Assembly: GCA_963205275.1 (NCBI GenBank)
Contig: CAUJIH010000103.1
Location: 1-64,000 of the forward strand
Length of the DNA: 64,000 nt
Direction of reading: 5' to 3'
Source: Verrucomicrobiota bacterium
Lineage (GTDB): Bacteria > Verrucomicrobiota > Verrucomicrobiia > Verrucomicrobiales > DEV007
Shown here: piece after piece, positions 1 through 64,000 of the stretch
How the letters are laid out: every line of letters starts with the position of its first letter
How positions within the stretch are numbered: position 1 is the stretch's first letter
Made by a program: the position numbers and the translations under genes
Notes under the pieces: generated by a model
The model's database searches: none
The model's input: only the letters and a program-made list of their open reading frames with translations
Told to the model about the DNA's origin: nothing

Positions 1-117
1 TTGATGATACGTGAGAATCTGCTACTCTCACCCGACTATGATTCATGGTTCTTCTTCATGAACCACTACCTTCCCATATCCACCCAATCTCCGGATCTAC
101 AACTTTGTACAGATTGA
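1..117 (+). CDS. Partial C-terminus of an upstream phage gene (unidentified)
   Basis: Frame 1 is open from the window edge to TGA at 115-117 (38 codons); the other two plus frames stop within the first dozen bases. The residues are aromatic-rich and include PDYDSWFFFMNHYLP. Its place just before the tail genes would suit the end of a capsid or connector gene, but I cannot recognise a family. About 95 bases without a clear ORF follow before the next start. Confidence 0.3.
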   Translation: MMIRENLLLSPDYDSWFFFMNHYLPISTQSPDLQLCTD

Positions 118-212
118 TAGATAAACACTTGTCGCACAGCGACTTAGTTCAACAATCCAGTATTCGTGATCCATGCTCGATCTTCACTGATTGACAGATC
201 GAACGGGTCGGA

Positions 213-524
213 ATGGCTGCCTTTCGTTATGATGAGATCGACTCTGACCTATCCTTGATCTTCGATGAGATCGGGATTCTGATTGCGTGGAATGGTGGGT
301 CCTACACGGCGGTCGTAACTGAGCCACAAGTTGAACTCGATCTCCAGAGCGGGGGCTTTCTCCCCGAGTCTGATTTCCAGGTTCGACTTCGCAAGACTTC
401 GCTGCCGACTCCTTGGCCAAAAAACCGTCAGTCGATCACGATTCAGGGAGAGACTTTTGTCATTAAGGGACTCACAAACAAGCCGACGAGTCCTCTCCTG
501 ATTCTTCACGTTGTCCGCGCATGA
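213..524 (+). CDS. Putative phage head-tail connector/joining protein
   Basis: This 103 aa protein has no motif I can name with certainty. Its size, and its position directly before a tail-completion-like gene, with which it overlaps by 4 bases (ATGA), match the small head-tail joining proteins that precede gpU-like proteins in siphophage and lambdoid tail modules. The sequence is beta-rich and ends in a run typical of a final strand (SPLLILHVVRA). The function is inferred mainly from gene order. Confidence 0.45.
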   Translation: MAAFRYDEIDSDLSLIFDEIGILIAWNGGSYTAVVTEPQVELDLQSGGFLPESDFQVRLRKTSLPTPWPKNRQSITIQGETFVIKGLTNKPTSPLLILHVVRA

Positions 525-922
525 ACTCGCTCCTCGAATCCATTTTCGCCTCGTGGCTCACACAATCTACCTTGGATCGTCCTGTTTATACGGGATCTTC
601 GAGCGAAGAGTTCAACCTAGAACAGCTCGCGGTGATCGTGGTGGTTCCAGAGATTGAGCACTCTGTCGGACCACTGCACAAGGCGACGGTGAATCTCATC
701 GTCTCTGCCCCGGCGTATCACGCTACGGTCGAATCCTATCGCGGAGTTGCCGCCACCCTTCGCTCGTTGGTGGAGGATCATGCAAATGGCGGTCTTTCCG
801 ATGAATTTGAGTCTGCAAATTTCGATCTCGGAGGTATCTGGATCAAGGATAGCAGTGAGCGCATCGAGGAGGATCGCTGGGTTCACAGTCTCGCTCTCAC
901 CGTCGGCGTGATCGCTCGTTGA
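521..922 (+). CDS. Putative tail completion/terminator protein (gpU-like)
   Basis: This 133 aa protein starts inside the preceding gene by an ATGA overlap. The centre (VGPLHKATVNLIVSAPAYH) and the end (RWVHSLALTVGVIAR) show the alternating beta pattern and trailing strand seen in tail terminator proteins that cap the tail tube and join the head. The assignment rests on size, fold-like pattern and position before the putative tube proteins; no catalytic motif is expected. Confidence 0.45.
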   Translation: MNSLLESIFASWLTQSTLDRPVYTGSSSEEFNLEQLAVIVVVPEIEHSVGPLHKATVNLIVSAPAYHATVESYRGVAATLRSLVEDHANGGLSDEFESANFDLGGIWIKDSSERIEEDRWVHSLALTVGVIAR

Positions 923-937
923 CATGCGTAGCGCGGT

Positions 938-1276
938 ATGCCCACGCATATTGGCGTCACGACTAATTTTGGACTCACTACCCCAATCGGAGGTTATGTC
1001 CATGAATCTTCTCGCGAGGAAAGTATAGATGTCGCGACGATTCGTAATGAAATGGGAGTGACAGTGAAAGCAGTTCCGAAGCCTCTGATCACACGCACCG
1101 TAAGCATCAAGGGAAAGGGCGACGCCGGACTAGCCGCAGTGGTGAGCGGCGCATTTACCGAGGGGACTTTGCGCATTACTGAGGCCAAACAGAGCGAGGG
1201 TAACGACGACTTTCCTGACTTTGAAATCACTGGCCTCGCCTATCTGAATCTCTCTGGTTCTGATCAAGAATCGTAA
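938..1276 (+). CDS. Small phage tail protein, copy 1 of a paralogous pair
   Basis: This 112 aa protein shares a pattern with the next gene: a SIKGKGD / SVKGRGD core, then a strand and a late acidic motif (EAKQSEGNDD here, VKESEKNDD in the next). The pair sits where major tail or tail-tube proteins lie in other siphophages, between tail completion and chaperone genes. At about 110 aa each they are short for a classical tail-tube protein. A tail structural role is inferred from position. Confidence 0.5.
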   Translation: MPTHIGVTTNFGLTTPIGGYVHESSREESIDVATIRNEMGVTVKAVPKPLITRTVSIKGKGDAGLAAVVSGAFTEGTLRITEAKQSEGNDDFPDFEITGLAYLNLSGSDQES

Positions 1277-1282
1277 ACTGTC

Positions 1283-1615
1283 ATGCCTGTAACACTCACC
1301 CAGATCGGTATTCAATCCGTGGACATCACTTTGGCGGAAAGCGTGGAAGTGACGGCGAAAATTGAGACGAAGCCCCTGCTCGACAAGGACGGAAAGTTCG
1401 CTACGGGGGCGGCGTTTGATCCGACTTCGGATTTCAGTGTCAAGGGGCGGGGTGACCTGCCTGTGGGCCTAGCTATCGGAAGCGACGGCGGATCGGATAT
1501 CGAGGGACTGTTCAACGCGGGGATCACGATCCTCACCTCGGTCAAGGAGTCGGAGAAGAATGACGACTGGAACGCCTGGGAATGTTCTGGGCAGAATTTC
1601 CCGAATGCACTATGA
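1283..1615 (+). CDS. Small phage tail protein, copy 2 of a paralogous pair
   Basis: This 110 aa protein aligns by eye with the preceding gene, with both the SVKGRGD core and the ESEKNDD motif near the C-terminus. It starts 6 bases after its paralogue stops and its own stop overlaps the next start (ATGA at 1612-1615). A tandem duplication of a tube or tube-associated protein is the simplest reading. The two copies have diverged strongly, so both are probably used. Confidence 0.5.
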   Translation: MPVTLTQIGIQSVDITLAESVEVTAKIETKPLLDKDGKFATGAAFDPTSDFSVKGRGDLPVGLAIGSDGGSDIEGLFNAGITILTSVKESEKNDDWNAWECSGQNFPNAL

Positions 1616-2070
1616 GGACAGGTCAGAAAATCATCTTTGTTCGCGGCAGTGAACCACCCTTGCGTTCTACTGACACGTCTCTGATTGCGGCGGCTCTCGT
1701 GAGTGGCTGCCGCTTGGCAGGACAAAAGCCATTTTTGCACACGATTGAGGAAGTGAATGGGGAGGCGAGTCGGACGACTACTTGGAGCGTGGACGGGGGC
1801 AGTGAAATGGTCTTCCGCCCGAATTTCTCGGAAGAGAAAATTGACTTTGCGGAATTTCGCCGCCGTTTCGAGGATGAAAACTGGTGGCGTGAGAATCCCG
1901 ATCATCCCATTGCCTATATGAGGGCGTTTGCCGATGTCCTCGCGGATCTTTACTCACAACTTCGCAGCCAGAAGCCTGCCTTGCTTCTGAGAAAAGGCTC
2001 TCGCTTTGCTGTCATTCCTCAAGATGCCGATCCTGAGCGCAAGCGCAAAATTCTCGAACTCTTGGGATGA
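1612..2070 (+). CDS. Hypothetical phage tail-module protein
   Basis: This 152 aa protein is not recognised. The start at 1612 is preferred over the in-frame ATG at 1582 because it gives the ATGA overlap used throughout this module. The N-terminus contains a GQKIIFVRGSEPPLRST stretch, the middle is acidic, and the C-terminus is helical and basic (DPERKRKILELLG). It lies directly upstream of the chaperone gene and overlaps it by 4 bases. A structural or assembly role is likely only from context. Confidence 0.55.
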   Translation: MRTGQKIIFVRGSEPPLRSTDTSLIAAALVSGCRLAGQKPFLHTIEEVNGEASRTTTWSVDGGSEMVFRPNFSEEKIDFAEFRRRFEDENWWRENPDHPIAYMRAFADVLADLYSQLRSQKPALLLRKGSRFAVIPQDADPERKRKILELLG

Positions 2071-2510
2071 TCCAAAATTTTTCTCTCATGTCCAAAGATA
2101 CTCGATCCACTGCCCTCGAAGCCGCCTTTGCCGAACCTGCGGGTGAAACAACGAAGGTGGGGAGTCTTCATCTGCGCCCGCTCTCTCTCGGGACGGTTAA
2201 CGTCTGTCGTCAACTCGGGCTTTCGCTCTTTCTCGATGAGGATGTGGAGATCGACGATACGGAGAGACAGCGCCAGATTGTTGCCTTTGCATGGGTGCAA
2301 TCCGCGCCTCTTTCCGTGGTTCTGGCGGCACTCCGGAATGACACTGCGATAGATTGCATTGCAGAGTTTGAGTTCCAGTTGGAAGTAGGCGATCTGCCTG
2401 CGCTGATCGCGGAAATTCAAAGGGTATCGAAACTGGCTGCGGCTGCCGTAGTCGATGTGGCTCCCAAACCAGGACACACCGGAGAAGACGGCGCACCCCC
2501 AAACTACTAG
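2067..2510 (+). CDS. Tail assembly chaperone, short form (gpG-like)
   Basis: This 147 aa protein lies directly before the gp10/gpZ-like and tape measure genes, the usual place of the gpG/gpGT chaperones that bind the tape measure protein during tail assembly. Its mostly helical, acidic sequence fits that family. The last codons contain a perfect slippery heptamer, and the -1 frame stays open past the stop, which is the hallmark of this gene pair. An in-frame ATG at 2088 is an alternative start, but 2067 gives the ATGA overlap with the previous gene. Confidence 0.7.
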   Translation: MIQNFSLMSKDTRSTALEAAFAEPAGETTKVGSLHLRPLSLGTVNVCRQLGLSLFLDEDVEIDDTERQRQIVAFAWVQSAPLSVVLAALRNDTAIDCIAEFEFQLEVGDLPALIAEIQRVSKLAAAAVVDVAPKPGHTGEDGAPPNY

Positions 2511-2740
2511 AGCCAGGGTGGACAGCGGCGATCCTCTTCACTCTGGCACGCGAAACTAGCTGGACGGAGGATTTTCTGCTCTGGCAGCTCCCTCTGGCGC
2601 GAGCGCTCCAATACTACCACTGCGCTCTTCGCGCTTCTCTTGTGTGGACGATACCGCCAAGCGAACCCGTGCATGAGAGTCTGGCTCGTCTGGAAGCTCT
2701 GGCCGCGACTCTGGGCGTTGACGAGGAGGACTGGACATGA
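2067..2740 (+). CDS. Tail assembly chaperone, -1 frameshift fusion (gpGT-like)
   Basis: Shifting -1 at the CCCAAAC heptamer (2498-2504) bypasses TAG at 2508-2510 and adds 78 codons, giving a predicted 224 aa fusion ending at TGA 2738-2740. The extension contains TEDFLLWQLPLARALQYY and ends in an acidic GVDEEDWT. It has no convincing start codon of its own, and its stop overlaps the start of the next gene (ATGA). In lambda and relatives the rare fusion bridges the tail tube and the tape measure protein. The frameshift is predicted from sequence only. Confidence 0.75.
2498..2504 (+). other. Programmed -1 frameshift site (CCCAAAC)
   Basis: In the zero frame the codons read C CCA AAC, an exact X XXY YYZ heptamer. 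After slipping, the tRNAs re-pair with CCC and AAA. The zero-frame stop follows one codon later. No strong downstream pseudoknot was worked out by eye, although the following region is GC-rich. Confidence 0.7.
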
Positions 2741-3387
2741 GCATAGACATCGACATGCGCGAGTTCATGAACACGGTGGCTCGCTTTTTGGCCACTTCGA
2801 AGAGGGACGGCCTAGTGGTGATGCGGGAACAGGCTCGCGGAGTGCTTCGTGAGGTGATCGCGCTGACTCCGCCGGGCCGACCGGGAGTGTCCGGGAACGC
2901 CCGAAGTCGCGGGGCAGCAAAGGTGAAAGCAGATATACTAAAGCTGGTTCGGGGAACGAATGCCGAGGCTCGCGTGGAGCGGCTCGATATAGCGCAAATC
3001 CACGCAGCCAATCGGCGAGGAGGCCGTGTGACAAGCTCGATCACTCCGCGTATCCGTGTCCCTGCCAGTGCTCTTCGCGCCTACATCCAGAGAAAACAAA
3101 AGCGGGTGGGACGGCTCGCCTCTGGTTGGAACACGGCGGCGGCCCGTCTCGGCTATCGCCCTCCCGCATGGATCTGGAGAAATGATGGCCCCGGTTCTAT
3201 CGAGATTCGTGTGACTGATAAAGACCTCGTGATCCGGGCGACGAACCAGGTTGCATACGCCTCCGAGATTTCGATGCTCAATCGACGCATTCAGACCGCA
3301 CTCAATATCCAGCGTAACAAAATGGAGCGCCGTCTCGCCTATTTCATGAAACAGTCGGCAGCTCGCTCCGGGTTCAAGTCCTCGTAA
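2737..3387 (+). CDS. HK97 gp10/gpZ-like minor tail or tail-completion protein
   Basis: This 216 aa basic protein begins with a helix-rich segment (REQARGVLREVIALTPPG) followed by Gly/Ser/Arg-rich sequence, then VGRLASGWNTAAARLG and a late beta segment with NQVAYASEI. The combination of a TPP-G turn, an S-G-W helix and a V-Y/A-N strand is typical of proteins that complete the tail end at the neck. It overlaps the chaperone fusion by 4 bases. In most siphophages this type of gene precedes the tube gene; here it lies between chaperone and tape measure. Confidence 0.5.
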   Translation: MSIDIDMREFMNTVARFLATSKRDGLVVMREQARGVLREVIALTPPGRPGVSGNARSRGAAKVKADILKLVRGTNAEARVERLDIAQIHAANRRGGRVTSSITPRIRVPASALRAYIQRKQKRVGRLASGWNTAAARLGYRPPAWIWRNDGPGSIEIRVTDKDLVIRATNQVAYASEISMLNRRIQTALNIQRNKMERRLAYFMKQSAARSGFKSS

Positions 3388-3391
3388 TTCA

Positions 3392-5146
3392 ATGGCCTCC
3401 ATTACTGCTGAACTCGCCCTAGAGGTTTCCAAGTTTCAGGGAGCTTTGCGTCAGGCGCAGAATTCTCTGCGGAGCTTCCGCACTCAGGCGCGCAGTCAGG
3501 GTGCGGGACTGGGCTCAGCTATTTTTGCCAGTGTCGGAAAAGCAGCGGCGGGGATAGGGGCGATACTGGCAGGAGCCAAAATCGCATCCAAAACCGGGGA
3601 GCTAATCTCTGGCTCCATTCAGCGGGCGGTCGATGCGGAGCAACTGCAAGTGAGCTTTGACGTGCTGATCGGGGATGCCTCGAAGGCGACAAACACGATT
3701 GAGTCTCTGCGAAAACTCGGAGCTGATACTCCTTTGGAATTTCCCGAGCTTGCGGAAGCCGCCCGGCAGCTCATCGCGTTTCAGGAAGATGCCAGTACCG
3801 TCACGGACACGCTGCGGCGGATCGGAGACGTGTCCACGGGAATTCAGGCTCCCATCGGCGAGATTGCTGAAATGTATGGTCGCGCTCGTGTCCAGGGGCG
3901 GCTATTTTCTCAGGACTTGAAGCGCTTAACAAGTCGCGGTATCCCCATCATACAGGAATTTGCCAAGCAGTTGGGAGTCACGGATTCCGAGGTGCAGAAG
4001 ATGGCTAGCGCTGGGAAACTGAGCTTTTCCAATCTAGAACAGGCCTTTATCGACCTGACTTCCGAGGGAGGGAAATTCAACAACATGATGGAGCGCCAGA
4101 GTCACACGGTGGGCGGTCTCTGGTCCACTTTGCAGGATAACTTCGGCGAAATGCTGCTTTCCTTCGGTGAACCCATCAATGATGCATTGCGCCCGCTGCT
4201 CGAAGATGCTGTGGAGCAGGTCGATAAACTTCAGGAAGGAGCCGCTCGATTGGGGGCGGCGCTTTCCTCGGCCATGCGAATCGTGATCGGAATTTTTCGC
4301 GAGTTCAGCATGGGCGAAATCGGGCTGCTCCTGCTCGATTCGCTTGTGCTGGCTTTCAAGTCCTCGGTGAACACGCTCTATCGAGGGCTTGTGAGCGTGA
4401 TCGCTGCTGCGGGTCGGTTCATCGTCGAAATCTTCAAGAGTGCTTTGACGCTCTTTTCGATTCTCGGCACCGCAGACTTCTGGAAAGGCATGGGCAATGT
4501 TCTCGCCGGTGTCGCGAAGACCTTTGCTGCCATCCTCATGGAACTGCTGGCCAAAGCGATTGAGCAAATCAAGCGTATCCCTGGGGCGAGCCGACTGCTC
4601 GGAGATTCGGATTCTTCCCTGCGAAATACTGCCGAATCTCTTCGCAAAGGTGCCGATGAAAAGCTCGCAAGAGGGTCCGACCTTCTCACGCCTGCTTTTG
4701 AAGCCGTCCAGCAACAAATGGGAGAGACTTTTCAGAACGTGGGAGAGGTGTTCACCGACGTTTGGAATAATCTCGATGATCTCATGGATACCGATGGAGA
4801 GGAATCCCGGCTCGCCGATGCTGTCCTTCGGATGATGGATCGCATGGCGCAGATGGACAAGAAGCCCGAGGTATCGAAAGGAGGGGGGCCTCCACCTGCG
4901 CTTGCCTCTGCCGGGAAGATGGAAACAGGGCGTCTTGCCACAGGAGCGTTTGCATCTGCGATCAATCTGATCATGGGACGCAGTGCCAACGAGATGATTC
5001 TCGATGAGACAAAGAAGCAGACGGAGATGCAGCAGCGTATGGTGAGCGAGTTGCAGGGACTCAATCAGAAAATGACTCCGACTCCTCAGAGTAGTGCACC
5101 TGCCGCCCCGGTTCTCGCAGTTGATACGGTGGCTCGTTTTGGATGA
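3392..5146 (+). CDS. Tape measure protein
   Basis: This 584 aa protein sets tail length and is threaded through the tail tube. Residues about 75-260 match the conserved tape-measure N-terminal domain: a QVSFDVLIGDASKA start, a TPLEFPELAEAARQL segment, GRLFSQDLKRLTSRGIPI, and a closing NMMERQSHTVGGLWSTLQD. Hydrophobic and helical stretches follow (about 300-400), and the C-terminus is Met/Gln-rich. By the usual rule of about 0.15 nm per residue the tail would be near 90 nm, short for a siphophage. It overlaps the next gene by 4 bases. Confidence 0.9.
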   Translation: MASITAELALEVSKFQGALRQAQNSLRSFRTQARSQGAGLGSAIFASVGKAAAGIGAILAGAKIASKTGELISGSIQRAVDAEQLQVSFDVLIGDASKATNTIESLRKLGADTPLEFPELAEAARQLIAFQEDASTVTDTLRRIGDVSTGIQAPIGEIAEMYGRARVQGRLFSQDLKRLTSRGIPIIQEFAKQLGVTDSEVQKMASAGKLSFSNLEQAFIDLTSEGGKFNNMMERQSHTVGGLWSTLQDNFGEMLLSFGEPINDALRPLLEDAVEQVDKLQEGAARLGAALSSAMRIVIGIFREFSMGEIGLLLLDSLVLAFKSSVNTLYRGLVSVIAAAGRFIVEIFKSALTLFSILGTADFWKGMGNVLAGVAKTFAAILMELLAKAIEQIKRIPGASRLLGDSDSSLRNTAESLRKGADEKLARGSDLLTPAFEAVQQQMGETFQNVGEVFTDVWNNLDDLMDTDGEESRLADAVLRMMDRMAQMDKKPEVSKGGGPPPALASAGKMETGRLATGAFASAINLIMGRSANEMILDETKKQTEMQQRMVSELQGLNQKMTPTPQSSAPAAPVLAVDTVARFG

Positions 5147-5835
5147 GTTCTTCTTTTCAAATGCTCGGTCTCAATGCCAGCCGAGACGAGCGACGACTAA
5201 TCTCGGTCTCCATTCCTTGGAACTGCAAAACGCTTTCAGAAACCATGAATGTCGGAGGCGGCAATCCCTTCGGACTCCCCGAGACAGGTCGGCAGGTCAA
5301 TCAGCTTGAAGACGCTTCCTACCAGGTCACAATCACCTACGAAGGGACAGAGGAGGAACCGGGAGAAGAGGCCAGCTACGAATTTGATTCGTCGTTTCGC
5401 GAGGAGCCCATCGAGAGTCATCCCAAGATCGCTCTCATCCGAAAGCGATTTGGGGGAGTCATAGGCGATGACGGTCGTATCAATTTCCCCGAAAAGGTGC
5501 CCAGTGATTCCAGCGAGACTGTCGGACTCGGTGGAGGGGAAGAATCACGAGGTGAGAAGAATCCTTTCTTCGGCCAGACCACCTATTTGGTTCTCAACGC
5601 CATATTTCGTAGAACGTATCTGAAGCGACGCATTCCGGCCAATATTCTCGATGATGTCGGCACAACCCGCCCCCGTCTCCCTGGAGGACTGCCGACTCCT
5701 AAAGGGCGCAACTGGCTCATCATGCCCCCGAAGATTAGCATGCGCGGCAATGTCTATCAGATCACCGAGGAATGGATGCTTTCCAAGCCGGGAGAAGAAT
5801 GGCCCGCCGTGATCTACGGGCTAATTGAAAAGTGA
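5143..5835 (+). CDS. Hypothetical phage protein after the tape measure (distal-tail position)
   Basis: This 230 aa protein is not recognised. It has an acidic linker (about residues 60-85, EGTEEEPGEE) and a Gly-rich stretch, followed by a basic beta-rich C-terminal half ending in EEWPAVIYGLIEK. Genes directly after the tape measure usually encode the distal tail or baseplate hub, so that role is inferred. It is coupled to both neighbours by overlapping start and stop codons. Confidence 0.55.
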   Translation: MSSSFQMLGLNASRDERRLISVSIPWNCKTLSETMNVGGGNPFGLPETGRQVNQLEDASYQVTITYEGTEEEPGEEASYEFDSSFREEPIESHPKIALIRKRFGGVIGDDGRINFPEKVPSDSSETVGLGGGEESRGEKNPFFGQTTYLVLNAIFRRTYLKRRIPANILDDVGTTRPRLPGGLPTPKGRNWLIMPPKISMRGNVYQITEEWMLSKPGEEWPAVIYGLIEK

Positions 5836-6470
5836 CTGTCTGTGACATGATAGATTTGCGAGAACTCTATGTGCAGCCGGGGCAACCCGTCTTGCCCGCG
5901 TGGCGGAGGCTTCTCGAATGGTCCAAGCAATTTCGTCTGTTCGCGGGGCGAGGAGTTCGACTCCAGCGCACTCCGAACGGGACATACATCGTGGCTGATC
6001 TTGCCTCGAATCCTTGGAATCATCCGTTCAAGGTCCGACTCTCGGGAATGGAGGCAATGATAGGATTCGGCACGGTGCAGAATGTGGTGCCGCGAATCGA
6101 AGGTAAGCGACTCGATGGCTCCGACGATAAGGGCCGCGAAGGAGAGCCTCCCAGTCTTCTAATCACCGGGGAGCCGAACGCTGAATTGCGCTCTTGGATC
6201 ATTGTTGAAGTTCGTCCTGATCTCGAATGGGGCGAAGTTCTGATGGGAGATAAGGAGGCGGTGGTCATACGACACGTCAATGATTTACAGTCTCCCAGCG
6301 CAGAGGTGGGACGACATCCTCTCGCCATGTTGATCTGGTCTTCCAATCGACGTTCGGTTCAGCGCGTCCGACAGATCACGCACTTCAACTTGCAGCACCT
6401 CTTTGTTTTGCAACAAGGAGCCACTCCACTGGCTCCGCGTCGAGGACGCCATCTTTTCTGGGCGGCATGA
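5832..6470 (+). CDS. Hypothetical phage baseplate/tip protein
   Basis: This 212 aa protein is not recognised. The GTG at 5832 overlaps the previous stop (GTGA); an ATG 15 bases later at 5847 is an equally possible start. The N-terminus has an RLLEWSKQFRLFAGRGVRL stretch and the rest is beta-rich. It overlaps the following start by 4 bases, so it belongs to the same translational chain as the tail genes. Confidence 0.5.
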   Translation: MTVCDMIDLRELYVQPGQPVLPAWRRLLEWSKQFRLFAGRGVRLQRTPNGTYIVADLASNPWNHPFKVRLSGMEAMIGFGTVQNVVPRIEGKRLDGSDDKGREGEPPSLLITGEPNAELRSWIIVEVRPDLEWGEVLMGDKEAVVIRHVNDLQSPSAEVGRHPLAMLIWSSNRRSVQRVRQITHFNLQHLFVLQQGATPLAPRRGRHLFWAA

Positions 6471-7399
6471 AGACCATTTTCGCATCTACTTGGAACGCTC
6501 TGATTGATAGGCTCAGGCGGGAGCAGGTGATCGGCTGCACGGTAACGCAATACGGTAGCTGGAAACATCCGTGGTATGTCACGCCTGCGTGGAATAAGGA
6601 GCGCGAGGAATGGGCCTGTGAAATCAATCCGGGATTCGTAAATGGACTGGACCCGGAAGTGCGCTTGCAAGCGAGTGAGGCTCCGGAGGAAACACTGGGA
6701 CGGCTTGGGGCGACTCAAGAAGCGAGGGTCGATGCTTGGCTGACGGAAGCCCCTCAAATTCCACTTCGGCAATGGCGTGCCATCGGAGACGAGGGACTGC
6801 CTGATACTGGCGAGCGGATGCCGCCTTTCTTTCAAGCGCTCACCGAGGGAGAGTCGGAAAAGAAGAGACGGCTTCTGCGAGCTTGTGAAATCGTGCTTCG
6901 CCATGATCGAATCGCAGCCGGAACAAGCTGGAATCTCGGCTCGGGGAGTAGTGGCAGTTTTGCCCAGTTCAGCGTAAGCTACGGACGCCGTCCAGGGGCG
7001 CGAGAACGAGCCTACCTCCGCACGACCTCTCGCTATGATCCTCCCACGCCTCCCGACCCGCTTGATTTACTTCTCGGTAAGGTGGTAGACGAAGGGATAG
7101 ATTCACTGCATCTATCCACTGTCTATCTTCTCTCTCCGGAAGGGGCTTCGCCCGAGTCGCCTCCGGATGCAAGCTGGACTCCATTCGTGAGACATCGAGT
7201 GTTTTGGAATCTGATTTACGCGGTCCGCTTCGATCCGCCTGTCGGGCGCACGGATGACATTACGCTCTACACAGGACTCGGTGGCGGGATCGCCGATGGA
7301 ATGATCAATCAAATGCTCGCTCAGAACAACGACGCAAGTGCCGCTGCCATGCAGTTCCTGTCGAATCGTAGCATCGAGGGCAGATTTTGGACGATTTGA
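6467..7399 (+). CDS. Hypothetical phage baseplate/tip protein
   Basis: This 310 aa protein is not recognised. It is Trp-rich at the N-terminus (STWNALIDRLRREQ, GSWKHPWYVTPAWNKE), has a Ser/Gly segment near the middle (NLGSGSSGSFAQFSVSYG) and a Gly-rich turn near the end (YTGLGGGIADGMINQML). Context, between the tape measure and the large fibre-like gene, suggests a virion tip component. Confidence 0.5.
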   Translation: MKTIFASTWNALIDRLRREQVIGCTVTQYGSWKHPWYVTPAWNKEREEWACEINPGFVNGLDPEVRLQASEAPEETLGRLGATQEARVDAWLTEAPQIPLRQWRAIGDEGLPDTGERMPPFFQALTEGESEKKRRLLRACEIVLRHDRIAAGTSWNLGSGSSGSFAQFSVSYGRRPGARERAYLRTTSRYDPPTPPDPLDLLLGKVVDEGIDSLHLSTVYLLSPEGASPESPPDASWTPFVRHRVFWNLIYAVRFDPPVGRTDDITLYTGLGGGIADGMINQMLAQNNDASAAAMQFLSNRSIEGRFWTI

Positions 7400-7401
7400 G
7401 A

Positions 7402-7581
7402 ATGGCGACCAGGAAAAATAACACAGTCAATGATGGCTTTGGTCTCGACAAAGATAGGCGGCTCGTGGATCAGCGGGAGCGGAAACAGGCGGAAAAGAAT
7501 TCGCCTCCCCCGCTCAATCCGAAGTTCCCGTTTCATGCAGTGGTGTTCGATCCTATCCTCGCTCAGGTGCGACGGAGATGA
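7402..7581 (+). CDS. Small basic hypothetical phage protein
   Basis: This 59 aa product begins at ATG 7402 (a TTG in frame at 7387 is less likely). It is charged and Lys/Arg/Asn-rich at the start and has NSPPPLNPKFPFHAVV near the end. It fills the gap between two larger tail genes in the same direction. Its reality rests on position and on filling an otherwise empty 200-base gap. Confidence 0.45.
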   Translation: MATRKNNTVNDGFGLDKDRRLVDQRERKQAEKNSPPPLNPKFPFHAVVFDPILAQVRRR

Positions 7582-7607
7582 ATTGTTGACACTCTGTCCG
7601 ATTCAAC

Positions 7608-10067
7608 GTGCAGGCTATCCTTTACGCGAATCTGACTTCTCATAAGGTCTCCGATTCTCTCGGAGGCCCTGACTTCGACTGGCCGGATTTTATTGAAGGG
7701 GACACGTTCCGCATCGGCCTGCGTCTGACGGAAACTCTCGGCGATGAAGATTTAGAGATTCGTCGGAATGTTCGCCGGGTTCGGGCGTCTCTCGGGTGGA
7801 TTGATGCCCGTCCTGCCAGGGGGCAATGGGCGATTCAGATCGGCTCGGGTTCATCTGAGGAAGGCGTGAATACGACGACTCTCCTAGAGCATGATGCGGA
7901 TGCGAATTTGGTCCAAGCGGCTCTCACGGACATGATCACTGGCCGTGATTTCGATGTTCCTGGTGTCGATGTAACGACGGCGCAGGTCGAGGAGAAGGAC
8001 GGGAGTTGGGTCGTGTTTTTTGAGAACAGCTCCGGACCTATATCGGAACCAATACAACTGCGGGCCGGAAGAAATACTCTTGATCCCATCTCTTTTCTCA
8101 AGGTCCGCACATACGAGGTGGATGGGCGTTGGGCGCATGAGTTGAGACTTGTCCAAGCACCACTGGCCTTTACCGATGACTCCTCTCCGGTAGTTCCTCT
8201 CGGTCCGGCGATTACGGAAGTCCAATCGGGCGGTTCGGAAGGGGAGATTACCTGGAACGAGATTCAGGCGCTGACAATCTCGCCCCAGTTCCGGGGAGCA
8301 TACCAGATCAAGCATCCCAATACTTACGCTCGCTCGGGTCTGCTGAGTGTGTCTGACGGGATAGAACAAATCTCCGAGGCGATTAAGCCTCTCGCGGAAG
8401 AGGACGGATCGTTCGTCGTAACCAACCCCTTGCCCCATGTCGCCCATATTGAATTCGCCGGATCGATGGCGGGACAGGGGCATGACGAGCTCCTCGTCGA
8501 TGTGGTATCGGCTCCTCCCGGTGACATGACTTGTGAGTTGAGTCTCTCGACTGCGGAACTCGCCAATGCGCTCAGGAAATCACCTCTGATTGAGAATCTC
8601 CCCTTTGAACTGGAGGTGACATACGAGGACGAGAATGATTCGGATGACCTTCATGTCTGGACTTTCAGAACGGAGGTAACGCTCCGCCGTGATTTGATTG
8701 GGGAAGATCTCGCTTCTGCTCAGAATATTGACTGGCTGCGCCCACCCTTGCCGAAGGATTATGTTCCATTCACACGAGACCAGATCATCACGGGAAATCA
8801 GCATTACGTGACGACTCTCGGGGATGGGATCAACACGGTTTTTGTGATCGACCACAATCTCGATACTGAAGCTCTCCACCTCACGCTACGCGAGAATTTG
8901 CCGGGAGGGGCGATCCTACGCACAGGGATCGATTATACGGCAATCATTGCGGACTCGAACTCTATCGAACTCACCTTCCTCGGGGATGCTCTAGAATTGA
9001 GTTCTGTGGCGGTTCTCATCACGACTGCTGGCCCGATCTCGGCATTTCAATCCCACACTCACACGATTGCTCAAATCGTCGATCTTCAGACCATCTTGGA
9101 TGCTTTTGGAGCCGATATTGCGATGCTCAAAGCTCTGGCACCTTCAGGAGCTCTTGCATCGAGGGAGAAAGAAGGAGGGCTGGCTTCGATATGGACTCTG
9201 CCAAAATTCTTCGAAATCTTTCCATCGCGGAAACAGATCGCTCTGCCAAACGATCAAATCATCGACCTTTTCAATGCCGGTGACTCCGCACTCCCTCGTG
9301 CGGGGGGACTCTTGGCTGCGGTTCACGATACTGATGTCGAAGCTCTTCCCTATCCTCTCCCGGAGCCGTCTGCGATTTTTGTGGATCGAGTGTTCGAGAA
9401 TCAGGGACTCAGTCGTGTCACGCTGCCCGGTGGTCTCGGGCGAAGAAGTGTAGATCTGGCACCGGGCGAGTTCGCGGCTTGTGATGGACGAGTCTGGTAT
9501 CGCGTGGAGCAGTTTGGCAATACCTCGGAATCCAGCTACTATCCCAGCGATTTTACACGAGAGCTGTTCCGGTTCTTTGTAAACGATAAGCAACTGCGGC
9601 ATCGAACGGAGCTTCTTCTTCAGTTTTCTATCGAACTCGCTGTTCTGAAGTCCAATACGAATTGCCAGTGGACTGTGGTGGTCGAGCTGGGTACTGCTCC
9701 CCAAGATGTTTCTCCGGGAACCCCTGGGATCAACCTGCAAAACGTGATCTGGTCGGCGCAACCTGCACTCGAACAACGGCTGATCTTAACCCCTGTCCCA
9801 TGTGCACATATCTTCGGTATTCGTGTTGCACGTTCTCTTTCCAGCGGGTCAGACACGCTCACTCTCGACCGACTTTTATACGGGACATCGGAGGGCGGAA
9901 CTCCTCCAGACTCAGCCAACTTCGCAGTGCGTGCCCGACTGGTGCGCTTCGATACCGAGAATCATCAAAGTGATCCACGAGGGTTCGTCGCGGTGAGGGG
10001 TCTCGATCACGCTGCGGAGGGCAGCTCAAGCATTCGCTACCTCGGTCAGGCGGTCATTCAGAAATAA
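7608..10067 (+). CDS. Large phage tail tip/fibre-like protein
   Basis: This 819 aa protein is the largest in the tail module. The GTG at 7608 is the first usable start. The sequence is almost entirely beta-rich. Residues about 400-480 contain the pattern TLGDGINTVFVIDHNLDTEA with a following RTGIDYTA, a repeat type common in phage tail fibre proteins, where a parametrised value is mapped to a beta-sandwich. A SHTHTIAQIVDLQ segment near residue 485 resembles collar or trimer motifs of fibres. Host recognition is inferred; no chaperone or enzymatic motif was seen. Confidence 0.6.
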   Translation: MQAILYANLTSHKVSDSLGGPDFDWPDFIEGDTFRIGLRLTETLGDEDLEIRRNVRRVRASLGWIDARPARGQWAIQIGSGSSEEGVNTTTLLEHDADANLVQAALTDMITGRDFDVPGVDVTTAQVEEKDGSWVVFFENSSGPISEPIQLRAGRNTLDPISFLKVRTYEVDGRWAHELRLVQAPLAFTDDSSPVVPLGPAITEVQSGGSEGEITWNEIQALTISPQFRGAYQIKHPNTYARSGLLSVSDGIEQISEAIKPLAEEDGSFVVTNPLPHVAHIEFAGSMAGQGHDELLVDVVSAPPGDMTCELSLSTAELANALRKSPLIENLPFELEVTYEDENDSDDLHVWTFRTEVTLRRDLIGEDLASAQNIDWLRPPLPKDYVPFTRDQIITGNQHYVTTLGDGINTVFVIDHNLDTEALHLTLRENLPGGAILRTGIDYTAIIADSNSIELTFLGDALELSSVAVLITTAGPISAFQSHTHTIAQIVDLQTILDAFGADIAMLKALAPSGALASREKEGGLASIWTLPKFFEIFPSRKQIALPNDQIIDLFNAGDSALPRAGGLLAAVHDTDVEALPYPLPEPSAIFVDRVFENQGLSRVTLPGGLGRRSVDLAPGEFAACDGRVWYRVEQFGNTSESSYYPSDFTRELFRFFVNDKQLRHRTELLLQFSIELAVLKSNTNCQWTVVVELGTAPQDVSPGTPGINLQNVIWSAQPALEQRLILTPVPCAHIFGIRVARSLSSGSDTLTLDRLLYGTSEGGTPPDSANFAVRARLVRFDTENHQSDPRGFVAVRGLDHAAEGSSSIRYLGQAVIQK

Positions 10068-10075
10068 AACAATCC

Positions 10076-11089
10076 ATGGCAATCCCAGTCATCAACAGCA
10101 ACACATCGGTCCTCGCTCTGGTGCGGGGCGTCGGGTTCGCATTCCAGCCCACAGGCGATGATCTTCCTCGCGTGGATGTAACAGCGTCGGCGTCTACCGA
10201 TACGCTCACCTTTGCTCGGAACAATCCTCCTTTGGCAAATGGCAATCGGGTTCGGACCTTTCCGCTTCCAGGGGAGAATTTGCCCGCTCCACTGAATACG
10301 GAGAACAGCTACTTTCTCAGAGACTTGACTTCTTCCACGTGCAAACTCGCCTCAACGAGTGGCGGGGCTGCGATCAATATAACGAGTGAGGGAGGCTATT
10401 TTCAACTCCTGCGAGCCGACACTTGGAGCGCCCATGGATTGCCGCCGGGGATTGTGGTTAATCCAGTGTCCGGTCTCATATCTGGGACTCCTGAAATCGC
10501 GGGAGTCTATAACGTCACGCTTCGAGCGCGTAACTCGGATGGACAGAGCAACGATCACATCATCACGATGGGTGTCGAGCCGACTCCGTGGCTGCAAGAT
10601 GCCTCAATCGAGATCGACGTGAATCTGCGAGATGGACGGGTTCGCCTCTCACAAGTGTCGGAGCAGCAATCTGACAGTTCTGCTCAAGAGGAATCACAAC
10701 CAATCCTTCACGTGAAGTTCGGAGACAGACTGGTGCTGAGCCTTGGATTTATGAAAGACGAAACTCTCGTCGAGCTGCCCTTGGAACAAATCCGCTTTGG
10801 ACTGAAAGAATTTGAACCGGAGAGACTTCATCTCCTCAACGACGGCTCTTATCTCCAAGTGGGAGAGTTCGAGGAGGCGAGGTATCAGATTCTTGCGGAG
10901 TTCACCGGCACTGCCCTCGCTTCTATCTTGTCAGGGTACGAAGAAGATGTGGACACCTATTTCGACGCGGTGGCAGAAATCGAATTTGTGACTCTCTACG
11001 AGGCGGGAGGGCAGATTCACGATCTGCGGCGCACGACTCGTTCTTTCATCGTTCGGATTCACCGGGATCTGATCATTCCAAATTCCTAA
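10076..11089 (+). CDS. Phage protein with a putative Ig (He_PIG-like) domain
   Basis: This 337 aa protein contains, at about residues 122-160, the signature GLPPGIVVNPVSGLISGTP followed by AGVYNVTLRARNSDG, typical of the He_PIG/cadherin-like Ig fold found on surface and virion proteins. The N-terminal part is beta-rich and the C-terminal 150 residues form a separate acidic domain. Ig-like domains on phage tails commonly give weak carbohydrate binding. It follows the large fibre gene after an 8-base gap. Confidence 0.6.
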   Translation: MAIPVINSNTSVLALVRGVGFAFQPTGDDLPRVDVTASASTDTLTFARNNPPLANGNRVRTFPLPGENLPAPLNTENSYFLRDLTSSTCKLASTSGGAAINITSEGGYFQLLRADTWSAHGLPPGIVVNPVSGLISGTPEIAGVYNVTLRARNSDGQSNDHIITMGVEPTPWLQDASIEIDVNLRDGRVRLSQVSEQQSDSSAQEESQPILHVKFGDRLVLSLGFMKDETLVELPLEQIRFGLKEFEPERLHLLNDGSYLQVGEFEEARYQILAEFTGTALASILSGYEEDVDTYFDAVAEIEFVTLYEAGGQIHDLRRTTRSFIVRIHRDLIIPNS

Positions 11090-11095
11090 GTCTTC

Positions 11096-12304
11096 ATGTC
11101 GATACTCCCGGAGCCTTCTACCATGATGCATCTGCCTGCGGCGCTGCGCTACGCTCGCAAAGGCTTTGCGATCCGACGTGCTCTGTGGGACGGAAGCGAC
11201 GAGGAAAACGAGCTGATCTGGCTCATTTATCGAGGAGGGATTTTCTATCGCCTCAGTGCCGATAGACGGGAGATCGTGCAGAATGATCAAATGACACGCG
11301 AGGACTTTCTGGCTCGCGATTGGACGCTTCTCCCTGCTTCCTGTGTAAGTGGCAACAGTGTCGTCTCTGAGTCTCAAAGTCGGAATGGGTGTGAGTGCCG
11401 ACTCGGAGCACAACCCTACCCGGACTGGGATGATGAGGACGATCCACTGGCTGGACAGGACACAAAAAATCCGAACAGGTCAATGGGACTGGAGGGCTGC
11501 ACATGGCTGGCGGGCACTTGGTCCGGGGGATCATGTGGCTGTGGTCCGGGAACGGGTAGACCGCCAACCTGGCCAAGACTGCCGGGTGACCCACCGCCCC
11601 CAAGGCCACCAGAGCCACCAAAGCCGCCAGAGCCACCTAAACCACCAGAGCCACCCAAACCTCCTGATCCTCCTGGATCGCCTGGTACGAGCGATAGTTC
11701 TGGCACAGGAGGGGGATCGAGTAGCGGGTCGGGATCAGGAGGGGGATCGAGTGGTGGAGGCGGCAGCTCCAAGCGCCCCCCTCGTAGGCCCCGTGCCTAT
11801 GGCCTCCCAAATGTGACATTAAACGCTTTTGTGACAGATTCGAGCTGCATCCGAAGACTGCCAGAAGCGCCATGCGGACATCTCAACTTGCCTGATAATT
11901 CGCCCCAATCTCGCGAAATTGCCGGGACAATCACGATTGGCCCTCATCCTGAAGGGCTACGCGATCTGTGCTGGATCAGTGTAATCTGTGCCGGACAGGT
12001 GCTACTGCGACAAATCGGAGCGCCGGGAGATTCATTTAACTTCGGGCCTGCCGGGCCGTTTCTACAGACTGCTGGTGGCAATATGCCTGTCTTCGCAACG
12101 GTCCATTTTCCCGGACAAAGAGGGGGAACACAGAGCGCCAATGCGCAGGCAGCTTGGCCTTCTCACTGTGCTCCTCAAGGCCCTTGCCCTGATCCAAATC
12201 CTGACCCCGGTCCTGGCCCTGACCCCGGTCCTGGTCCTGATCCTGATCCTGATCCTGATCCTGATCCTGATCCTGATCCTGATCCCTATGGGGCAATGGA
12301 TTGA
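11096..12304 (+). CDS. DUF2829/Tad2-like domain fused to low-complexity tails (phage)
   Basis: This 402 aa protein is modular. Residues about 10-82 follow the DUF2829 pattern (the family of the Thoeris anti-defence protein Tad2): a helix with AALRYARKGFAIRRALWDG, a WLIY strand, and a final REDFLARDWTLLP. Then come a Cys/Trp/Gly patch (about 125-155), a proline-rich segment with PPEPPK repeats (about 165-200), a Gly/Ser linker (about 205-230), a beta-rich domain (about 240-360) and a C-terminal (Asp-Pro)n tail. The family match is by eye. A virion tip function is the alternative to anti-defence. Confidence 0.5.
   Translation: MSILPEPSTMMHLPAALRYARKGFAIRRALWDGSDEENELIWLIYRGGIFYRLSADRREIVQNDQMTREDFLARDWTLLPASCVSGNSVVSESQSRNGCECRLGAQPYPDWDDEDDPLAGQDTKNPNRSMGLEGCTWLAGTWSGGSCGCGPGTGRPPTWPRLPGDPPPPRPPEPPKPPEPPKPPEPPKPPDPPGSPGTSDSSGTGGGSSSGSGSGGGSSGGGGSSKRPPRRPRAYGLPNVTLNAFVTDSSCIRRLPEAPCGHLNLPDNSPQSREIAGTITIGPHPEGLRDLCWISVICAGQVLLRQIGAPGDSFNFGPAGPFLQTAGGNMPVFATVHFPGQRGGTQSANAQAAWPSHCAPQGPCPDPNPDPGPGPDPGPGPDPDPDPDPDPDPDPDPYGAMD
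12239..12286 (+). repeat. Hexanucleotide repeat GATCCT (7 units plus GATCCC)
   Basis: Seven perfect GATCCT units followed by a GATCCC variant encode the Asp-Pro tail of the preceding gene. Because the unit is 6 bases, slippage changes the tail length by two residues and keeps the frame. Confidence 0.9.
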
Positions 12305-12312
12305 AGCGCACC

Positions 12313-13782
12313 ATGATTACTTACCTCATCTTTGCTGGGAATGCTTCACATGAGCGTATTCAAAGCACGGTCAAGAAACTGCGTCATCAGGACTCTGACT
12401 GTCGTATCGCTCTCATTGATTCTACGCACAGGAAATCGGCAAACGAACTGCACTGCGACTTCTATCGCAGTCGCAGAATTACGCCTGGTGATTGGAATGA
12501 TGAAATGATGGCTCTCGCTGCCGTCACCGAAGCATTTCCAAATACGCGATGGATTGCACGGATTTTCTCGCTGGAGTCTCTGCCAGAGCCGCCACCCAGA
12601 GATCAACACTTCGATGCTTGGATCGATAAGACTGGATATTTTATCCGGAAGACTTTTCTCAGCCAGCATATCAGATCGTTCGCCGCAATGCAGGTGGACC
12701 ATCATCACATCCTCGATGGAGTTTTCAGGGGTGTAACAGATTTCGGCGGACGAGTGAAATACAGAAAACAGGAGCATCAATTTGCGACACTAGAAACTAC
12801 GCCAATACGCGGGGCGGTGGATGTTCTATCGGTTTTGCATCCCAATCCAAGCTGGGTGGAATATCGCGGAGAGAGACAGCAGAGCTTCTTGGCTTCCGTC
12901 GGAATCCGTCACGCATGGTCTCATCATACATCTGCATCAGCACTCGCAAATGAACTTGAGAAGCACGAAGTGAAACTGGTCCTGAATGAGATCTGGAGGA
13001 TCTCTCCGGAGATAATGGCAGCATTGGCGAAACGGTTTCCTAGAACACGGTTTGTCTCGCTCAATCACGGGGCTACCGGATGGTTCAGTACGCTGAGGCC
13101 ACGACAACATTACAAGTTTCTCCGACTGGCACGAGAACGGGAAAATTGTTTCTACGGAACCGTTATGCCCGCCGGACGGGTGATCGCTCCGCCGGAAACT
13201 AAAGTGATCGAAATACCGAATTTTGTGATGCTGCCGAGTATTGTCTCTTCACGTGAAGGGGGGCCTCCCACTGTTTCTCTCATCAGTCGAGAGGCACAAA
13301 TCAAAGCGTGGGGCGGAGCCGTGGCGGCAGTGGAATGGGCAGCTCAAAATATGCGTGATTTGCATGTGCTCGTCTCATCCGCTGATGATTCAGAAGGGCG
13401 TATTGAGGCCCATATCCAACATCTGGAAGAACTCGGAATTCCTGTGATACGCTCCCAATGGGGAAACTGGGCAAGATATCTGGACAGAATCGCTCGTTCG
13501 GTCGATGCACATCTCACGGCGACAATGACGGAATCGTTTGGACTCGTGCCGATGGAACACTGCTTGTTGGGGCGTCCTGTAGCGGGCACCGACGCCGTGG
13601 AATGGTTGCCCGCTCGCTGGAAGGCAAATGGACAAGACGCAGCGGCCCTTGGTCGCATTCTCGTGTCCCATTTTGAGCAGGGAGTGAGCCTTGGGGAGCA
13701 GGCCAGAAAACTGGCAAAGCGAGTAACGGCGAAAAATCATCGAATTCTAAAGAAAAATCTGACAACTCTACTCGATCTATGA
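12313..13782 (+). CDS. Phage-borne GT-B glycosyltransferase
   Basis: This 489 aa protein (start ATG 12313; TTG 12301 overlapping the previous stop is an alternative) has the C-terminal GT-B signature TESFGLVPMEHCLLGRPVAG, with the two Glu of the E-x7-E nucleotide-sugar motif, around residues 415-435. The N-terminal half has a Rossmann-like pattern (YLIFAGNASHERIQ). It probably transfers a sugar to a cell-surface or virion acceptor. It overlaps the sulfotransferase-like gene by 4 bases, so the two are co-expressed and probably act on the same glycan. Confidence 0.7.
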   Translation: MITYLIFAGNASHERIQSTVKKLRHQDSDCRIALIDSTHRKSANELHCDFYRSRRITPGDWNDEMMALAAVTEAFPNTRWIARIFSLESLPEPPPRDQHFDAWIDKTGYFIRKTFLSQHIRSFAAMQVDHHHILDGVFRGVTDFGGRVKYRKQEHQFATLETTPIRGAVDVLSVLHPNPSWVEYRGERQQSFLASVGIRHAWSHHTSASALANELEKHEVKLVLNEIWRISPEIMAALAKRFPRTRFVSLNHGATGWFSTLRPRQHYKFLRLARERENCFYGTVMPAGRVIAPPETKVIEIPNFVMLPSIVSSREGGPPTVSLISREAQIKAWGGAVAAVEWAAQNMRDLHVLVSSADDSEGRIEAHIQHLEELGIPVIRSQWGNWARYLDRIARSVDAHLTATMTESFGLVPMEHCLLGRPVAGTDAVEWLPARWKANGQDAAALGRILVSHFEQGVSLGEQARKLAKRVTAKNHRILKKNLTTLLDL

Positions 13783-14375
13783 ATTTTTTTGTCGTTGCGA
13801 TCGGTCACAGTGGTTCGCGCTGGCTTGCCCATGTGCTCGGTTGCGCCCATGAAGAAGCGGATTCTCGTGACAAATCGATTCCTCATCCATGGACCCCGTT
13901 TCCGGTTGAAAGATTTTGGACTGCAGGAAACGGCTACGGGGAAGTAAACGGAATGCTGCGCTTTCATTTGTCGGGCCAGTATCCGGGACGTGAACGACTG
14001 ATTCCACGCAGGGCATGGCTTCGGAGAAACCCAAGGGCAGTCGTCACGAGTTGGATGAACGATGAACTGGATCGTGATCCATTGGAACTTTCCGCCATTT
14101 GCTGGGAAGTGATGTGGCACTATAAGAATCTCTCTGAATGGGCGGCAGCAGACTCAGAGGCACGAGTCATTGATCTCGAAACGCTCTCGACCAATATTGA
14201 AGCACTCAGAGAGTTTCTTTCATGGTTAGAAGTAAAGCGAACGATTACCGAGGATTCTCTGCGACCAATCGGAGTAACTCCCAAATCTCGAACTCGTTTT
14301 ACCTGGGGAGCAAAGGAAGAGGACGTGCTTAGACGGACGATGCAGAGACTCCGTTTCTCTGGCGATTCGATCTGA
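13779..14375 (+). CDS. Small sulfotransferase-like P-loop protein (phage cargo)
   Basis: This 198 aa protein begins with VAIGHSGSRWLAHVLG, a P-loop matching the 5'-phosphosulfate (PAPS) binding loop of sulfotransferases in position and form. Later RRNPRAVVTSWMNDEL resembles the 3'-phosphate binding strand-turn-helix (Arg, then Ser/Thr). At under 200 aa it is shorter than typical bacterial sulfotransferases, so it may be a reduced member or act with the upstream glycosyltransferase. Substrate unknown. Confidence 0.55.
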   Translation: MNFFVVAIGHSGSRWLAHVLGCAHEEADSRDKSIPHPWTPFPVERFWTAGNGYGEVNGMLRFHLSGQYPGRERLIPRRAWLRRNPRAVVTSWMNDELDRDPLELSAICWEVMWHYKNLSEWAAADSEARVIDLETLSTNIEALREFLSWLEVKRTITEDSLRPIGVTPKSRTRFTWGAKEEDVLRRTMQRLRFSGDSI

Positions 14376-14381
14376 TTGAAC

Positions 14382-14397
14382 TCTGTTGCGCAACAGA
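14382..14397. promoter_or_regulatory. Perfect 16-bp palindrome between convergent genes
   Basis: TCTGTTGCGCAACAGA lies between the stops of the convergent sulfotransferase-like gene and integrase gene. It could be a weak bidirectional terminator (no T tract follows) or a protein-binding site near the phage edge. Confidence 0.4.
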
Positions 14398-14407
14398 TCG
14401 ATTAAAC

Positions 14408-15745
14408 TCAATCCTTCTTGCGGCGAACCGTGAGAAGGCTTAGCCCTCCCACCTTTTCTGGTGGCTCCCATCCTTCCGGTGGGTAAATCGAAAACCACTT
14501 CTCTGCCGCTTCCTCACTCACGAGTTCCCTGTAGTGGCGGAAAATCATCGTTGAAGAGTTTCCGGCTTCCAGAGCCACCTTATTCACATCCTGTATGAGA
14601 GCCAGTCGATAGCTGATGTAGGAGTGCCTCAAAGCGTTATGCGGCCAGCGTATTCCAAGGGTCTCGGCGAGAACTGGGGCCATACGTGGAAGCTCCTGAA
14701 TTTTACATACCTTACCTTTGCGTTCTAGAGGAGCAAGCCACGCGAGGAGATTATCAGAAATTGGGATGATGCGTCGCGAGGCTGTTTTCGCTTGATCAGC
14801 TCGAAGTTCGATGATCCGTCGCTCCAGCTTCACTGCCTTCCAGTCGAGACGGCACAACTCTGCACGTCGGAGTCCCGCAAAGGCTGCGATTGCCAGATAG
14901 GGCACGAGAATGGCTGGAGCAGCAAGCAACAGTCGTTCGATCTCCTCTGGTTCAAAAATCTCGGTCGTTGTATTGCCTGCCTTCACCTTGGAAACGGAAT
15001 CAGCAGCGGTCGGCTCCGACGCCGGGAGATAATTTCGCTGCTTTGCGAATCCAAATAGAACGCGAAGAATTGTAAGTCGATTGTTCCGAGTCACTGCTCC
15101 GATCTTGCTCTTTCTCAGCCAAGAATCAATGTGTTCGCTCTGAATATCGATTATTGGGCCGGGAAACGCCTCCAAAAAAAGTCCGAGAATACTTCGTAGC
15201 TGCTCCAAATAGCGAGCGCTCACTCCATCCTGAGATTTTCTGATGATCAGTTCCTCCGCGATTTCCGACACTGTGACTCCCTGCTTTAGTCCACCCATAC
15301 GCTTACAGTATTCTTCCACAGCACTTCGCAGGGACGCGCCGCCGAGAATTTTCCGACACTGAACGTAGTCTTCGACTGCGGCCACGAGAGGAATTTCTAC
15401 ATCTTGGAGGATTCTCTGAGCCGCGTGAAAGGATTCTCGCTCTGCTGGGTGCAGGTCATTCTGGGACTGCATTCCTCGAACGATATTCTGGGCGATCAGT
15501 AGCCCCTCCTGCTTGGCATCTTCGAGGAAAGTGAATTGCCGCTTTTTGCGACAACCATTCAGGTAGAAGGCGATTGTGTAGCGGGTCTTCCCATGATGTT
15601 CAAAGGCGTAAATTGGGATTTTCACCGATTGGAAACGGATGATCTGATAGGGACCACGGGCACTCTTTCTGGACTGCCGTCGCACAAGATTCTGCGGCTT
15701 TTGGATAGAGTTGAGACTACTATTTGTCGGAAAATTGTCGGACAT
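14408..15745 (-). CDS. int: Tyrosine recombinase/phage integrase
   Basis: This 445 aa integrase catalyses site-specific recombination between phage and host attachment sites. An N-terminal DNA-binding part and a SAM-like core-binding domain (about residues 150-245) precede the catalytic domain. Visible catalytic residues are Arg in AAFAGLRRAELCRLDW, the H-x-x-R of PHNALRHSYISY, and Tyr in MIFRHYREL. The usual His of the GHSS box is replaced by Asn (GNSS), a form I associate with verrucomicrobial recombinases. It is convergent to the cargo genes and reads away from the tRNA, as expected at a prophage edge. Confidence 0.95.
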   Translation of the reverse strand: MSDNFPTNSSLNSIQKPQNLVRRQSRKSARGPYQIIRFQSVKIPIYAFEHHGKTRYTIAFYLNGCRKKRQFTFLEDAKQEGLLIAQNIVRGMQSQNDLHPAERESFHAAQRILQDVEIPLVAAVEDYVQCRKILGGASLRSAVEEYCKRMGGLKQGVTVSEIAEELIIRKSQDGVSARYLEQLRSILGLFLEAFPGPIIDIQSEHIDSWLRKSKIGAVTRNNRLTILRVLFGFAKQRNYLPASEPTAADSVSKVKAGNTTTEIFEPEEIERLLLAAPAILVPYLAIAAFAGLRRAELCRLDWKAVKLERRIIELRADQAKTASRRIIPISDNLLAWLAPLERKGKVCKIQELPRMAPVLAETLGIRWPHNALRHSYISYRLALIQDVNKVALEAGNSSTMIFRHYRELVSEEAAEKWFSIYPPEGWEPPEKVGGLSLLTVRRKKD

Positions 15746-15759
15746 CTCTTCGAGGGGAT

Positions 15760-15778
15760 GTCAAACACCTACTTTGAC
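15760..15778. promoter_or_regulatory. Inverted repeat upstream of the integrase start
   Basis: GTCAAA (15760-15765) and TTTGAC (15773-15778) are perfect 6-base arms separated by 7 bases, 14 bases upstream of the integrase ATG and 25 bases from the tRNA 3' end. This spacing suits an integrase or excisionase core-arm site, or an autoregulatory operator. Confidence 0.4.
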
Positions 15779-15802
15779 TTTTGTAATCCGTTGATTATAA
15801 GG

Positions 15803-15879
15803 TGGCACGCCCTACAGGACTCGAACCTGTGACCCACGGATTAGAAATCCGTTGCTCTATCCGGCTGAGCTAAGGGCGC
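15803..15879 (-). tRNA. tRNA-Arg (anticodon UCU)
   Basis: The minus strand folds as a standard cloverleaf: acceptor GCGCCCT pairs with AGGGCGT, D arm GCTC/GAGC, anticodon stem with loop TTTCTAA (anticodon TCT), T arm ACAGG-TTCGAGT-CCTGT, discriminator G, encoded CCA at the 3' end. It reads AGA codons. Its 3' end faces the integrase, so it is the likely attachment target. Confidence 0.95.
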
Positions 15880-16083
15880 TTGTGAGTTACAGAGAAAAAG
15901 GCTCCTCGACTCGCGGGAGAAATCGGTGAACTGATCCCCGATTCTTTCTTCTCGTGATGGGACAATATTCACCAGAACACGGAAAAGGGGAAGGGCAGAT
16001 TGTGTGAATCCTGAAGTTTTGCTGCGTAGCGAATAGACTAGCTAGATCGCCGTTCTCGTACGCCTAACCCTATCAGATCGGAG

Positions 16084-18006
16084 TCAGAACAGGGTATCGT
16101 AGGGGCGTTCAGCTACTTTGTCGTGGTATCCGACGAAGGCCTGATTGAGCACTTTGTAACCGCCGGGAGTCGGATAGTCGCCTGTAAAATACCAGTCTCC
16201 GTGATTATGCGGAATGGCATCTCGAAGACCGTCGATGGTCTGAAAGACGACATCCACTTTCCCCTTCCAACGGATATCCTCCGGCGTCACGAGTCGGCTG
16301 ACTTCTTCCGACAATTCCTCTTCTGTGAAGGGAGAGTAGATGGCTTTCACCGGATTGCCCATCTCTCGAACGGGCTTCTGCAGCTCTGCAAGGCAGGCTT
16401 CATATACCTCGCGGATACGATTTCTCATGCCGCGCCGCTCCAGTAGATTGATGGCCGCTCGAAAGACGATGAATTTCCCCAACTGCGACATGTCGATGCC
16501 GTAGCAGTCGGGATAGCGAATCTGGGGAGCCGTCGAGGCGATGACGATCTTTCTGGGATTGAGCTTCGAGAGAATCTTAATGATCGAGTCACGCAGAGTC
16601 GAGCCACGGACGATGGAGTCGTCGAGCACGACGAGCGAGTCGTCGGACTGAATCTGCCCGTAGGTCACGTCATAGACATGGGAGATCATCTGATTGCGAC
16701 CTTTCTCCTGAGCAATAAATGTCCGTAGCTTAATGTCCTTGTGCGCGATTTTCTCCTCTCGTGGCCAGGTTTTGAGAATGATTTCCTCGACTCGTGTTTC
16801 GTCGAGGGTGCCGTCTTTCACTGCCGCCAGAATATCCTCTTTCATCTCGTGACGACGCAGATTACGCAGACCCTGCACGAGTCCATAATAGGCGATCTCT
16901 GCCGTGTTGGGGATGAAGCTGAACACGGTCTTGTCGAGATTCCCGTCAAGACGCTCGATGACTTGAGGGACGAGATTAGCGCCCAGTCGCAGTCGCTCGC
17001 GATAGATGTCAGGATCGTTTCCACGCGAGAAATAAATCCGCTCGAAGGAGCAGGGAGTAGAAGCTCGATCCGGGGCAAAGCGCGAAATCGCAAAGCTCCC
17101 GTCGCATTTCATCACAGCGACATGGCCTCGAGGGAGTTCTCGCACTTTCTCGACGGTAGCATCGAATACGGTCATCAGAGCGACGCGCTCGCTGGCGAAG
17201 GCGAGAACTTCGTCGTCCTCATAGTAGAAAGCGGGACGAATACCGTTGGGATCACGCAGAATGAAGGCGTCTCCATTCCCCACAGCACCAGCGATGGTGT
17301 AGCCACCGTCCCAGATCTCCGCACATTTCTGGAGAATGCTGACGAGATCGAGTTCTGCGGAGATGATGGCTGGAATCTCGGGACCAGGGCGTGTTCCGCG
17401 CTCGCGCCGGTAGATGTCGTCGTGCGCTTCGTCGAGATGATACCCGATCTCCTCGAGAACGGTCTGAGTATCGGTATCGAAGACTGGATGTTGGCCGCGC
17501 TCGATCAGGTGGTGATTGAGATCGCGAGCGTTCGTCATGTTGAAATTCCCCGCGACCATGAGGGTCTTGGTGGGGTAATTCGTCCTTCGCACATAGGGAT
17601 GGCATCCTCCGCTGCCGAAGGCACCAGATGTGCCGTAGCGGAGATGTCCCAACAGAACTTCGCCACCGAAGTCGAAAGCGGCCTTCAGTCTCTCGGGATT
17701 CTCCTTGAGACCGGGCTCCTTTTTCTCCAGCTCCTGCAAGTGGCGAAACTCGGCCTCCATCACGGTGATAAGAGAATTCCTATCAGCGCTGCGTTCGCGG
17801 AAGAGGTAGGGCTGGCCCAGCGGCATGTTCAGTTTCACACAGCCGATTCCGACTCCATCCTGCCCCCGATTGTGCTGCTTCTCCATCAGCAGATAGAGCT
17901 GCTGGAAACCCCAGAGGCAAGTACCGTATCGCTGGAGGTAATATCCGATAGGCTTCTTCAGCCGGACGAGTGCGATACCGCATTCGTGGTGGATGGGATC
18001 GCTCAT
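16084..18006 (-). CDS. purF: Amidophosphoribosyltransferase, long form
   Basis: PurF makes 5-phosphoribosylamine from PRPP and glutamine, the first step of purine synthesis. The 640 aa protein starts MSDPIHHECGIA, so the catalytic nucleophile is Cys9 after a short leader that must be removed. The glutaminase domain has the LGHLRYGTSG and GNFNMTNAR motifs. The phosphoribosyl domain has the PRPP loop VVLDDSIVRGST. It belongs to the long (about 630 aa) class known from Bacteroidetes and Verrucomicrobia. It is the last gene of the minus-strand purine operon, 40 bases after purM. Confidence 0.97.
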   Translation of the reverse strand: MSDPIHHECGIALVRLKKPIGYYLQRYGTCLWGFQQLYLLMEKQHNRGQDGVGIGCVKLNMPLGQPYLFRERSADRNSLITVMEAEFRHLQELEKKEPGLKENPERLKAAFDFGGEVLLGHLRYGTSGAFGSGGCHPYVRRTNYPTKTLMVAGNFNMTNARDLNHHLIERGQHPVFDTDTQTVLEEIGYHLDEAHDDIYRRERGTRPGPEIPAIISAELDLVSILQKCAEIWDGGYTIAGAVGNGDAFILRDPNGIRPAFYYEDDEVLAFASERVALMTVFDATVEKVRELPRGHVAVMKCDGSFAISRFAPDRASTPCSFERIYFSRGNDPDIYRERLRLGANLVPQVIERLDGNLDKTVFSFIPNTAEIAYYGLVQGLRNLRRHEMKEDILAAVKDGTLDETRVEEIILKTWPREEKIAHKDIKLRTFIAQEKGRNQMISHVYDVTYGQIQSDDSLVVLDDSIVRGSTLRDSIIKILSKLNPRKIVIASTAPQIRYPDCYGIDMSQLGKFIVFRAAINLLERRGMRNRIREVYEACLAELQKPVREMGNPVKAIYSPFTEEELSEEVSRLVTPEDIRWKGKVDVVFQTIDGLRDAIPHNHGDWYFTGDYPTPGGYKVLNQAFVGYHDKVAERPYDTLF

Positions 18007-18046
18007 TCGCTATCGGGGGATGGTAGAAAAAACTGACACGCGACGA

Positions 18047-19039
18047 TTATTCTTCGATTCGGACTCGGACTCCCGGAGTCTCGGTGATCTCGCCGATTTT
18101 GCGGGCTCCCGGATGAAAATCAGAGGCGGCGGACGCCTGATCGGGCGGGACGATGGCGACCCAGCCCCAACCCATGTTGAAGGTATCGATCGCTTCTTCG
18201 TCAGAAACGAAGGAAAGAATACGTCCGACGGGGCCATGATTCCAACGTGGAATCCCGAGATCGGCTCCTTTTCCGTCAAAGAGTCGTCCGAGGTTCTCGG
18301 GCAGGCCACCGCCGGTGATATGGGCCATCGCTTTGATGTCGATCTTTCGCTCTTTTAGCCCGGCGACTACGTCGTGATAGAGGCGAGTGGGGGTCAAAAA
18401 TTCGCCCCATTCTTCATCAGCGATCAGATCGGGATGCGCTTGGAGAATCCTGCGAATCAGGCTCCAGCCGTTCGCGTGAAAGCCATCGGACGGATAGCCG
18501 ATCAGCACGTCGCCCACGGCAATACGAGAGGGATCGACTAGATCGCTTTTTTCCGCAGCTCCGATACAAAATCCGCTCAGTTCGATCAATCCATCAGGTA
18601 CGATACCAGGCATCTCGGCCGTTTCTCCACCCGCTAGGATGCAGTTGCAGTCGGCGAGATATTGAGTCATGCCGAAGATCAGGCGTTTGATCTTCGCCTT
18701 ATCGATACGGCCGATGCCGATGTAGTCGAGGAACAGCAGTGGGTCTCCCCCTGTCGTGAGTATGTCGTTCACATTCATCGCGACGAGATCTTTTCCGGCG
18801 ATCTCTAACTGATCATGGGCGATCAGGAGTTCCACTTTGGTACCGACGCCGTCACAGCCGGTCATGATGACGGGCTGGCGATACTCGCTGAGATCATACG
18901 TCGCAGCGAAGAGTCCGAAGGCTCCCATTAACGAGCGCTTTCCTTCTGTGCTCCGACGTAACTCGCCGATGTCCCCGACGAGATCGGCGGCTTCTTTGAT
19001 ATCGACTCCGGCACCTTTATAGGTAAATTCCTGACTCAT
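18047..19039 (-). CDS. purM: Phosphoribosylformylglycinamidine cyclo-ligase (AIR synthetase)
   Basis: This 330 aa enzyme closes FGAM to AIR with ATP. Hallmarks are the N-terminal YKGAGVDIKEAADL, the MTGCDGVGTKVEL segment, LAGGETAEMPG, and the late HITGGGLPENLGR. Length and motifs are complete. It lies 10 bases after purQ in the same direction. Confidence 0.97.
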   Translation of the reverse strand: MSQEFTYKGAGVDIKEAADLVGDIGELRRSTEGKRSLMGAFGLFAATYDLSEYRQPVIMTGCDGVGTKVELLIAHDQLEIAGKDLVAMNVNDILTTGGDPLLFLDYIGIGRIDKAKIKRLIFGMTQYLADCNCILAGGETAEMPGIVPDGLIELSGFCIGAAEKSDLVDPSRIAVGDVLIGYPSDGFHANGWSLIRRILQAHPDLIADEEWGEFLTPTRLYHDVVAGLKERKIDIKAMAHITGGGLPENLGRLFDGKGADLGIPRWNHGPVGRILSFVSDEEAIDTFNMGWGWVAIVPPDQASAASDFHPGARKIGEITETPGVRVRIEE

Positions 19040-19049
19040 ATTTCTTTGT

Positions 19050-19850
19050 TCAGACGGGCAAAGACGGTGGGGTGTGGGCGGTGGAAGTAAGGTCTTCCGC
19101 CTGATTTTTCTCTCCTTCGGTGATCGCCTGATAGAGAGAACGGAACATCAGGTAGCCGCTTCCCCACTCCGATCCTTCGGAATCCGGTATCTCGTCCCAG
19201 TCCGGATCGTAGTGATTCCTGCGATAGAGAAAACGCTCGGGATGCGGCATTAGGCCGAGAACACGCCCGGTCTCATCCTGAAGGCCGGCGATGCGACTGA
19301 AGCTGCCGTTCACGTCATCAGCGTAGAGAAGTGCTGCTGCACCGTCTTTGACGTAGCCTTCCGCTTCGGCTGGATCGCTGGTGACCAAGCGACCTTCGAC
19401 ATTAGCGATGGGCAACTCGAATTCCTCCGGGAGATGGCATAGATAGGGACTTTTCCGTGCGCGATTCTCCAAGCGCACCCACTGGCACTGAAAGCGACCA
19501 ATGGTGTTCGGAACCAAGCTGCCGGGTGGCAACAGACCGAGCTGGGATAGAATCTGGAATCCATTGCAGATGCCCAATACGTATCCACCATTGTCACGGA
19601 ATTCGCGCAGTGTGTCTCCGAGCTTTTCCTCCATCACTAGGCTAGCAATGCGTCCGGAGACGATGTAGTCCCCGTAGCTAAACCCCCCAGACATTACCAC
19701 CAGACTCACTCCTACGAGTGTTTCAGGCTTGAGCGCCGAGATCGGGAGAATCTCGGTGACGAAACCGACTGCTTCGAGAGCGCGAGCGGTCTCGGTGTCG
19801 CAGTTGGTTCCCGGAAATTTCAGTAATAACGCGCAAGGCTTTCTTTCCAT
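19050..19850 (-). CDS. purQ: FGAM synthase subunit PurQ (glutamine amidotransferase)
   Basis: PurQ supplies ammonia to PurL. The product from ATG 19850 is 266 aa with KFPGTNCDTETARAL, SGGFSYGDYI, the nucleophile Cys in VLGICNGFQILSQLG, and the His/Glu of LMPHPERFLYR. A longer reading frame begins at 19901, but 19850 places the start at the normal family N-terminus. It overlaps the end of purL by 31 bases, so translation is coupled. Confidence 0.95.
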   Translation of the reverse strand: MERKPCALLLKFPGTNCDTETARALEAVGFVTEILPISALKPETLVGVSLVVMSGGFSYGDYIVSGRIASLVMEEKLGDTLREFRDNGGYVLGICNGFQILSQLGLLPPGSLVPNTIGRFQCQWVRLENRARKSPYLCHLPEEFELPIANVEGRLVTSDPAEAEGYVKDGAAALLYADDVNGSFSRIAGLQDETGRVLGLMPHPERFLYRRNHYDPDWDEIPDSEGSEWGSGYLMFRSLYQAITEGEKNQAEDLTSTAHTPPSLPV

Positions 19851-22264
19851 ATCGCTTTCAGGTCGGAGATGGGTTGATCCAGCAGAATTTCCTTGCCCCA
19901 CTCGATGCGAAGATTCGCGTGACTGCCCGTGGCACGTCCGAGAGCGGCAAACGGGAGACCGTCGAAGAGATTCGCCACCTTGTCAAAATCCTTCGGTGCG
20001 ACTTCGATCACGAGTCGCGAGGGAGACTCGCCAAAGAGCATCGCAGCTTTCCCCGCCAGATCATCCATCGGCAGGGAGCAAAGATCGATTTCTAAACCTG
20101 CTTTACCCGAAAAAGCCATCTCCGCCAGCGTCACGGCGAGCCCGCCCTCACTCACATCGTGAGCCGAGCGGATGAGACCGCTCTTCACGGCCTCGTAGTA
20201 TTTGCGATAGCACTGGAGTGCTTCTTCGGTGCGGGTCTCAGGCACGGCAGCCTCGACGATACCGTTTCTACGAGCGAAAACCGAGCCACCGAGGTCGCCC
20301 GTCGTCGTGCCGATGATCGCGAGCAGGCTGTCCTTTCGCCGCAGCGATGCTCCGATGACGTGATTCTCTTCCTCGATGATCCCCATCCCGCTGATCAGCA
20401 CTGTGACAGGGATAGAAACTGGTCCGTCTTCGGTCTGAAAGTAATTATAGAATGAATCCTTCCCTGAGACGAAGGGGCTGTTGTAGGCCTCTGCGGCGAA
20501 GGCGATGCCTTTCACGGTCTCGACCAGCGCTCCCAGTTCCTTCTCGTCGTCCGGATTCCCCATGCAGAAGTTATCGAGGATGGCGAGTCTGTCGGGATCG
20601 GCACCTGCGGCGACGAGTTGGCGGATGCACTCATCCACACAGGCCACCCCCATGGCATAGGGATCGGACTTACCCCACTCCGGTAGTAAGGACAAGCCCA
20701 GAGCCAGAAGTCGCTTGCTGCCGTTGATACGGAGCACAGTGGCATCCTGCGGTGCATCGCCAGAGGCTCCGGCGAGTGGCTTCAGGACTGTGTTGCCCTG
20801 AACCTCGTGATCGTATTCACGGATGATGGGTTCCCGTGAAGCAATGGCGAAATCGCCGAGTAACTCACGCAGCATTTCTCCGGCATCCTCCACCTGTGGA
20901 GTGGAGGCATCAGGACTCGTCGATGGCTTCGTCCAATGGGAGCGCAGCTCACGGATCGGGGCATCGTGCAGCCGCGAACCGTCCAACTCGCACACGATGC
21001 GTCCGTGGTGGGCAACCTTCAAAACACCCGACCCATCGGCCTCTCCCAGTTCGGTCAGTTCTGTCTCATACAGCTCTGCGAGTTTCCTCAATTCCGGCAG
21101 AGAGGACTCCTTGACTGCCAATACCATGCGCTCTTGACTCTCGCTGATGAAAATCTCCCAACTCACCAGCCCCGGTTCTTTCAACTTCACCTGATCGAGA
21201 TCGATGGTGCCTCCGCTCTCTTCCAGCATTTCTCCGGCAGCGCTGGAGAACCCGCCCGCACCACAGTCGGTGATGAATTCGATCAAGCCTTTCTCCCGCG
21301 CCGCCAGCACGAAATCCGCCGCCTTTTTCTCCTCGATGGGATTTCCGATTTGCACCGCCTGTTGGTCGGTCTCGTGGCTATCAGTATCGAGAGCAGCGGA
21401 GGAAAAGGTCGCTCCGTGCAGTCCATCGCGCCCAGTGCGACCGCCCACCGCGATCACTTTGTGTCCCGTCTCCACCTTTTTCTCGATGTCGGCGATAGGG
21501 ATCACCCCTGCCGTGCCACAGAAGACGAGCGGATTGTAGATATAGGCATCGTCGAACTGGATGGCTCCGCTAATGGTCGGGATTCCCATGCGATTCCCGT
21601 AATCCCGCACGCCGCGCACCACTCCACGCATCATGCCGAGAGGGTGAATGACATCCTGAGCGCGGATTCGATCTGCCGGAGTATCAGGTGAGCCGAAGCA
21701 AAATACGTCGATAGAGCCGATCGGCTTGGCACCTTTCCCCGCACCCAGAATGTCCCGAATCACTCCACCCAGACCGGTATTGGCTCCGGCATAGGGTTCG
21801 ATAGCACTCGGGTGATTGTGCGTTTCCGCCTTCAGGCACACGGCGAGATCGTCATCCAGTCGAATAAATCCAGCATTGTCGTGAAACGCTGACAAGACGA
21901 AATCTGGCTTTTGATCGAAAATTCGCTGCGATACATCGCGAATGTAGGTTTTGAAAAGCGAGTGAATCGTCTCCGGGCCGTCTGAACCCTCGTGCTCGAT
22001 GGTCGCTCCAAAAATACGGTGCTTGCAATGCTCACTCCACGTCTGAGCGATCACTTCCAGCTCCACGTCCGTAGGTTCTCTCCCCCATTCTGCGTAGAGA
22101 GTCTGGATGGCGAGCATGTCCTCTCGGGAGAGCGAGAGCTTCATGAATCGGCTCAGCTCGAGTAGCCCGTCGCCGTCCAGTTCGGAAATTCGCAGGACGC
22201 GATAGTGATCGGCTGGCGCATCGGCGATGCGCTCAAGGGGAGTCAGTGGCGCGGTGTCAGACAT
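19820..22264 (-). CDS. purL: FGAM synthase subunit PurL (small type)
   Basis: This 814 aa protein converts FGAR to FGAM with ATP and PurQ-derived ammonia. It starts directly in the core (residues about 70-80 contain the TWSEHCKHR motif), without the N-terminal PurS-like domain found in the large, one-chain PurL. Other hallmarks are GVIRDILGAGKGAKPIG, DCGAGGFSSAAGEM and HDVSEGGLAVTLAEM. The missing part is encoded by the overlapping upstream ORF. Confidence 0.97.
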   Translation of the reverse strand: MSDTAPLTPLERIADAPADHYRVLRISELDGDGLLELSRFMKLSLSREDMLAIQTLYAEWGREPTDVELEVIAQTWSEHCKHRIFGATIEHEGSDGPETIHSLFKTYIRDVSQRIFDQKPDFVLSAFHDNAGFIRLDDDLAVCLKAETHNHPSAIEPYAGANTGLGGVIRDILGAGKGAKPIGSIDVFCFGSPDTPADRIRAQDVIHPLGMMRGVVRGVRDYGNRMGIPTISGAIQFDDAYIYNPLVFCGTAGVIPIADIEKKVETGHKVIAVGGRTGRDGLHGATFSSAALDTDSHETDQQAVQIGNPIEEKKAADFVLAAREKGLIEFITDCGAGGFSSAAGEMLEESGGTIDLDQVKLKEPGLVSWEIFISESQERMVLAVKESSLPELRKLAELYETELTELGEADGSGVLKVAHHGRIVCELDGSRLHDAPIRELRSHWTKPSTSPDASTPQVEDAGEMLRELLGDFAIASREPIIREYDHEVQGNTVLKPLAGASGDAPQDATVLRINGSKRLLALGLSLLPEWGKSDPYAMGVACVDECIRQLVAAGADPDRLAILDNFCMGNPDDEKELGALVETVKGIAFAAEAYNSPFVSGKDSFYNYFQTEDGPVSIPVTVLISGMGIIEEENHVIGASLRRKDSLLAIIGTTTGDLGGSVFARRNGIVEAAVPETRTEEALQCYRKYYEAVKSGLIRSAHDVSEGGLAVTLAEMAFSGKAGLEIDLCSLPMDDLAGKAAMLFGESPSRLVIEVAPKDFDKVANLFDGLPFAALGRATGSHANLRIEWGKEILLDQPISDLKAIWKESLARYY

Positions 22265-22628
22265 GGCCGGGTAAAATATTCCATTGGTGAATCGCCGGAT
22301 TGCAGAGATCCCGCACGAAACGCTCTGGGCTGCCTCCGTCTCCGAAGAGGTAAATTCTCTGCCAAATGCGCAGTTCTTTCATTTCGAACCCAGGAGACTT
22401 GAGTCCGCGATAGTAATCTAGCACTGCCTCCTTTTCCAAATCGAGAGCGCTGGGTTTCATGCCGTATTCAATGGCGAAATCGTAGTCCCACAGTGCGAGC
22501 TTTTCACCGACGCACAGACTCTGGCTAATCGGATCGAAAAGCGTCCTCCGGACGAAGGCCTCGACCGGGGCAGAGGTGTCAGAACCCTCGTATTCGATCT
22601 CATACCGCCGAGTGCGACGAAAGGTCAT
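22257..22628 (-). CDS. purS: PurS-like subunit (tandem PurS/PurL N-terminal domain)
   Basis: From ATG 22628, which has a strong GGAGGAG six bases upstream, the product is 123 aa. A longer reading frame reaches 22712 but lacks such a site. Two PurS-like halves are visible: RRYEIEYEG...FVRRTLFDPISQ, and FAIEYGMKPSALDLEKEAV followed by MKELRIWQRIYLFG, whose K-P-x(4)-D and final R-x(3)-R-I patterns match PurS. It overlaps purL by 8 bases. This is the N-terminal domain of long PurL as a separate chain. Identity was assigned by eye. Confidence 0.65.
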   Translation of the reverse strand: MTFRRTRRYEIEYEGSDTSAPVEAFVRRTLFDPISQSLCVGEKLALWDYDFAIEYGMKPSALDLEKEAVLDYYRGLKSPGFEMKELRIWQRIYLFGDGGSPERFVRDLCNPAIHQWNILPGHV

Positions 22629-22803
22629 GGTCTCCTCCAGCGGCTCATAGAGCAGGCTGTTCGCATCTCCCGCTTCGATGAAGCGGTCGCTGATTTCAAA
22701 AGTCTCCCGCATGGATGGGTCGAAGGGTTATCAGGGTGAAGGGGTTCGTGAAAAATCGTCGTGCTTCCCTAGGCAGATTTTTAACTCCGTCAACTGACCG
22801 CGC

Positions 22804-24096
22804 TCAGGAAATTCCGTTTATTTTTCGCAAGGCTTCGACTTTACCGCGTTTTGCGTAAAAAGACAATTCGGCTTGCCCTGAAGCTTCTAATCTTTTCTGA
22901 GCCTCTGTTACTGAGCACATTCCAGCGAGAGAATCGCGGATCGCTGTCATCTTTTCCACCTGGATTGTGAGAAATTCAGGATCGACGTCGGGATTCTTCG
23001 GGGCTTCTCCCGCCGACTGACGAGCACGAAGGATCTCGGTAAAGGCCCGACCTTCTTTGCGACCCTGATCCTTCGCCTCAGCGATGGCCTGAATCCAATC
23101 CGCATGGAGAAGGGCGAAGTAATCCCGCATCGCTTGCTTATTGCAGTGAATGGCATAGCGAACGCCATCCCACTCCTGCTCCAGAGTGGCGCGGATCGAG
23201 TCCGTGTCGATCGTATCCACGAAGAAAAGCTTATCACCCGACTTCGCGAACTCCCACTTTAGATCCCAGAGTCGCAGCCCCAAATCCTCGACCAGATTGC
23301 GCACAACCCAGGCTCCCAGCACAGAAAGCCGTCCGATACGGGCGAATTCAGCACCGCTGAGTCCACACATCGTCAATGCCTCCTGCTTACTCACCATACG
23401 GTCTTCGGGTTCATGCTTGCTGGTGAAGTCACTGATGGGATGCGTGAGGTACTGCCAAGCCATCAGAGGACCATCGCAGCCTAGCTCACGCTCGAACGCA
23501 GCCTTTGCCTTCGCATCCATCTGGTTGTATTTGCGGAACACGGAGCTGGCACTGGTGATGCCAAAGCGGACGATGCATTCCAGCGGTACCACGAAACCAT
23601 CTGAATGAGCGAATTTCCCATAATCGAAAAGAGGGCTGCCGAGGAAGCGTGTGCGTTCTGGCTTGAGAATGTGGAAGCGCTTCACCACGTTACAGGCGCT
23701 GGGATGAGAGGGAACCCCCGACCGCACCAGCTCACCGGTCTCGGCGTCAAGCATTCCGACATGGTGAGTATTCGCTCCGTTCTGACAGCAGAGTTCCAGA
23801 TCTTCCGAGAGTAATTCCGCCCGATACGCTTCACTGAGTCCGGGATCGGATTGCACCGCTTCTTTGACCCGCTCCCACACAGCAGGATCGCCGAGCCGGG
23901 AGTACAGCACATGTCGAAACAGGGCGCGATTGACGTCGTTACCCTCGATCTCGAAGAGCGCTCCGACATCGAAGACCGAACCTCGCGAGGTGGTCTCCGC
24001 GATCATCAGGGAATCATCTTCAGGCACAGAATAGAGCCGCTGCACCGAACCTTCGTAAAATGGTTCGCCTAGTTCCGATGGAATTTGTGCTTTCAC
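22804..24096 (-). CDS. purC: PurC-like SAICAR synthetase, extended
   Basis: This 430 aa protein has the SAICAR synthetase core in order: YEGSVQRLYSVP, an IEGND segment, VVPLECIVRFGITSASS, and DLKWEFA with VDTIDTDSIRA (the Asp/Ser of the substrate site). The usual enzyme is 230-300 aa, so inserts and a C-terminal extension of about 100 aa are present. It is the first gene of the operon and would join aspartate to CAIR. The divergence leaves a small chance of an altered substrate. Confidence 0.8.
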   Translation of the reverse strand: MKAQIPSELGEPFYEGSVQRLYSVPEDDSLMIAETTSRGSVFDVGALFEIEGNDVNRALFRHVLYSRLGDPAVWERVKEAVQSDPGLSEAYRAELLSEDLELCCQNGANTHHVGMLDAETGELVRSGVPSHPSACNVVKRFHILKPERTRFLGSPLFDYGKFAHSDGFVVPLECIVRFGITSASSVFRKYNQMDAKAKAAFERELGCDGPLMAWQYLTHPISDFTSKHEPEDRMVSKQEALTMCGLSGAEFARIGRLSVLGAWVVRNLVEDLGLRLWDLKWEFAKSGDKLFFVDTIDTDSIRATLEQEWDGVRYAIHCNKQAMRDYFALLHADWIQAIAEAKDQGRKEGRAFTEILRARQSAGEAPKNPDVDPEFLTIQVEKMTAIRDSLAGMCSVTEAQKRLEASGQAELSFYAKRGKVEALRKINGIS

Positions 24097-24373
24097 TCTG
24101 GTGAGTGAAGCGAGCGCGAGGGAATTGTCACGAGAAAAATGAGGGGGCGATTGATTGAAAAATTTTGGATCTTCAATAGATGAGGAAAAAGTCGCATAGT
24201 TCTCACGCTTTATTCATGGCCAGCCTTGGGATGGACCTTAATTTGTAAGAAAGTCGGAAGCAAGACGTCCGAGTCCCCATGAGAAAACTCTCCGGGTCAA
24301 GCTAACGACCGTAGCTACCTGAGATCCACGACATGGTGTCGGCGTCTGCTCTCGTATCGATTTCTAATTTATC

Positions 24374-27300
24374 ATGTGGCTCGTTCGCTACGTCCTTCAA
24401 TACAGATATACCGTCGCCGTCTTAGCGATCTTCATTTTCCTCTTCGGCGTTCTCTCCATTCCGAAGATGTCTACGGACATTCTGCCGCAAGTGGATGCCC
24501 CGGAGCTGAATGTGGTCTGGACCTATACAGGACTGAGTGCTCGCGAGATGGCGGCGCGTGTTACTACCTATGCGGAAATCGCGCTGCTGAATAACGTCGA
24601 TGACATCAAAGAAGTCCGTTCTACGACCACAGACGGAATCGGGTTGATCCGAATGACCTTCCAGCCGGGAGTCAATATGGCCGTGGCTCAAGCTCAGGCG
24701 ACTTCGGTCTCGCAAACTGTTCTGCGTCCTATGCCGAACGGAATGAACCCGCCGCTGATCGTCCGCTCCAGCCCTTCCTCTGTGCCCATTATTCAGCTAG
24801 TAGTCTCATCTGATCGACTAGGCCCGGGCCAGCTTTCTGACTATGCCCGCTTGATGCTTCGCGCTCAGTTACAGAGCGTACCCGGAATGCGTATTTCACA
24901 GCCCTACGGAGGCGCGGCGCGCCAGGTGATGATCGATGTCGATCCCGATGCGCTCCATGCCTTCGATATCACGGTGGCGGAGGTGAATGCCGCTCTCGCT
25001 CGTCAAAATCTCACGCTGCCCTCCGGGAATTTGCGAGAGGGGAACCGAGAATTACCCGTGCAGTTGAATGCCAGTCCGAAGAAAATCGATGAATTTCTCG
25101 ATCTTCCCATCCGAACGATCAAAGAGAGAACAATTCTGCTACGCGACGTCGCCAACGTACGTGACGGGGAGGCGATCCCGACGAATATCGCACGACTGAA
25201 TGGCCAAAACGCTGTGATGGTGTCGATTCTGAAGCTCGGAAACGCATCCACGATAGACATTATCAACGGAATCTTGGAGCGACTGCCGGAGATCCGCGCT
25301 GCTGCGCCGGAGGGCGTCATGATCGAGGCGATCTTTGACCAATCTGTCTTCGTTCGAGCAGCAGTGGTGGGAGTCCAGCACGAGATTATTCTAGTGGCCG
25401 CTCTTGTGGCACTGGTCGTCCTTCTCTTCCTCGGTTCCTGGCGATCCACTCTCATTGTTCTGACGGCGATTCCCCTTGCCTTGCTGTCCTCGGTGATCGG
25501 ACTCAATCTGGTCGGGGCCACCTTTAATCTGATGACGCTTGGAGGACTCGCGTTGGCGATTGGGATTCTAGTGGATAACGCACTTGTCGAAATCGAAAAC
25601 ACCAAGCGTCACGTCGCTCTGGGCAAGCCAGTTCGTCAGGCCATCCTCGATAGTGCGGCTGAGGTCGCGTTCCCGGAGTTCGTCTCTACGCTCTCCATCT
25701 GCATCGTTTTCACACCGATCTTCCTGCTGACCGGTACGGCGGCGGATGTTTTCCGTCCACTCGCTCAGGCGGTGATCTTTTCCATGATCGCCTCCTACGT
25801 TCTCGCTCGTTCTCTCGTTCCCACTCTGGCGAGTCTCATTCTGCCCACCGAGGAGAGGATCGAGCAAAAGAATGCGAGACACACTCCTCGTGGATTCGCT
25901 CGCATTCACCATGGAGTGGAGGCTCTCTTTGAGAAAATCGGCTCTCTCCAGTCGGCCATCCTCCGCCGTTTTCTTACTCACAAGTGGCTGGTCGCGATTC
26001 CCGTTCTAATCCTGCTAGCGATCGGCAGCTTTTCCTTTCTCCATGCCGAACGCGAATTTTTTCCAAAAGCAGACGCTGGGTTGATTCGGCTGTTCCTGCG
26101 AGCTGAACCAGGGCTACGACTCGACGATACTGCGACGACAGTGGCACGGGTTCACTCAGAGATTCGAAAGCTAATTCCGGCGGATGAACTCCAGTTCGTA
26201 GTGGAAAATATCGGAATGCCTATCTCGAATAACTTGGCTTGGGTAGATTCTCCCGCCGCGACGACCGCGGATGCAGAGTTGCTGATCCAACTGCATGACA
26301 AGCATTCACCCAGTGCCGGATATGAGAACGCGCTTCGCGAGATGCTAAAAGAAAAGTTCCCCAGACTTCAGTTCTTCTTCCAGCCTGCCGATTCTACCTC
26401 CCAAACCCTTTCTTCCGGAGCGCCGACTACATTTGAGATACGCTTCAGCGGACGGGATCAAGCGGGAAATCTGAAGTTAGCAGCGCAGATGGAGGAGAGA
26501 CTGAAGACAATCGACGGGATCGCCGATGTCGCTTTGCGAGAAGTACTCCATCGTCCGGGCTATCACGTTCAGGTGGACAGACAGCGTGCTTCGACTTTAG
26601 GAATCAGTCCTTCCGATGTAGCAGCTACTATTCTCGCTTCTTTGGGCGCAGGCTCTACCGTAACTTCGAATTTTTGGATGGATCCAGTCGTGGGGACTTC
26701 GTATCAGGTGCAAGTGATGATTCCTCCGGCTCGCCTGACCTCGATGGAAGAAATGATGAATCTCAACGTCCGCGCTGGCGAAGGGAGTTCCATCGTGCCT
26801 CTGCGTGCTTTTGCTGAAGTGCACCCCAACGAGACCCCAGGATCGATCAGTCGAACCACCCTAAAGCCCACATTCACTATCGTAGCGAATGCTACTCAGC
26901 GAGACCTTGGGGCACTGACTGCCAAGATCGAGTCCATCCTGCACGAACTGCGCCCCGAGCTAAAGCCTGGAAACTCGATTGAACTTCACGGTCAAGCAGC
27001 TCTCATGACCCGGTCCTATAGCGAATTACTGGGGGGACTGGGACTCGCCGCTGTCTTGGTCTTTCTGATCATGGTGGTCAACTTCCAGTCATGGACACTA
27101 CCTTTCGTCGCGATCAGTGGCCTACCGATCGCGATCAGTGGTGCATTCTTCGGGCTGTGGGTCACTCACACTCCGATCAGTGTGCCTGCTCTGATGGGCG
27201 TCATCATGGTCGTCGGGGTATCGACGGCCAACAGCGTGCTGGTCACCGCTTTCGCCCGTGACTGCTGGGAAAGCGGAATGAGCGTGCTCGAATGCGCCTT

Positions 27301-27559
27301 CGAAGCAGCACGCACCCGATTACGGCCCGTGAGCATGACGGCACTCGCAATGATACTCGGCGTCATTCCCATGGCGATCGGACATGCTCAGGGCGGTGAG
27401 CAAAATGCTCCTCTAGGAAGAGCTGTCATCGGAGGACTCCTTTTCGGAACTCTCGCTACGCTACTCCTGATTCCCATCATGTTCGCGATCCTACGACGAG
27501 ACGCGAAAGCAGAGAAGCCGAAGACGAGCGAAGCATCCGCTAAAAGTTCGCCATCATAA
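24374..27559 (+). CDS. RND-family efflux permease
   Basis: This 1061 aa inner-membrane pump has the AcrB-type plan: an N-terminal membrane segment (VAVLAIFIFLFGVLSIP), a large periplasmic loop to about residue 330, a run of helices (about 340-540), a second periplasmic loop and a final helix bundle (about 860-1040). The proton-relay helix reads GGLALAIGILVDNALVEIEN; the second Asp of the usual DD pair is Asn402. No Shine-Dalgarno is visible. The adaptor gene follows after 61 bases; no outer-membrane channel gene is present nearby. Confidence 0.93.
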   Translation: MWLVRYVLQYRYTVAVLAIFIFLFGVLSIPKMSTDILPQVDAPELNVVWTYTGLSAREMAARVTTYAEIALLNNVDDIKEVRSTTTDGIGLIRMTFQPGVNMAVAQAQATSVSQTVLRPMPNGMNPPLIVRSSPSSVPIIQLVVSSDRLGPGQLSDYARLMLRAQLQSVPGMRISQPYGGAARQVMIDVDPDALHAFDITVAEVNAALARQNLTLPSGNLREGNRELPVQLNASPKKIDEFLDLPIRTIKERTILLRDVANVRDGEAIPTNIARLNGQNAVMVSILKLGNASTIDIINGILERLPEIRAAAPEGVMIEAIFDQSVFVRAAVVGVQHEIILVAALVALVVLLFLGSWRSTLIVLTAIPLALLSSVIGLNLVGATFNLMTLGGLALAIGILVDNALVEIENTKRHVALGKPVRQAILDSAAEVAFPEFVSTLSICIVFTPIFLLTGTAADVFRPLAQAVIFSMIASYVLARSLVPTLASLILPTEERIEQKNARHTPRGFARIHHGVEALFEKIGSLQSAILRRFLTHKWLVAIPVLILLAIGSFSFLHAEREFFPKADAGLIRLFLRAEPGLRLDDTATTVARVHSEIRKLIPADELQFVVENIGMPISNNLAWVDSPAATTADAELLIQLHDKHSPSAGYENALREMLKEKFPRLQFFFQPADSTSQTLSSGAPTTFEIRFSGRDQAGNLKLAAQMEERLKTIDGIADVALREVLHRPGYHVQVDRQRASTLGISPSDVAATILASLGAGSTVTSNFWMDPVVGTSYQVQVMIPPARLTSMEEMMNLNVRAGEGSSIVPLRAFAEVHPNETPGSISRTTLKPTFTIVANATQRDLGALTAKIESILHELRPELKPGNSIELHGQAALMTRSYSELLGGLGLAAVLVFLIMVVNFQSWTLPFVAISGLPIAISGAFFGLWVTHTPISVPALMGVIMVVGVSTANSVLVTAFARDCWESGMSVLECAFEAARTRLRPVSMTALAMILGVIPMAIGHAQGGEQNAPLGRAVIGGLLFGTLATLLLIPIMFAILRRDAKAEKPKTSEASAKSSPS

Positions 27560-27620
27560 AACACTTCCGGTGCTCATCATTCCATACGCCCCCGACTCAT
27601 TTACTTCACCCCTTTCTCCG

Positions 27621-28703
27621 ATGACCAAATTTTTCCCTTCCCTGCTCCTTCTCTGTCTCCTAGCGATTCCACTGATGTCACAGGATATTCTCGAAGTCAC
27701 TACCACGACTCCCAGCCCTGGCGATCCCACGTTTCAGATCACCTTACCTGGTCGCACAGAGGCTGTAGAGTATGCAACCCTGTTCACTCGTGCGACCGGG
27801 ACGGTGGCAGAGAGAAAGGCAGATATCGGAGATCTCGTGAAGAAGGGCGACATTCTCGCGATAATCGCCGTACCAGATCTGGATCGGGCGATTGATGCCG
27901 CAAAGGCTGCTGTCGCTCAGGCAAAGGCCGAGGAAGACAACGCCAGAGCTATGGCGGTGCGCTCCGAGAAACTTCTAAGCACTAGTGCCATTTCAGCGGA
28001 AGAGGCTGAGCGACGACAAAACGATCTCGTGGCGAAATCCGCTGCTCGTCAGGTAGTCACAGCCCAGCTCGCAAAGCTCGAAACTGAGCGAGATTTCGCC
28101 ATTGTCCGAGCACCTTTTAACGGGATCATCACCGAGCGTAACTTCGACATCGGTAATCACGTCCGGGGCGATGCGTCAGGACGGGACGAGTGGCTTTACC
28201 GGATTGCCCGCTCTGATACACTGCTTTTCGTAATCGCTTCTCCCCCCAGTCTCGCCACCCGCTGTGATAAATCAACCCGAGCGAGGATCCTCTTTCCTGC
28301 ATTCAGCGAGAGTCCCGTGGAAGCGATGTTCTCTCGATCATCACGCAGCTTCGATCCAGCGACGGGAACTATGCGAGCCGAGTTTTTGATCGACAACGCC
28401 GATCTTCGTCTACCCATCGGGTTGACCGGAAAGGCGACGATTACTCTGCCACCCAGTAAACACACATTCTACGTGCCATCAAACACGATCATAGTGAATC
28501 AGGGAGTTCCTCAGATCATTTTGGATCACCAAGGAAAAGCGCGGTTTATCGACGTGATCCAAGGCGCACGTCGCAGCAACGAGACCGAGGTCAAATCAAC
28601 CGATCTCGAAGCGGATTCACGTGTCGTCGTCAATCCCAACGCACTGATCCAGCCGGGGACTATGCTGAAGAGCACGATGTCAGATAAAGCAGATGTAAAC
28701 TAG
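27621..28703 (+). CDS. RND efflux membrane fusion protein
   Basis: The 360 aa product from ATG 27621 begins with the signal peptide MTKFFPSLLLLCLLAIPLM; a longer reading from 27570 would bury it. It then has the lipoyl half ATGTVAERKADIGDLVKKG, a coiled-coil hairpin (about residues 90-155), the second lipoyl half IVRAPFNGIITERNFDIGN, and a beta-barrel. It links the upstream pump to an outer-membrane channel and acts in the periplasm. Confidence 0.92.
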   Translation: MTKFFPSLLLLCLLAIPLMSQDILEVTTTTPSPGDPTFQITLPGRTEAVEYATLFTRATGTVAERKADIGDLVKKGDILAIIAVPDLDRAIDAAKAAVAQAKAEEDNARAMAVRSEKLLSTSAISAEEAERRQNDLVAKSAARQVVTAQLAKLETERDFAIVRAPFNGIITERNFDIGNHVRGDASGRDEWLYRIARSDTLLFVIASPPSLATRCDKSTRARILFPAFSESPVEAMFSRSSRSFDPATGTMRAEFLIDNADLRLPIGLTGKATITLPPSKHTFYVPSNTIIVNQGVPQIILDHQGKARFIDVIQGARRSNETEVKSTDLEADSRVVVNPNALIQPGTMLKSTMSDKADVN

Positions 28704-28730
28704 AACTCCTTTCCGGATCGAGCTCCCGTT

Positions 28731-29744
28731 CTATTTCCTCAATTCTGCGAAAATCAGGCGACCTGCGGTCGTCTGCACGGATCCGGCCACGACGACGTGC
28801 TGATGTGTTCCGATATGGTTTTTCGCATGATTCACGACGATCATCGTGCCGTCGGGCAGATATCCGACCGCCTGATGATCATCACGGCCTTCCTTGACTA
28901 GGTCCAGTGAGAGCTCATCACCAGGAGACACGATAGGCTTCAACGCGGTAGAGAGTTCGTTCAGATTCAGCACGGAGATACCGCGCAGACGAGCGACTTT
29001 CCCCAGATTCGCATCATTGGTCAGAATCCGTGCATCGAGAAGATCGGCCAATTGCACCATTTTCATGTCTGCCGTTAGTCCATCCTCGAAAGTCCCATCG
29101 CGAACGGTCACGTTCACTTTCCCTCCCGACCTCATGGCCTCTAAGGTGTCAAGCCCCCGTCGTCCGCGGCTGCGTTTGATGTCATCATTCGAATCCGCCA
29201 TTTTTTGAAGCTCTTCTAGGACGAAGCGTGGCACCTCGAGCGCTCCCCCCAGGAATCCAACCTCGCATATCGCAGGAATCCGTCCGTCGATGATGATATT
29301 CGTATCCAGTAGAGTGGGGAGATCCTGTAGTGCATCCTGTCGAAATCGAACATAGGGAATGAGCAGCGAAAACTCCTCCCGCTTGCTGCGGAGCGCCAAC
29401 ATGACTCCGATGAATCCAAATCCAAGGAAAATGGCGAGATTAAAGATGCTTCCTGCCAGCGGAAACTGCTGCACCCAACCTGCTTCGAGAAATCCGATGC
29501 GCGTCACCAGCCAGGCACACAGAAAGCCAATCAGTAGCCCAAACGTGGCATTAGAAAATGAGCGAAAGGTGAGGTGTCGCAGAAGAATATCGAGCACGAT
29601 CACTACCGAGGAAAAGCCAAGTCCGATGATCGCACCGAACCACCACATCTCGGTTCCTTCGCCCATCGCGATGATCGCACCGATAAATCCCGCGAGGAGC
29701 AGGAAAAACATGCGCACAATATTGAGGAGAGCGGAAGTATTCAT
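28731..29744 (-). CDS. Membrane PIN-TRAM domain protein (YacL-like)
   Basis: From ATG 29744 the product is 337 aa: four predicted membrane helices (about 1-130), a PIN domain starting LPTLLDTNIIIDGRI with the metal-binding Asp, later ILTNDANLGKV, and a C-terminal TRAM domain (DHQAVGYLPDGTMIVVNHA). PIN domains are nucleases; the YacL group is anchored in the membrane and probably acts on RNA. It is convergent with the fusion-protein gene and follows prmA in the same direction after 34 bases. Confidence 0.85.
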   Translation of the reverse strand: MNTSALLNIVRMFFLLLAGFIGAIIAMGEGTEMWWFGAIIGLGFSSVVIVLDILLRHLTFRSFSNATFGLLIGFLCAWLVTRIGFLEAGWVQQFPLAGSIFNLAIFLGFGFIGVMLALRSKREEFSLLIPYVRFRQDALQDLPTLLDTNIIIDGRIPAICEVGFLGGALEVPRFVLEELQKMADSNDDIKRSRGRRGLDTLEAMRSGGKVNVTVRDGTFEDGLTADMKMVQLADLLDARILTNDANLGKVARLRGISVLNLNELSTALKPIVSPGDELSLDLVKEGRDDHQAVGYLPDGTMIVVNHAKNHIGTHQHVVVAGSVQTTAGRLIFAELRK

Positions 29745-29778
29745 GGCGAACAAAGTGAAATCGGAAAACACAAGTGTA

Positions 29779-30645
29779 TCACCCTCCACATCGCGCTGCC
29801 ATCCATTTGCCGCGCCTGAGAGTCGCTAAACAATTCAATTTTGACCGATGAACCGATTGGAGCATCGACTCGGCCTGTGTTCTGAGAAAGCCGGACAGGA
29901 TCAGTTCCCCATTCGGAGCCAAATGAGAAGGCAAAATAGGGAGCAGCTCGATGAGAAGATCGTGGAAGAGATTGGCAGTGATCAGATCGCAAGCGCTTTC
30001 CGAATGCTCTCGTAACCAGGGAACGACGTCACAGACGATAAATTCGATGGCTTCCTGCACTCCGTGTCTCTCCGCATTCGCACGAGCGTATTCCAGAGCC
30101 ATGGCGTCATTTTCAAGTGCGATAACTTCGCTGGCTCCCAGTTTCGCGGCGGCGATGGCGAGGATTCCGCTCCCCGTTCCCAGATCGAGCATACGCCAAG
30201 GGCGATTCTCTCTCTTCTTTGCAAAATCGACCAAAAAGCGGAGGCAACTCGCAGTCGTCCCATGAGATCCGGTACCGAAGGCAAGCTGGGGCGGAAAGCT
30301 CAGTACGATGCGTCCTGGGTGTTGACTCGCCAGTTTCTCTATCGCCTCCGATTCCTCCTCATCGACAATCAGAAGAGTATCCCGGATCTTCTGCGGCTTT
30401 CGAAGCTCATCCGCCTGCTTCGAGGGTAGCCAAGTGGCGGGATCAACGATCTCCACAGTTCCGCCGAAGCATGCAGGTAGGGCGGCGACCACCTCGTGAG
30501 AATCCGAATACACTAGAAATTGCCAGCGAGCGAGTTTCACGTGCTTCTCTAGAACGTAGGCGACTCCTGCATCGGCCAGCCGTGCCTCCAATTCCTCGAC
30601 TCGACTTTCATCGACCCGTTTTGACCAGCGATAAATCGTATCCAC
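29779..30645 (-). CDS. prmA: Ribosomal protein L11 methyltransferase
   Basis: PrmA trimethylates ribosomal protein L11 using SAM. The reading frame is open into the tRNA-Gly gene upstream, so the true start is downstream; the GTG at 30645 gives a normal N-terminus (DTIYRWSKRVDES). The 288 aa protein has LDLGTGSGILAIAAAKLGA for SAM, the LAFGTGSHGTTASC motif typical of PrmA, and ITANLFHDLLIELLP. Confidence 0.88.
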   Translation of the reverse strand: MDTIYRWSKRVDESRVEELEARLADAGVAYVLEKHVKLARWQFLVYSDSHEVVAALPACFGGTVEIVDPATWLPSKQADELRKPQKIRDTLLIVDEEESEAIEKLASQHPGRIVLSFPPQLAFGTGSHGTTASCLRFLVDFAKKRENRPWRMLDLGTGSGILAIAAAKLGASEVIALENDAMALEYARANAERHGVQEAIEFIVCDVVPWLREHSESACDLITANLFHDLLIELLPILPSHLAPNGELILSGFLRTQAESMLQSVHRSKLNCLATLRRGKWMAARCGG

Positions 30646-30692
30646 AGCAGCGACTTTAGAACTGGAGACGGTTACAAAACAAAAAAGAAAAA

Positions 30693-30767
30693 TGGAGCGG
30701 GTGATGAGATTCGAACTCACGACATCGACCTTGGCAAGGTCGCGCTCTACCCCTGAGCTACACCCGC
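30693..30767 (-). tRNA. tRNA-Gly (anticodon GCC)
   Basis: The minus strand gives a full cloverleaf: GCGGGTG with CACCCGC, D arm GCTC/GAGC, loop TTGCCAA (anticodon GCC), T arm with TTCGAAT, discriminator T and encoded CCA. It reads GGC/GGU codons. Confidence 0.95.
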
Positions 30768-30770
30768 ATC

Positions 30771-30789
30771 TTTCGCCAAAGTGGCGAAA
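30771..30789. terminator. Hairpin beside tRNA-Gly
   Basis: TTTCGCCA and TGGCGAAA form a perfect 8-base stem with a 3-base loop, 3 bases from the 5' end of the tRNA. It lacks a T tract. It may be a processing signal in the tRNA precursor or a weak terminator. Confidence 0.35.
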
Positions 30790-30889
30790 CGGACGGTAAA
30801 GTGATGGAAGTTACTCTCTTTATCAAGGTATATTTTAACAGAAATCATTGGCAGCCCCCCTGTGTCGAGGCGAGACTCTCCCTCCGCCT

Positions 30890-31723
30890 ATGATGAAGCG
30901 ATTTGGAAACAAGCTCGACGAGATTTTATCGGACAAGGAGGCCGAGGTGCGCCGACTCCTCCCGCTCCGTGAGAAATTGCGTGCCGCTGCACTCACACGG
31001 AATGATTTCCGCTCCTTTGAGTCTGCGCTTCGCGGTGAACTTCCTGAACAACTGGGCGACGAACATTTCGCAGATCGCGAACTCGCAGTCATCGCCGAGA
31101 TCAAACGCGCATCTCCCTCTGCGGGAATGATCGCGAATGAGTTCGATCCTGTCGCCATCGCTTCCGCCTACGCCGAGGCGGGTGCCAATGCCCTCTCTGT
31201 GCTGACGGATGTGAAATACTTTCAGGGAAACCTTTCCTATTTGGAGAAAATTCGCGCTCAAGTTTCTCTGCCGATTTTGCGAAAAGACTTCATTATCGAC
31301 GAAGTCCAGATCTACGAATCTGTCGTCGGGGGTGCCGATGCCATTTTACTCATCGTCGCTGCTCTGGAGCAAGATCGCCTGATTCAGCTTCTCGATGTCG
31401 CCGCCACTTGCCAGCTCGATGTACTGGTGGAAGTACACGATTTGGAGGAAATGGAGCGCGCTCTCGATACGGATGCTCGCATCATCGGCATCAATAATCG
31501 CAATCTGCGAACCTTTGAAGTCGATCTGGCGGCGACGGAGACTCTGAGCGAAGAAGTGGGGTCGGATCGCGTTCTCGTGAGTGAGAGTGGGATCAGCAGT
31601 GCTGCAGATACTGATCATATCCGAGAATGGGGAGTGGATGCGATTCTGGTGGGCGAGGCGCTCATGCGAGCTTCGGACAAGCGGGAGAAAATGGCTGAGC
31701 TAAAGGGACTGGCCCTTCAGTAA
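30890..31723 (+). CDS. trpC: Indole-3-glycerol phosphate synthase
   Basis: TrpC closes the indole ring in tryptophan synthesis. The 277 aa TIM-barrel protein has VIAEIKRASPSAG, LSVLTDVKYFQG, LPILRKDFIIDEVQIYE, INNRNLRTFEVDL, LVSESGI and ILVGEALM, the family's phosphate and catalytic loops. Starts at 30890 and 30893 are adjacent ATGs; the upstream TTG at 30848 is less likely. It stands alone here, with no other trp gene in the window. Confidence 0.96.
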   Translation: MMKRFGNKLDEILSDKEAEVRRLLPLREKLRAAALTRNDFRSFESALRGELPEQLGDEHFADRELAVIAEIKRASPSAGMIANEFDPVAIASAYAEAGANALSVLTDVKYFQGNLSYLEKIRAQVSLPILRKDFIIDEVQIYESVVGGADAILLIVAALEQDRLIQLLDVAATCQLDVLVEVHDLEEMERALDTDARIIGINNRNLRTFEVDLAATETLSEEVGSDRVLVSESGISSAADTDHIREWGVDAILVGEALMRASDKREKMAELKGLALQ

Positions 31724-31770
31724 GGTCAGCGACACACTCATCTTTCAGAGATTAAAAAGTCTGTCTGTTG

Positions 31771-32349
31771 ATGAAAACGAGTCGTCTCGAGGCCTTCACT
31801 GACGGAGTCATGGCCGTAGCCCTGACGATCATGGTAATGGATCTGAAGGCTCCGGAAGACACGAGCTGGCCCGCGCTTCTAGCTCTCTGGCCTGTGGCTC
31901 TGAGCTATCTCTTGAGCTTCGTCTATGTCGGTATCTACTGGAATAACCATCACCATCTAATGCTGGTCAGCGAGCGCATTCGCGGGATCACTCTTTGGTG
32001 CAATCTTCTTTTGCTGTTTTGGATTACACTCATCCCGTTCGCCACTTCATGGATGAGCAAACACGAGTTCGCCAGTGTGCCCGTCGCACTCTATGGCATC
32101 GTCCTGCTGATGGCGGCCTTGTCCTTCTTCCTTCTGCAATATGAAATCATCCGTGTCAATGGATCGAACTCTGCCCTGTCGAAGGCGGTCGGACGTGACA
32201 TCAAGGGACGCTGGTCAGTCGGCCTGTATGTCGTCGCGCTAATCGTTTCCGCATGGGCTCCGTGGTTCTCCTGCCTATGCTACGCCGTGGTGGCCTGCAT
32301 TTGGTTTATTCCGGACCGCCGCTTCGAGAAAGTGGGTGGCATGGGCTAA
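31771..32349 (+). CDS. TMEM175/DUF1211 family membrane channel
   Basis: This 192 aa protein has about six membrane helices and begins RLEAFTDGVMAVALTIMVMDL, the TM1 signature of bacterial TMEM175 potassium channel homologues (usually R-x-x-A-F-S-D-G-V). A WNNHHHL segment follows TM2. ATG 31771 is chosen over the adjacent TTG. Channel activity is known for related proteins; here it is inferred. Confidence 0.82.
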   Translation: MKTSRLEAFTDGVMAVALTIMVMDLKAPEDTSWPALLALWPVALSYLLSFVYVGIYWNNHHHLMLVSERIRGITLWCNLLLLFWITLIPFATSWMSKHEFASVPVALYGIVLLMAALSFFLLQYEIIRVNGSNSALSKAVGRDIKGRWSVGLYVVALIVSAWAPWFSCLCYAVVACIWFIPDRRFEKVGGMG

Positions 32350-32396
32350 CTCTACCGACTCACCTTTCTGCCGATCAAGGTCGACCTCACCCTCTG

Positions 32397-33701
32397 TCAG
32401 AGAGTGAGCTTAGTCTGGAGCTGTTCCAGTTCATGCACGAATCCAGGATAACTCGTCTCAATACACTCCGAGTCGTGAATGACCGTTTCTCCATCAGCGA
32501 AGAGTCCTGCGATGGCGAAAGACATGGCGATGCGGTGATCGCCGAGAGCCTGAATCTCCGTTCCGTGAAGTGGAGCGCCTCCCATAATCTCCATACCGTC
32601 GGCAAATTCCTCGACCTTCGCTCCCATGCGGCGGAGTCCGTCGGCAACGACAGAGATGCGGTCACTCTCCTTCACTCGTAACTCCTGAGCGTCGCGGATA
32701 GTCGTTTTCCCCTTGGCTAACGCGGCTGCGACAGCCAAGACAGGCAATTCGTCGATTAATGAAGGAATTTCTCCTCCGCCGATCTCGGTGCCATGGAGTC
32801 CTGCCCCGGTAATCGTCACGTCACCCATCGGTTCACAGCCTGATTCATCGATGCGCTCCGTAATCCGTGCTCCCATACGTCCCAAGACCTTCAGCACTCC
32901 CGTGCGGGTGGGATTGAGGCCGACATTGCGAACTGTCACGCTCGACCTCTGATTCGCGGCGGCTGCGACAAGCCAGAAAGCAGCGCTGGAGATATCTCCT
33001 GGAACTTGAATGTCGCGGGACTCTGGAACCTGGCCGCCCCAGATAGAGACGGTATCTCCCTCACGTATCACCTTCACGAGCAGATACCGAAGCATTCGCT
33101 CCGTGTGATCGCGGGATGGCATCGGTTCACGAACGCTGGTCCGGCCTTCGGCTGACAGCCCCGCAAGAAGGATGGCGCTTTTCACCTGGGCACTAGCCAC
33201 GGGAGAGTCGTAATGAATCGCTTGGAGCCGTTCTCGACCTTTGATCGTAATCGGTGGAGTGCAGCGTTCCCCCTGGCCTTGAATTTCAGCGCCCATCTGA
33301 CCGAGGGGAATGGCGACGCGGTTCATCGGACGCTTTGATAGTGAAGCATCACCGGAGAGAGTCGTGGAAAAGGGGCGACCGGCCAGAATGCCGGAAAGCA
33401 ACCGCATCGTCGTTCCGCTGTTCCCGCAGTCTATCGGGCGTTCCGGATCGTGCAGATCGCCACGGCAGCCTTGCACACGCAGATGAGTGCCGCTCTTATC
33501 CAGCGTCTCGATCTGGACTCCCATCGCCTTCAGAGCTGCCATCGTGGCCAGACAATCTTCACTGGTGAGAAAGCCAGTAATTTCACAGATGCCATTGGAC
33601 AGAGCGGAGAACAAGAGCGCTCGGTGAGAAATGCTCTTGTCACCGGGAACAGTGATTTCTGCTAGGAATTTTTCTGATTTGCGAACGCGAAGATCGGCCA
33701 T
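32397..33701 (-). CDS. aroA: 3-phosphoshikimate 1-carboxyvinyltransferase (EPSP synthase)
   Basis: AroA joins PEP to shikimate 3-phosphate. The product from ATG 33701 is 434 aa and begins before VPGDKSISHRALLFSAL. Other hallmarks are IDCGNSGTTMRLLSGILAG, SLSKRPMNRV, the catalytic Asp/Glu region SLIDELPVLAVAAALA, RVKESDRIS and DHRIAMSFAIAGL. A longer frame to 33854 is ignored because it precedes the normal N-terminus. It lies 55 bases after tyrA. Confidence 0.97.
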   Translation of the reverse strand: MADLRVRKSEKFLAEITVPGDKSISHRALLFSALSNGICEITGFLTSEDCLATMAALKAMGVQIETLDKSGTHLRVQGCRGDLHDPERPIDCGNSGTTMRLLSGILAGRPFSTTLSGDASLSKRPMNRVAIPLGQMGAEIQGQGERCTPPITIKGRERLQAIHYDSPVASAQVKSAILLAGLSAEGRTSVREPMPSRDHTERMLRYLLVKVIREGDTVSIWGGQVPESRDIQVPGDISSAAFWLVAAAANQRSSVTVRNVGLNPTRTGVLKVLGRMGARITERIDESGCEPMGDVTITGAGLHGTEIGGGEIPSLIDELPVLAVAAALAKGKTTIRDAQELRVKESDRISVVADGLRRMGAKVEEFADGMEIMGGAPLHGTEIQALGDHRIAMSFAIAGLFADGETVIHDSECIETSYPGFVHELEQLQTKLTL

Positions 33702-33756
33702 GAAGAGAAAGGGAAAGGTAGGAAAGGTTCCGGATGCTAGGCGATCCGTCAACTTG

Positions 33757-34680
33757 TCAAAAGGTCTCAGCACGCCCTCCGACACCAGAGATCGGCAGGG
33801 CCTCGCGCAGTCGTCGAGCCTCGGACAAGAAGACAAGAAGTTGTTCTCTGTCAAGAGCAGTCAGGACGCTCTGCCACTGGGCTAGTTGATCAAGTAGTTG
33901 GGAGAGCTGCGCCGATACGGCCTGTGCGTTTTCTAGGAGAATTTCTGCCCACATATCCTCCGGGCCACCGGCGATGCGGGTACAATCTCGGAATCCTCCT
34001 CCAGCCAGCACTGCGGAATCGGGATGAGATCCGAGAACACTACGGACGAGAGCAGCTGCCACCAGATGTGGTAAATGACTGATTCCACCGACCAGAGTAT
34101 CATGACGATCAGGGGACATTACAGAAACGACCGCTCCTAGTCCCTGCCAAAAGTCACGCAGGCGGGCTAACTCGGGACGCTCCTCATCAGCCGAATTTCT
34201 CGGAGTGAGGATGACTGCCGCCTTCTGAAAAAGTGTGGCATCGGCGTATTCGATTCCCTTTTTCTCTGAACCTGCCATGGGGTGGGAGCCGAGAAAAATT
34301 CCACCCCTATCTGCGACAAGAGGCGCGAGGTCGCGAACGACGGATCCTTTCACGCTGCCAACATCCGTGACTACGACAGGCTCTCCGCTCGCAGTCTGGG
34401 GAAGATCGCCAAATTTATCCACGATAGATCGCATGGATCCGATAGGCATACCCAGCACGATGCAGTCAGCCCCCTGAATCGCATGTGCGAGGTCGTCCGT
34501 CGCGAGATCGACCAAATCAGGACTGGATCGCAAGGCAGCAACGCTCTCTGAGCGACGTGTCCAAGCCACTCGTTCGATTGAGGGAGAAAAGCGGCGCAAT
34601 GCCAGCAACAAAGACCCTCCGATCAGGCCGGGACCGAGGACTGCGACACGCCTGAAGGGAGCTTCTCTGTCAGTGCTCAG
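33757..34680 (-). CDS. tyrA: Prephenate dehydrogenase, probable CTG start
   Basis: The protein needs the Rossmann motif VAVLGPGLIGGSLLLALR, but the first TTG (34611) lies inside it. Upstream, between an in-frame TAA near 34710 and the motif, no ATG, GTG or TTG exists. The only near-cognate start is CTG at 34680, which overlaps the previous stop (CTGA) and has AAGG a few bases before it. From there the protein is 307 aa, with GSHPMAGSEKKGI and later VGGISHLPHLVAAALV. It oxidatively decarboxylates prephenate in tyrosine synthesis. Confidence 0.88.
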   Translation of the reverse strand: MSTDREAPFRRVAVLGPGLIGGSLLLALRRFSPSIERVAWTRRSESVAALRSSPDLVDLATDDLAHAIQGADCIVLGMPIGSMRSIVDKFGDLPQTASGEPVVVTDVGSVKGSVVRDLAPLVADRGGIFLGSHPMAGSEKKGIEYADATLFQKAAVILTPRNSADEERPELARLRDFWQGLGAVVSVMSPDRHDTLVGGISHLPHLVAAALVRSVLGSHPDSAVLAGGGFRDCTRIAGGPEDMWAEILLENAQAVSAQLSQLLDQLAQWQSVLTALDREQLLVFLSEARRLREALPISGVGGRAETF

Positions 34681-35252
34681 GGTACCTTGAAGTAGATTTT
34701 CTTCCCGGGATTATTCGGATCGGGAATCTGCACCTGCGTACCTCGTTTCAGCGGCTCGCCAGTCGGTTTGCCCGCAGAATCGTATTTTTCAATCGAGATC
34801 GCTCCGAGCGAAGAGTTCGCTCCCGGAAGAGTAACTGCCAAGGGATTCCCTGTAACAGGATTTGCATAAGGCATATCCGACGAGGATGGAGTCGATGCTG
34901 CAGGAGGCGTCGATTTGTTCTCGACTGGCGGCTTCGGTGAAGTGGGAGTCGTCGGAGCCGTGGGGGTCGTCGGAGCAATATCACGCACGTCGCGCAGTCC
35001 TGGTGCCGGAGTCGATGGCGTCGTTCCGGGAGCTGTTGGAGCCGTATTATTGTATCCAAAGCGCCCACCCGATGCATCTGGTGCGCCGGGGACGCCAGGC
35101 GCTCCGGGTAAAGCTGCATTGGGATCGCCATATTGGGACGGCGGAATTGGTGCTGGAGGCACTGGCTGATCGGTTCCTTTGGTCTTGCAGCCAACCAATA
35201 AGGCCGCAAAGCTAATCAAAGCAGAAAGGGAGATGAGGTGCTTGTCGTTCAT
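34677..35252 (-). CDS. Pro/Thr-rich lipoprotein
   Basis: This 191 aa protein starts MNDKHLISLSALISFAALLVGC, a lipoprotein signal peptide with lipobox LVGC. The mature chain is Pro/Thr/Ser/Gly-rich (PTTPTAPTTPTSPKPP) up to about residue 140, followed by a small folded end (LGAISIEKYDSAGKP to KIYFKVP). Its stop overlaps the tyrA start, so it leads the tyrA-aroA group. Function unknown; an envelope spacer is likely. Confidence 0.7.
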   Translation of the reverse strand: MNDKHLISLSALISFAALLVGCKTKGTDQPVPPAPIPPSQYGDPNAALPGAPGVPGAPDASGGRFGYNNTAPTAPGTTPSTPAPGLRDVRDIAPTTPTAPTTPTSPKPPVENKSTPPAASTPSSSDMPYANPVTGNPLAVTLPGANSSLGAISIEKYDSAGKPTGEPLKRGTQVQIPDPNNPGKKIYFKVP

Positions 35253-35371
35253 TGCAGAAAGCGATTCTCGGACGATATAAGGAAAGAATAAGAAGAATTG
35301 GAAATTTGTAAAAACTTTTAAACTTCTCAAGGAAGAAAATAGCCTGTAATTGAATATAAGACGAATGCAAA

Positions 35372-35412
35372 TCGCAAAATTTTACAGAATAAATTATTTA
35401 TTCGCAAAATTT
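35372..35412. repeat. Short direct repeats TCGCAAAATTT
   Basis: Two 11-base copies (35372-35382 and 35402-35412) lie exactly 30 bases apart in an AT-rich 176-base gap between the lipoprotein start and the end of the VWA gene. They may be regulatory, but nothing more is visible. Confidence 0.4.
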
Positions 35413-35428
35413 AGATGATGTAGATTTT

Positions 35429-36538
35429 CTATTCCGTTTTCAAAATGCGAAATTCTCCCCCTGTCCGGCGGATAATGCGCTTCCATTCGTCAGCATCGTC
35501 AGTTCGCGGCGTGAAGGCCAGAAAATTCAGGGGAATCTTCCTTCGATTTTCCTCTTCTAGTCGATCCACTGCCTTTTTCAGATCGGGATAAGGAATATTC
35601 GAAAACCCTCCGTCCTCCCCTGGTCGCCACTGAAAGCTGGCATCTGACAATAGGAACACGATCTCCGGACGCATTCGTGCCGCCCGCTCGAGAACACCGA
35701 CGAGTCCCAACCGATTTGAAACCACGCCTTTTTTCGAAGCCGCCATCGTTCCGGATGTCACCCACTGAGCCTGAATCCACTCTTTTGCGATCGCTTTATT
35801 TCCAGGAGTCGCGGCGACCAGTTCTTCGGAAAATGGTAGATAATTTCCTGTGAACTGAATCAGAGAAAACTGTGCAGCGATGGGCAGTCCATCAATTAGC
35901 GCGAGAGTCTCCGTCTGAATCCGTTCGAGGGGAATTCCAGAGGCTTTCGCTTTGTTAACCACACTCGCAGATACGTCGAAGAGCAGCAGGATACGCTGAC
36001 CATCCGCCTGAATTCCGAAAAAGCTCGCTCCACCCCCCTTTCCTCCGCCGCCCAATCCACTGCCAAAATCTCGTCCCAAACCAGCGGATCCTACCAGAGA
36101 AGCGACCTGATCTGCGACCAATGCAGAAGGATCGGGAGTCAGTACCTGATCCATCGCTACCAGAGGTAAATTCGGGAGTGCGAAGGGAGTCGGACGAATA
36201 CTGGCCAAGGTATCGCGGAGAGCTGGTCGAGCCGCCATCGCCTCGTGTCGTGCGACGTTCATACGATGTTCTGGCTTCTGCGGCGGAATGGTGACCGTCT
36301 TTTTGACTTCGAACCGAGCCTCTGGACGATGAAAGCGCTTCGCCACGGTCCAAATTCCGAGAGCAATCAGCCCGACCAAGTGAATGACTAGGCTGGCGAC
36401 GAGGATCGAACTGATCAGTGCGCGGCGCTCACTACGGCTCCGGCTTTCTCCGTCTCGATTCGATCGAGGACGACGAGACCGTGCCGGAGCGGGGCCATCG
36501 GGCGGAGCTGGCTGAACTGTCGATTCAGAATCACTCAT
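35429..36538 (-). CDS. Membrane-anchored von Willebrand A domain protein
   Basis: From ATG 36538 the product is 369 aa: a basic Pro/Arg-rich cytoplasmic start, one membrane helix (ISSILVASLVIHLVGLIALG), a Gly-rich linker and a VWA domain. The metal-site motif D-x-S-x-S appears as LLLFDVSASV, and IVFLLSDASFQW follows later. It overlaps exbD by 8 bases and closes the ExbB/ExbD operon. VWA proteins bind partners through metal; here it may couple the motor to the envelope. Confidence 0.85.
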   Translation of the reverse strand: MSDSESTVQPAPPDGPAPARSRRPRSNRDGESRSRSERRALISSILVASLVIHLVGLIALGIWTVAKRFHRPEARFEVKKTVTIPPQKPEHRMNVARHEAMAARPALRDTLASIRPTPFALPNLPLVAMDQVLTPDPSALVADQVASLVGSAGLGRDFGSGLGGGGKGGGASFFGIQADGQRILLLFDVSASVVNKAKASGIPLERIQTETLALIDGLPIAAQFSLIQFTGNYLPFSEELVAATPGNKAIAKEWIQAQWVTSGTMAASKKGVVSNRLGLVGVLERAARMRPEIVFLLSDASFQWRPGEDGGFSNIPYPDLKKAVDRLEEENRRKIPLNFLAFTPRTDDADEWKRIIRRTGGEFRILKTE

Positions 36539-36974
36539 CGGAGGTAGCAGCGAGGGAAACAGAGCCGATCCCAGCCTCGGCGCAGGCGTTGAGCACGTCG
36601 ACCAGTCGCTGGTGTGGCACTTCGTCGTGCGGAGCGAGAGTAACCAAGGCTTCTGTGCGAGCATTTTCCGCCGACTGGCGATAGCGGATCAGCAGAGCGC
36701 GGAGTTCGGGCAAGGCTGAGCCGCTCGGCTGATCAATCCGACGCTCGTTCAGGACCACCTGTCCATTGGCTTCGATCACGATGCGTGTCTCGTCAGGCAT
36801 ATTGATCGCTTCCTCCTGAGCTACCTGCCCCGGCAGCCCCATGGGTATATCGCGTTCTGGTTGAACCGGTTTAGCCGACACCATGAAGAATACCAGCAGC
36901 AGAAAAACCATGTCGATCATGGGTGTCATCTGCATCTCTACGGCCTGATGTTGGCGAGTTTTGCGGCGTCGCAT
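36531..36974 (-). CDS. exbD: ExbD/TolR-type motor protein, copy 2
   Basis: This 147 aa protein has the ExbD plan: short basic start, one helix containing MTPMIDMVFLLLVFFMV with the proton-carrying Asp, and a periplasmic domain. It is downstream of another ExbD (34-base gap) and overlaps the VWA gene. Confidence 0.93.
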   Translation of the reverse strand: MRRRKTRQHQAVEMQMTPMIDMVFLLLVFFMVSAKPVQPERDIPMGLPGQVAQEEAINMPDETRIVIEANGQVVLNERRIDQPSGSALPELRALLIRYRQSAENARTEALVTLAPHDEVPHQRLVDVLNACAEAGIGSVSLAATSDE

Positions 36975-37008
36975 GAAGTTCTGGAGTGGTTAAATGACGG
37001 TGTGAAAT

Positions 37009-37416
37009 TCAGTCTTCCTGGACACCGAAGATCAAGTCGATGGCTCCGGCGTCTGAAGCCATTTCTACGAATTCACGAATTTTCTTCGCGGGCGTGTTGT
37101 GATCGGCTCGGAGATAGATCTGGAGTGGGGGGAAGTCGCGAAATCGAGCGCGTAAGTGGCTGCGCAGCTCGTCTTCACTGACGGACTGATCGCCGATGTA
37201 ATAGCGACCCTCGCCATCAAGATGAACGATATCGCGGTCGATTTTCCCCGGTGTCGCCGCTGATAGAGCGGTGGGGAGCCGGATAGGCACGCTTAGTTCC
37301 TGCTCCGTGATCTTCTGGGTGACCATGAAGAAAATCAGCAGGAGAAAGGTCATGTCGATCATGGGGGTGAGCTGGAAGCTGACCTCATCCTGCGATCTGG
37401 GGCGTCGACGGACCAT
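37009..37416 (-). CDS. exbD: ExbD/TolR-type motor protein, copy 1
   Basis: This 135 aa protein has LTPMIDMTFLLLIFFMVT with the key Asp, and a periplasmic domain with EGRYYIGDQSV. It lies 22 bases after the ExbB gene. Two non-identical ExbD copies in one operon usually make a heteromeric ExbD pair within the ExbB pentamer. Confidence 0.93.
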   Translation of the reverse strand: MVRRRPRSQDEVSFQLTPMIDMTFLLLIFFMVTQKITEQELSVPIRLPTALSAATPGKIDRDIVHLDGEGRYYIGDQSVSEDELRSHLRARFRDFPPLQIYLRADHNTPAKKIREFVEMASDAGAIDLIFGVQED

Positions 37417-37438
37417 TAATCAAGAAATTCAAGAGGGT

Positions 37439-38227
37439 TCAATCGGGCATTGAAGAGGGTTCATTACTGCTCGAATCTGGCATTGTGCTCCCCTGAAGAC
37501 GTATTTCTCCAGAGAGGATGTCGATGGCGAAACTGACGTGCTTTTGCACCGTGACCATCACGCCCTGCATCCGATCACGGAAGAAGAAGTAAAAGAACAT
37601 CGCTGGAATCCCGACGATCAGACCTCCTGCAGTGGTGATCATGGCGACCTTAATTCCGGAGGCGAGTCCTTTGGCGTCGCCACTCTGCGAAGCCAGTGCA
37701 TCAAAGGCTTCGATCATGCCCCATACAGTGCCGAGCAGGCCGATCATGGGTGCGAGGGTGGCGAAGATATTGAGGTAATTCACCCAGACCATCTGACGAT
37801 GTTCTTCTTCGTCCAGAGCTTCAGCGGCGGCATCCATCATACTGGCTTTGTTGGCGAGATCGCGATCAAAATTGACCTTCAACAAAGCGGATGACATCAC
37901 CCGTGCATAGCTGCTGGGGTGAGCCTGACATGCACTGTAGGCCGAGCCGACATCACGGACTGCCATCCACGAGTTCGTACGATTCACGAGGTCGATCGGT
38001 GCCATTTTCTTCTGGGAGATCTGAACGAAACAGTAGGCCACAGCCGTAATCGTTCCGATCGAGCAAAGCAGCAGTACGTGCATGAATCCACCGCCTTGCT
38101 TATAAAGATCGAGTGCCGAGACGTTCTCGGAAGCGACTGGCTGAGGTGGTTCCGTTTGCGCCATCACAGGAGGTGCGACAATGATGAACCAGAGGACAAA
38201 GGTGATGAGTGCGTTACGGATGATCAT
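37439..38227 (-). CDS. exbB: ExbB/TolQ/MotA-type proton channel protein
   Basis: This 262 aa protein has a signal-like N-terminus, a periplasmic segment, then three helices: GGFMHVLLLCSIGTITAVAYC, a middle helix NIFATLAPMIGLLGTVWGMIEAF, and the last ITTAGGLIVGIPAMFFYFFF. The second and third contain the Thr/Gly pattern of the ExbB proton path. It overlaps the upstream TPR gene by 4 bases. With ExbD it converts proton flow into mechanical work. Confidence 0.94.
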   Translation of the reverse strand: MIIRNALITFVLWFIIVAPPVMAQTEPPQPVASENVSALDLYKQGGGFMHVLLLCSIGTITAVAYCFVQISQKKMAPIDLVNRTNSWMAVRDVGSAYSACQAHPSSYARVMSSALLKVNFDRDLANKASMMDAAAEALDEEEHRQMVWVNYLNIFATLAPMIGLLGTVWGMIEAFDALASQSGDAKGLASGIKVAMITTAGGLIVGIPAMFFYFFFRDRMQGVMVTVQKHVSFAIDILSGEIRLQGSTMPDSSSNEPSSMPD

Positions 38228-39171
38228 GGATTGGGTGAAAGAGGGCGGTCGGATGAGGGGGTATCGGGTGACTCAAGGGTGGCGATGCGCTCCCGCGAGG
38301 AAATCGCTTGTGGTGTGTCAGGATAGAGAGTGATCAGGTCAGTCCATCGAGCGCGGGCCTCTTCGGCCTCGCCGATATGAAGGTAAAGCTCCGCTGCAGA
38401 AAATAGTCCACGCGCAGCCTCGGTCTGGTGGTCCGGATGAAACAGATGAGCCTGCAGAAAGAGGTCTAGCGCTCTTTGCCAGAGGAGTTCCCGCTGTGGA
38501 CGGACATCGTCATCGTCTGGCCACCGCGGATTTTCTTCCTCCAATTTTTTCAAGGCAGCAAAATCAGCTAATCCCTGTTGATAACCGACTGCTATCATCG
38601 GACCAGAATCTCCAGTGCTTGTCGCGTAGTCACGAGCCTCCTGAATCGCTGCCTCCAACTCTCCTCGAGCGACTAGGGTCTGAATCCGCACCCGCTTCGC
38701 CGCAGACACGTCCTCGGGCGACCAAGCACGCGCGATGATGCGGTCCAGCATCGTTAGGGCAATTCCGAGACCATTCGCTGTTTTTTCTTGGAGCAGAGCC
38801 GAGGCGTAAGCGATCCCCCAAGCAGCAGTGCGAGAGCGGGGGCGATGCAGATGGGCGAAATGGTAATCCCACCATGTTTTGAGTGTAGCGGCAGGCATCT
38901 CACCTCGACGAGCAAAGGCCTCTTTCTCGCCTTCAACGAAACCAAAATCGATCCGCTCGATTTGGGCGACGGAGATCGTCTGGCGTCCCGCTGCTACTTG
39001 CGGGCTTTTGGATTCCATCATTACTTCAGCGATCTGGTCGGTGAGTGCTTGGATTCGACAGGAAACAGATTCACCGCTCTTCAGCCAGATGATATCCTGG
39101 GCGGCGAGCGAGGAGCCTGTAAAAATCGAGACCAACAGGGCGATTCGAAGATAAATACTCGCCCAACTCAT
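38224..39171 (-). CDS. Secreted protein with TPR-like repeats
   Basis: This 315 aa protein has a signal peptide (YLRIALLVSIFTGSSLAAQ), an N-terminal beta part (DIIWLKSGESVSCRIQALTD), a middle helical region, and C-terminal TPR-like helices (AAELYLHIGEAEEARARW). It overlaps both neighbours by 4 bases, so it is translated as part of the ExbB/ExbD operon and probably acts as its periplasmic partner. Confidence 0.8.
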   Translation of the reverse strand: MSWASIYLRIALLVSIFTGSSLAAQDIIWLKSGESVSCRIQALTDQIAEVMMESKSPQVAAGRQTISVAQIERIDFGFVEGEKEAFARRGEMPAATLKTWWDYHFAHLHRPRSRTAAWGIAYASALLQEKTANGLGIALTMLDRIIARAWSPEDVSAAKRVRIQTLVARGELEAAIQEARDYATSTGDSGPMIAVGYQQGLADFAALKKLEEENPRWPDDDDVRPQRELLWQRALDLFLQAHLFHPDHQTEAARGLFSAAELYLHIGEAEEARARWTDLITLYPDTPQAISSRERIATLESPDTPSSDRPLSPNP

Positions 39172-42038
39172 CCCGACCCCTCCTTTCCGGGAGACTCTGC
39201 CGAAGATTCTTGGGGCAGTTCACGTTTCAGAGTATCGATTCGCCTTTGAGCCTCGACATACTGAGGAAACTCGTTCAATTCCGTACGAGCAACGAATTCC
39301 GCGTAGGTTTCGACGGCTTCAGGCAGACGATGAAGTTTCTCTAGAGCTTGCCCCCTTTCCCAGTAGGCCTTCGCATTGATTTCACCCAATCCACCGTATG
39401 CGACGTAGATCCGCTCGTAATAAAAGCTCGCCTTCTCCTGTTTTCCCTGTTTCGCATAGGATCGTCCGAGATGAAGCAGGGCATTTGCCTTGACCGCTGC
39501 GGTCGTGGTGGAATCGGCGAGCGCTTTTTCGAGAGTTTCTCGTGCTTCCTCTACCCGACCGAGCGATTCCAGTAGCTCGCTCATTCGCAAACGAACGACT
39601 CCGAGGCGCGTCGAAGCTGTCGTTTCTCGCTCGAATCGGCGATAATACCCCAGCGCCCGCTCGGTATCGCCCTCCGCAGCTACAATCTCGCCCAGAGCGC
39701 CGTAGATGCGGTCGCGCTCGACAGCACGGGGATGCCAGCGACGGATTTCGATGAGCAAATTTTTCGCTACCAGACGATTCCCGGAGGCGAGCTGAGCTTC
39801 TGCGATCGCTACAGAGATCGCTGGCTCGTGACGTTTCGGATCGAGCCACTTCGTAATATCGAGTAATTCCGTTCTCGCACGCTCGGGAGACACCACCAGT
39901 GAGAGCACCCATCCCGCTCGCAGAGCGAGCGTCCTGCGGTCAGACACCCCTGCTCGACTGCGCAAGAGACGCAGCTTCGTCACGAGTTCAGTTTTGCCTT
40001 CGGCTCCGCCGGACGCATATACACGCGGAAGCCCGGCCAGTAGATCGGTCATGCTGCGACGCGTGGGATCATCGCCCATTTTTTCGATGGTATCCCAGTA
40101 GATGTCTCGCGCTCGCTCAATCTCACCCTCCTGCTGCCAGGCCCAGCCGATCCAGTAGATCGCTTCAGGCAGGCGTCCGCTTTCGGGATATTCCGCCACA
40201 AATTTCTCAAAGTGCTCTCTCATCTGTCCCACCTCGTCCAGCAAGCGCAGAGCCTTACCTTTTTTAAACCACGCATCTTCGAAGTAGCGAACGGAATGAG
40301 GACTGACCTGGTCATAGGCAGCCAGTCCTTCCTCTGATCGACCCAAGCCGAAAAGCGCATCTCCCCGCAGCAAGTTCGCCTCATCCGTCAGACTGTCGTC
40401 CGGATAGCGTCGGAGGAATTCTTCGAGCTGCGTCACCGCCTCTTCATAGTCACCGAGGGAGAAGGTGCAAAATGCGATACGGAAGGAGGCCTCGACGCGA
40501 TATTTTGCCTGGTCGCCGTACTTTTCCAGATAGGCAGTCAAAGACTCCCGGGCCTCGTCATACTCTGCGGAGAAGGATTCAGCCATGGCAGACCAGTAAT
40601 CAGCATCATCCACCAAACTGGATTTAGGATCGCGCCGACGGACCTGCTCGAACTGGTAGAGGGCGCCTTCGTTGTCGTCCTGCTGGAGATAGAGAAAACC
40701 TTGGAGAAAAACGGCCTTCGTAGCGACCGGATCGTCGGGAAAGCGCGTGACCAGGTCGCCAAAGGCGCGCTGGGCATCTGAGTAATCTTCCGCTTCGCGC
40801 AAGGCATCGGCGCGAAGGAAAAGCACGGTCGCCAGCGATGGAGCCTCTGCAGAAGGACGGGCGGCGAACACCTTCAGATATCGATCAGCCGCCTCGGAAG
40901 CACGCTTCCAGTTTTTCGTCTCCATCCAGCATTGGACTTCAGCGAGACTGGCACTTTCCACCACAGTATCAGGAGGCAGATTGGCCAGCATTTCCGCCAG
41001 AATCAGAGCCGCTTCACGATAGCGCCCCAGGCTCTGAAAAGCCATCGCCAGACGGAGGCGCACAGAGGAATCGAAGTTCTCGATCTCCGCGAATCGCTCC
41101 ATTTCCCGCTGCGTTTGGTCGAGGATGGTGCGCAGTTGGTTGACCGTGCCTCGGGCTTCGGGCTGTTTCTCCAGAGTGGCGATTCTGCTTTCGATCTCCG
41201 CGATCCGAGCCGCTTGGTGATCGAGAATCCTTTGCTTCGGCCAGATGCGTTGGAAACAGGTGATCGCCTCGTAAAATTGTTCGGCCTCCAGAAACTTCGC
41301 TCCCAATTTCAACACCAGACTCTGAAAGCTGGCGAGCTGCATCATTTTTCCGAGATTCGGAGATTCTCGGCGGATGATCGCGAGCGCCTTTCCTTCTTCT
41401 CCGGCTTCTATTCTCGCAGAGAACTCCAGCAGCGCTGCCCGACCCGCCACCTCCGGTGAGGCGGTCCGCAGCAGTGGTCGCTGTTCCTCCAGCAGATCCG
41501 CCGCCTCTGTGGGAAAATCCTGCTTGAGATAAAGGGAGGCGAAGAGGAGCATGGACTCGAAGCGCTTTGCGGGATCGTGGCTTTCATTGATCCAGTATTC
41601 ACCGAAGGCCCTTTGGGATGCGACCCATTCCCCCTGCGCCATCAGGCACAATCCACGGCAAAAGTGAAGCTCATCAGCCAGCCGAGGCGTGATCTGGGGA
41701 TCGCTCAGAGAATCCTCGATCCATGGGAGAGCCTCCGCATATTTCGCCTGAGCTACTTTGGCGATTGCCACTAGAGGCCGATGCTGACGCACGGCCTCCG
41801 CGACCTCTTCCGCTGGACCGTATTCGACGATGAACTTCTCCAAGCACTGTTCCGCCACAGGAAAATTATTGGCGAAAAAGGCAGCCCTTCCTCGTTCCAG
41901 TAACTGAGCCGGTCCCTCGGATTCAATCACCGCAGGAGTCGATGGCTCTGCGGCCTGAAAAGATGGGCAAAGAATGAGAACAATACAACATGAGAGACGA
42001 ACGAAAAATGGTTCTGCGCTGTTTCTCCATGACTCCAT
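39168..42038 (-). CDS. Large periplasmic TPR protein
   Basis: This 956 aa protein has a signal peptide (FVRLSCCIVLILCPSFQAAEP) and then about 20 TPR-like helix pairs across its whole length, for example DYSDAQRAFGDLVTRFPDDP, EEAVTQLEEFLRRYPDDS and EEARETLEKALADS. The Y-P-D-D/S turns are typical of periplasmic solenoids. It is the first gene of the operon and probably forms the scaffold that joins the ExbBD motor to other envelope parts. Confidence 0.9.
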   Translation of the reverse strand: MESWRNSAEPFFVRLSCCIVLILCPSFQAAEPSTPAVIESEGPAQLLERGRAAFFANNFPVAEQCLEKFIVEYGPAEEVAEAVRQHRPLVAIAKVAQAKYAEALPWIEDSLSDPQITPRLADELHFCRGLCLMAQGEWVASQRAFGEYWINESHDPAKRFESMLLFASLYLKQDFPTEAADLLEEQRPLLRTASPEVAGRAALLEFSARIEAGEEGKALAIIRRESPNLGKMMQLASFQSLVLKLGAKFLEAEQFYEAITCFQRIWPKQRILDHQAARIAEIESRIATLEKQPEARGTVNQLRTILDQTQREMERFAEIENFDSSVRLRLAMAFQSLGRYREAALILAEMLANLPPDTVVESASLAEVQCWMETKNWKRASEAADRYLKVFAARPSAEAPSLATVLFLRADALREAEDYSDAQRAFGDLVTRFPDDPVATKAVFLQGFLYLQQDDNEGALYQFEQVRRRDPKSSLVDDADYWSAMAESFSAEYDEARESLTAYLEKYGDQAKYRVEASFRIAFCTFSLGDYEEAVTQLEEFLRRYPDDSLTDEANLLRGDALFGLGRSEEGLAAYDQVSPHSVRYFEDAWFKKGKALRLLDEVGQMREHFEKFVAEYPESGRLPEAIYWIGWAWQQEGEIERARDIYWDTIEKMGDDPTRRSMTDLLAGLPRVYASGGAEGKTELVTKLRLLRSRAGVSDRRTLALRAGWVLSLVVSPERARTELLDITKWLDPKRHEPAISVAIAEAQLASGNRLVAKNLLIEIRRWHPRAVERDRIYGALGEIVAAEGDTERALGYYRRFERETTASTRLGVVRLRMSELLESLGRVEEARETLEKALADSTTTAAVKANALLHLGRSYAKQGKQEKASFYYERIYVAYGGLGEINAKAYWERGQALEKLHRLPEAVETYAEFVARTELNEFPQYVEAQRRIDTLKRELPQESSAESPGKEGSG

Positions 42039-42205
42039 GTCTGGGCATCATGAAGCCAGAATTCAGGGGAAGGAGTCAATCAAAAAGTCAATGGAATTCA
42101 TGGAATCATGAGCAAAGCAGAAGTTTTTCTAGGGGCGACACACGTGCGCGCAAGAACAGGTGATGATCCAGAACTCGTGACTCCGCCGAATGCTCCCTGA
42201 TTCTA

Positions 42206-42859
42206 TCATTCAAACCGCTGCGGCAGCACGAGATTTTCATCGGTGATCCACTGCAACTCCTCCGGACTGTGAGTGACTAGGATCACAGACAGAGAAAGCT
42301 GGATTACAGCCTGACTAAGGTGTTCCAGCATCTCAGTCCGCAGTTCCGCATCCAAAGCGGAAAATGGCTCGTCCAGCAGGAGTAGGTGAGGCTTTCGCAC
42401 CAACACCCGAGCTAGGGCGACGCGCTGCTGCTGACCACCCGAGATTTCGGTAATACGACGCTCCCCTATCCCTCGAAGATCGAATCGCTCCATCCAGTCC
42501 TCCGCTACGTCGCGGCGGTTCGCTTTTGTCAGATGCCTGAGTCCGTAGGTGATGTTCTCTGTCACTCGCAGGTGAGGAAACAGGGCGTATTCTTGGAACA
42601 GATATCCGATATCTCGGCTCTGTGGACTCAGACAGACTCTGTCCGAAGCGCTGAACCAGAGCCGTTCACCTGCCCTGATTTGCCCTTCCGTTGGCTTCTC
42701 CAGACCGGCCAAACAGCGGAGCAGAGTCGTTTTCCCAGAACCCGATGGCCCCGCGATCGTCAGGATATGACGCTGTCCGAGCGGGACTCGTAATTTCGCC
42801 GCGATCCGTGGTCCTTTTTTGTATTGAATGGTAAAATCAGCTTGGAGATCGCTTTTCAT
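42206..42859 (-). CDS. modC: Molybdate ABC transporter ATPase, without TOBE domain
   Basis: This 217 aa ATPase has Walker A GPSGSGKTTLL, Q-loop FQEYALFPHL, signature ISGGQQQRVALARVL, and Walker B HLLLLDEPFSALD. It stops after the ATPase domain, so the C-terminal MOP/TOBE molybdate-sensing region of typical ModC (about 350 aa) is missing. Its ATGA start overlap with modB shows coupling. It energises uptake by ModB. Confidence 0.88.
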   Translation of the reverse strand: MKSDLQADFTIQYKKGPRIAAKLRVPLGQRHILTIAGPSGSGKTTLLRCLAGLEKPTEGQIRAGERLWFSASDRVCLSPQSRDIGYLFQEYALFPHLRVTENITYGLRHLTKANRRDVAEDWMERFDLRGIGERRITEISGGQQQRVALARVLVRKPHLLLLDEPFSALDAELRTEMLEHLSQAVIQLSLSVILVTHSPEELQWITDENLVLPQRFE

Positions 42860-43518
42860 ACCGACAGAGGCCTCCTTTGGATAGAGGAAACCACGCAGAG
42901 ACAGATGAAGGAAAAAGCCAACAGCCAGCCAGCCGTCTGCCCTGCTTCGTCGTAGCGCATGGCCTGCACGTCATCGTAGATCTGGATCGAGAGCGTCCGC
43001 GTCTCTCCAGGAATATTCCCTCCCATCATGAGAACCACGCCGAATTCTCCCACTGTGTGGGCAAAGCCGAGCACGATGCCGGAGACAACTCCAGTCCAGG
43101 CCAAGGGTAGGGCGACGCGAAAGAATGTGCTCATCCGGGAGACTCCAAGACACCAGGAGGCCTCCAGCAGACGGCGATCAACACCACTGAAACCCGCGAC
43201 AAAGGGACGCAGAACGAAAGGAAGATTGAAGAGAACGGAGGCTAACAAGATACCCTCGAAACGAAAAGGCAGGGTCGTGCCCATCATCTGATTCCATAGA
43301 CCGCCGACCGTGCTGTCGGGGCCAGTGTAGATTAGGAGATAGAAACCGAGCACCGTCGGTGGCAGAATCATGGGGAGTGTCACCAGCGCCTCGACTAGAG
43401 CACGTCCTCGCCATTGCGTCGTAGCCAGCCACCAGGCGAGAGGAAGGCCCGTCAGCACCAGAATTAAGGTAGTCGCCGTAGCGAGCTTCAGAGTCAGAGA
43501 CAGAGCAGTCGGATCCAT
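42856..43518 (-). CDS. modB: Molybdate ABC transporter permease
   Basis: The 220 aa membrane protein (ATG 43518; TTG 43530 overlaps the modA stop) has about five helices and the inner-loop EAA-type motif EASWCLGVSRMSTFFRVALP that contacts ModC. The end of the third helix carries FAHTVGEFGVVLMMGGNIPG, characteristic of ModB. It forms the pore with ModA and ModC. Confidence 0.93.
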   Translation of the reverse strand: MDPTALSLTLKLATATTLILVLTGLPLAWWLATTQWRGRALVEALVTLPMILPPTVLGFYLLIYTGPDSTVGGLWNQMMGTTLPFRFEGILLASVLFNLPFVLRPFVAGFSGVDRRLLEASWCLGVSRMSTFFRVALPLAWTGVVSGIVLGFAHTVGEFGVVLMMGGNIPGETRTLSIQIYDDVQAMRYDEAGQTAGWLLAFSFICLCVVSSIQRRPLSV

Positions 43519-43526
43519 GCAGTAGA

Positions 43527-44312
43527 TCAAGGGGCAGAAAATCCGTACTTTTCCAGAATTGCCTGCCCTTCCTCAGAAAGCAGAAAATCTCGAAAGGCTT
43601 CTGTGGATGAACGGTCTCGACACCAGGACGGAATCGCACCGAACTGACGAATCGGCGAATAGAGCGAGTCAGAAATAACCAGCCAGTCACCCGTCTCGTT
43701 CAGATCAGAGCCAACGATGAGCGATTCGGCGAAAATCCCCACCTGAGCCGCTCCAGATTGGGCAAATTGCGCTGCTTGGCCGACATTCTCTGCCTGAACG
43801 AGCTTTCCCGAGATTTTTTCCTCCAAGCCTGAAACAGAGCGTATAGCCTCCAGAGCAGCTCGTCCGTAGGGTGCTGTATCAGGATTGGCGATGGCGATTC
43901 GCGAGACAGCGGGATCTGTCAGGACTTCTAAGCCTCGATTTGCCACATTCAGCCCTGCGGACCTTCTCGCCCAGAGGAGGAGGCGACCTCGGGCGTAGGG
44001 GAAAACGGCGTCCGTCAGCCCATTTTTTAGCATCTGTTCCGGGTATGCAGAATCAGCGGAAAGGAAAAGATCGAATGGCGCCTGTTGTCGAAGTTGAGCA
44101 TAGAAGGTTCCGCTCGCTCCGTAGATGGGTTCGATCTGAACGCCGGGATTCGCTTTTTGGAAGCTGAGCACCAATTCGTCACAGGCATAGCGCACCGAGG
44201 CGGCGACTGCGATGTTCAGGCTCTGTGGCTGGTTTTGTGGCTGATTCTGTGATCTGTCACAGGCACTCAGAACGCAGCACAGGAGCAAAAGAGCAGAGCG
44301 TGGGATGTTCAT
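43527..44312 (-). CDS. modA: Molybdate-binding lipoprotein
   Basis: From ATG 44312 the product is 261 aa with lipoprotein signal ALLLLCCVLSAC, an Asn/Gln/Pro repeat (NQPQNQPQ) and the ModA domain: AASVRYACDELVLSFQ, EPIYGASGTFYAQL, APFDLFLSADSAYPEQM and IANPDTAPYGRAALEAI. It captures molybdate or tungstate outside the membrane. It follows the regulator gene after 42 bases in the same direction. Confidence 0.93.
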   Translation of the reverse strand: MNIPRSALLLLCCVLSACDRSQNQPQNQPQSLNIAVAASVRYACDELVLSFQKANPGVQIEPIYGASGTFYAQLRQQAPFDLFLSADSAYPEQMLKNGLTDAVFPYARGRLLLWARRSAGLNVANRGLEVLTDPAVSRIAIANPDTAPYGRAALEAIRSVSGLEEKISGKLVQAENVGQAAQFAQSGAAQVGIFAESLIVGSDLNETGDWLVISDSLYSPIRQFGAIPSWCRDRSSTEAFRDFLLSEEGQAILEKYGFSAP

Positions 44313-44354
44313 CTCAGGAAAAACGTTGTCAGCCTTCACGGGTGGTCGGTATTT

Positions 44355-45485
44355 TCAGACCGCCATCAGTTCTCCTACGCCTTCGGAGTGATATCCGGGA
44401 AGTTCGGCGATTCTGTGTCGATGAGTATCAGATCGGAGCAATCGAATCAGGGAGTCGATGAGCGGATCGCGGCTATCTCGCTCGCGATAGCAGAGATCGA
44501 ATGCCTCCTGTCGAATCGTTCGAAAATCGATTCCTGGTTTCTCCGCGCACAGTCTCACGCAGATTCCGGCGTCGGCCCATCCGGCCTGTACGGACAGGGC
44601 GACAGCAGCGTGGCTGCTTACGATGCGTCCGCTCAGTGACGACGAGGTGCTGACCAACTCATCTAGGCATTCTCGGGCAGCCGAACCGGATTCGCGCAAC
44701 GCCCAGTTCCGGGATGCTCGGAGCACCTGATCGACCGTGTGCTGCCCGCTCGCACTCGGGAAGACTAGTCCTTGCTCCCAGACCGCTGTGCGAAGCAGAA
44801 CGAATCCCGTTCCCATCTCACGCCGCACGATCTGTTCATTTCGATCCGGATTTTCGGGTGTAGAGAAGTGCAGTCCCGCTGCGTGTACGAGTCCTTGTTT
44901 GAACAGACGAAGAGCTTCCAACCCTCCTCGCTCCAACACGATGAGGCGGATCTCTGCGGTGCGAGCCATTTCTGTCATCAGAAGTCCAGCCGCCGGATCG
45001 CAGCAGGCGACCACCAGAGTCCGATTAGTAGATGGAGTTTCGACAGGGGTAGGCACGGCTTCACCCTCCTGCCAGATTCCGTCGTGCGGGTGGATTCCCT
45101 GAGCCAGAGATTCCACTGGGAAGAGAAGCCGCTGATCTCCGATTCGCGCCGCGTAATAACGCACGGATCGAGCCACCGGCTGCCAAGCCCAGGTCCAGTC
45201 AAAACCAGAGTTACGATCACGAAACAGCCTCTCGACTGGCTGATCGAGAGCCTGAGCGAGATTCAGAGCCACCTTCACAGAAGGCACGGCTCGCTCTGTC
45301 TCGATCGCGCTGAGTGTGCTGCGCGGAATCCCAGTACGGGCTGCGAGCATCGCCTGCGACCACCCCAGCGATTCGCGTACAACGACGATGGGATGAGGAT
45401 TTTCAGATCCTGAAGACATAATATTGGCAGTGTTAGACAAAATTTGATCAACGTCAATTTTCCTTTTAGACATCATGCTTTTCAT
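44355..45485 (-). CDS. XRE-type HTH regulator with periplasmic-binding-like effector domain
   Basis: This 376 aa protein has an XRE helix-turn-helix at about residues 33-95 (RESLGWSQAMLAARTGIPRST, then LSAIETERAVPS) and a C-terminal substrate-binding fold (LVVACCDPAAGLLMTEMA; HAAVALSVQAGWADAGICVR). This pairing is common in molybdate regulators that replace ModE. It heads the mod operon, so it likely senses molybdate and controls it. The start is uncertain: ATGs at 45476, 45473 and 45419 are alternatives. Confidence 0.8.
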   Translation of the reverse strand: MKSMMSKRKIDVDQILSNTANIMSSGSENPHPIVVVRESLGWSQAMLAARTGIPRSTLSAIETERAVPSVKVALNLAQALDQPVERLFRDRNSGFDWTWAWQPVARSVRYYAARIGDQRLLFPVESLAQGIHPHDGIWQEGEAVPTPVETPSTNRTLVVACCDPAAGLLMTEMARTAEIRLIVLERGGLEALRLFKQGLVHAAGLHFSTPENPDRNEQIVRREMGTGFVLLRTAVWEQGLVFPSASGQHTVDQVLRASRNWALRESGSAARECLDELVSTSSSLSGRIVSSHAAVALSVQAGWADAGICVRLCAEKPGIDFRTIRQEAFDLCYRERDSRDPLIDSLIRLLRSDTHRHRIAELPGYHSEGVGELMAV

Positions 45486-45534
45486 CCCTAGCCCAAAAGA
45501 GTTACCCTCAAGATTTAGAGAAAATCAAAAAACG

Positions 45535-45554
45535 TTTGAACATTTGTGTTCAAA
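45535..45554. promoter_or_regulatory. Palindromic operator candidate between divergent genes
   Basis: TTTGAACATTTGTGTTCAAA has perfect 8-base arms around a 4-base spacer, about 50 bases upstream of the mod regulator start and 50 bases upstream of the response regulator. It is a natural site for the mod regulator itself. Confidence 0.55.
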
Positions 45555-45603
45555 GTATTACTAAATTCTAAAATATCTGTAGAATTTGACCACTCGACAG
45601 ACC

Positions 45604-46128
45604 ATGCATGTTCCTCCTAAATCTCAGCCTCATCACACTCTTCCTTTGGTAATCCCACCTCCGAACTGTTTTTCCATCCTCGTGATCGACGACGGTCCTC
45701 CGAATCGGCTTCTTCTTCGCAAAGTTTTGAGCGGCGCGGGATACGCCGTGACAGAGGCCTGCGATGGTGCAGAGGCGCTCGTAGCGCTGACCTCTGGTGC
45801 TGCGTGTCCGAATCTAGTCGTAACAGACATCGAAATGCCCGGCATGGGCGGGATCCAGTTCCTAGAAGAACTGCGGAAGCTTGAGGCTCCCGTTTCTCAG
45901 CTTCCTGTGATCGCCGCTTCCGGTAATGCGGATCAAATGATGCGGCGTGAAGCTCTCGCGGCAGGGGCCGATCTCTTCCTGACCAAACCTTTTGACTTCC
46001 CACAGCTCCGTCGTGAAATCGCTGATCTCATCAAAACGCGGCGTATTGCGGCGGATATGAAGACGACGAGGATTTTTGATCGCATGGCTACGAATCACCT
46101 GTCGATGAATCTGCGTCGCGTCGGATAA
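45604..46128 (+). CDS. Single-domain response regulator
   Basis: This 174 aa protein (ATG 45604; TTG 45586 is an alternative) is a receiver domain without output domain: acidic pair in ILVIDDGPPNR, phosphorylated Asp in VVTDIEMPGM, and Lys in LFLTKPFDFP. It would act by protein-protein contact, like CheY. No histidine kinase is near. Confidence 0.88.
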   Translation: MHVPPKSQPHHTLPLVIPPPNCFSILVIDDGPPNRLLLRKVLSGAGYAVTEACDGAEALVALTSGAACPNLVVTDIEMPGMGGIQFLEELRKLEAPVSQLPVIAASGNADQMMRREALAAGADLFLTKPFDFPQLRREIADLIKTRRIAADMKTTRIFDRMATNHLSMNLRRVG

Positions 46129-46270
46129 AAACGGCGAGTATGCCAAAGGTTCTACTTTCGCAGCTTCAAAAGCAGCGTATCCTCTCGATTCACTCCCGTC
46201 GTCACCGAGCACGTCTTTGCTCGGCTCATTCTGAAGCGGCGGAATTTTTTGTCCCATTCCGCGCTTCGCC

Positions 46271-48304
46271 GTGAATCCTACATCCTTTGCCGCCCTCGGT
46301 TTGCCCGAGTCACTTCTCGCCGCCGTGGAACAACTCGGCTACGAAGAACCATCGCAGATTCAAGCTGCTTCCATACCTGTTGCTCTCGAAGGTCGCGATC
46401 TAATCGGCCTCTCGGAAACCGGATCGGGAAAAACCGCCGCCTTCGGTCTGTCTGGCTTAGCACGGATCGATTGCGATCAGACGGAGCCTCAGATGATCGT
46501 AATCTGTCCGACACGGGAACTCGCCGTGCAGGTCTGTGAAGACTTGCAGAGGCTGGGGGCCACTTTGCCCCGCCTGCGTGCTGTAGCCGTGTATGGGGGA
46601 GCACCGATGGAGCGGCAAATTCGGGCCCTGCAGCGTGGAGTCCAGCTCGTCGTCGGCACTCCGGGACGATTGCTCGACCATGTGCGCCGAGGAACTCTTG
46701 AGCTGAATCACGTTCGCATCGCCATCTTAGACGAGGCGGACCGAATGCTCGACATGGGGTTCGCCGATGAAATGGAGGAACTACTCGGTGGATTACCAGC
46801 GGAGCGCCAGACGCTCTTTTTCTCCGCCACGATGAATGATGCGGTCAATCGTATCATCCGGCGTTATGGACGAGAGCCTCAGCTCATCGAAATCCAACGG
46901 GAAAAGCTGACCGTCGATTCTATCGAGCAAGTCTGTTACGAAGCGCGGCAGCGCTCGCGAGTCGAACTGCTCTCACGCATTATCGACTTGGAACAACCGC
47001 GACTCTCGATCATTTTCTGTAACACCAAGCGAGCAGTCGACGAATGCACAGAGGAACTGCTCGCCCGGGGATACTCTGCTGACCGCCTCCACGGGGACAT
47101 TGCTCAAACGATGCGAGAGCGAGTGCTGCGCCTCTTCCGCGAAGGTACGGTCGAGATTCTTGTCGCCACGGACGTCGCAGCCCGCGGAATCGATATTAGC
47201 GAGATCGATATCGTATTTAACTACGAGCTACCGCAGGACCCAGAGGATTACGTCCATCGTATCGGTCGGACAGGGCGGGCGGGGCGTTCAGGAAAAGCGG
47301 TTTCGTTTATTCACGGACGGGACATCCATCGAATCCGCACCATCGAGCGCTACACGCGCCAGCCTATCGTAAAAGCGGAGATCCCGTCTGCCGCAGACGT
47401 AGAGCTGGCTCTCGATGAACAACTCGTAGGATCCATCCAGGAGCGGATCGGTGCGGGAAGCTCAGAAAAATCTCTGGCTCTGATCCAGCCGCTGAATGAG
47501 TCCGGTCATGCGTGGGATCAGATCGCTGGAGCGCTCATGGATCTGCTACGAGAAGGGAATAGCCGGGAGGGCGAAGAGATTATCGAGGATCGCCCCACTC
47601 GTCCCCAGCGGGAGCGAGGTGCGAGTGGTGAAACACGAGAGCCGAGGGGATCGGATCGTTCAGAAAAGTCGTCTGAGTTCAAAAGAGACCGTAGCGAGCG
47701 CCCGTCCCGTCCCGAGCGATCAGGCTCTCACGAACCCTCCGAAGCGGGTATGGTTAGCTTGTTTCTCAACCTCGGGAAAAATCATGAGATCCGCCCCGGA
47801 GATATCGTGGGCATGTTACACAACGAGTGCCATCTCCAGCATGGTATGGTGGGCCGCATTCAGCTTTTGCCCTGGTTCTCTCTAGTAGATGTCGATGAAT
47901 CAATGGCAGCGGAAGTGATCGAGAGAGCGAAACACGCACAACTGCGAGGAAATACGTTCAAACTCGATTACGACCGCGGTCCCAAAGATCGTGACGGTGG
48001 CGAATCACCCCGCCGAGACCGCGATACAGGACCTGCCCGCCGCTTTCCGAAACGCGACTCACCGGATGATCGCGGGAGAGGATATCATGCGAAAGGTGGC
48101 AGAAAATGGGATCGTGGAGATCAGCGAGAATCGCGTGACAGCTATCGAGAGGCTTCAGGGAGAGAGGACCGCCGTCGCGATGCACGAGAGGGAGGTGACC
48201 GTCCTTATAAACGGGATCGCCGAGATGAGCGCGGTCCTCGATCCTCAGATCGTGGATCTTTTTCTCGCCCCAAGAACTTTCGTAAAGATCGAAAATCACG
48301 GTAG
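46271..48304 (+). CDS. deaD: DEAD-box RNA helicase (DeaD/CsdA-like)
   Basis: This 677 aa protein (GTG start) has all helicase motifs: Q motif, Walker A LSETGSGKTAAFG, PTRELA, TPGRLLDH, DEAD as LDEADRMLD, SAT, RGID, and HRIGRTGRAG. A DbpA-type RNA-binding fold follows (about 495-570, MVSLFLNLGKNHEI), then an Arg/Asp/Gly-rich tail (about 575-677). It probably unwinds ribosomal RNA, as DeaD does at low temperature. Confidence 0.95.
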   Translation: MNPTSFAALGLPESLLAAVEQLGYEEPSQIQAASIPVALEGRDLIGLSETGSGKTAAFGLSGLARIDCDQTEPQMIVICPTRELAVQVCEDLQRLGATLPRLRAVAVYGGAPMERQIRALQRGVQLVVGTPGRLLDHVRRGTLELNHVRIAILDEADRMLDMGFADEMEELLGGLPAERQTLFFSATMNDAVNRIIRRYGREPQLIEIQREKLTVDSIEQVCYEARQRSRVELLSRIIDLEQPRLSIIFCNTKRAVDECTEELLARGYSADRLHGDIAQTMRERVLRLFREGTVEILVATDVAARGIDISEIDIVFNYELPQDPEDYVHRIGRTGRAGRSGKAVSFIHGRDIHRIRTIERYTRQPIVKAEIPSAADVELALDEQLVGSIQERIGAGSSEKSLALIQPLNESGHAWDQIAGALMDLLREGNSREGEEIIEDRPTRPQRERGASGETREPRGSDRSEKSSEFKRDRSERPSRPERSGSHEPSEAGMVSLFLNLGKNHEIRPGDIVGMLHNECHLQHGMVGRIQLLPWFSLVDVDESMAAEVIERAKHAQLRGNTFKLDYDRGPKDRDGGESPRRDRDTGPARRFPKRDSPDDRGRGYHAKGGRKWDRGDQRESRDSYREASGREDRRRDAREGGDRPYKRDRRDERGPRSSDRGSFSRPKNFRKDRKSR

Positions 48305-48434
48305 GACGAAAGGGCCGAGAGCTTCTGTGACCGCATTGCGGAGATATCGCCCACATACATCACGCAGATGCAGGCTTTACGGACGGGGCATCCTTTGCTA
48401 GAGATCATCCTCTGCTCTTTTGCTTTCCCATTCG

Positions 48435-49718
48435 ATGAGCCATTCTTTACCCTCCTCCACTGATCCTTGGTATCGCTCCGTCTCGAAATACGAGTGGCTC
48501 GTTCTGATTATCGCGTCTGCTGGCTGGATTTTCGATGTCTACGAGGGACAGATTTTCAACCTGACCAGAAATCAGCTTTTGCAGGAGATTCTGGGAGTCG
48601 AGCCAGGGCACCCGGATCTAACAAAATGGGGAGATCGTCTGCTCGGCGTCTTTCTGGTTGGGGGTACTTTTGGTGGCATCCTATTCGGCTCGCTCGCTGA
48701 CAAATATGGTCGCCGTCCCATCATGATTATCACGATCCTGATGTATTCCTTGTTCTCGGGACTCACCTATTTCGCGGACTCGCTCAATCATGTGCTCTGG
48801 CTGCGCTTTCTGGTCGCGATGGGCATCGGGGGCGAGTGGGCGGTCGCCGCAGCTTTAGTAGCCGAAGTGTTTCCTACCAAGGCACGAGCACAAGCTGCGG
48901 GAATTTTTCACGCTAGCTCGGTGATCGGAACCTCGTTAGCAACGATGGCCGCCATCGTCGTCGGTTCTGGTTGGCGATATGCTTACCTGATCGGTGTTAT
49001 ACCGGCCCTGTTAATCGTCTGGGTGCGGATTTCGGTGAAGGAACCAGAGTCGTGGAAGCGAATGCAAAGAAATCCCTCGCTGCCAAGAGGCAGCCTCAAG
49101 GAACTCTTTTGCACGCCCGAATGGTGTAAGCACGCCATCGGAGCGATTCTCTTAGGAGCCATCGGACTGGGAACCTTCTGGGCGGTAGGCGTGGCGGGAC
49201 AGGATCTCGCGCATCAACGAATGCTGAATGATGGGGTGCCGGAGAAGGAGGCGATCGAGCGGGCAAAGTTCGCCTACGGGATCGTCCAAACGCTGGGAGG
49301 AGGAATCGGACTGTTGCTCTTTGGCCCGCTCAGCGCTCGTATCGGACGGCGTAAGACCTTCGTGTTTTTCCACCTTGGAGCAGCTCTGATCGTGCCGATC
49401 ACTTGCTATCTGCCGACGAGCTATGGGATGCTTCTAGCGATTCTCCCAGTGTTCGGATTTTTCACCTTAGGGATGCACGCAGGCTATGCCGTCTATTTCC
49501 CGGAGTTGTTCCCGAATCGTCTGCGAGCAACAGGTGCGAGCGTGGGGTTTAACGGAGGCCGATTGCTCGCCTTCGCGGTGCTATGGTACCTGGCACCCGC
49601 ACTGAAGCACAGAATGGGACTCCCGGATGCTCTCTCGATACTGGCGATCCTGTTCCTCTTCGGGGCGGCTCTGATGGCGTTTTTACCGGAGACGAGGAAT
49701 CAGGAGTTACCGAGTTAG
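48435..49718 (+). CDS. MFS transporter
   Basis: This 427 aa protein has 12 helices and the MFS signatures FGSLADKYGRRPIM between TM2 and TM3 and GPLSARIGRRKTF between TM8 and TM9. The ATG at 48435 is preferred over the TTG at 48420. The family of metabolite:proton symporters (sialate/aromatic-acid like) fits best; the substrate is unknown. It is convergent with the dehydrogenase gene. Confidence 0.9.
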   Translation: MSHSLPSSTDPWYRSVSKYEWLVLIIASAGWIFDVYEGQIFNLTRNQLLQEILGVEPGHPDLTKWGDRLLGVFLVGGTFGGILFGSLADKYGRRPIMIITILMYSLFSGLTYFADSLNHVLWLRFLVAMGIGGEWAVAAALVAEVFPTKARAQAAGIFHASSVIGTSLATMAAIVVGSGWRYAYLIGVIPALLIVWVRISVKEPESWKRMQRNPSLPRGSLKELFCTPEWCKHAIGAILLGAIGLGTFWAVGVAGQDLAHQRMLNDGVPEKEAIERAKFAYGIVQTLGGGIGLLLFGPLSARIGRRKTFVFFHLGAALIVPITCYLPTSYGMLLAILPVFGFFTLGMHAGYAVYFPELFPNRLRATGASVGFNGGRLLAFAVLWYLAPALKHRMGLPDALSILAILFLFGAALMAFLPETRNQELPS

Positions 49719-49753
49719 ATCAGGCTTTTCTGGGAGCTTTCTATCCCCTCGTG

Positions 49754-49773
49754 AGTGCGAGTATAATCGCACT
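49754..49773. terminator. Hairpin between convergent genes
   Basis: AGTGCGA and TCGCACT form a 7-base stem with a 6-base loop in the 74-base gap between the MFS and dehydrogenase stops. There is no T tract, so a bidirectional terminator role is only suggested. Confidence 0.4.
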
Positions 49774-49792
49774 GCACGGAGCTGATTGAATA

Positions 49793-50830
49793 TCACACCT
49801 CGATCACTGCTTTCCGGACGGTCGGATCGTTCGCCAAGATGGGAAAACGCTCCGGGACTTCTTCGAGCCGCATTCGATGGGTGATCCATGGGCCGACGTC
49901 GACTTTACCGCGCTCGATTGCGTTGAGAACTTGTGAAAATTCGCCGCTGGTGGCGTTACGACTCGCGAGCAGTGTGAGTTCACGACGATGAAAATTCGGA
50001 TCGTCGAAGGGGATCTCTCCGAGAAATAAGCCGACGAAGATAATTTTTCCGCCGTGGGCGGCGAGACGGAAGGTGGATCGCATGGAGGCTCCACTCCCCG
50101 TAGCATCGAAGACTAGGTCAGGGAGCTGTCCGCTAAAGGCGTCGCGCACGGCTCTTTCTAGGTTGATGCCTTCGGAGAGACGCAAGGTTTCCTCGACTCC
50201 CAGACCTTCCCGGCAGAAGGCGAGTCGAGCCACATCTAGATCGGCCACTACGAGACGGTCCACCCGTGAGCGCAGAAAAGTGATGACGCTCATTCCGATC
50301 GGTCCCGCCCCGAGCACGAGAGCAGTCTCAGAGCCATCCGGATTCGATCGATTCACGGCATGCGCTCCGATGCAGAGCATCTCGGCCAGTGCGATCTGAT
50401 CGAGCGCGATTCCGTCGGCGTGTAGGAGTTTTTTGATCGGCATGTTGATCTCCGGACGCATTCCGCCATCGCAGTGGACGCCGAGACAGCGGAGTGACTC
50501 GCAGCAGTTGCTCTTTCCCTTCTGCGAAGCGGGAGAATCCGGATCGTTGAGGTAGGGTTCGACCGCGACCAGATCGCCGACGGAGAACTCGCTCGGACCA
50601 TTCACGACGACGATTTCTGCTGCCAGTTCGTGCCCGAGAACGCGGGGATACTCGAAAAAGGGCTGTCGTCCGCGAAAAGCGTGCCAGTCCGTGCCACACA
50701 CCCCGATCCGGTGGATGCGGAGGCGCGCCTCTCCAGGAGCGGGTTCGGGCAGCGATCCTTGCCGGAGGAGAAACTGCCCCGGTTCAGCGAGAACGACCTC
50801 GGTCTGATAATCTCGGTGCAGGCTACTCAT
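49793..50830 (-). CDS. Zinc-type alcohol/polyol dehydrogenase family protein
   Basis: This 345 aa MDR dehydrogenase has the catalytic zinc ligands in RIGVCGTDWHAF and the GHE of VLGHELAAEI, with NAD-binding VLGAGPIGMSVI. The structural-zinc lobe is present but unusual (SNCCESLRCLGVHCDGG). Members oxidise sugars or sugar acids such as galactonate or threonine; the substrate is not clear. It lies 9 bases after the fumarase. Confidence 0.85.
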   Translation of the reverse strand: MSSLHRDYQTEVVLAEPGQFLLRQGSLPEPAPGEARLRIHRIGVCGTDWHAFRGRQPFFEYPRVLGHELAAEIVVVNGPSEFSVGDLVAVEPYLNDPDSPASQKGKSNCCESLRCLGVHCDGGMRPEINMPIKKLLHADGIALDQIALAEMLCIGAHAVNRSNPDGSETALVLGAGPIGMSVITFLRSRVDRLVVADLDVARLAFCREGLGVEETLRLSEGINLERAVRDAFSGQLPDLVFDATGSGASMRSTFRLAAHGGKIIFVGLFLGEIPFDDPNFHRRELTLLASRNATSGEFSQVLNAIERGKVDVGPWITHRMRLEEVPERFPILANDPTVRKAVIEV

Positions 50831-50839
50831 GTCCTACGC

Positions 50840-52465
50840 TTAGGCTACAGGGCACTGGCGCACGGTCTGGAAAAAATCGTTGCCCTTGTCATCAATCAGA
50901 ATGAACGCGGGAAAGTTCTCAACTTCGATTTTCCAGACTGCTTCCATGCCTAGTTCGGGGAAGTCGAGCACCTCTACTCTGCGAATATGGTTCTGCGCGA
51001 GGATCGCGGCTGGCCCACCGATGGAACCGAGGTAAAAGCCGCCGTACTTTTTGCAGGCATCCACCACCTGCTGCCCGCGATTTCCCTTCGCGATCATTAC
51101 CATCGACGCTCCATTTGACTGGAAGAGATCGACATAAGGGTCCATCCGTCCCGCAGTGGTGGGGCCGAAGGAGCCGCTCGGCATCCCTTCCGGAGTTTTC
51201 GCTGGTCCTGCGTAGTATACGGGATACTGCTTGAAGTATTCAGGGAGTGCCTCTCCGCGCTCCAGACGCTCGCGCAGCTTCGCATGAGCGATATCGCGGG
51301 CGACGATGATGGTGCCAGAGAGTTCCAAAGCGGTTGTGACAGGATAGCGCGACAGGGTCTTCCTCACTGCATCCATCCCCTGACTGAGATCGATGGGTAC
51401 ACCATGGAAGCGATGATCACGCCAGCGATCAGGGATGTACTGGCCGGGGTTGGTCTCCAATTTTTCTAAAAAGACACCGTCTTTCGTAATCTTCGCCTTG
51501 GCCTGTCGGTCGGCAGAGCAACTGACGCCCAGTCCCACGGGGCAACTGGCACCGTGCCGAGGGAGACGAATGACTCGCACATCTAGCGCGAAGTATCGCC
51601 CACCAAATTGTGCACCGATCCCGATCTCCCTCGCCTTTTCGAGCAAAATCTGCTCCATCTCCACATCACGAAAAGCTTGCGCTCGTTCGCTCCCCTGTGT
51701 CGGCAGTGTATCGTAATAGCGCGTGGAGGCGAGTTTCACTACCTTCAGTGTCATCTCTGCACTGGTACCACCGATGACGAACGCCATGTGATAGGGAGGA
51801 CAAGCAGAAGTGCCGAGAGTTTTCATCTTCTCCACTGCCCAGGAAAGAAAGCGGTCGCGGGAGAGCAGTGCCTTCGTCTCCTGATAGAGAAAGGTCTTGT
51901 TGGCTGAGCCACCTCCCTTGGTGATGAACAGGAACTCGTAGGCAGCCCCATCTGTGGCTTGTATCTCGATCTGGGCGGGCAGGTTGGTGCGCGTGTTCTG
52001 CTCTTCGAACAGAGAAAGTGGCGTCATCTGAGAATATCGGAGATTCTCCTGCTGATACGTCTGCCAAATCCCTTCTGCTAGGGCGGATTCATCGCCTCCG
52101 CCGGTCCATACCTGCTGCCCCTTTTTCCCGACGACGATTGCAGTGCCCGTGTCTTGGCACATCGGGAGAATTCCGCGAGCTGCGATCTCAGCATTGCGAA
52201 GGAGAGTCAGCGCTACTAGGCGGTCATTATCTGTGGCATCGGCATCGTCGAGGATCGCAGCTACCTGCTTTAGATGAGATGGGCGCAGCATGAAGGAGAT
52301 ATCGTGAATCGCCTCTTTCGCCAATCGCGTCAGAGTAGTCGGTTCAACTTTCAGTATAGTACGTCCCTCAAACTCAGATACGGAAATTCCCTCACTGGTG
52401 ACCAGTCGATACTCGGTGGAGTCGGGACCAAGAGGGAACGGGGGGTAAAACTCAAAATCGCTCAT
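50840..52465 (-). CDS. fumA: Fumarate hydratase class I (iron-sulfur)
   Basis: This 541 aa single-chain class I fumarase converts fumarate to malate. Cys ligands of the 4Fe-4S cluster lie in [28 protein letters not shown] and the later [19 protein letters not shown] region. The [15 protein letters not shown] motif is conserved. Length matches FumA/FumB rather than the two-subunit form. Confidence 0.95.
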
Positions 52466-52536
52466 CGTGAAAAATCAGTTGAAGTTCAAAGCCCAATGAC
52501 TGAATCGCCATACGGCCGGTTCTCGGTCAGTTGAGT

Positions 52537-52791
52537 TCATTCCTCCATGGAGGCGACAACGAGCCTTTGGATCTCTTCCAAGTTGGAGAAGGAGTTTTCG
52601 GTAAGAGCATCGTCGGAAATGCTGATTCCGAAATGCCGCTCCAGATCGAGGAGCAGATCAATCGATGCCATCGAATCAAGTCCGACTGATCCGAGATTAA
52701 GAGTCGAACTCAGGGCTTCATTACTGGGCAGGAGTCGCAAATAGGGGCGTACCACATCTGCGACATCTTCGATAGAGGGGGCTTTAGTCAT
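52537..52791 (-). CDS. Acyl carrier protein
   Basis: This 84 aa protein (ATG 52791) is a stand-alone carrier domain: the phosphopantetheine Ser lies in VGLDSMASIDLLLDLERHF, and the rest is a four-helix pattern. It differs from the highly acidic fatty-acid ACP and is paired with the decarboxylase 15 bases upstream. It probably carries an aminoacyl or similar thioester. Confidence 0.9.
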   Translation of the reverse strand: MTKAPSIEDVADVVRPYLRLLPSNEALSSTLNLGSVGLDSMASIDLLLDLERHFGISISDDALTENSFSNLEEIQRLVVASMEE

Positions 52792-52805
52792 TGGGAAAAT
52801 TTGTA

Positions 52806-54113
52806 TCAGGAGAGATTTGTCCATTCTTCATGTCCAGTGCGCAGACGATGGACCGCGAGAACCTGTTCGCCTCGATACACAATCTCGGCGGGAGCAGGTC
52901 GGCTGAGGAAGGCCCCGACGCTCGCAGTCGCACCGTAGGCACCGACGTTGGGAATCGCGAGAAGGTCTCCCGGACCGACGCGGGGAATTTCGATGCGCTT
53001 CGCGATACAATCAAGCGGAGTACACAATTGACCGACCACATCGACGACCATCTTCGAATCATCGTTCGACTTTCCTGGATCGGTGATCAGATCGACGGAG
53101 AAACGAGGGATGCGCCCGAGTCCAGACATCCCTCCCAAATGATGGATGCCAGTATCCAAGAGCAAAAACAGGCGACCTTTGGATTCTTTCAGCTCCATCA
53201 CTCGAGTGAGCAGCGTGCCCGAAGAGGCCACCAGATAGCGACCGGACTCAAACCACCACTCGACATTCTGTAAGGCACTGGCTCCCGACAGCAATTCCAG
53301 CCCCCCCTGCAGCTCTTGCAGACCAGAGCCGCTTCCGCTATGGGCGTAGGGCCAGGCAAATCCACCTCCAAAATTGATCGCGCGTAAGGGAAAACCCACA
53401 GATTTCGCTACCTGCACCGCGAGAGATGCCGTCTTTTCAAAGCAGTTCAGGAGTGTCTCGGTATCGTCGATTTGCGTACCCCAATAGAGATGAAGTCCTG
53501 TCAAGGTAACGAATTTCCCGGCGGCTTCACGGATCGTCTGCCCGCGAGTCAGGAGTTCATCCTCCTCGAATCCGAATTGGCTCGCCACTCCCGACATGGC
53601 GAGCTTCGCCTTCGGAGGGGAATCGGGATTCATACGTAGCAGGGCCTCGACCGTTCGTCCCTCTGCCTCAGCGGCAGTGCTCAGATTTCTCAGACTGAGC
53701 AGAGATTCTACGGAGAAGTGGATCAGACCCGACTGGATGGCGTGACGGTATTCTGACACCCCTTTTCCTGGTCCCCCGTAGAGGGCGCGTCCGAGTTCAC
53801 AGCCCGCTGCTTTGGCGGCTCCGATCTCACCCACAGAGGTCAATTCGGCTTCACAGCCTAGGGATTTCAATTCTTGCGCGACAGAAGGGAGGGGATTCGC
53901 TTTGAATGAATAAAACAGGCGACGTTGGGGCGCGGGGGAAAGGACGGACAAAAGCTCGGTCGCACGCTTTTCGATGGTCTCTGCGTCATAGCCGTAACAA
54001 GGCGACCCATAGTTACGAGTCATAGCTTCCCAGCACTCCCATTGCTCGACTAAGAACTGGGAGTGATCAGCGGGAGAGGCAACTGCCTCGCTCTGGACAG
54101 GTGAGCTGCTCAT
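52806..54113 (-). CDS. PLP-dependent (fold III) decarboxylase, ACP-associated
   Basis: This 435 aa protein belongs to the ornithine/diaminopimelate decarboxylase family with an alanine-racemase-type barrel. The PLP Lys lies in LFYSFKANPLPS, the phosphate-binding Gly loop in INFGGGFAWPY, and the second-subunit residues near VVGQLCTPLD and PNVGAYGATASV. It is followed by a carrier protein, as in the BtrK/BtrI pair and exosortase-linked decarboxylases, where the substrate is held on the ACP. A DAP role is less likely. Confidence 0.85.
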   Translation of the reverse strand: MSSSPVQSEAVASPADHSQFLVEQWECWEAMTRNYGSPCYGYDAETIEKRATELLSVLSPAPQRRLFYSFKANPLPSVAQELKSLGCEAELTSVGEIGAAKAAGCELGRALYGGPGKGVSEYRHAIQSGLIHFSVESLLSLRNLSTAAEAEGRTVEALLRMNPDSPPKAKLAMSGVASQFGFEEDELLTRGQTIREAAGKFVTLTGLHLYWGTQIDDTETLLNCFEKTASLAVQVAKSVGFPLRAINFGGGFAWPYAHSGSGSGLQELQGGLELLSGASALQNVEWWFESGRYLVASSGTLLTRVMELKESKGRLFLLLDTGIHHLGGMSGLGRIPRFSVDLITDPGKSNDDSKMVVDVVGQLCTPLDCIAKRIEIPRVGPGDLLAIPNVGAYGATASVGAFLSRPAPAEIVYRGEQVLAVHRLRTGHEEWTNLS

Positions 54114-54176
54114 GAGGCGAAGAGTATCGAGTCACGATTCGATCAAGGATAGGACAGAAAGATTGTATAACATAGA

Positions 54177-54192
54177 TTTTGTAATTACAAAA
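54177..54192. promoter_or_regulatory. Perfect 16-bp AT-rich palindrome
   Basis: TTTTGTAATTACAAAA lies between the divergent decarboxylase and pseudopilin genes, 22 bases before the pseudopilin ATG. An operator or a promoter-overlapping site is possible. Confidence 0.4.
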
Positions 54193-54213
54193 AATATTAA
54201 TAAGTTAGTTATA

Positions 54214-54615
54214 ATGATTTTTCACACCATCGTCGCCCGTCCCAATCACTGGCGTGCCTTTACCCTGCTCGAAACTACTCTGGTTGTCGCTGTCCTGCTT
54301 GGATTGGTGGGGATCCTTTTCGTGGGGGTGAACTCGTACAAAGCTGGGGCTGATCGAGCGATCTGCATCCAGCAGGTGGCGACGGTGCAGGAGGCGATGC
54401 GCTCCTATTGTCACCTGAACGAGTTGGAGTCCGGGCAAAAGATCGACGATCTGAAACAGCGTCTGATCGGTGAGTCGAAGTTCTTCGCGGCAGCTCCCTA
54501 TTGCCGCTCTGGCGGGAACTATTCCTTCTATGAAGGTGCAGTGCCGCCCGTGGGGACGCTCTTCATTCAGTGCTCAATTGTGGATCATACGCCGAAAGAT
54601 ATCGTGGGATGGTGA
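54214..54615 (+). CDS. Type II secretion/type IV pseudopilin-like protein
   Basis: This 133 aa protein from ATG 54214 has the prepilin cleavage motif RAFTLLETTLVVAVLLGLVG: the Glu at position 5 after cleavage is present, but the residue before the cut is Ala instead of the usual Gly. The C-terminal part has four Cys in the whole chain and a small beta domain. It stands alone, typical of scattered pseudopilins in Verrucomicrobia and Planctomycetes. An earlier in-frame start at 54112 is less likely. Confidence 0.8.
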   Translation: MIFHTIVARPNHWRAFTLLETTLVVAVLLGLVGILFVGVNSYKAGADRAICIQQVATVQEAMRSYCHLNELESGQKIDDLKQRLIGESKFFAAAPYCRSGGNYSFYEGAVPPVGTLFIQCSIVDHTPKDIVGW

Positions 54616-54753
54616 GCCATCTCGACCTGCGATCAAAAAACCCAAGCCCATCCGCCCTCTTTCTTTCCCCTCGCCTTTCCCATTCAATCTCAATATCTGA
54701 TCGCGTGTCGCTCAGAACAAATAAGGTCTCGTCGGCGATGAGAAAAGCCTCAT

Positions 54754-56739
54754 TCAAGAATGCGGTGGATCACTTTTTTCCGATTTCGCGGTCGCCTTCG
54801 GCACATCCGCTCGAGCTGGGGCCTTCAAGACGTCGGCTTTCTCCGCGCTCGGGTCTTTCGTGGGAGGCGGAGCCGGCTGATCAGAACAGGCCGTAGCGGC
54901 AAAGAAGGGTGCCGTCAACACTGTCAAACCCGCTGCCGCAGCTGCCCGCTGGAAGAGGTTCTGCTTACGCGCTTTTTTCTCCGTATCGCCGAAGCGAGCA
55001 CGGCGGATCTTGAGTGAGTTCTGCTCGTGAATACGATAGACTACGTTCCGGACCTCGTCATCGCGATAGAATTTACCTCCTGCGAGATGTACGCGATACC
55101 AGAGATGGTAGTCATCGGCCCCCAACCCGACGGCCCGTTCCTGATAATTCCCCGCCTTTCGAGCCATCTCGGTACGGATGAGCACAGACGAATGTGGGAG
55201 CATGTTGTCGTCGGAATTCCCGGTAAACATGGTCTCCAGCCCTCGGTTTGGCCAGTGCAGGCGCGGGGCGATCTGACCGTTCTCAAGAGTCAGGAGCAGA
55301 CAGCCGTAGACATCCACTTTCTTCGCCTCGATCATGTGGACGGCACGCTCCAGATAGGTGGGCATGAGCTGATCATCATAGTCGAGCGGCTTGTAATACT
55401 CCGTATCACAGGCAGCCACAGCTTGGCGATGCAGCCAACTGCAATGCTCGATGTCTGGTGCCATTCCGGTGCAGATCAGGGGCAGGCCATAGCGCTTGGC
55501 CAGTCGCTCACCGTAGGCCCAGGTCCCATCGACCAGCAATTTCACCTTGAACTTCCGATAGCTCTGATTCGCCAAGCTCGCCACAGCGTCATCCAGCTTG
55601 GTCACGTCGGTGCCCTGATGGATACGCAAACCGACCGTCACACGGGCTTCGGGATGGTGCAGTGAGGTTCCGGTCATCTCGCCAAGAATGCGAGTATGGG
55701 CACTGGCGTAATTCGCACTCAGCGACAAATCTGCCGCCGAGACCAGACAGTCCGCTGAGGAAAGTGTCGCCGCCTTCAGGAGGGCAGCGTGCGCCAGTTT
55801 CGCCAGCTTTTTCGGGTTCGCGTGCCAGTCGATCAGATAACCATTGCGTCCGTTTTTGATGAGATCAGCGACTCCACAACTTTTCGTGACCACCACTGGA
55901 ATACCGCAGCTCAGAGCCTCGGCAGCCGTGAGGAGAAACCCTTCTTTCTCACTGTTTCCCAGCAGGACGTGGCAGCCCTCCAGTCGATGACGATAGGCGA
56001 AAGGATTGAAATCGAGCGGACGGAGGTCGAGCCTGTCCGCTACGCCCAGTTTCGTCGCCAGTTCCTTGACTTTCGCTAGAGTTTCTGCCTGAACGCGCTG
56101 CGTATAGGGCAATCCAGCGGTATCCGACCCTGTCCAGGCGCGAATCACCATGCGCGGTTCCTCGGCGAGTAGGTAGGGAAGAGCGAGGATACCTTTCGAC
56201 TCGAGCGGGCGGCCCATCCATCCGACCACGATGCGAGAGGAGGCGCCTGTGGGATCGAAACGCCCCTTCACCGATGCAAATTCGGACACAGGAGGAGTCA
56301 AAACACCCGCGACGCGATGATTTTTTTCCTTCGCCCAGACAGCGTAACGGTCGAGCACCTTCTGAGATACTCCGGCCACAGTCATGCCGTAGAGGTGGTC
56401 GTAGGCTCGTTCGATATAACGCCAGCCTGCGTCATCCCAGGAATGAAGCACTAGCGAGGTCGGGCGCTGTGGCAAGCCGGAGAGATCGCCGTAGCTAAGG
56501 AACCAAGATGAGGGATCAATCGGAGCCTCTCGAGTGACCTTGCCACAGGAAAATCCACTTTGCTCCGCTGCTTCCATGAGAGGCATGTCGTCGCTCTGAG
56601 AGTATAGAGTCGTCCTCTCGCGCACCCATTCTGGCAGGGCCATGATGTAGCGCAACACTGCAGTCTGTGCCCCACCGAGCGCGAGATTGTGCGTGACAAA
56701 GCAGGGATGGATTCTCGGAAGCTGATAATTCTGAGCCAT
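54754..56739 (-). CDS. Two-domain glycosyltransferase (GT4 + GT2-like) with lipoprotein-like tail
   Basis: This 661 aa protein has an N-terminal GT-B domain (FVTHNLALGGAQTAVL to EGFLLTAAEALSCGIPVVVT with the E-x7-E pair) and a C-terminal GT-A-like domain (SLANQSYRKFKVKLLVDG; acidic motif LDYDDQL). It likely builds a cell-surface glycan. The last 70 residues are odd: an Ala/Leu-rich segment ending in TAPFFAATAC, then a Pro/Lys/Ala-rich tail, like a lipoprotein signal placed at the C-terminus. No start codon exists for it as a separate gene. Confidence 0.82.
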   Translation of the reverse strand: MAQNYQLPRIHPCFVTHNLALGGAQTAVLRYIMALPEWVRERTTLYSQSDDMPLMEAAEQSGFSCGKVTREAPIDPSSWFLSYGDLSGLPQRPTSLVLHSWDDAGWRYIERAYDHLYGMTVAGVSQKVLDRYAVWAKEKNHRVAGVLTPPVSEFASVKGRFDPTGASSRIVVGWMGRPLESKGILALPYLLAEEPRMVIRAWTGSDTAGLPYTQRVQAETLAKVKELATKLGVADRLDLRPLDFNPFAYRHRLEGCHVLLGNSEKEGFLLTAAEALSCGIPVVVTKSCGVADLIKNGRNGYLIDWHANPKKLAKLAHAALLKAATLSSADCLVSAADLSLSANYASAHTRILGEMTGTSLHHPEARVTVGLRIHQGTDVTKLDDAVASLANQSYRKFKVKLLVDGTWAYGERLAKRYGLPLICTGMAPDIEHCSWLHRQAVAACDTEYYKPLDYDDQLMPTYLERAVHMIEAKKVDVYGCLLLTLENGQIAPRLHWPNRGLETMFTGNSDDNMLPHSSVLIRTEMARKAGNYQERAVGLGADDYHLWYRVHLAGGKFYRDDEVRNVVYRIHEQNSLKIRRARFGDTEKKARKQNLFQRAAAAAGLTVLTAPFFAATACSDQPAPPPTKDPSAEKADVLKAPARADVPKATAKSEKSDPPHS

Positions 56740-56940
56740 GGCAAGTGAAAAATGGCGTATGGAATAGGGTCTGGTTTGACAGCGAACCCTGTCGATAGCC
56801 ACCACACCCAGTGCTTTATCTCACGAACTGAGAAGATTTTCAAGCTGCATGTTCAGGGACTGTCGCGCCGGAGCGAGGGTTTCGTCGGAGTTCGAGAAAA
56901 TTCTTCTTCCGCACCCAGCTCTCTCGGCTACACTGCGATT

Positions 56941-57954
56941 ATGTCTGAAGAGTTCGATGCGAATGCTCTGGAGCGCTGGCTACGGGAGGACGGGCAGATA
57001 TCGTCCGACCCCGCCACGCTCACCCCGCTCACGGGTGGCGTGTCGAGTGATATCTACAAAGTTTCACAGGGAGAGCATTCCTTCATCGTGAAGCGGGCGC
57101 TCGCGAAACTGCGCGTCGCCGCCGACTGGCAAGCCGATGTCTCGCGCAATGGCACGGAATACACCTTCGGCAAGATGATGGAAAATACTCTCGCCGGGAA
57201 TATACCCAAGGTGCTATTCCGCAATCCTGAGCGAGGCTATTTCACCATGGAATACCTCGATGGAATGTGGGAGAACTGGAAAACGATGCTACTCCAGAAG
57301 CACTTCGATCCCACCCATGGACGTTTGGCGGGAACGCTGATGGGCCGCCTGCATGCCTCTAGCTGGGGTAAGGCCGACCTCGCCCGCATTTTTGATACCA
57401 CGGACAATTTTCGTCAGCTCCGCACCGATCCCTACCTCCGCGCAACAGGGGAGGCTCACAGGAGGATCGAATTCATCCTTACCAGCCTGGCGAATCAACT
57501 GGAGGCCACCTCACTCTGTTTGGTGCATGGTGATTTCAGCCCGAAGAATCTGCTGATCAAGGGAGATCGCATGATATTACTCGATGCCGAAGTCGCCTGG
57601 TATGGCGATCCCGCTTTTGATGTAGCGTTCCTGCTGGCCCTGCTTCTGCTGAAAGGCCTCTATCACCTCCCGCTCCGCTGCCAATGGGATGTCGTGGCGA
57701 GCGAGTTCTGGGCGAGCTATAAAGAATACCTACCTCAAAGCATTCCCGCATCCGATTTTGCCCAGATCGATGCCCGGGCGGCACACCTGACGGCAGCCAT
57801 CATCTTGGCTCGGATCGATGGGAAATCACCCGTGGAATACCTTTCCTCTTCCTGTCGTGAGATCGCTCGATCCATTGCCATGAAGTATGTCATCGATCCT
57901 GCCCGTGGGATCGAGCAACTGATCGAGGCGTGGCGACGTGAAATTTATTCGTAA
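56941..57954 (+). CDS. APH/choline kinase-family small-molecule kinase
   Basis: This 337 aa kinase (ATG 56941) has the Lys of YKVSQGEHSFIVKRALAK, the catalytic LVHGDFSPKNLLI (His-Gly-Asp, Asn) and the Mg-binding LLDAEVAWYGDPAFDVAF. It resembles fructosamine/methylthioribose kinase relatives, not a recognised antibiotic-resistance enzyme. It ends 6 bases before the enolase-like gene, so the two probably work in one pathway. Confidence 0.82.
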   Translation: MSEEFDANALERWLREDGQISSDPATLTPLTGGVSSDIYKVSQGEHSFIVKRALAKLRVAADWQADVSRNGTEYTFGKMMENTLAGNIPKVLFRNPERGYFTMEYLDGMWENWKTMLLQKHFDPTHGRLAGTLMGRLHASSWGKADLARIFDTTDNFRQLRTDPYLRATGEAHRRIEFILTSLANQLEATSLCLVHGDFSPKNLLIKGDRMILLDAEVAWYGDPAFDVAFLLALLLLKGLYHLPLRCQWDVVASEFWASYKEYLPQSIPASDFAQIDARAAHLTAAIILARIDGKSPVEYLSSSCREIARSIAMKYVIDPARGIEQLIEAWRREIYS

Positions 57955-57960
57955 TTTTCC

Positions 57961-59238
57961 ATGAAAATCCAATCCGTATCTGCCTACCAGATTTTTGACT
58001 CGCGTGGCAATCCCACCGTGGAAGCCGAGATTCACCTCGACGACGGGACCAGTGGCCGTGGGCTGGTGCCTTCCGGCGCTTCGACAGGTCAGTTCGAGGC
58101 TCACGAGCTGCGCGATGGAGACAGAACGCGGTTTCGGGAGAAATCCGTTTTTCGTGCCATCCGTAACGTCGAGGAAGTTCTCGCACCCGCCATCATCGGC
58201 TGGGATATCGAAGATCAGGCTGGGATCGACCGCCGACTCATCGAATTCGACGGCACTCCGAATAAATCGCGTCTGGGTGCCAATGCCATCCTTTCCGTCT
58301 CGCTCGCAGTCGCGAATGCTGCTGCCGCCTGGCGACGGGTTCCACTATTCCGTTCATTGGGTGAGGGCACTCTGCTTCCACTGCCTGAGATCCAGATTTT
58401 TGGCGGTGGAGCACATGCGAACTGGCGCACCGACGTTCAGGACTACCTCGTGATCGCTACCGGTGCGGAGAGCTACGAAGAAACCCTTGAAATCACCTAT
58501 AACATCTACAAGGCAGCTGGGGATCAGATGAAAGATCGCGGTAGTGACTGGGGAGTAGCCGATGAAGGGGGCTACTGGCCGGAATTCGAGACCAATGAAG
58601 AAGCGCTGGAGATCCTAGTGAGTGCCATCGAAGAAGCGGGGTATACGCCAGGGCACGAGGCCGCCATCTCTCTAGACATCGCCTCCAGCGATCTCTACGA
58701 CCCGGAGAGTGGACTGTATCACTTTGCTCTAGACGAAGAATTTTTTGACTCTGACGATATGATCGAGCGGATGCTCGAGTGGTGCCAGAGGTATCCCATT
58801 GTCTCCTTGGAAGACCCTTTGGCTGACACGGACCAGAACGGATGGAGAAAACTATGTGCAGCTCTAGGAGGCAGAGTGCAATTGATCGGGGACGACCTAT
58901 TCACCACTCATCCCGGGCGCATTCGAGCAGGGATAGAGAAAGGACTCGCCAATGCCGTGTTGATCAAGCTCAACCAGATCGGGACCGTCACCGAGACTCT
59001 GGAGGCGATCCGTCTAACGAAGGAAGCCGGATGGAATCCCGTCATCAGCGCCCGCTCCGGCGAGACCGAAGATGCCTTTATTTCCCATCTGGCGGTCGCG
59101 ACGGATGCCGGACAGCTCAAAGTCGGTTCCTTTTCCCGTAGCGAGCGCATGGTGAAGTGGAATGAATGTCTCCGCATCGCGCGACATCTCGGTCACACTG
59201 CCCGCTTTCTGGGCGGAAAAATTTTGCCCAGACCTTAG
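57961..59238 (+). CDS. Enolase homologue with altered active site
   Basis: This 425 aa protein keeps the enolase fold and most active residues: the SGAST loop, His152 of GGAHA, Glu202 of DEGG, metal ligands Asp239, Glu284, Asp311, Lys336 of LIKLNQIGT, Arg365/Ser366 and Lys387. However the invariant catalytic His of SHRSGETED (His373 in yeast) is Ala364 (ISARSGETED), and yeast Glu168 is Asp161 (VQDYLV). The N-terminal FDSRGNPTVE motif is intact. It may dehydrate a different substrate, for example a product of the kinase upstream. Confidence 0.85.
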   Translation: MKIQSVSAYQIFDSRGNPTVEAEIHLDDGTSGRGLVPSGASTGQFEAHELRDGDRTRFREKSVFRAIRNVEEVLAPAIIGWDIEDQAGIDRRLIEFDGTPNKSRLGANAILSVSLAVANAAAAWRRVPLFRSLGEGTLLPLPEIQIFGGGAHANWRTDVQDYLVIATGAESYEETLEITYNIYKAAGDQMKDRGSDWGVADEGGYWPEFETNEEALEILVSAIEEAGYTPGHEAAISLDIASSDLYDPESGLYHFALDEEFFDSDDMIERMLEWCQRYPIVSLEDPLADTDQNGWRKLCAALGGRVQLIGDDLFTTHPGRIRAGIEKGLANAVLIKLNQIGTVTETLEAIRLTKEAGWNPVISARSGETEDAFISHLAVATDAGQLKVGSFSRSERMVKWNECLRIARHLGHTARFLGGKILPRP

Positions 59239-59509
59239 GGCAGCCCCGGAATCCCTCGCGAGCGCGCCGCCTAAGAAAATGCGCTGACAGGGTAACGAGA
59301 TTCTTGGAGATCGCGACAGGCGCTGTTCACCTCTGCGACTACGACACTACTGTTCTTTGGAATATCCACTCTGGCGATTTGATTCGCGTTATGGATGGGG
59401 AAGTGAGATAACGGAGGCGTCAACACTTGTCGTTTTCTACGTGATTACGGTCAGTCCGCTCCTTGAGAGCTCACTCACGCGTATGTAAAGGAGCTTACTC
59501 TCTTCTCTA

Positions 59510-61090
59510 ATGGATTCGAAATTACTCTTTGCTGTCCTTCCTCGCCTTTTTTGCCAACTGCTTGCTCTTTCTCTCGCTTTCGTATCCGCTGAGGCTGACG
59601 ACAGAGTGTCAAAATCCTCGTCAGACATCGTCGCTTATGAAGATTTTGGCGCTGTGGGTGACGGAGTCACGGATGATTTGCCTGCCATCGTGAGGGCCCA
59701 TGAACACGCGAATGAACAGGGACTGCCAGTGAAGGCGAGGTCTGGTGCTACCTACCATCTCGGGCGTAGGGCACTGACGGCTACGATCGCGACAGATACT
59801 GATTGGGGGAATGCAAAGTTTATCATCGATGATACCGATGTGGAAGATCATCAACGCTCCCTCTTCGAGGTAAAGTCCTTACTGGCGCCGATAAAGTTGA
59901 AGATCGCGAGTCTGCATAGAGATCAGCGGAAGGTAGAGGTGTATCCCGAGATGGATTGTTGGGTGCGCGTAGAGAGCACTGCAAAGCGTCGTTATATCCG
60001 ACGAGGTCTAAATCAGAACAAGGGGCAATTTCAAAATGATTGCTTCATTCTCTCGAAGGATGGGACGATAGAAGGGGACATCGATTGGGATTATGAGACG
60101 ATTTCCCGAATTGAAGCCCGCCCTATCGATGAGAAACCACTAGTGGTGAGCGGGGGTGAGTTCACTACGATTGCGAATCAAATGAAGCAGGAAAAGGGCT
60201 ATAATTACTGGCACCGGAATATCCACATCGCGCGATCCAATACCAGTGTCGTAGGGTTGAAGCATTATGTGACAGGGGAAAAGGAATTCGGGCACCCCTA
60301 CAGCGGCTTTCTCAGCGCGGGCAGCTGCGCCAACGTGACTCTACGAGATTGCTTTCTGACGGCTCATAAGACTTACAAGACGTTAGGAGTAGTCGGGAAG
60401 CCCGTTAGTATGGGATCATACGATTTGTCGGCGGGCAGTGTGGTGAATTACTCTCTGATCGGCTGCCGCATGGACAATATCTGCGATACGACCCGCTGGG
60501 GAGTCATCGGCACGAATTATTGTAAAAATATCTTGTTAGAAAATTGCGTGCTTTCTCGGATGGATACGCATCAAGGGATGTCGGGTGATTATATTATCCG
60601 TGGAACTACGCTGGGATATATTGGACTCAATGCCATCGGACGAGGGAGACTTATCATTGAGGATTCTACGATTCAGGGGAGATCCTTTTTCTCTCTTCGC
60701 AGTGATTATGGCAGTACTTGGGACGGGACCGTGGAGATTCGCAACAGTCGTTGGATCCCGAGTTGTGGCAAGCCTGTCCAGCCGATTCTGATGCAGGCCA
60801 GTAATGATGGAGAGCACGATTTCGGATACCCTTGCTCCATGCCGCGAGAGATCGTAATCGATGGATTGGAAATTGATGATCGCAATCATCCAGAGAAAAA
60901 TTACAAAGGACCTTGGCTCTTCAGTGATCCAGGGGGTAGTGGAGATCTCAACGCAGAAGCGGCACCTTTCCCGTATGTGTTAACGGAAAAGGTGAGTATC
61001 AAAAACCTCAAGATCGCTAGCAAAAAGAAACTGCGTATTTCCCCCAATCAGCGCGTGGAGAAGCATGTGAAGGTGATTTGGGAGAAGTGA
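59510..61090 (+). CDS. Secreted right-handed beta-helix (pectate-lyase-like) protein
   Basis: This 526 aa protein has a signal peptide (LLFAVLPRLFCQLLALSLAF) and then the pectate-lyase-type start YEDFGAVGDGVTDDLPAIV, followed by a long series of short beta-helix turns (VTLRDCFL, IEDSTIQGRS, VEIRNSRW). Such proteins cleave or bind polysaccharides outside the cell. No lyase-specific catalytic motif is clear. An AAAGGAG lies 18 bases before the ATG. Confidence 0.8.
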   Translation: MDSKLLFAVLPRLFCQLLALSLAFVSAEADDRVSKSSSDIVAYEDFGAVGDGVTDDLPAIVRAHEHANEQGLPVKARSGATYHLGRRALTATIATDTDWGNAKFIIDDTDVEDHQRSLFEVKSLLAPIKLKIASLHRDQRKVEVYPEMDCWVRVESTAKRRYIRRGLNQNKGQFQNDCFILSKDGTIEGDIDWDYETISRIEARPIDEKPLVVSGGEFTTIANQMKQEKGYNYWHRNIHIARSNTSVVGLKHYVTGEKEFGHPYSGFLSAGSCANVTLRDCFLTAHKTYKTLGVVGKPVSMGSYDLSAGSVVNYSLIGCRMDNICDTTRWGVIGTNYCKNILLENCVLSRMDTHQGMSGDYIIRGTTLGYIGLNAIGRGRLIIEDSTIQGRSFFSLRSDYGSTWDGTVEIRNSRWIPSCGKPVQPILMQASNDGEHDFGYPCSMPREIVIDGLEIDDRNHPEKNYKGPWLFSDPGGSGDLNAEAAPFPYVLTEKVSIKNLKIASKKKLRISPNQRVEKHVKVIWEK

Positions 61091-61379
61091 GATTTTTTAT
61101 CCCTTTCGATGCGTCACCACGCTCCGTGATGCTCGGGTCCCCGTATGACTCTATGCCTAGACAGGGGATCAGGGCTATGGCGGCACGCTCACGAGGGGTT
61201 CCGGAGGTGCCCTTTATCCATTCATTTTGTGACACCAACGAATCGCGAAAGTCGGGTTAGGAGCACGAGACAAAGGGGTAACTTGGGTTTCCGCTGTAAT
61301 CTCGATCTAAAACGATCAAAGGTCGCCAATTCGGCAATTCGCTCTAGACCACACCCGTGATTTGCCTAAACTCTCTGGG

Positions 61380-62033
61380 ATGGAGGAGCGTGATTATCGA
61401 GAGCAATATGCTCACACCCGTCGCAGCCTGATCGAGCGACTGGGAGACTGGGAGGATCAGCGTACCTGGGATGAATTTTACCAAACCTATTGGCGACTGA
61501 TCTTTTCCGTCTCGCTCAGGGCCGGTCTAAGCAGAGAGGAAGCGTCGGATGTCGTGCAGGAGACAGTGATCGCGGTCGCGAAACAATGGAAAAAGGGCCA
61601 GGCGTACGACCCGGAAAAAGGCTCGTTCAAAGCCTGGCTGATGAGTCTCACTCGCTGGCGCATCGCGGACCAGTTTCGTGCACGCCAGAGAAATCCCGCC
61701 AACCCCGCTGCCGCTGTCCACAGTGAGAGCGAAGACGGAGATCACACGGGAATTATCGAGCGCATTGCCGGAGAGGACGGAGCCGAAACTCTCGACCGAA
61801 TCTGGGAAAAGGAATGGGCTGCTAATCTCACCGATGCCGCACTCCGACGTGTCAAAAAGCTCGTTTCACCGAAGCAATATCAGATTTTCCACGCCTATGT
61901 CGTCAAGGAGTGGGACGTGTCGCGGGTGACGAATGAGTTGGGAGTGAGCGCGGCCCAAGTCTATCTAGCGAAACATCGCATCGGCGCACTGCTCAAAGAG
62001 GAAATCGAGAGACTGCGCAGTGAGTCAGCGTGA
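61380..62033 (+). CDS. RNA polymerase sigma factor, ECF-like
   Basis: This 217 aa protein (ATG 61380; TTG 61362 is an alternative) has region 2 (DEFYQTYWRLIFSVSLRAG, EASDVVQETVIAVAKQW, GSFKAWLMSLTRWRIAD) and a region-4 helix-turn-helix (VTNELGVSAAQVYLAKHRI). No anti-sigma gene is adjacent, so control of activity is not visible here. Confidence 0.88.
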   Translation: MEERDYREQYAHTRRSLIERLGDWEDQRTWDEFYQTYWRLIFSVSLRAGLSREEASDVVQETVIAVAKQWKKGQAYDPEKGSFKAWLMSLTRWRIADQFRARQRNPANPAAAVHSESEDGDHTGIIERIAGEDGAETLDRIWEKEWAANLTDAALRRVKKLVSPKQYQIFHAYVVKEWDVSRVTNELGVSAAQVYLAKHRIGALLKEEIERLRSESA

Positions 62034-62054
62034 GCTGTTCCGATTCGAACTTCT

Positions 62055-62987
62055 TCACTCCTTGATCGCCAGCGCCAGCAGGGTCTGGAAATAGGGCGGC
62101 TCGACCTCGCGGTCGGCAACGGAGATTTCGATGCGGGTGAACCTGCGACCTTTCAGCAAGCGAGAGAGTTCCACCTCGGAGAAACCCAGCCATCGATCTG
62201 CATAGAGATCGCGCGCTTCCTCGAATCCGTGTTTCAGAAGATCGAAAATGACGAGGTGACCTCCCGGTTTGAGAATCCGGTGGGCTGCGCTGATCGCCGC
62301 TTCAGGGTGCTCTGCGTGGTGCAATGACTGGCTGAAAATCGCCAGATCGACGGAATCCGAATCGACAGGCGGATTCTCCAATTCGCCTAGGCGATACTCG
62401 AGATTCTGAAAGCCATTCTCTCGTGCGATATTCGTTCCGTATTCGACCATTTTCGGAGCATTGTCGATAGCGATCACCTTCTCCGCTCGCTGCGCTAGCA
62501 ACTGAGACAGCGTTCCTTCGCCCGCTCCAAGATCAGCGATCACCATCGGCGGCATGAGTCGCAGCAGGGCCTCGCTGAGAGCCTTCCACGAGCGACCTGG
62601 GCAATAGGTGCGTCCAAATTTGCCCGCCAGATTGTCAAAATAAGCCTGTGCCTTGTTTCGGCGTTTCGCGAGAATCAGAGCCAGAGCTTCTGTATCGTCT
62701 TCCGCCTCGGACAGTTCGGCTGCTGCTCGATCCATCATGGCGATCAATTGCGAATCTACAGGCGAATCTTCTCGACCAAAGTGATAGATAATATTCTTCC
62801 CCGCCCGACGATCCGTCACCAGTCGCGCTTGACGCAATAAGGACAATTGCGAAGAAATCCGTGACTGACCCATACCGAGCACTTCCTGCAGTTCCACCAC
62901 AGAAAGCTCCTCCTGACGCAACAGATGAAGGATCCGAAGACGAGTCGGATCCGCAATCAGCCGCAATAATTTCAGAGTTGACGCCAT
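62055..62987 (-). CDS. ArsR-type regulator fused to SAM-methyltransferase fold (SahR-like)
   Basis: The 310 aa protein from ATG 62987 (TTG 62990 is adjacent) has an ArsR winged helix (TRLRILHLLRQEELSVVELQ, LGMGQSRISSQLSLLRQ) and a C-terminal methyltransferase-type domain with VIADLGAGEGTLSQLLAQ and DLAIFSQSLHHAEHP. This layout matches SahR, a repressor that senses S-adenosylhomocysteine and controls the SAM cycle. It is divergent from metK with only 47 bases between, so it likely controls metK. Confidence 0.82.
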   Translation of the reverse strand: MASTLKLLRLIADPTRLRILHLLRQEELSVVELQEVLGMGQSRISSQLSLLRQARLVTDRRAGKNIIYHFGREDSPVDSQLIAMMDRAAAELSEAEDDTEALALILAKRRNKAQAYFDNLAGKFGRTYCPGRSWKALSEALLRLMPPMVIADLGAGEGTLSQLLAQRAEKVIAIDNAPKMVEYGTNIARENGFQNLEYRLGELENPPVDSDSVDLAIFSQSLHHAEHPEAAISAAHRILKPGGHLVIFDLLKHGFEEARDLYADRWLGFSEVELSRLLKGRRFTRIEISVADREVEPPYFQTLLALAIKE

Positions 62988-63034
62988 CAATGAAGCCCCT
63001 AGCTTATCAAGCCATCAAGATTTGTAAATAAAAC
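62988..63034. promoter_or_regulatory. Shared control region of the SahR-like gene and metK
   Basis: Two ATCAAG copies, 2 bases apart, lie in the middle of the 47-base divergent gap, and CTTATCAAG within it is a partial palindrome. These suit binding by the ArsR-type protein. The gap is too short for a SAM riboswitch ahead of metK. Confidence 0.5.
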
Positions 63035-64000
63035 ATGAAAGACAGCTACATTTTCTCCTCCGAGTCCGTGACCGAAGGACATCCTGACAAAGTGTGTGAC
63101 ACCATTTCTGACTCCATTCTGGACGCCTGTTTCGAACAGGATCTAAACTCCCGCGTCGCCTGTGAAACGCTGGTGAAGGATAACATAGTCGTGCTCGGCG
63201 GCGAAGTGACCACGGCTGCGAAATTCGATTATCGTGAAGTGGTGAAGGCTGCGATTAAAGAAATCGGCTATGTGAATGACGATTGCAAATTCAACGCGAA
63301 TAGCTTTTTCTTTCTCAATGCCATCGGACAACAGTCGCCAGACATCGCTCAAGGTGTGGACGCTGCCGCCGCTGACCATAAGGAAACAGCGGAGCAGGGT
63401 GCTGGGGATCAAGGCATCATGTTTGGCTACGCCGTGCGTGAGACTCCCTCACTGATGCCCGCTCCCATCGCTTATGCTCATCAATTGGGGCAGGCGATCA
63501 CCGAACTGCGCAAGAGCGGAAAGCACACTTGGCTGCGCCCCGATTCGAAGACTCAGGTCTCCGTGGAATACGTTGATAATAAGCCAGCACGCATCACTGC
63601 GGTGGTCGTTTCTACACAGCACGCTGCGAGCATTTCAACTCCGGAAATTCGGGAAATTCTGAAAAAGGAACTCGTTGAGGCCATTCTTCCGGCTGAACTC
63701 CTGACGAAGGACACGGAATACCACATCAATCCGACGGGACTTTTCATCGTCGGTGGTCCAGAAGGCGATTGCGGTGTAACAGGGCGCAAGATTATCGTCG
63801 ATTCGTACGGCGGGATGGGGCGTCACGGAGGGGGAGCTTTTTCTGGGAAAGACCCGAGCAAAGTGGACCGCTCTGCCGCTTACATGTGTCGCTATGTAGC
63901 GAAGAACATCGTCGCCGCTGGCCTAGCAGATCGCTGCGAACTGCAACTCGCCTATGCCATCGGCTATCCTGAGCCGGTGAGCATTCACGTCGATACCTTC
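63035..64000 (+). CDS. metK: S-adenosylmethionine synthetase, 5' part
   Basis: MetK makes SAM from methionine and ATP. The 322 visible residues (cut by the window edge) carry [55 protein letters not shown] and the P-loop-like [20 protein letters not shown]. About 65-70 residues are missing at the C-terminus. Confidence 0.97.

Follow-up and report, generated by a model that had tools for sequence, protein, structure and literature searches.

A programmed −1 ribosomal frameshift, aided by a hairpin, very probably governs the junction of two overlapping reading frames in the tail module described herein, and it would yield the predicted tail chaperones G and G-T. The window, by which we mean the whole 64,000-nucleotide stretch analyzed, comes from a Verrucomicrobiota bacterium (GCA_963205275.1, contig CAUJIH010000103.1, positions 1-64,000, forward strand, on which G, T, the heptamer, the hairpin, the ORF after them and the tape measure gene lie). 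The arrangement of the frames, the slippery heptamer, its conservation, the selection acting on the −1 extension and the covariation of the hairpin are read from the sequence itself, and together they carry this reading.

From these observations we infer the following course of events, including the occurrence and relative rate of frameshifting, the stimulation by the hairpin and the role of the products as chaperones. Most ribosomes would follow the zero frame to the TAG at 2508-2510 and release the 140-aa tail assembly chaperone G, while a minority would move one base back on C_CCA_AAC, translate 78 more codons in the −1 frame and produce a 217-aa G-T fusion. The tRNA-Pro on CCA and the tRNA-Asn on AAC would re-pair on CCC and AAA, respectively; the tRNAs found in the host assembly include Pro UGG, CGG and GGG, Asn GUU, and Lys UUU and CUU (33 of the 43 tRNA matches examined). 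An 11-bp hairpin located 7 nt after the heptamer would help this slippage. If the analogy with lambda holds, G would serve as a coat for the tape measure protein (3392-5146), whereas tail tube subunits would be recruited by the T part of the fusion. As a point of reference for the rate, the cited portion of PMC3711429 gives 6-7% in reporter experiments on an HK97-related tail chaperone cluster.

Reading frames and genomic setting

The first 6 kb of the window constitute a tail module, as judged from a reading of its ORFs and from profile searches. Within it, the zero-frame, G-like ORF (140 aa) spans 2088-2510; its listed start is the ATG at 2067, but the ATG at 2088 is the more likely one, because aligned relatives begin there. 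The ORF ends in GCA CCC CCA AAC TAC TAG, so that the heptamer CCCAAAC (2498-2504) stands in the −1 slip phase, C_CCA_AAC, one sense codon before the stop (TAG 2508-2510), which is how an earlier note on this DNA had described it, with all coordinates correct. The T-like extension occupies 2504-2740, with base 2504 read twice: 78 codons (2504-2737) are followed by a TGA at 2738-2740 that overlaps the ATG at 2737 of the next ORF, again as that note had stated, and the predicted fusion, counted from ATG 2088, comes to 217 aa. No stop codon interrupts the −1 frame between 2372 and the TGA at 2738-2740. A scan of this frame for ATG, GTG and TTG returned two late GTG codons (2642 and 2669), with no ATG and no TTG, which bears out the further claim that the extension lacks a start of its own.

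Downstream, an ORF of 216 aa (2737-3387), with a similar ORF in the same place in the relatives L013, L052 and L113, separates the predicted chaperone from the tape measure gene (3392-5146, 584 aa; PF20155, E 9.7e-24; phrog_9959, E 1.3e-67). Upstream, the ORF at 213-524 bears a weak likeness to head-tail attachment proteins (PF05354, E 0.0017, below cut-off; phrog_82, E 0.017); none of the ORFs upstream of G in the window was recognized as a major tail protein. Two adjacent small ORFs in this region, at 938-1276 (112 aa) and 1283-1615 (110 aa), have no family match, and both have counterparts in L013 and L113; a relationship between the two, and with the tail tube, is possible. Well past the tail genes, an ORF at 11096-12304 has extended Pro-rich and Asp-Pro repeats toward its end.

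The identity of G and T as tail chaperones is suggested by their lambda G/GT-like size and architecture and by their place upstream of a tape measure gene, rather than by homology. The G and T proteins of the window and of the aligned relatives had no match beyond chance level in Pfam, PHROGs or NCBIfam, and the G model (pLDDT 77.9) had no PDB match with E < 0.001; membership in a named family therefore cannot be shown by sequence. A best VIA-align Z of 3.1, for the G model against an ATP synthase chain, was taken as chance, as was the single match (E 1.1) from a sequence search of solved structures. In BFVD, the best matches of the G model were uncharacterized phage proteins, and the rows named tail assembly chaperone had E > 1. 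The single-sequence AlphaFold model of T was weak (pLDDT 60). Searches of phage records gave one short match by distant blastn (68 query bases) and none by tblastn of the predicted fusion, and no title or abstract among the literature matches listed dealt with this G/T family. Low sequence similarity is known for the tail chaperone group, according to the cited part of a review (PMC5009743). We thus regard G and G-T as a candidate family, separate by sequence, that would work like lambda G/GT.

The junction across relatives

Relatives were drawn from IMG/VR (the best 80 of 89, plus earlier scans) and from GTDB genome contigs, the latter giving 7 loci, all in records titled Verrucomicrobiota. 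Matches occurred in 6 of the 74 genomes of the window's family and in 11 of the 387 of the phylum, its own genome included in both counts. Profiles of the two parts were used to read these loci anew, and the removal of duplicates left 80 distinct junctions with separate parts, or 31 clusters at 85% nucleotide identity. The second part lies in the −1 frame in all 80 junctions and hence in 31 of 31 clusters. An in-phase X_XXY_YYZ occurs no more than 16 codons from the stop in 29 of the 31 clusters and within the last two codons in 26; among controls, consisting of 308 other non-overlapping long ORFs from these representative loci, 5 carry an in-phase XXXYYYN in their final two codons (3 with AAA as YYY). 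GGGAAAG, GGGAAAC and other heptamers take the same place as CCCAAAC, such that the letters vary and the phase is kept. The string CCCAAAC itself is not rare (6 copies on both strands of the window versus 5.2 expected), and it is its phase and place that are unusual. The two clusters without X_XXY_YYZ are L006, which has GGGGGAA, and L120, which has a run of nine A.

Several further loci are described here in their own right. In L120, L122 and L126, which are distant and share the same gene order, an A9 run stands farther than 16 codons upstream of the zero-frame stop, and those 16 codons contain no heptamer. In L045 (G068), the zero-frame part ending at the heptamer is about 290 aa long and, by eye in translation, seems to contain two similar chaperone-like halves in tandem. 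Five loci in which no G was detected beside T were excluded from the counts; by eye, L118 has GGGAAAG, L119 AAAAAAC, L121 GGGAAAC, L116 AAAAAAG and L044 nothing clear. The window also has a Shine-Dalgarno-like GGAG at 2481-2484, 13 nt upstream of the heptamer, whose role is doubtful; across relatives, such an element precedes the heptamer in 16 of 29 clusters versus 13.8 ± 2.0 in synonymous shuffles, which is no enrichment.

A shift made in transcription, by a slipping polymerase rather than a slipping ribosome, would find suitable material in the C5 run before AAA in the window, the G5 run of L006-type relatives and the A9 run of those of the L120 type. However, 3-5 repeated bases make a short run for a slipping polymerase, and the X_XXY_YYZ phase, which is kept while the letters change, is needed for tRNA re-pairing and not by a polymerase. 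A hairpin kept at ribosomal spacing is likewise at odds with such a shift, and we consider this the least probable of the explanations weighed herein.

The extension behaves as a translated product. Among the 7 sequences of the window's clade (21 pairs), its dN/dS is 0.06-0.23, with synonymous differences that reach 0.71 and are hence partly saturated, and in 19 of the 21 pairs the zero-frame part has the higher pN/pS. Two further sets of sequences give dN/dS values of 0.07-0.36. On these substitution patterns, the extension is a protein under purifying selection.

An alternative is that T is a separate protein translated from its own start, without any frameshift, at GTG 2642, GTG 2669 or a non-standard codon. 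The two GTGs are in frame, and in several other clades an ATG is common 23-29 nt past the stop of the zero frame. Starting at either GTG would, however, cost 46 or 55 of the 78 codons, and with them the majority of the conserved residues, and in the window-clade loci scanned, ATG, GTG or TTG codons appear in the −1 frame after the junction no closer than 38 nt past the zero-frame stop. An independent second-frame start, which the earlier note had named as a possible refutation, is thus not the rule among relatives. Moreover, the heptamer and the codons upstream of any start are also conserved, and the same two parts are fused in frame in two lineages. Separate initiation of T is accordingly very unlikely, if marginally less so than polymerase slippage. 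The −1 frameshift predicted in that note, by comparison, is supported by the phase of the heptamer, the missing start, the −1 relation in every cluster and the purifying selection, and the comparison of heptamers across relatives that it had called for gave the conserved phase described above.

Single-frame readings of the two parts were met in four places. One of these, L057, was rejected as an in-frame fusion, because its junction, G_GGA_AAG, is still of the −1 kind, the change of frame being farther upstream, within G. In the others (L052:998-1648, L053 and, on the minus strand, L113:1489-2133), both chaperone parts lie in one frame, and there is no heptamer. They represent two separate lineages, L052/L053 and the distant L113. 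In L052 the order of the tail genes is preserved, and a 504-aa ORF sits where a tape measure gene would be expected (assigned by position); L113 has a similar order.

The downstream hairpin

The predicted hairpin consists of a 5′ arm at 2512-2522, beginning 7 nt after the heptamer, and a 3′ arm at 2537-2547 that pairs with it over 11 bp. The segment 2509-2560 folds at −18.6 kcal/mol (z −1.68 against dinucleotide shuffles, 11/200), and the longer segment 2505-2600 gives z −0.96 (31/200). Relatives align over the region gap-free. Pairs were counted in 25 rows, picked out of 64 distinct segments for folding into this stem, and in these selected rows 97.1% of the 275 cells are paired, as against 33-52% for slid-partner controls; 5 of the 11 pairs are changed on both sides (18 of 500 shuffles attain this number), and 0 of 500 reached the covariation score of the stem. 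In the unselected count over all 64 segments, the distribution of pair numbers is two-humped. Specifically, 9-11 pairs are present in 15 of the 21 clusters with A or C as the last letter of the heptamer and in none of the 7 GGGAAAG clusters or the 1 GGGGGAA cluster; GGGAAAG may do without the hairpin because it is a strong heptamer, yet these clusters form one clade only, so this is not a statistical association.

Since the hairpin arms are coding, the fold was also compared with versions that preserve the amino acids. At 42 nt, with 1000 versions, this synonymous-codon null gave p = 28/1000 for the window and p < 0.03 in 15 of 15 hairpin clusters, with a mean z of −0.35 in the GGGAAAG clusters. 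At 60 nt, the window's hairpin was not significant (105/500), because longer stretches fold well anyway, and this is the weakest point for the window's hairpin on its own.

An alternative compatible with the frameshift itself is that conserved codons give rise to the hairpin as a by-product, which would then stimulate nothing. Its arms do encode conserved residues (EPGW and FTLA), the 60-nt result for the window agrees with this, and the shift of certain tailed phages seems to need no stimulator, according to the cited part of PMC5009743. Set against these points are the compensatory changes in L039, which alter amino acids on both arms, the synonymous null beaten in all 15 hairpin clusters at 42 nt, and the absence of the stem from in-frame fusions whose protein is almost unchanged in sequence. 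The fusions checked, L052 and L053, retain 6 and 7 of the 11 pairs, about the chance level of the slid controls, and as a comparison of sequences they are a natural control in which the heptamer is gone, the hairpin is gone and the protein is kept. We consider a by-product unlikely, albeit a good deal less so than either alternative to the frameshift. A stimulatory hairpin, the reading we prefer, would be consistent with its 7-nt spacing, within the 4-10 nt expected of stimulators, with the covariation and with the 42-nt null, more weakly so at 60 nt. The covarying hairpin after the slip site appears to be new here (the earlier note had mentioned neither it nor the in-frame fused relatives), and this predicted stimulator would be better supported than is usual for frameshifts of the lambda G/GT kind.

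A pseudoknot between the loop and downstream sequence was considered and is not proposed, because in the majority of the 15 hairpin clusters such pairing did not surpass that of synonymous shuffles (best in L014, 14/300; window, 173/300). Among clusters without the main stem, another stem at a similar distance is seen in L006 (z −5.15), L043 (−2.80), L045 (−2.69) and L115 (−2.13), and L006 and L009 have in common an alternative stem downstream of the heptamer, with compensatory changes by eye.

Origins of the signal and closest known systems

A tree built from 34 fusion proteins groups the GGGAAAG clusters in a single clade (100/100) and requires, on the starred branches, at least three changes for CCCAAAC and at least four for GGGAAAC. 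L014, a close relative of the window, has GGGAAAC with the hairpin kept, and L052/L053 are placed near the window's clade, the nearest forks having support of 80-89; the deep order of the tree is unsure because of long branches. We tentatively suggest, as a scenario somewhat less likely than not, that the signal has been rebuilt repeatedly at a fixed address: as weak heptamers, with AAC in the A site, that the covarying hairpin would keep functional, as the strong, E. coli-type GGGAAAG without that hairpin and, in two lineages, as a fusion only, the frameshift having been given up. Were this true, slippery strength and stimulator strength would be interchangeable, and the need for a given G:GT ratio would be called into question. 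The in-frame fused relatives offer a natural test of whether that ratio is always needed.

The closest known system is the −1 frameshift of phage lambda gpG/gpGT, reportedly described by Xu, Hendrix and Duda in 2004. The window resembles it in its short zero-frame protein, its startless −1 extension, its in-phase heptamer near the stop and its tape measure gene downstream, and lambda's GGGAAAG is used by a sister clade within the window's family. The earlier view of the site as a different sequence solution from that of lambda thus holds for the heptamer of the window, CCCAAAC, and is too strong as a general statement, since relatives use GGGAAAG, GGGAAAC and others. In lambda, T adjoins H, whereas in the window one more gene separates T from the tape measure gene; the window further differs in its covarying hairpin 7 nt downstream of CCCAAAC and in having no detectable homology to named tail chaperone families. 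In the lambda model, as given in the cited part of a review (PMC5009743), G binds the tape measure, T binds the tail tube protein, and there are many G per GT.

Other systems share single elements. The G-T frameshifts of the haloarchaeal viruses HCTV-1, -2 and -5 use G_GGA_AAC and A_AAA_AAC, with AAC in the A site, as in the GGGAAAC relatives herein and, by eye, in L119; they differ in their archaeal hosts, and CCCAAAC is not given for them in the cited part of PMC5009743. GGGGGAA, the 'fivetwo' motif, which according to the cited part of the PRFect paper (PMC10885494) is common at the tail-chaperone slip sites of SEA-PHAGES genomes, stands at the same place in L006-type relatives, in contrast to the classic XXXYYYN of most clusters. 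In the cited excerpt of Sharma et al. (PMC4066793), 18 under-represented heptamers shift at more than 0.10% without stimulators in E. coli, and C_CCA_AAC is not among them, which counts against the frameshift reading. The IS3-type cassettes covered in the same excerpt (Sharma et al. 2014) combine X_XXZ_ZZN with a hairpin 4-10 nt downstream whose first pair is G-C, an arrangement matched in the window by a hairpin at 7 nt with a G-C first pair and −18.6 kcal/mol; they differ in producing transposase fusions and in having CCC AAA G, not CCC AAA C, as the strongest motif. Certain tailed phages are described as having no stimulator in the cited part of PMC5009743, and the window would add a tailed-phage case in which a comparison of relatives supports a stimulatory hairpin. 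Our results would extend lambda G/GT control to a predicted tail-chaperone family of Verrucomicrobiota phages and prophages that is absent from Pfam, PHROGs and NCBIfam.

Follow-up and report, generated by a model that had tools for sequence, protein, structure and literature searches.

The window analyzed is a stretch of 64,000 nt, and its first 16 kb represent a prophage whose left side is cut by the contig end. The gene order of the prophage is a head-tail attachment protein (weak match), a tape measure protein, four further genes that are conserved with it, an Ig-domain protein, the gene described here (termed the arm gene after its proposed role), a glycosyltransferase-like gene, a short unassigned gene and an integrase (Table 1). 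A reading based on sequence only had placed the arm gene in a tail region, and the upstream tape measure gene bears this out. The arm gene has an ATG start, 6 bases past the end of the upstream gene, and overlaps the glycosyltransferase-like gene by 4 bases. The latter has a similar gene at the same place in another locus (L060, positions 1061–3013) and is followed by the short gene, which has a sulfotransferase-like start. These two genes (positions 12301–14375) are possibly surface-modifying cargo.

Table 1. Genes of the prophage and parts of the arm protein, with positions in the window
Feature	Positions	Strand	Evidence
Tape measure protein	3392–5146	+	TMP_3 9.7e-24; PHROG 9959 1.3e-67
Fibre-like tail protein, 819 aa, weak PTR tail repeat match	7608–10067	+	PF12789 E 0.017; conserved neighbour
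Ig-domain (He_PIG) tail protein, directly upstream of arm	10076–11089	+	PF05345 3e-7; PHROG tail protein; conserved neighbour
Tad2-fold fusion protein, proposed tail-tip arm	11096–12304	+	402-aa ORF; third-position excess; relatives
Tad2/DUF2829-like domain, residues 11–78	11126–11329	+	Sub-threshold PF11195; PDB profile search; AlphaFold2 model and VIA alignment
Conserved Cys-containing neck, residues 86–150, motif YP...D...NPN...C	11351–11545	+	Alignment of relatives
Linker, Pro-rich then Gly/Ser-rich, residues 151–236	11546–11803	+	Sequence composition
C-terminal beta-sandwich domain, residues 237–364	11804–12187	+	AlphaFold2 model
Low-complexity end, Asp-Pro/Gly-Pro, residues 365–402	12188–12301	+	Hexamer repeat CCTGAT x16.3
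Prophage integrase, probable right end of element	14408–15745	-	PF00589 7.9e-8; phrog_1 8.3e-25

Substitutions between the arm gene and two relatives favour the third codon position; in the C-domain, for example, the counts are 23/19/80 over 128 codons. This excess indicates a protein under purifying selection. The ORF and its layout are as first read, including the proline-rich stretch, the beta domain and the Asp-Pro tail. Residues Y108 and C135 of the neck are invariant in an alignment of 26 sequences. The linker varies in length and composition in every relative. The beta-sandwich model has a pLDDT of 89.4 and a pTM of 0.81. Its structural matches are generic Ig-like beta-sandwiches with Z up to 9.2, and the likeness is by fold only, with no match to a Pfam family. 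The Asp-Pro end is encoded by 16 copies of the hexamer and is replaced by poly-Pro in relatives. A match of this end to Trypan_PARP (procyclic acidic repetitive protein) was rejected as a low-complexity match. There are 12 cysteines in the window protein and 36–54 in the phage copies.

Relationship of the N-terminal domain to Tad2

Tad2 is a known sponge of viruses for immune signals. The N-terminal domain aligns to positions 1–72 of the 73 positions of the PF11195 Tad2-like family, with an E value of 0.0012 and 19.7 bits when the domain alone is used, which is below the curated cut-off of 25 bits. With the full-length protein as query the score is just 14.1 bits. The DUF2829/Tad2 pattern pointed out earlier at the N-terminus stands as relatedness, by profile, profile-profile and fold comparison, but not as a match above the Pfam cut-off. 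PF11195 is matched by 15 of 20 diverse relatives (best E 0.00067), and any other family matches at most one of them. When the arm-family profile was compared with 177,635 PDB sequences, the best seven matches were all seven Tad2-family sequences present (E 0.008–0.1), and the same seven are found with SPO1 Tad2 as query. Alignment of the arm family with nine phage Tad2 proteins by hhalign gives a score of 47 and an E value of 1e-8 over a 25-column N-terminal motif; 200 column shuffles score 18.7 or less.

A template-free AlphaFold2 model of residues 9–82 has a middling pLDDT of about 73 and the order alpha-beta-beta-beta-beta-alpha-beta. In VIA structure alignment the six best matches of this model are all Tad2 entries, over 63–66 residues with an rmsd of 2.6–3.0, and with Z values of 5.3 to 4.2 that are weak if taken alone; the first unrelated row has a Z of 3.2. 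Foldseek searches of the PDB and BFVD gave no significant match (none with E < 0.6) and no highly ranked Tad2 entry, and it is therefore the VIA alignment that bears the structural claim. One "Thoeris anti-defense 2-like" protein is at BFVD rank 16 (E 0.62). It is the agreement of separate tests, i.e., sequence profile, profile-profile and fold comparison, that carries the conclusion that the domain is very probably homologous to Tad2. A convergent or spurious likeness of an unrelated small alpha-beta fold, to which the Pfam score under the cut-off, the short span of the profile-profile match and the Foldseek result would lend themselves, is highly improbable and already disfavoured, in that Tad2 heads both the sequence search and the structure alignment and every shuffle lies far under the real hhalign score.

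Residues of the signal pocket were judged by 13 positions that are invariant in nine free-standing phage Tad2 proteins, together with the loops named in a review (PMC12043709), which places the beta1-beta2 loop and the beta4-alpha3 loop around the Tad2 signal pocket. The fold core is kept in the arm family, with A10 present in 18 of 20 sequences and G17, R22, W25, D84 and W85 in all 20. The pocket loops are not: Trp73 is present in 0 of 20 sequences, and Ser76, Asn26 and Lys28 in one of 20 each. The loop motifs of free-standing Tad2 (WNGK, and WxxS before helix 3) are mostly lost in the family, with W25 of WNGK kept. In all 20 sequences the segment that leads into the final helix is without Trp, although the mid-domain alignment is uncertain. 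The arm family has invariant residues of its own, R27, R28, W42 and T77, which may represent a different interface or ligand site.

Host proteins of 159–199 aa (L010, L029, L031 and L033) have a hydrophobic leader and a motif (ATPYVKEGFSVREDNWSGE) similar to the first half of the domain. Their profile matches are weak and the second half of the domain is unmatched.

Operon position and variability of the arm family

Relatives of the arm are found in Verrucomicrobiales prophages of the same and sister families, including records named Akkermansiaceae, and in 14 IMG/VR contigs. The arm and its fibre-like neighbour have no match in INPHARED phages, and PHROGs and NCBIfam searches gave nothing consistent for the arm. 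In 387 genomes sampled across the phylum there is almost nothing outside the order; this search sets no bound on distribution, as few candidates were scored per genome and known members were missed.

The Ig-domain tail gene is directly before the arm gene in 30 of the 31 loci that have upstream sequence. In addition, a fibre-like gene was detected in 26 of these loci and a tape measure gene in 23. The place of the arm with the tail genes, proposed at first for the window only, is fixed across the family, and encoding in a tail operon is expected of a tail-tip adhesin. In a different setting (L056, positions 4167–10663), an arm gene with the Tad2 fold adjoins an integrase gene and one for a DUF3987 protein, and tail genes are absent from the vicinity. 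This element is either satellite-like or what is left of a prophage, with its own arm.

Long complete members consist of the N-domain, the neck, a low-complexity stalk and the beta-sandwich. This stalk may be poly-Gly or poly-Pro or, at the other extreme, a series of many four-Cys repeats. Between 11 long phage copies from IMG/VR the median pairwise identity is 0.69 in the N-domain, 0.80 in the sandwich, 0.48 in the linker and 0.16 at the end. Two of the phage copies (L081 and L082) have 95% identity in both domains, but their distal ends are unrelated (18%). A conserved base with a variable or swapped distal end is also what is expected of a tail-tip adhesin. Over a larger distance, between the window type and the Akkermansiaceae type, the N-module has about 30% identity and the sandwich 17–19%.

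In the Akkermansiaceae-type phages (L074–L086) there are tandem copies, one short (about 140 aa) and one long (about 520–690 aa). The short copy is directly before the long copy and consists of the N-domain and neck only, which suggests a base module able to stand alone. The long copies have four-Cys repeats in variable number. Cys motifs similar to CBM_14 are present in two other members, near the distal end in L056 and in the stalk in L057, and are too weak for a claim of sugar binding.

Proposed role and comparison with known systems

The reading that we favour, with moderate confidence, is that the protein is a virion-associated tail-tip arm, an adhesin-like accessory protein with a Tad2-fold base that serves in attachment or assembly and not as a sponge. 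The particle would be that of a siphovirus-like Verrucomicrobiales prophage, with the arm at the tail tip. The N-terminal base, a Tad2-fold domain without the signal-binding motif, probably oligomerizes, by analogy with the Tad2 tetramer. Together with the conserved Cys neck it probably docks onto the Ig-domain tail protein encoded just before it. The Pro/Gly-rich linker would form a flexible stalk, and the C-terminal beta-sandwich and exchangeable distal end would point outward and could touch the cell envelope or glycans. The operon position, the loss of pocket residues with retention of the fold, and the conserved domains with a swapped end support this reading. The many cysteines suggest disulphides and an exposure of the arm outside the cytosol. 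Points against it are that the protein has no solved relative and no INPHARED match, that confidence in the N-domain model is middling, and that one arm gene is found without tail genes.

The Tad2-fold domain could instead be a receptor- or glycan-binding tip, with the sandwich as the anchor in the virion. The sandwich is conserved at least as well as the N-domain in close relatives, but near-identical phages swap the distal end and not the N-domain, the separate short copy consists of just the N-domain and neck, and in the wider comparison it is the N-module that is better conserved. This arrangement is unlikely. The sequence-only reading had proposed a ligand-binding tip domain as its second option; this option fits better than a sponge, but the conserved N-terminus and variable distal end put the Tad2 part at the base, as a module of attachment or assembly more than a tip.

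Its first option, an anti-defence protein carried in the virion, is disfavoured. A Tad2-type sponge that is carried in or made with the virion would capture a defence signal, perhaps a nucleotide other than gcADPR, and the arms would be passengers. The homology to Tad2 is genuine, Tad2 proteins are known to vary in ligand (gcADPR, His-ADPR and cyclic dinucleotides; PMC12043709, PMC13299392), and the four family-specific invariant residues could form another pocket. However, the pocket residues of free-standing Tad2 are lost, the arms are rich in Cys, and the gene is a conserved member of a structural operon and not a mobile accessory gene. TIR searches of the host genome found two proteins, and no Thoeris pair was recognized at them (neighbours examined for one of the two), which also counts against a sponge. 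We consider this function quite unlikely. One of the TIR-domain proteins directly adjoins a type I restriction specificity subunit (L092, positions 1294–1929), and the second is 895 aa. PADLOC gave no match.

The tail-tip arm reading suggests that the Tad2 fold was put to new use as a structural part of the virus particle and was not retained as a sponge. The Pfam name of PF11195 is now "Thoeris anti-defense 2-like". Since Tad2 relatives without the sponge motif exist in tail operons, a PF11195 match alone is no proof of counter-defence. The arm family also offers a way into the tail tips of Verrucomicrobia phages, on which there has been little work, and points to an evolutionary connection of a virion module with a signal sponge that can be tested. 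It is conceivable, though fairly unlikely, that tail architecture and counter-defence are linked by descent, either because a sponge fold was taken over as the base of a tail arm or because a virion module of this kind gave rise to the sponges. In its strongest form the idea would have the base bind a small-molecule signal to this day, with delivery by the virion.

In comparison with known systems, the closest is Tad2/DUF2829 (PF11195; SPO1 gp34.65, ModTad2, SptTad2, AcrIIA7). It has in common with the arm N-domain the helix-strand core order and the motifs A..G....R..W and D...A.DW, and it ranks first in the comparisons of sequence profile and fold. The arm differs from free-standing Tad2 in that it is without Trp73, Ser76 and the Asn-Gly-Lys, and in that the domain makes up the N-terminal part of a 350–700 aa protein that also has a neck, a stalk and a beta-sandwich and whose gene lies in a tail operon. 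Ig-like beta-sandwich accessory domains (He_PIG, CARDB-like) share the sandwich fold and, in the neighbouring gene, the Ig domain, but the arm sandwich resembles them only in the manner typical of generic sandwiches. Phage receptor-binding proteins and tail-tip adhesins have a conserved base, a repetitive stalk, an exchangeable end and a late position in the tail operon, as does the arm, whose base is a Tad2 fold and whose sequence matches no described tail fibre family. No description of a Tad2 fold combined with a tail adhesin was found in the literature searched, which was mostly without subscription papers. The Tad2 fold and the tail-adhesin design are each known.
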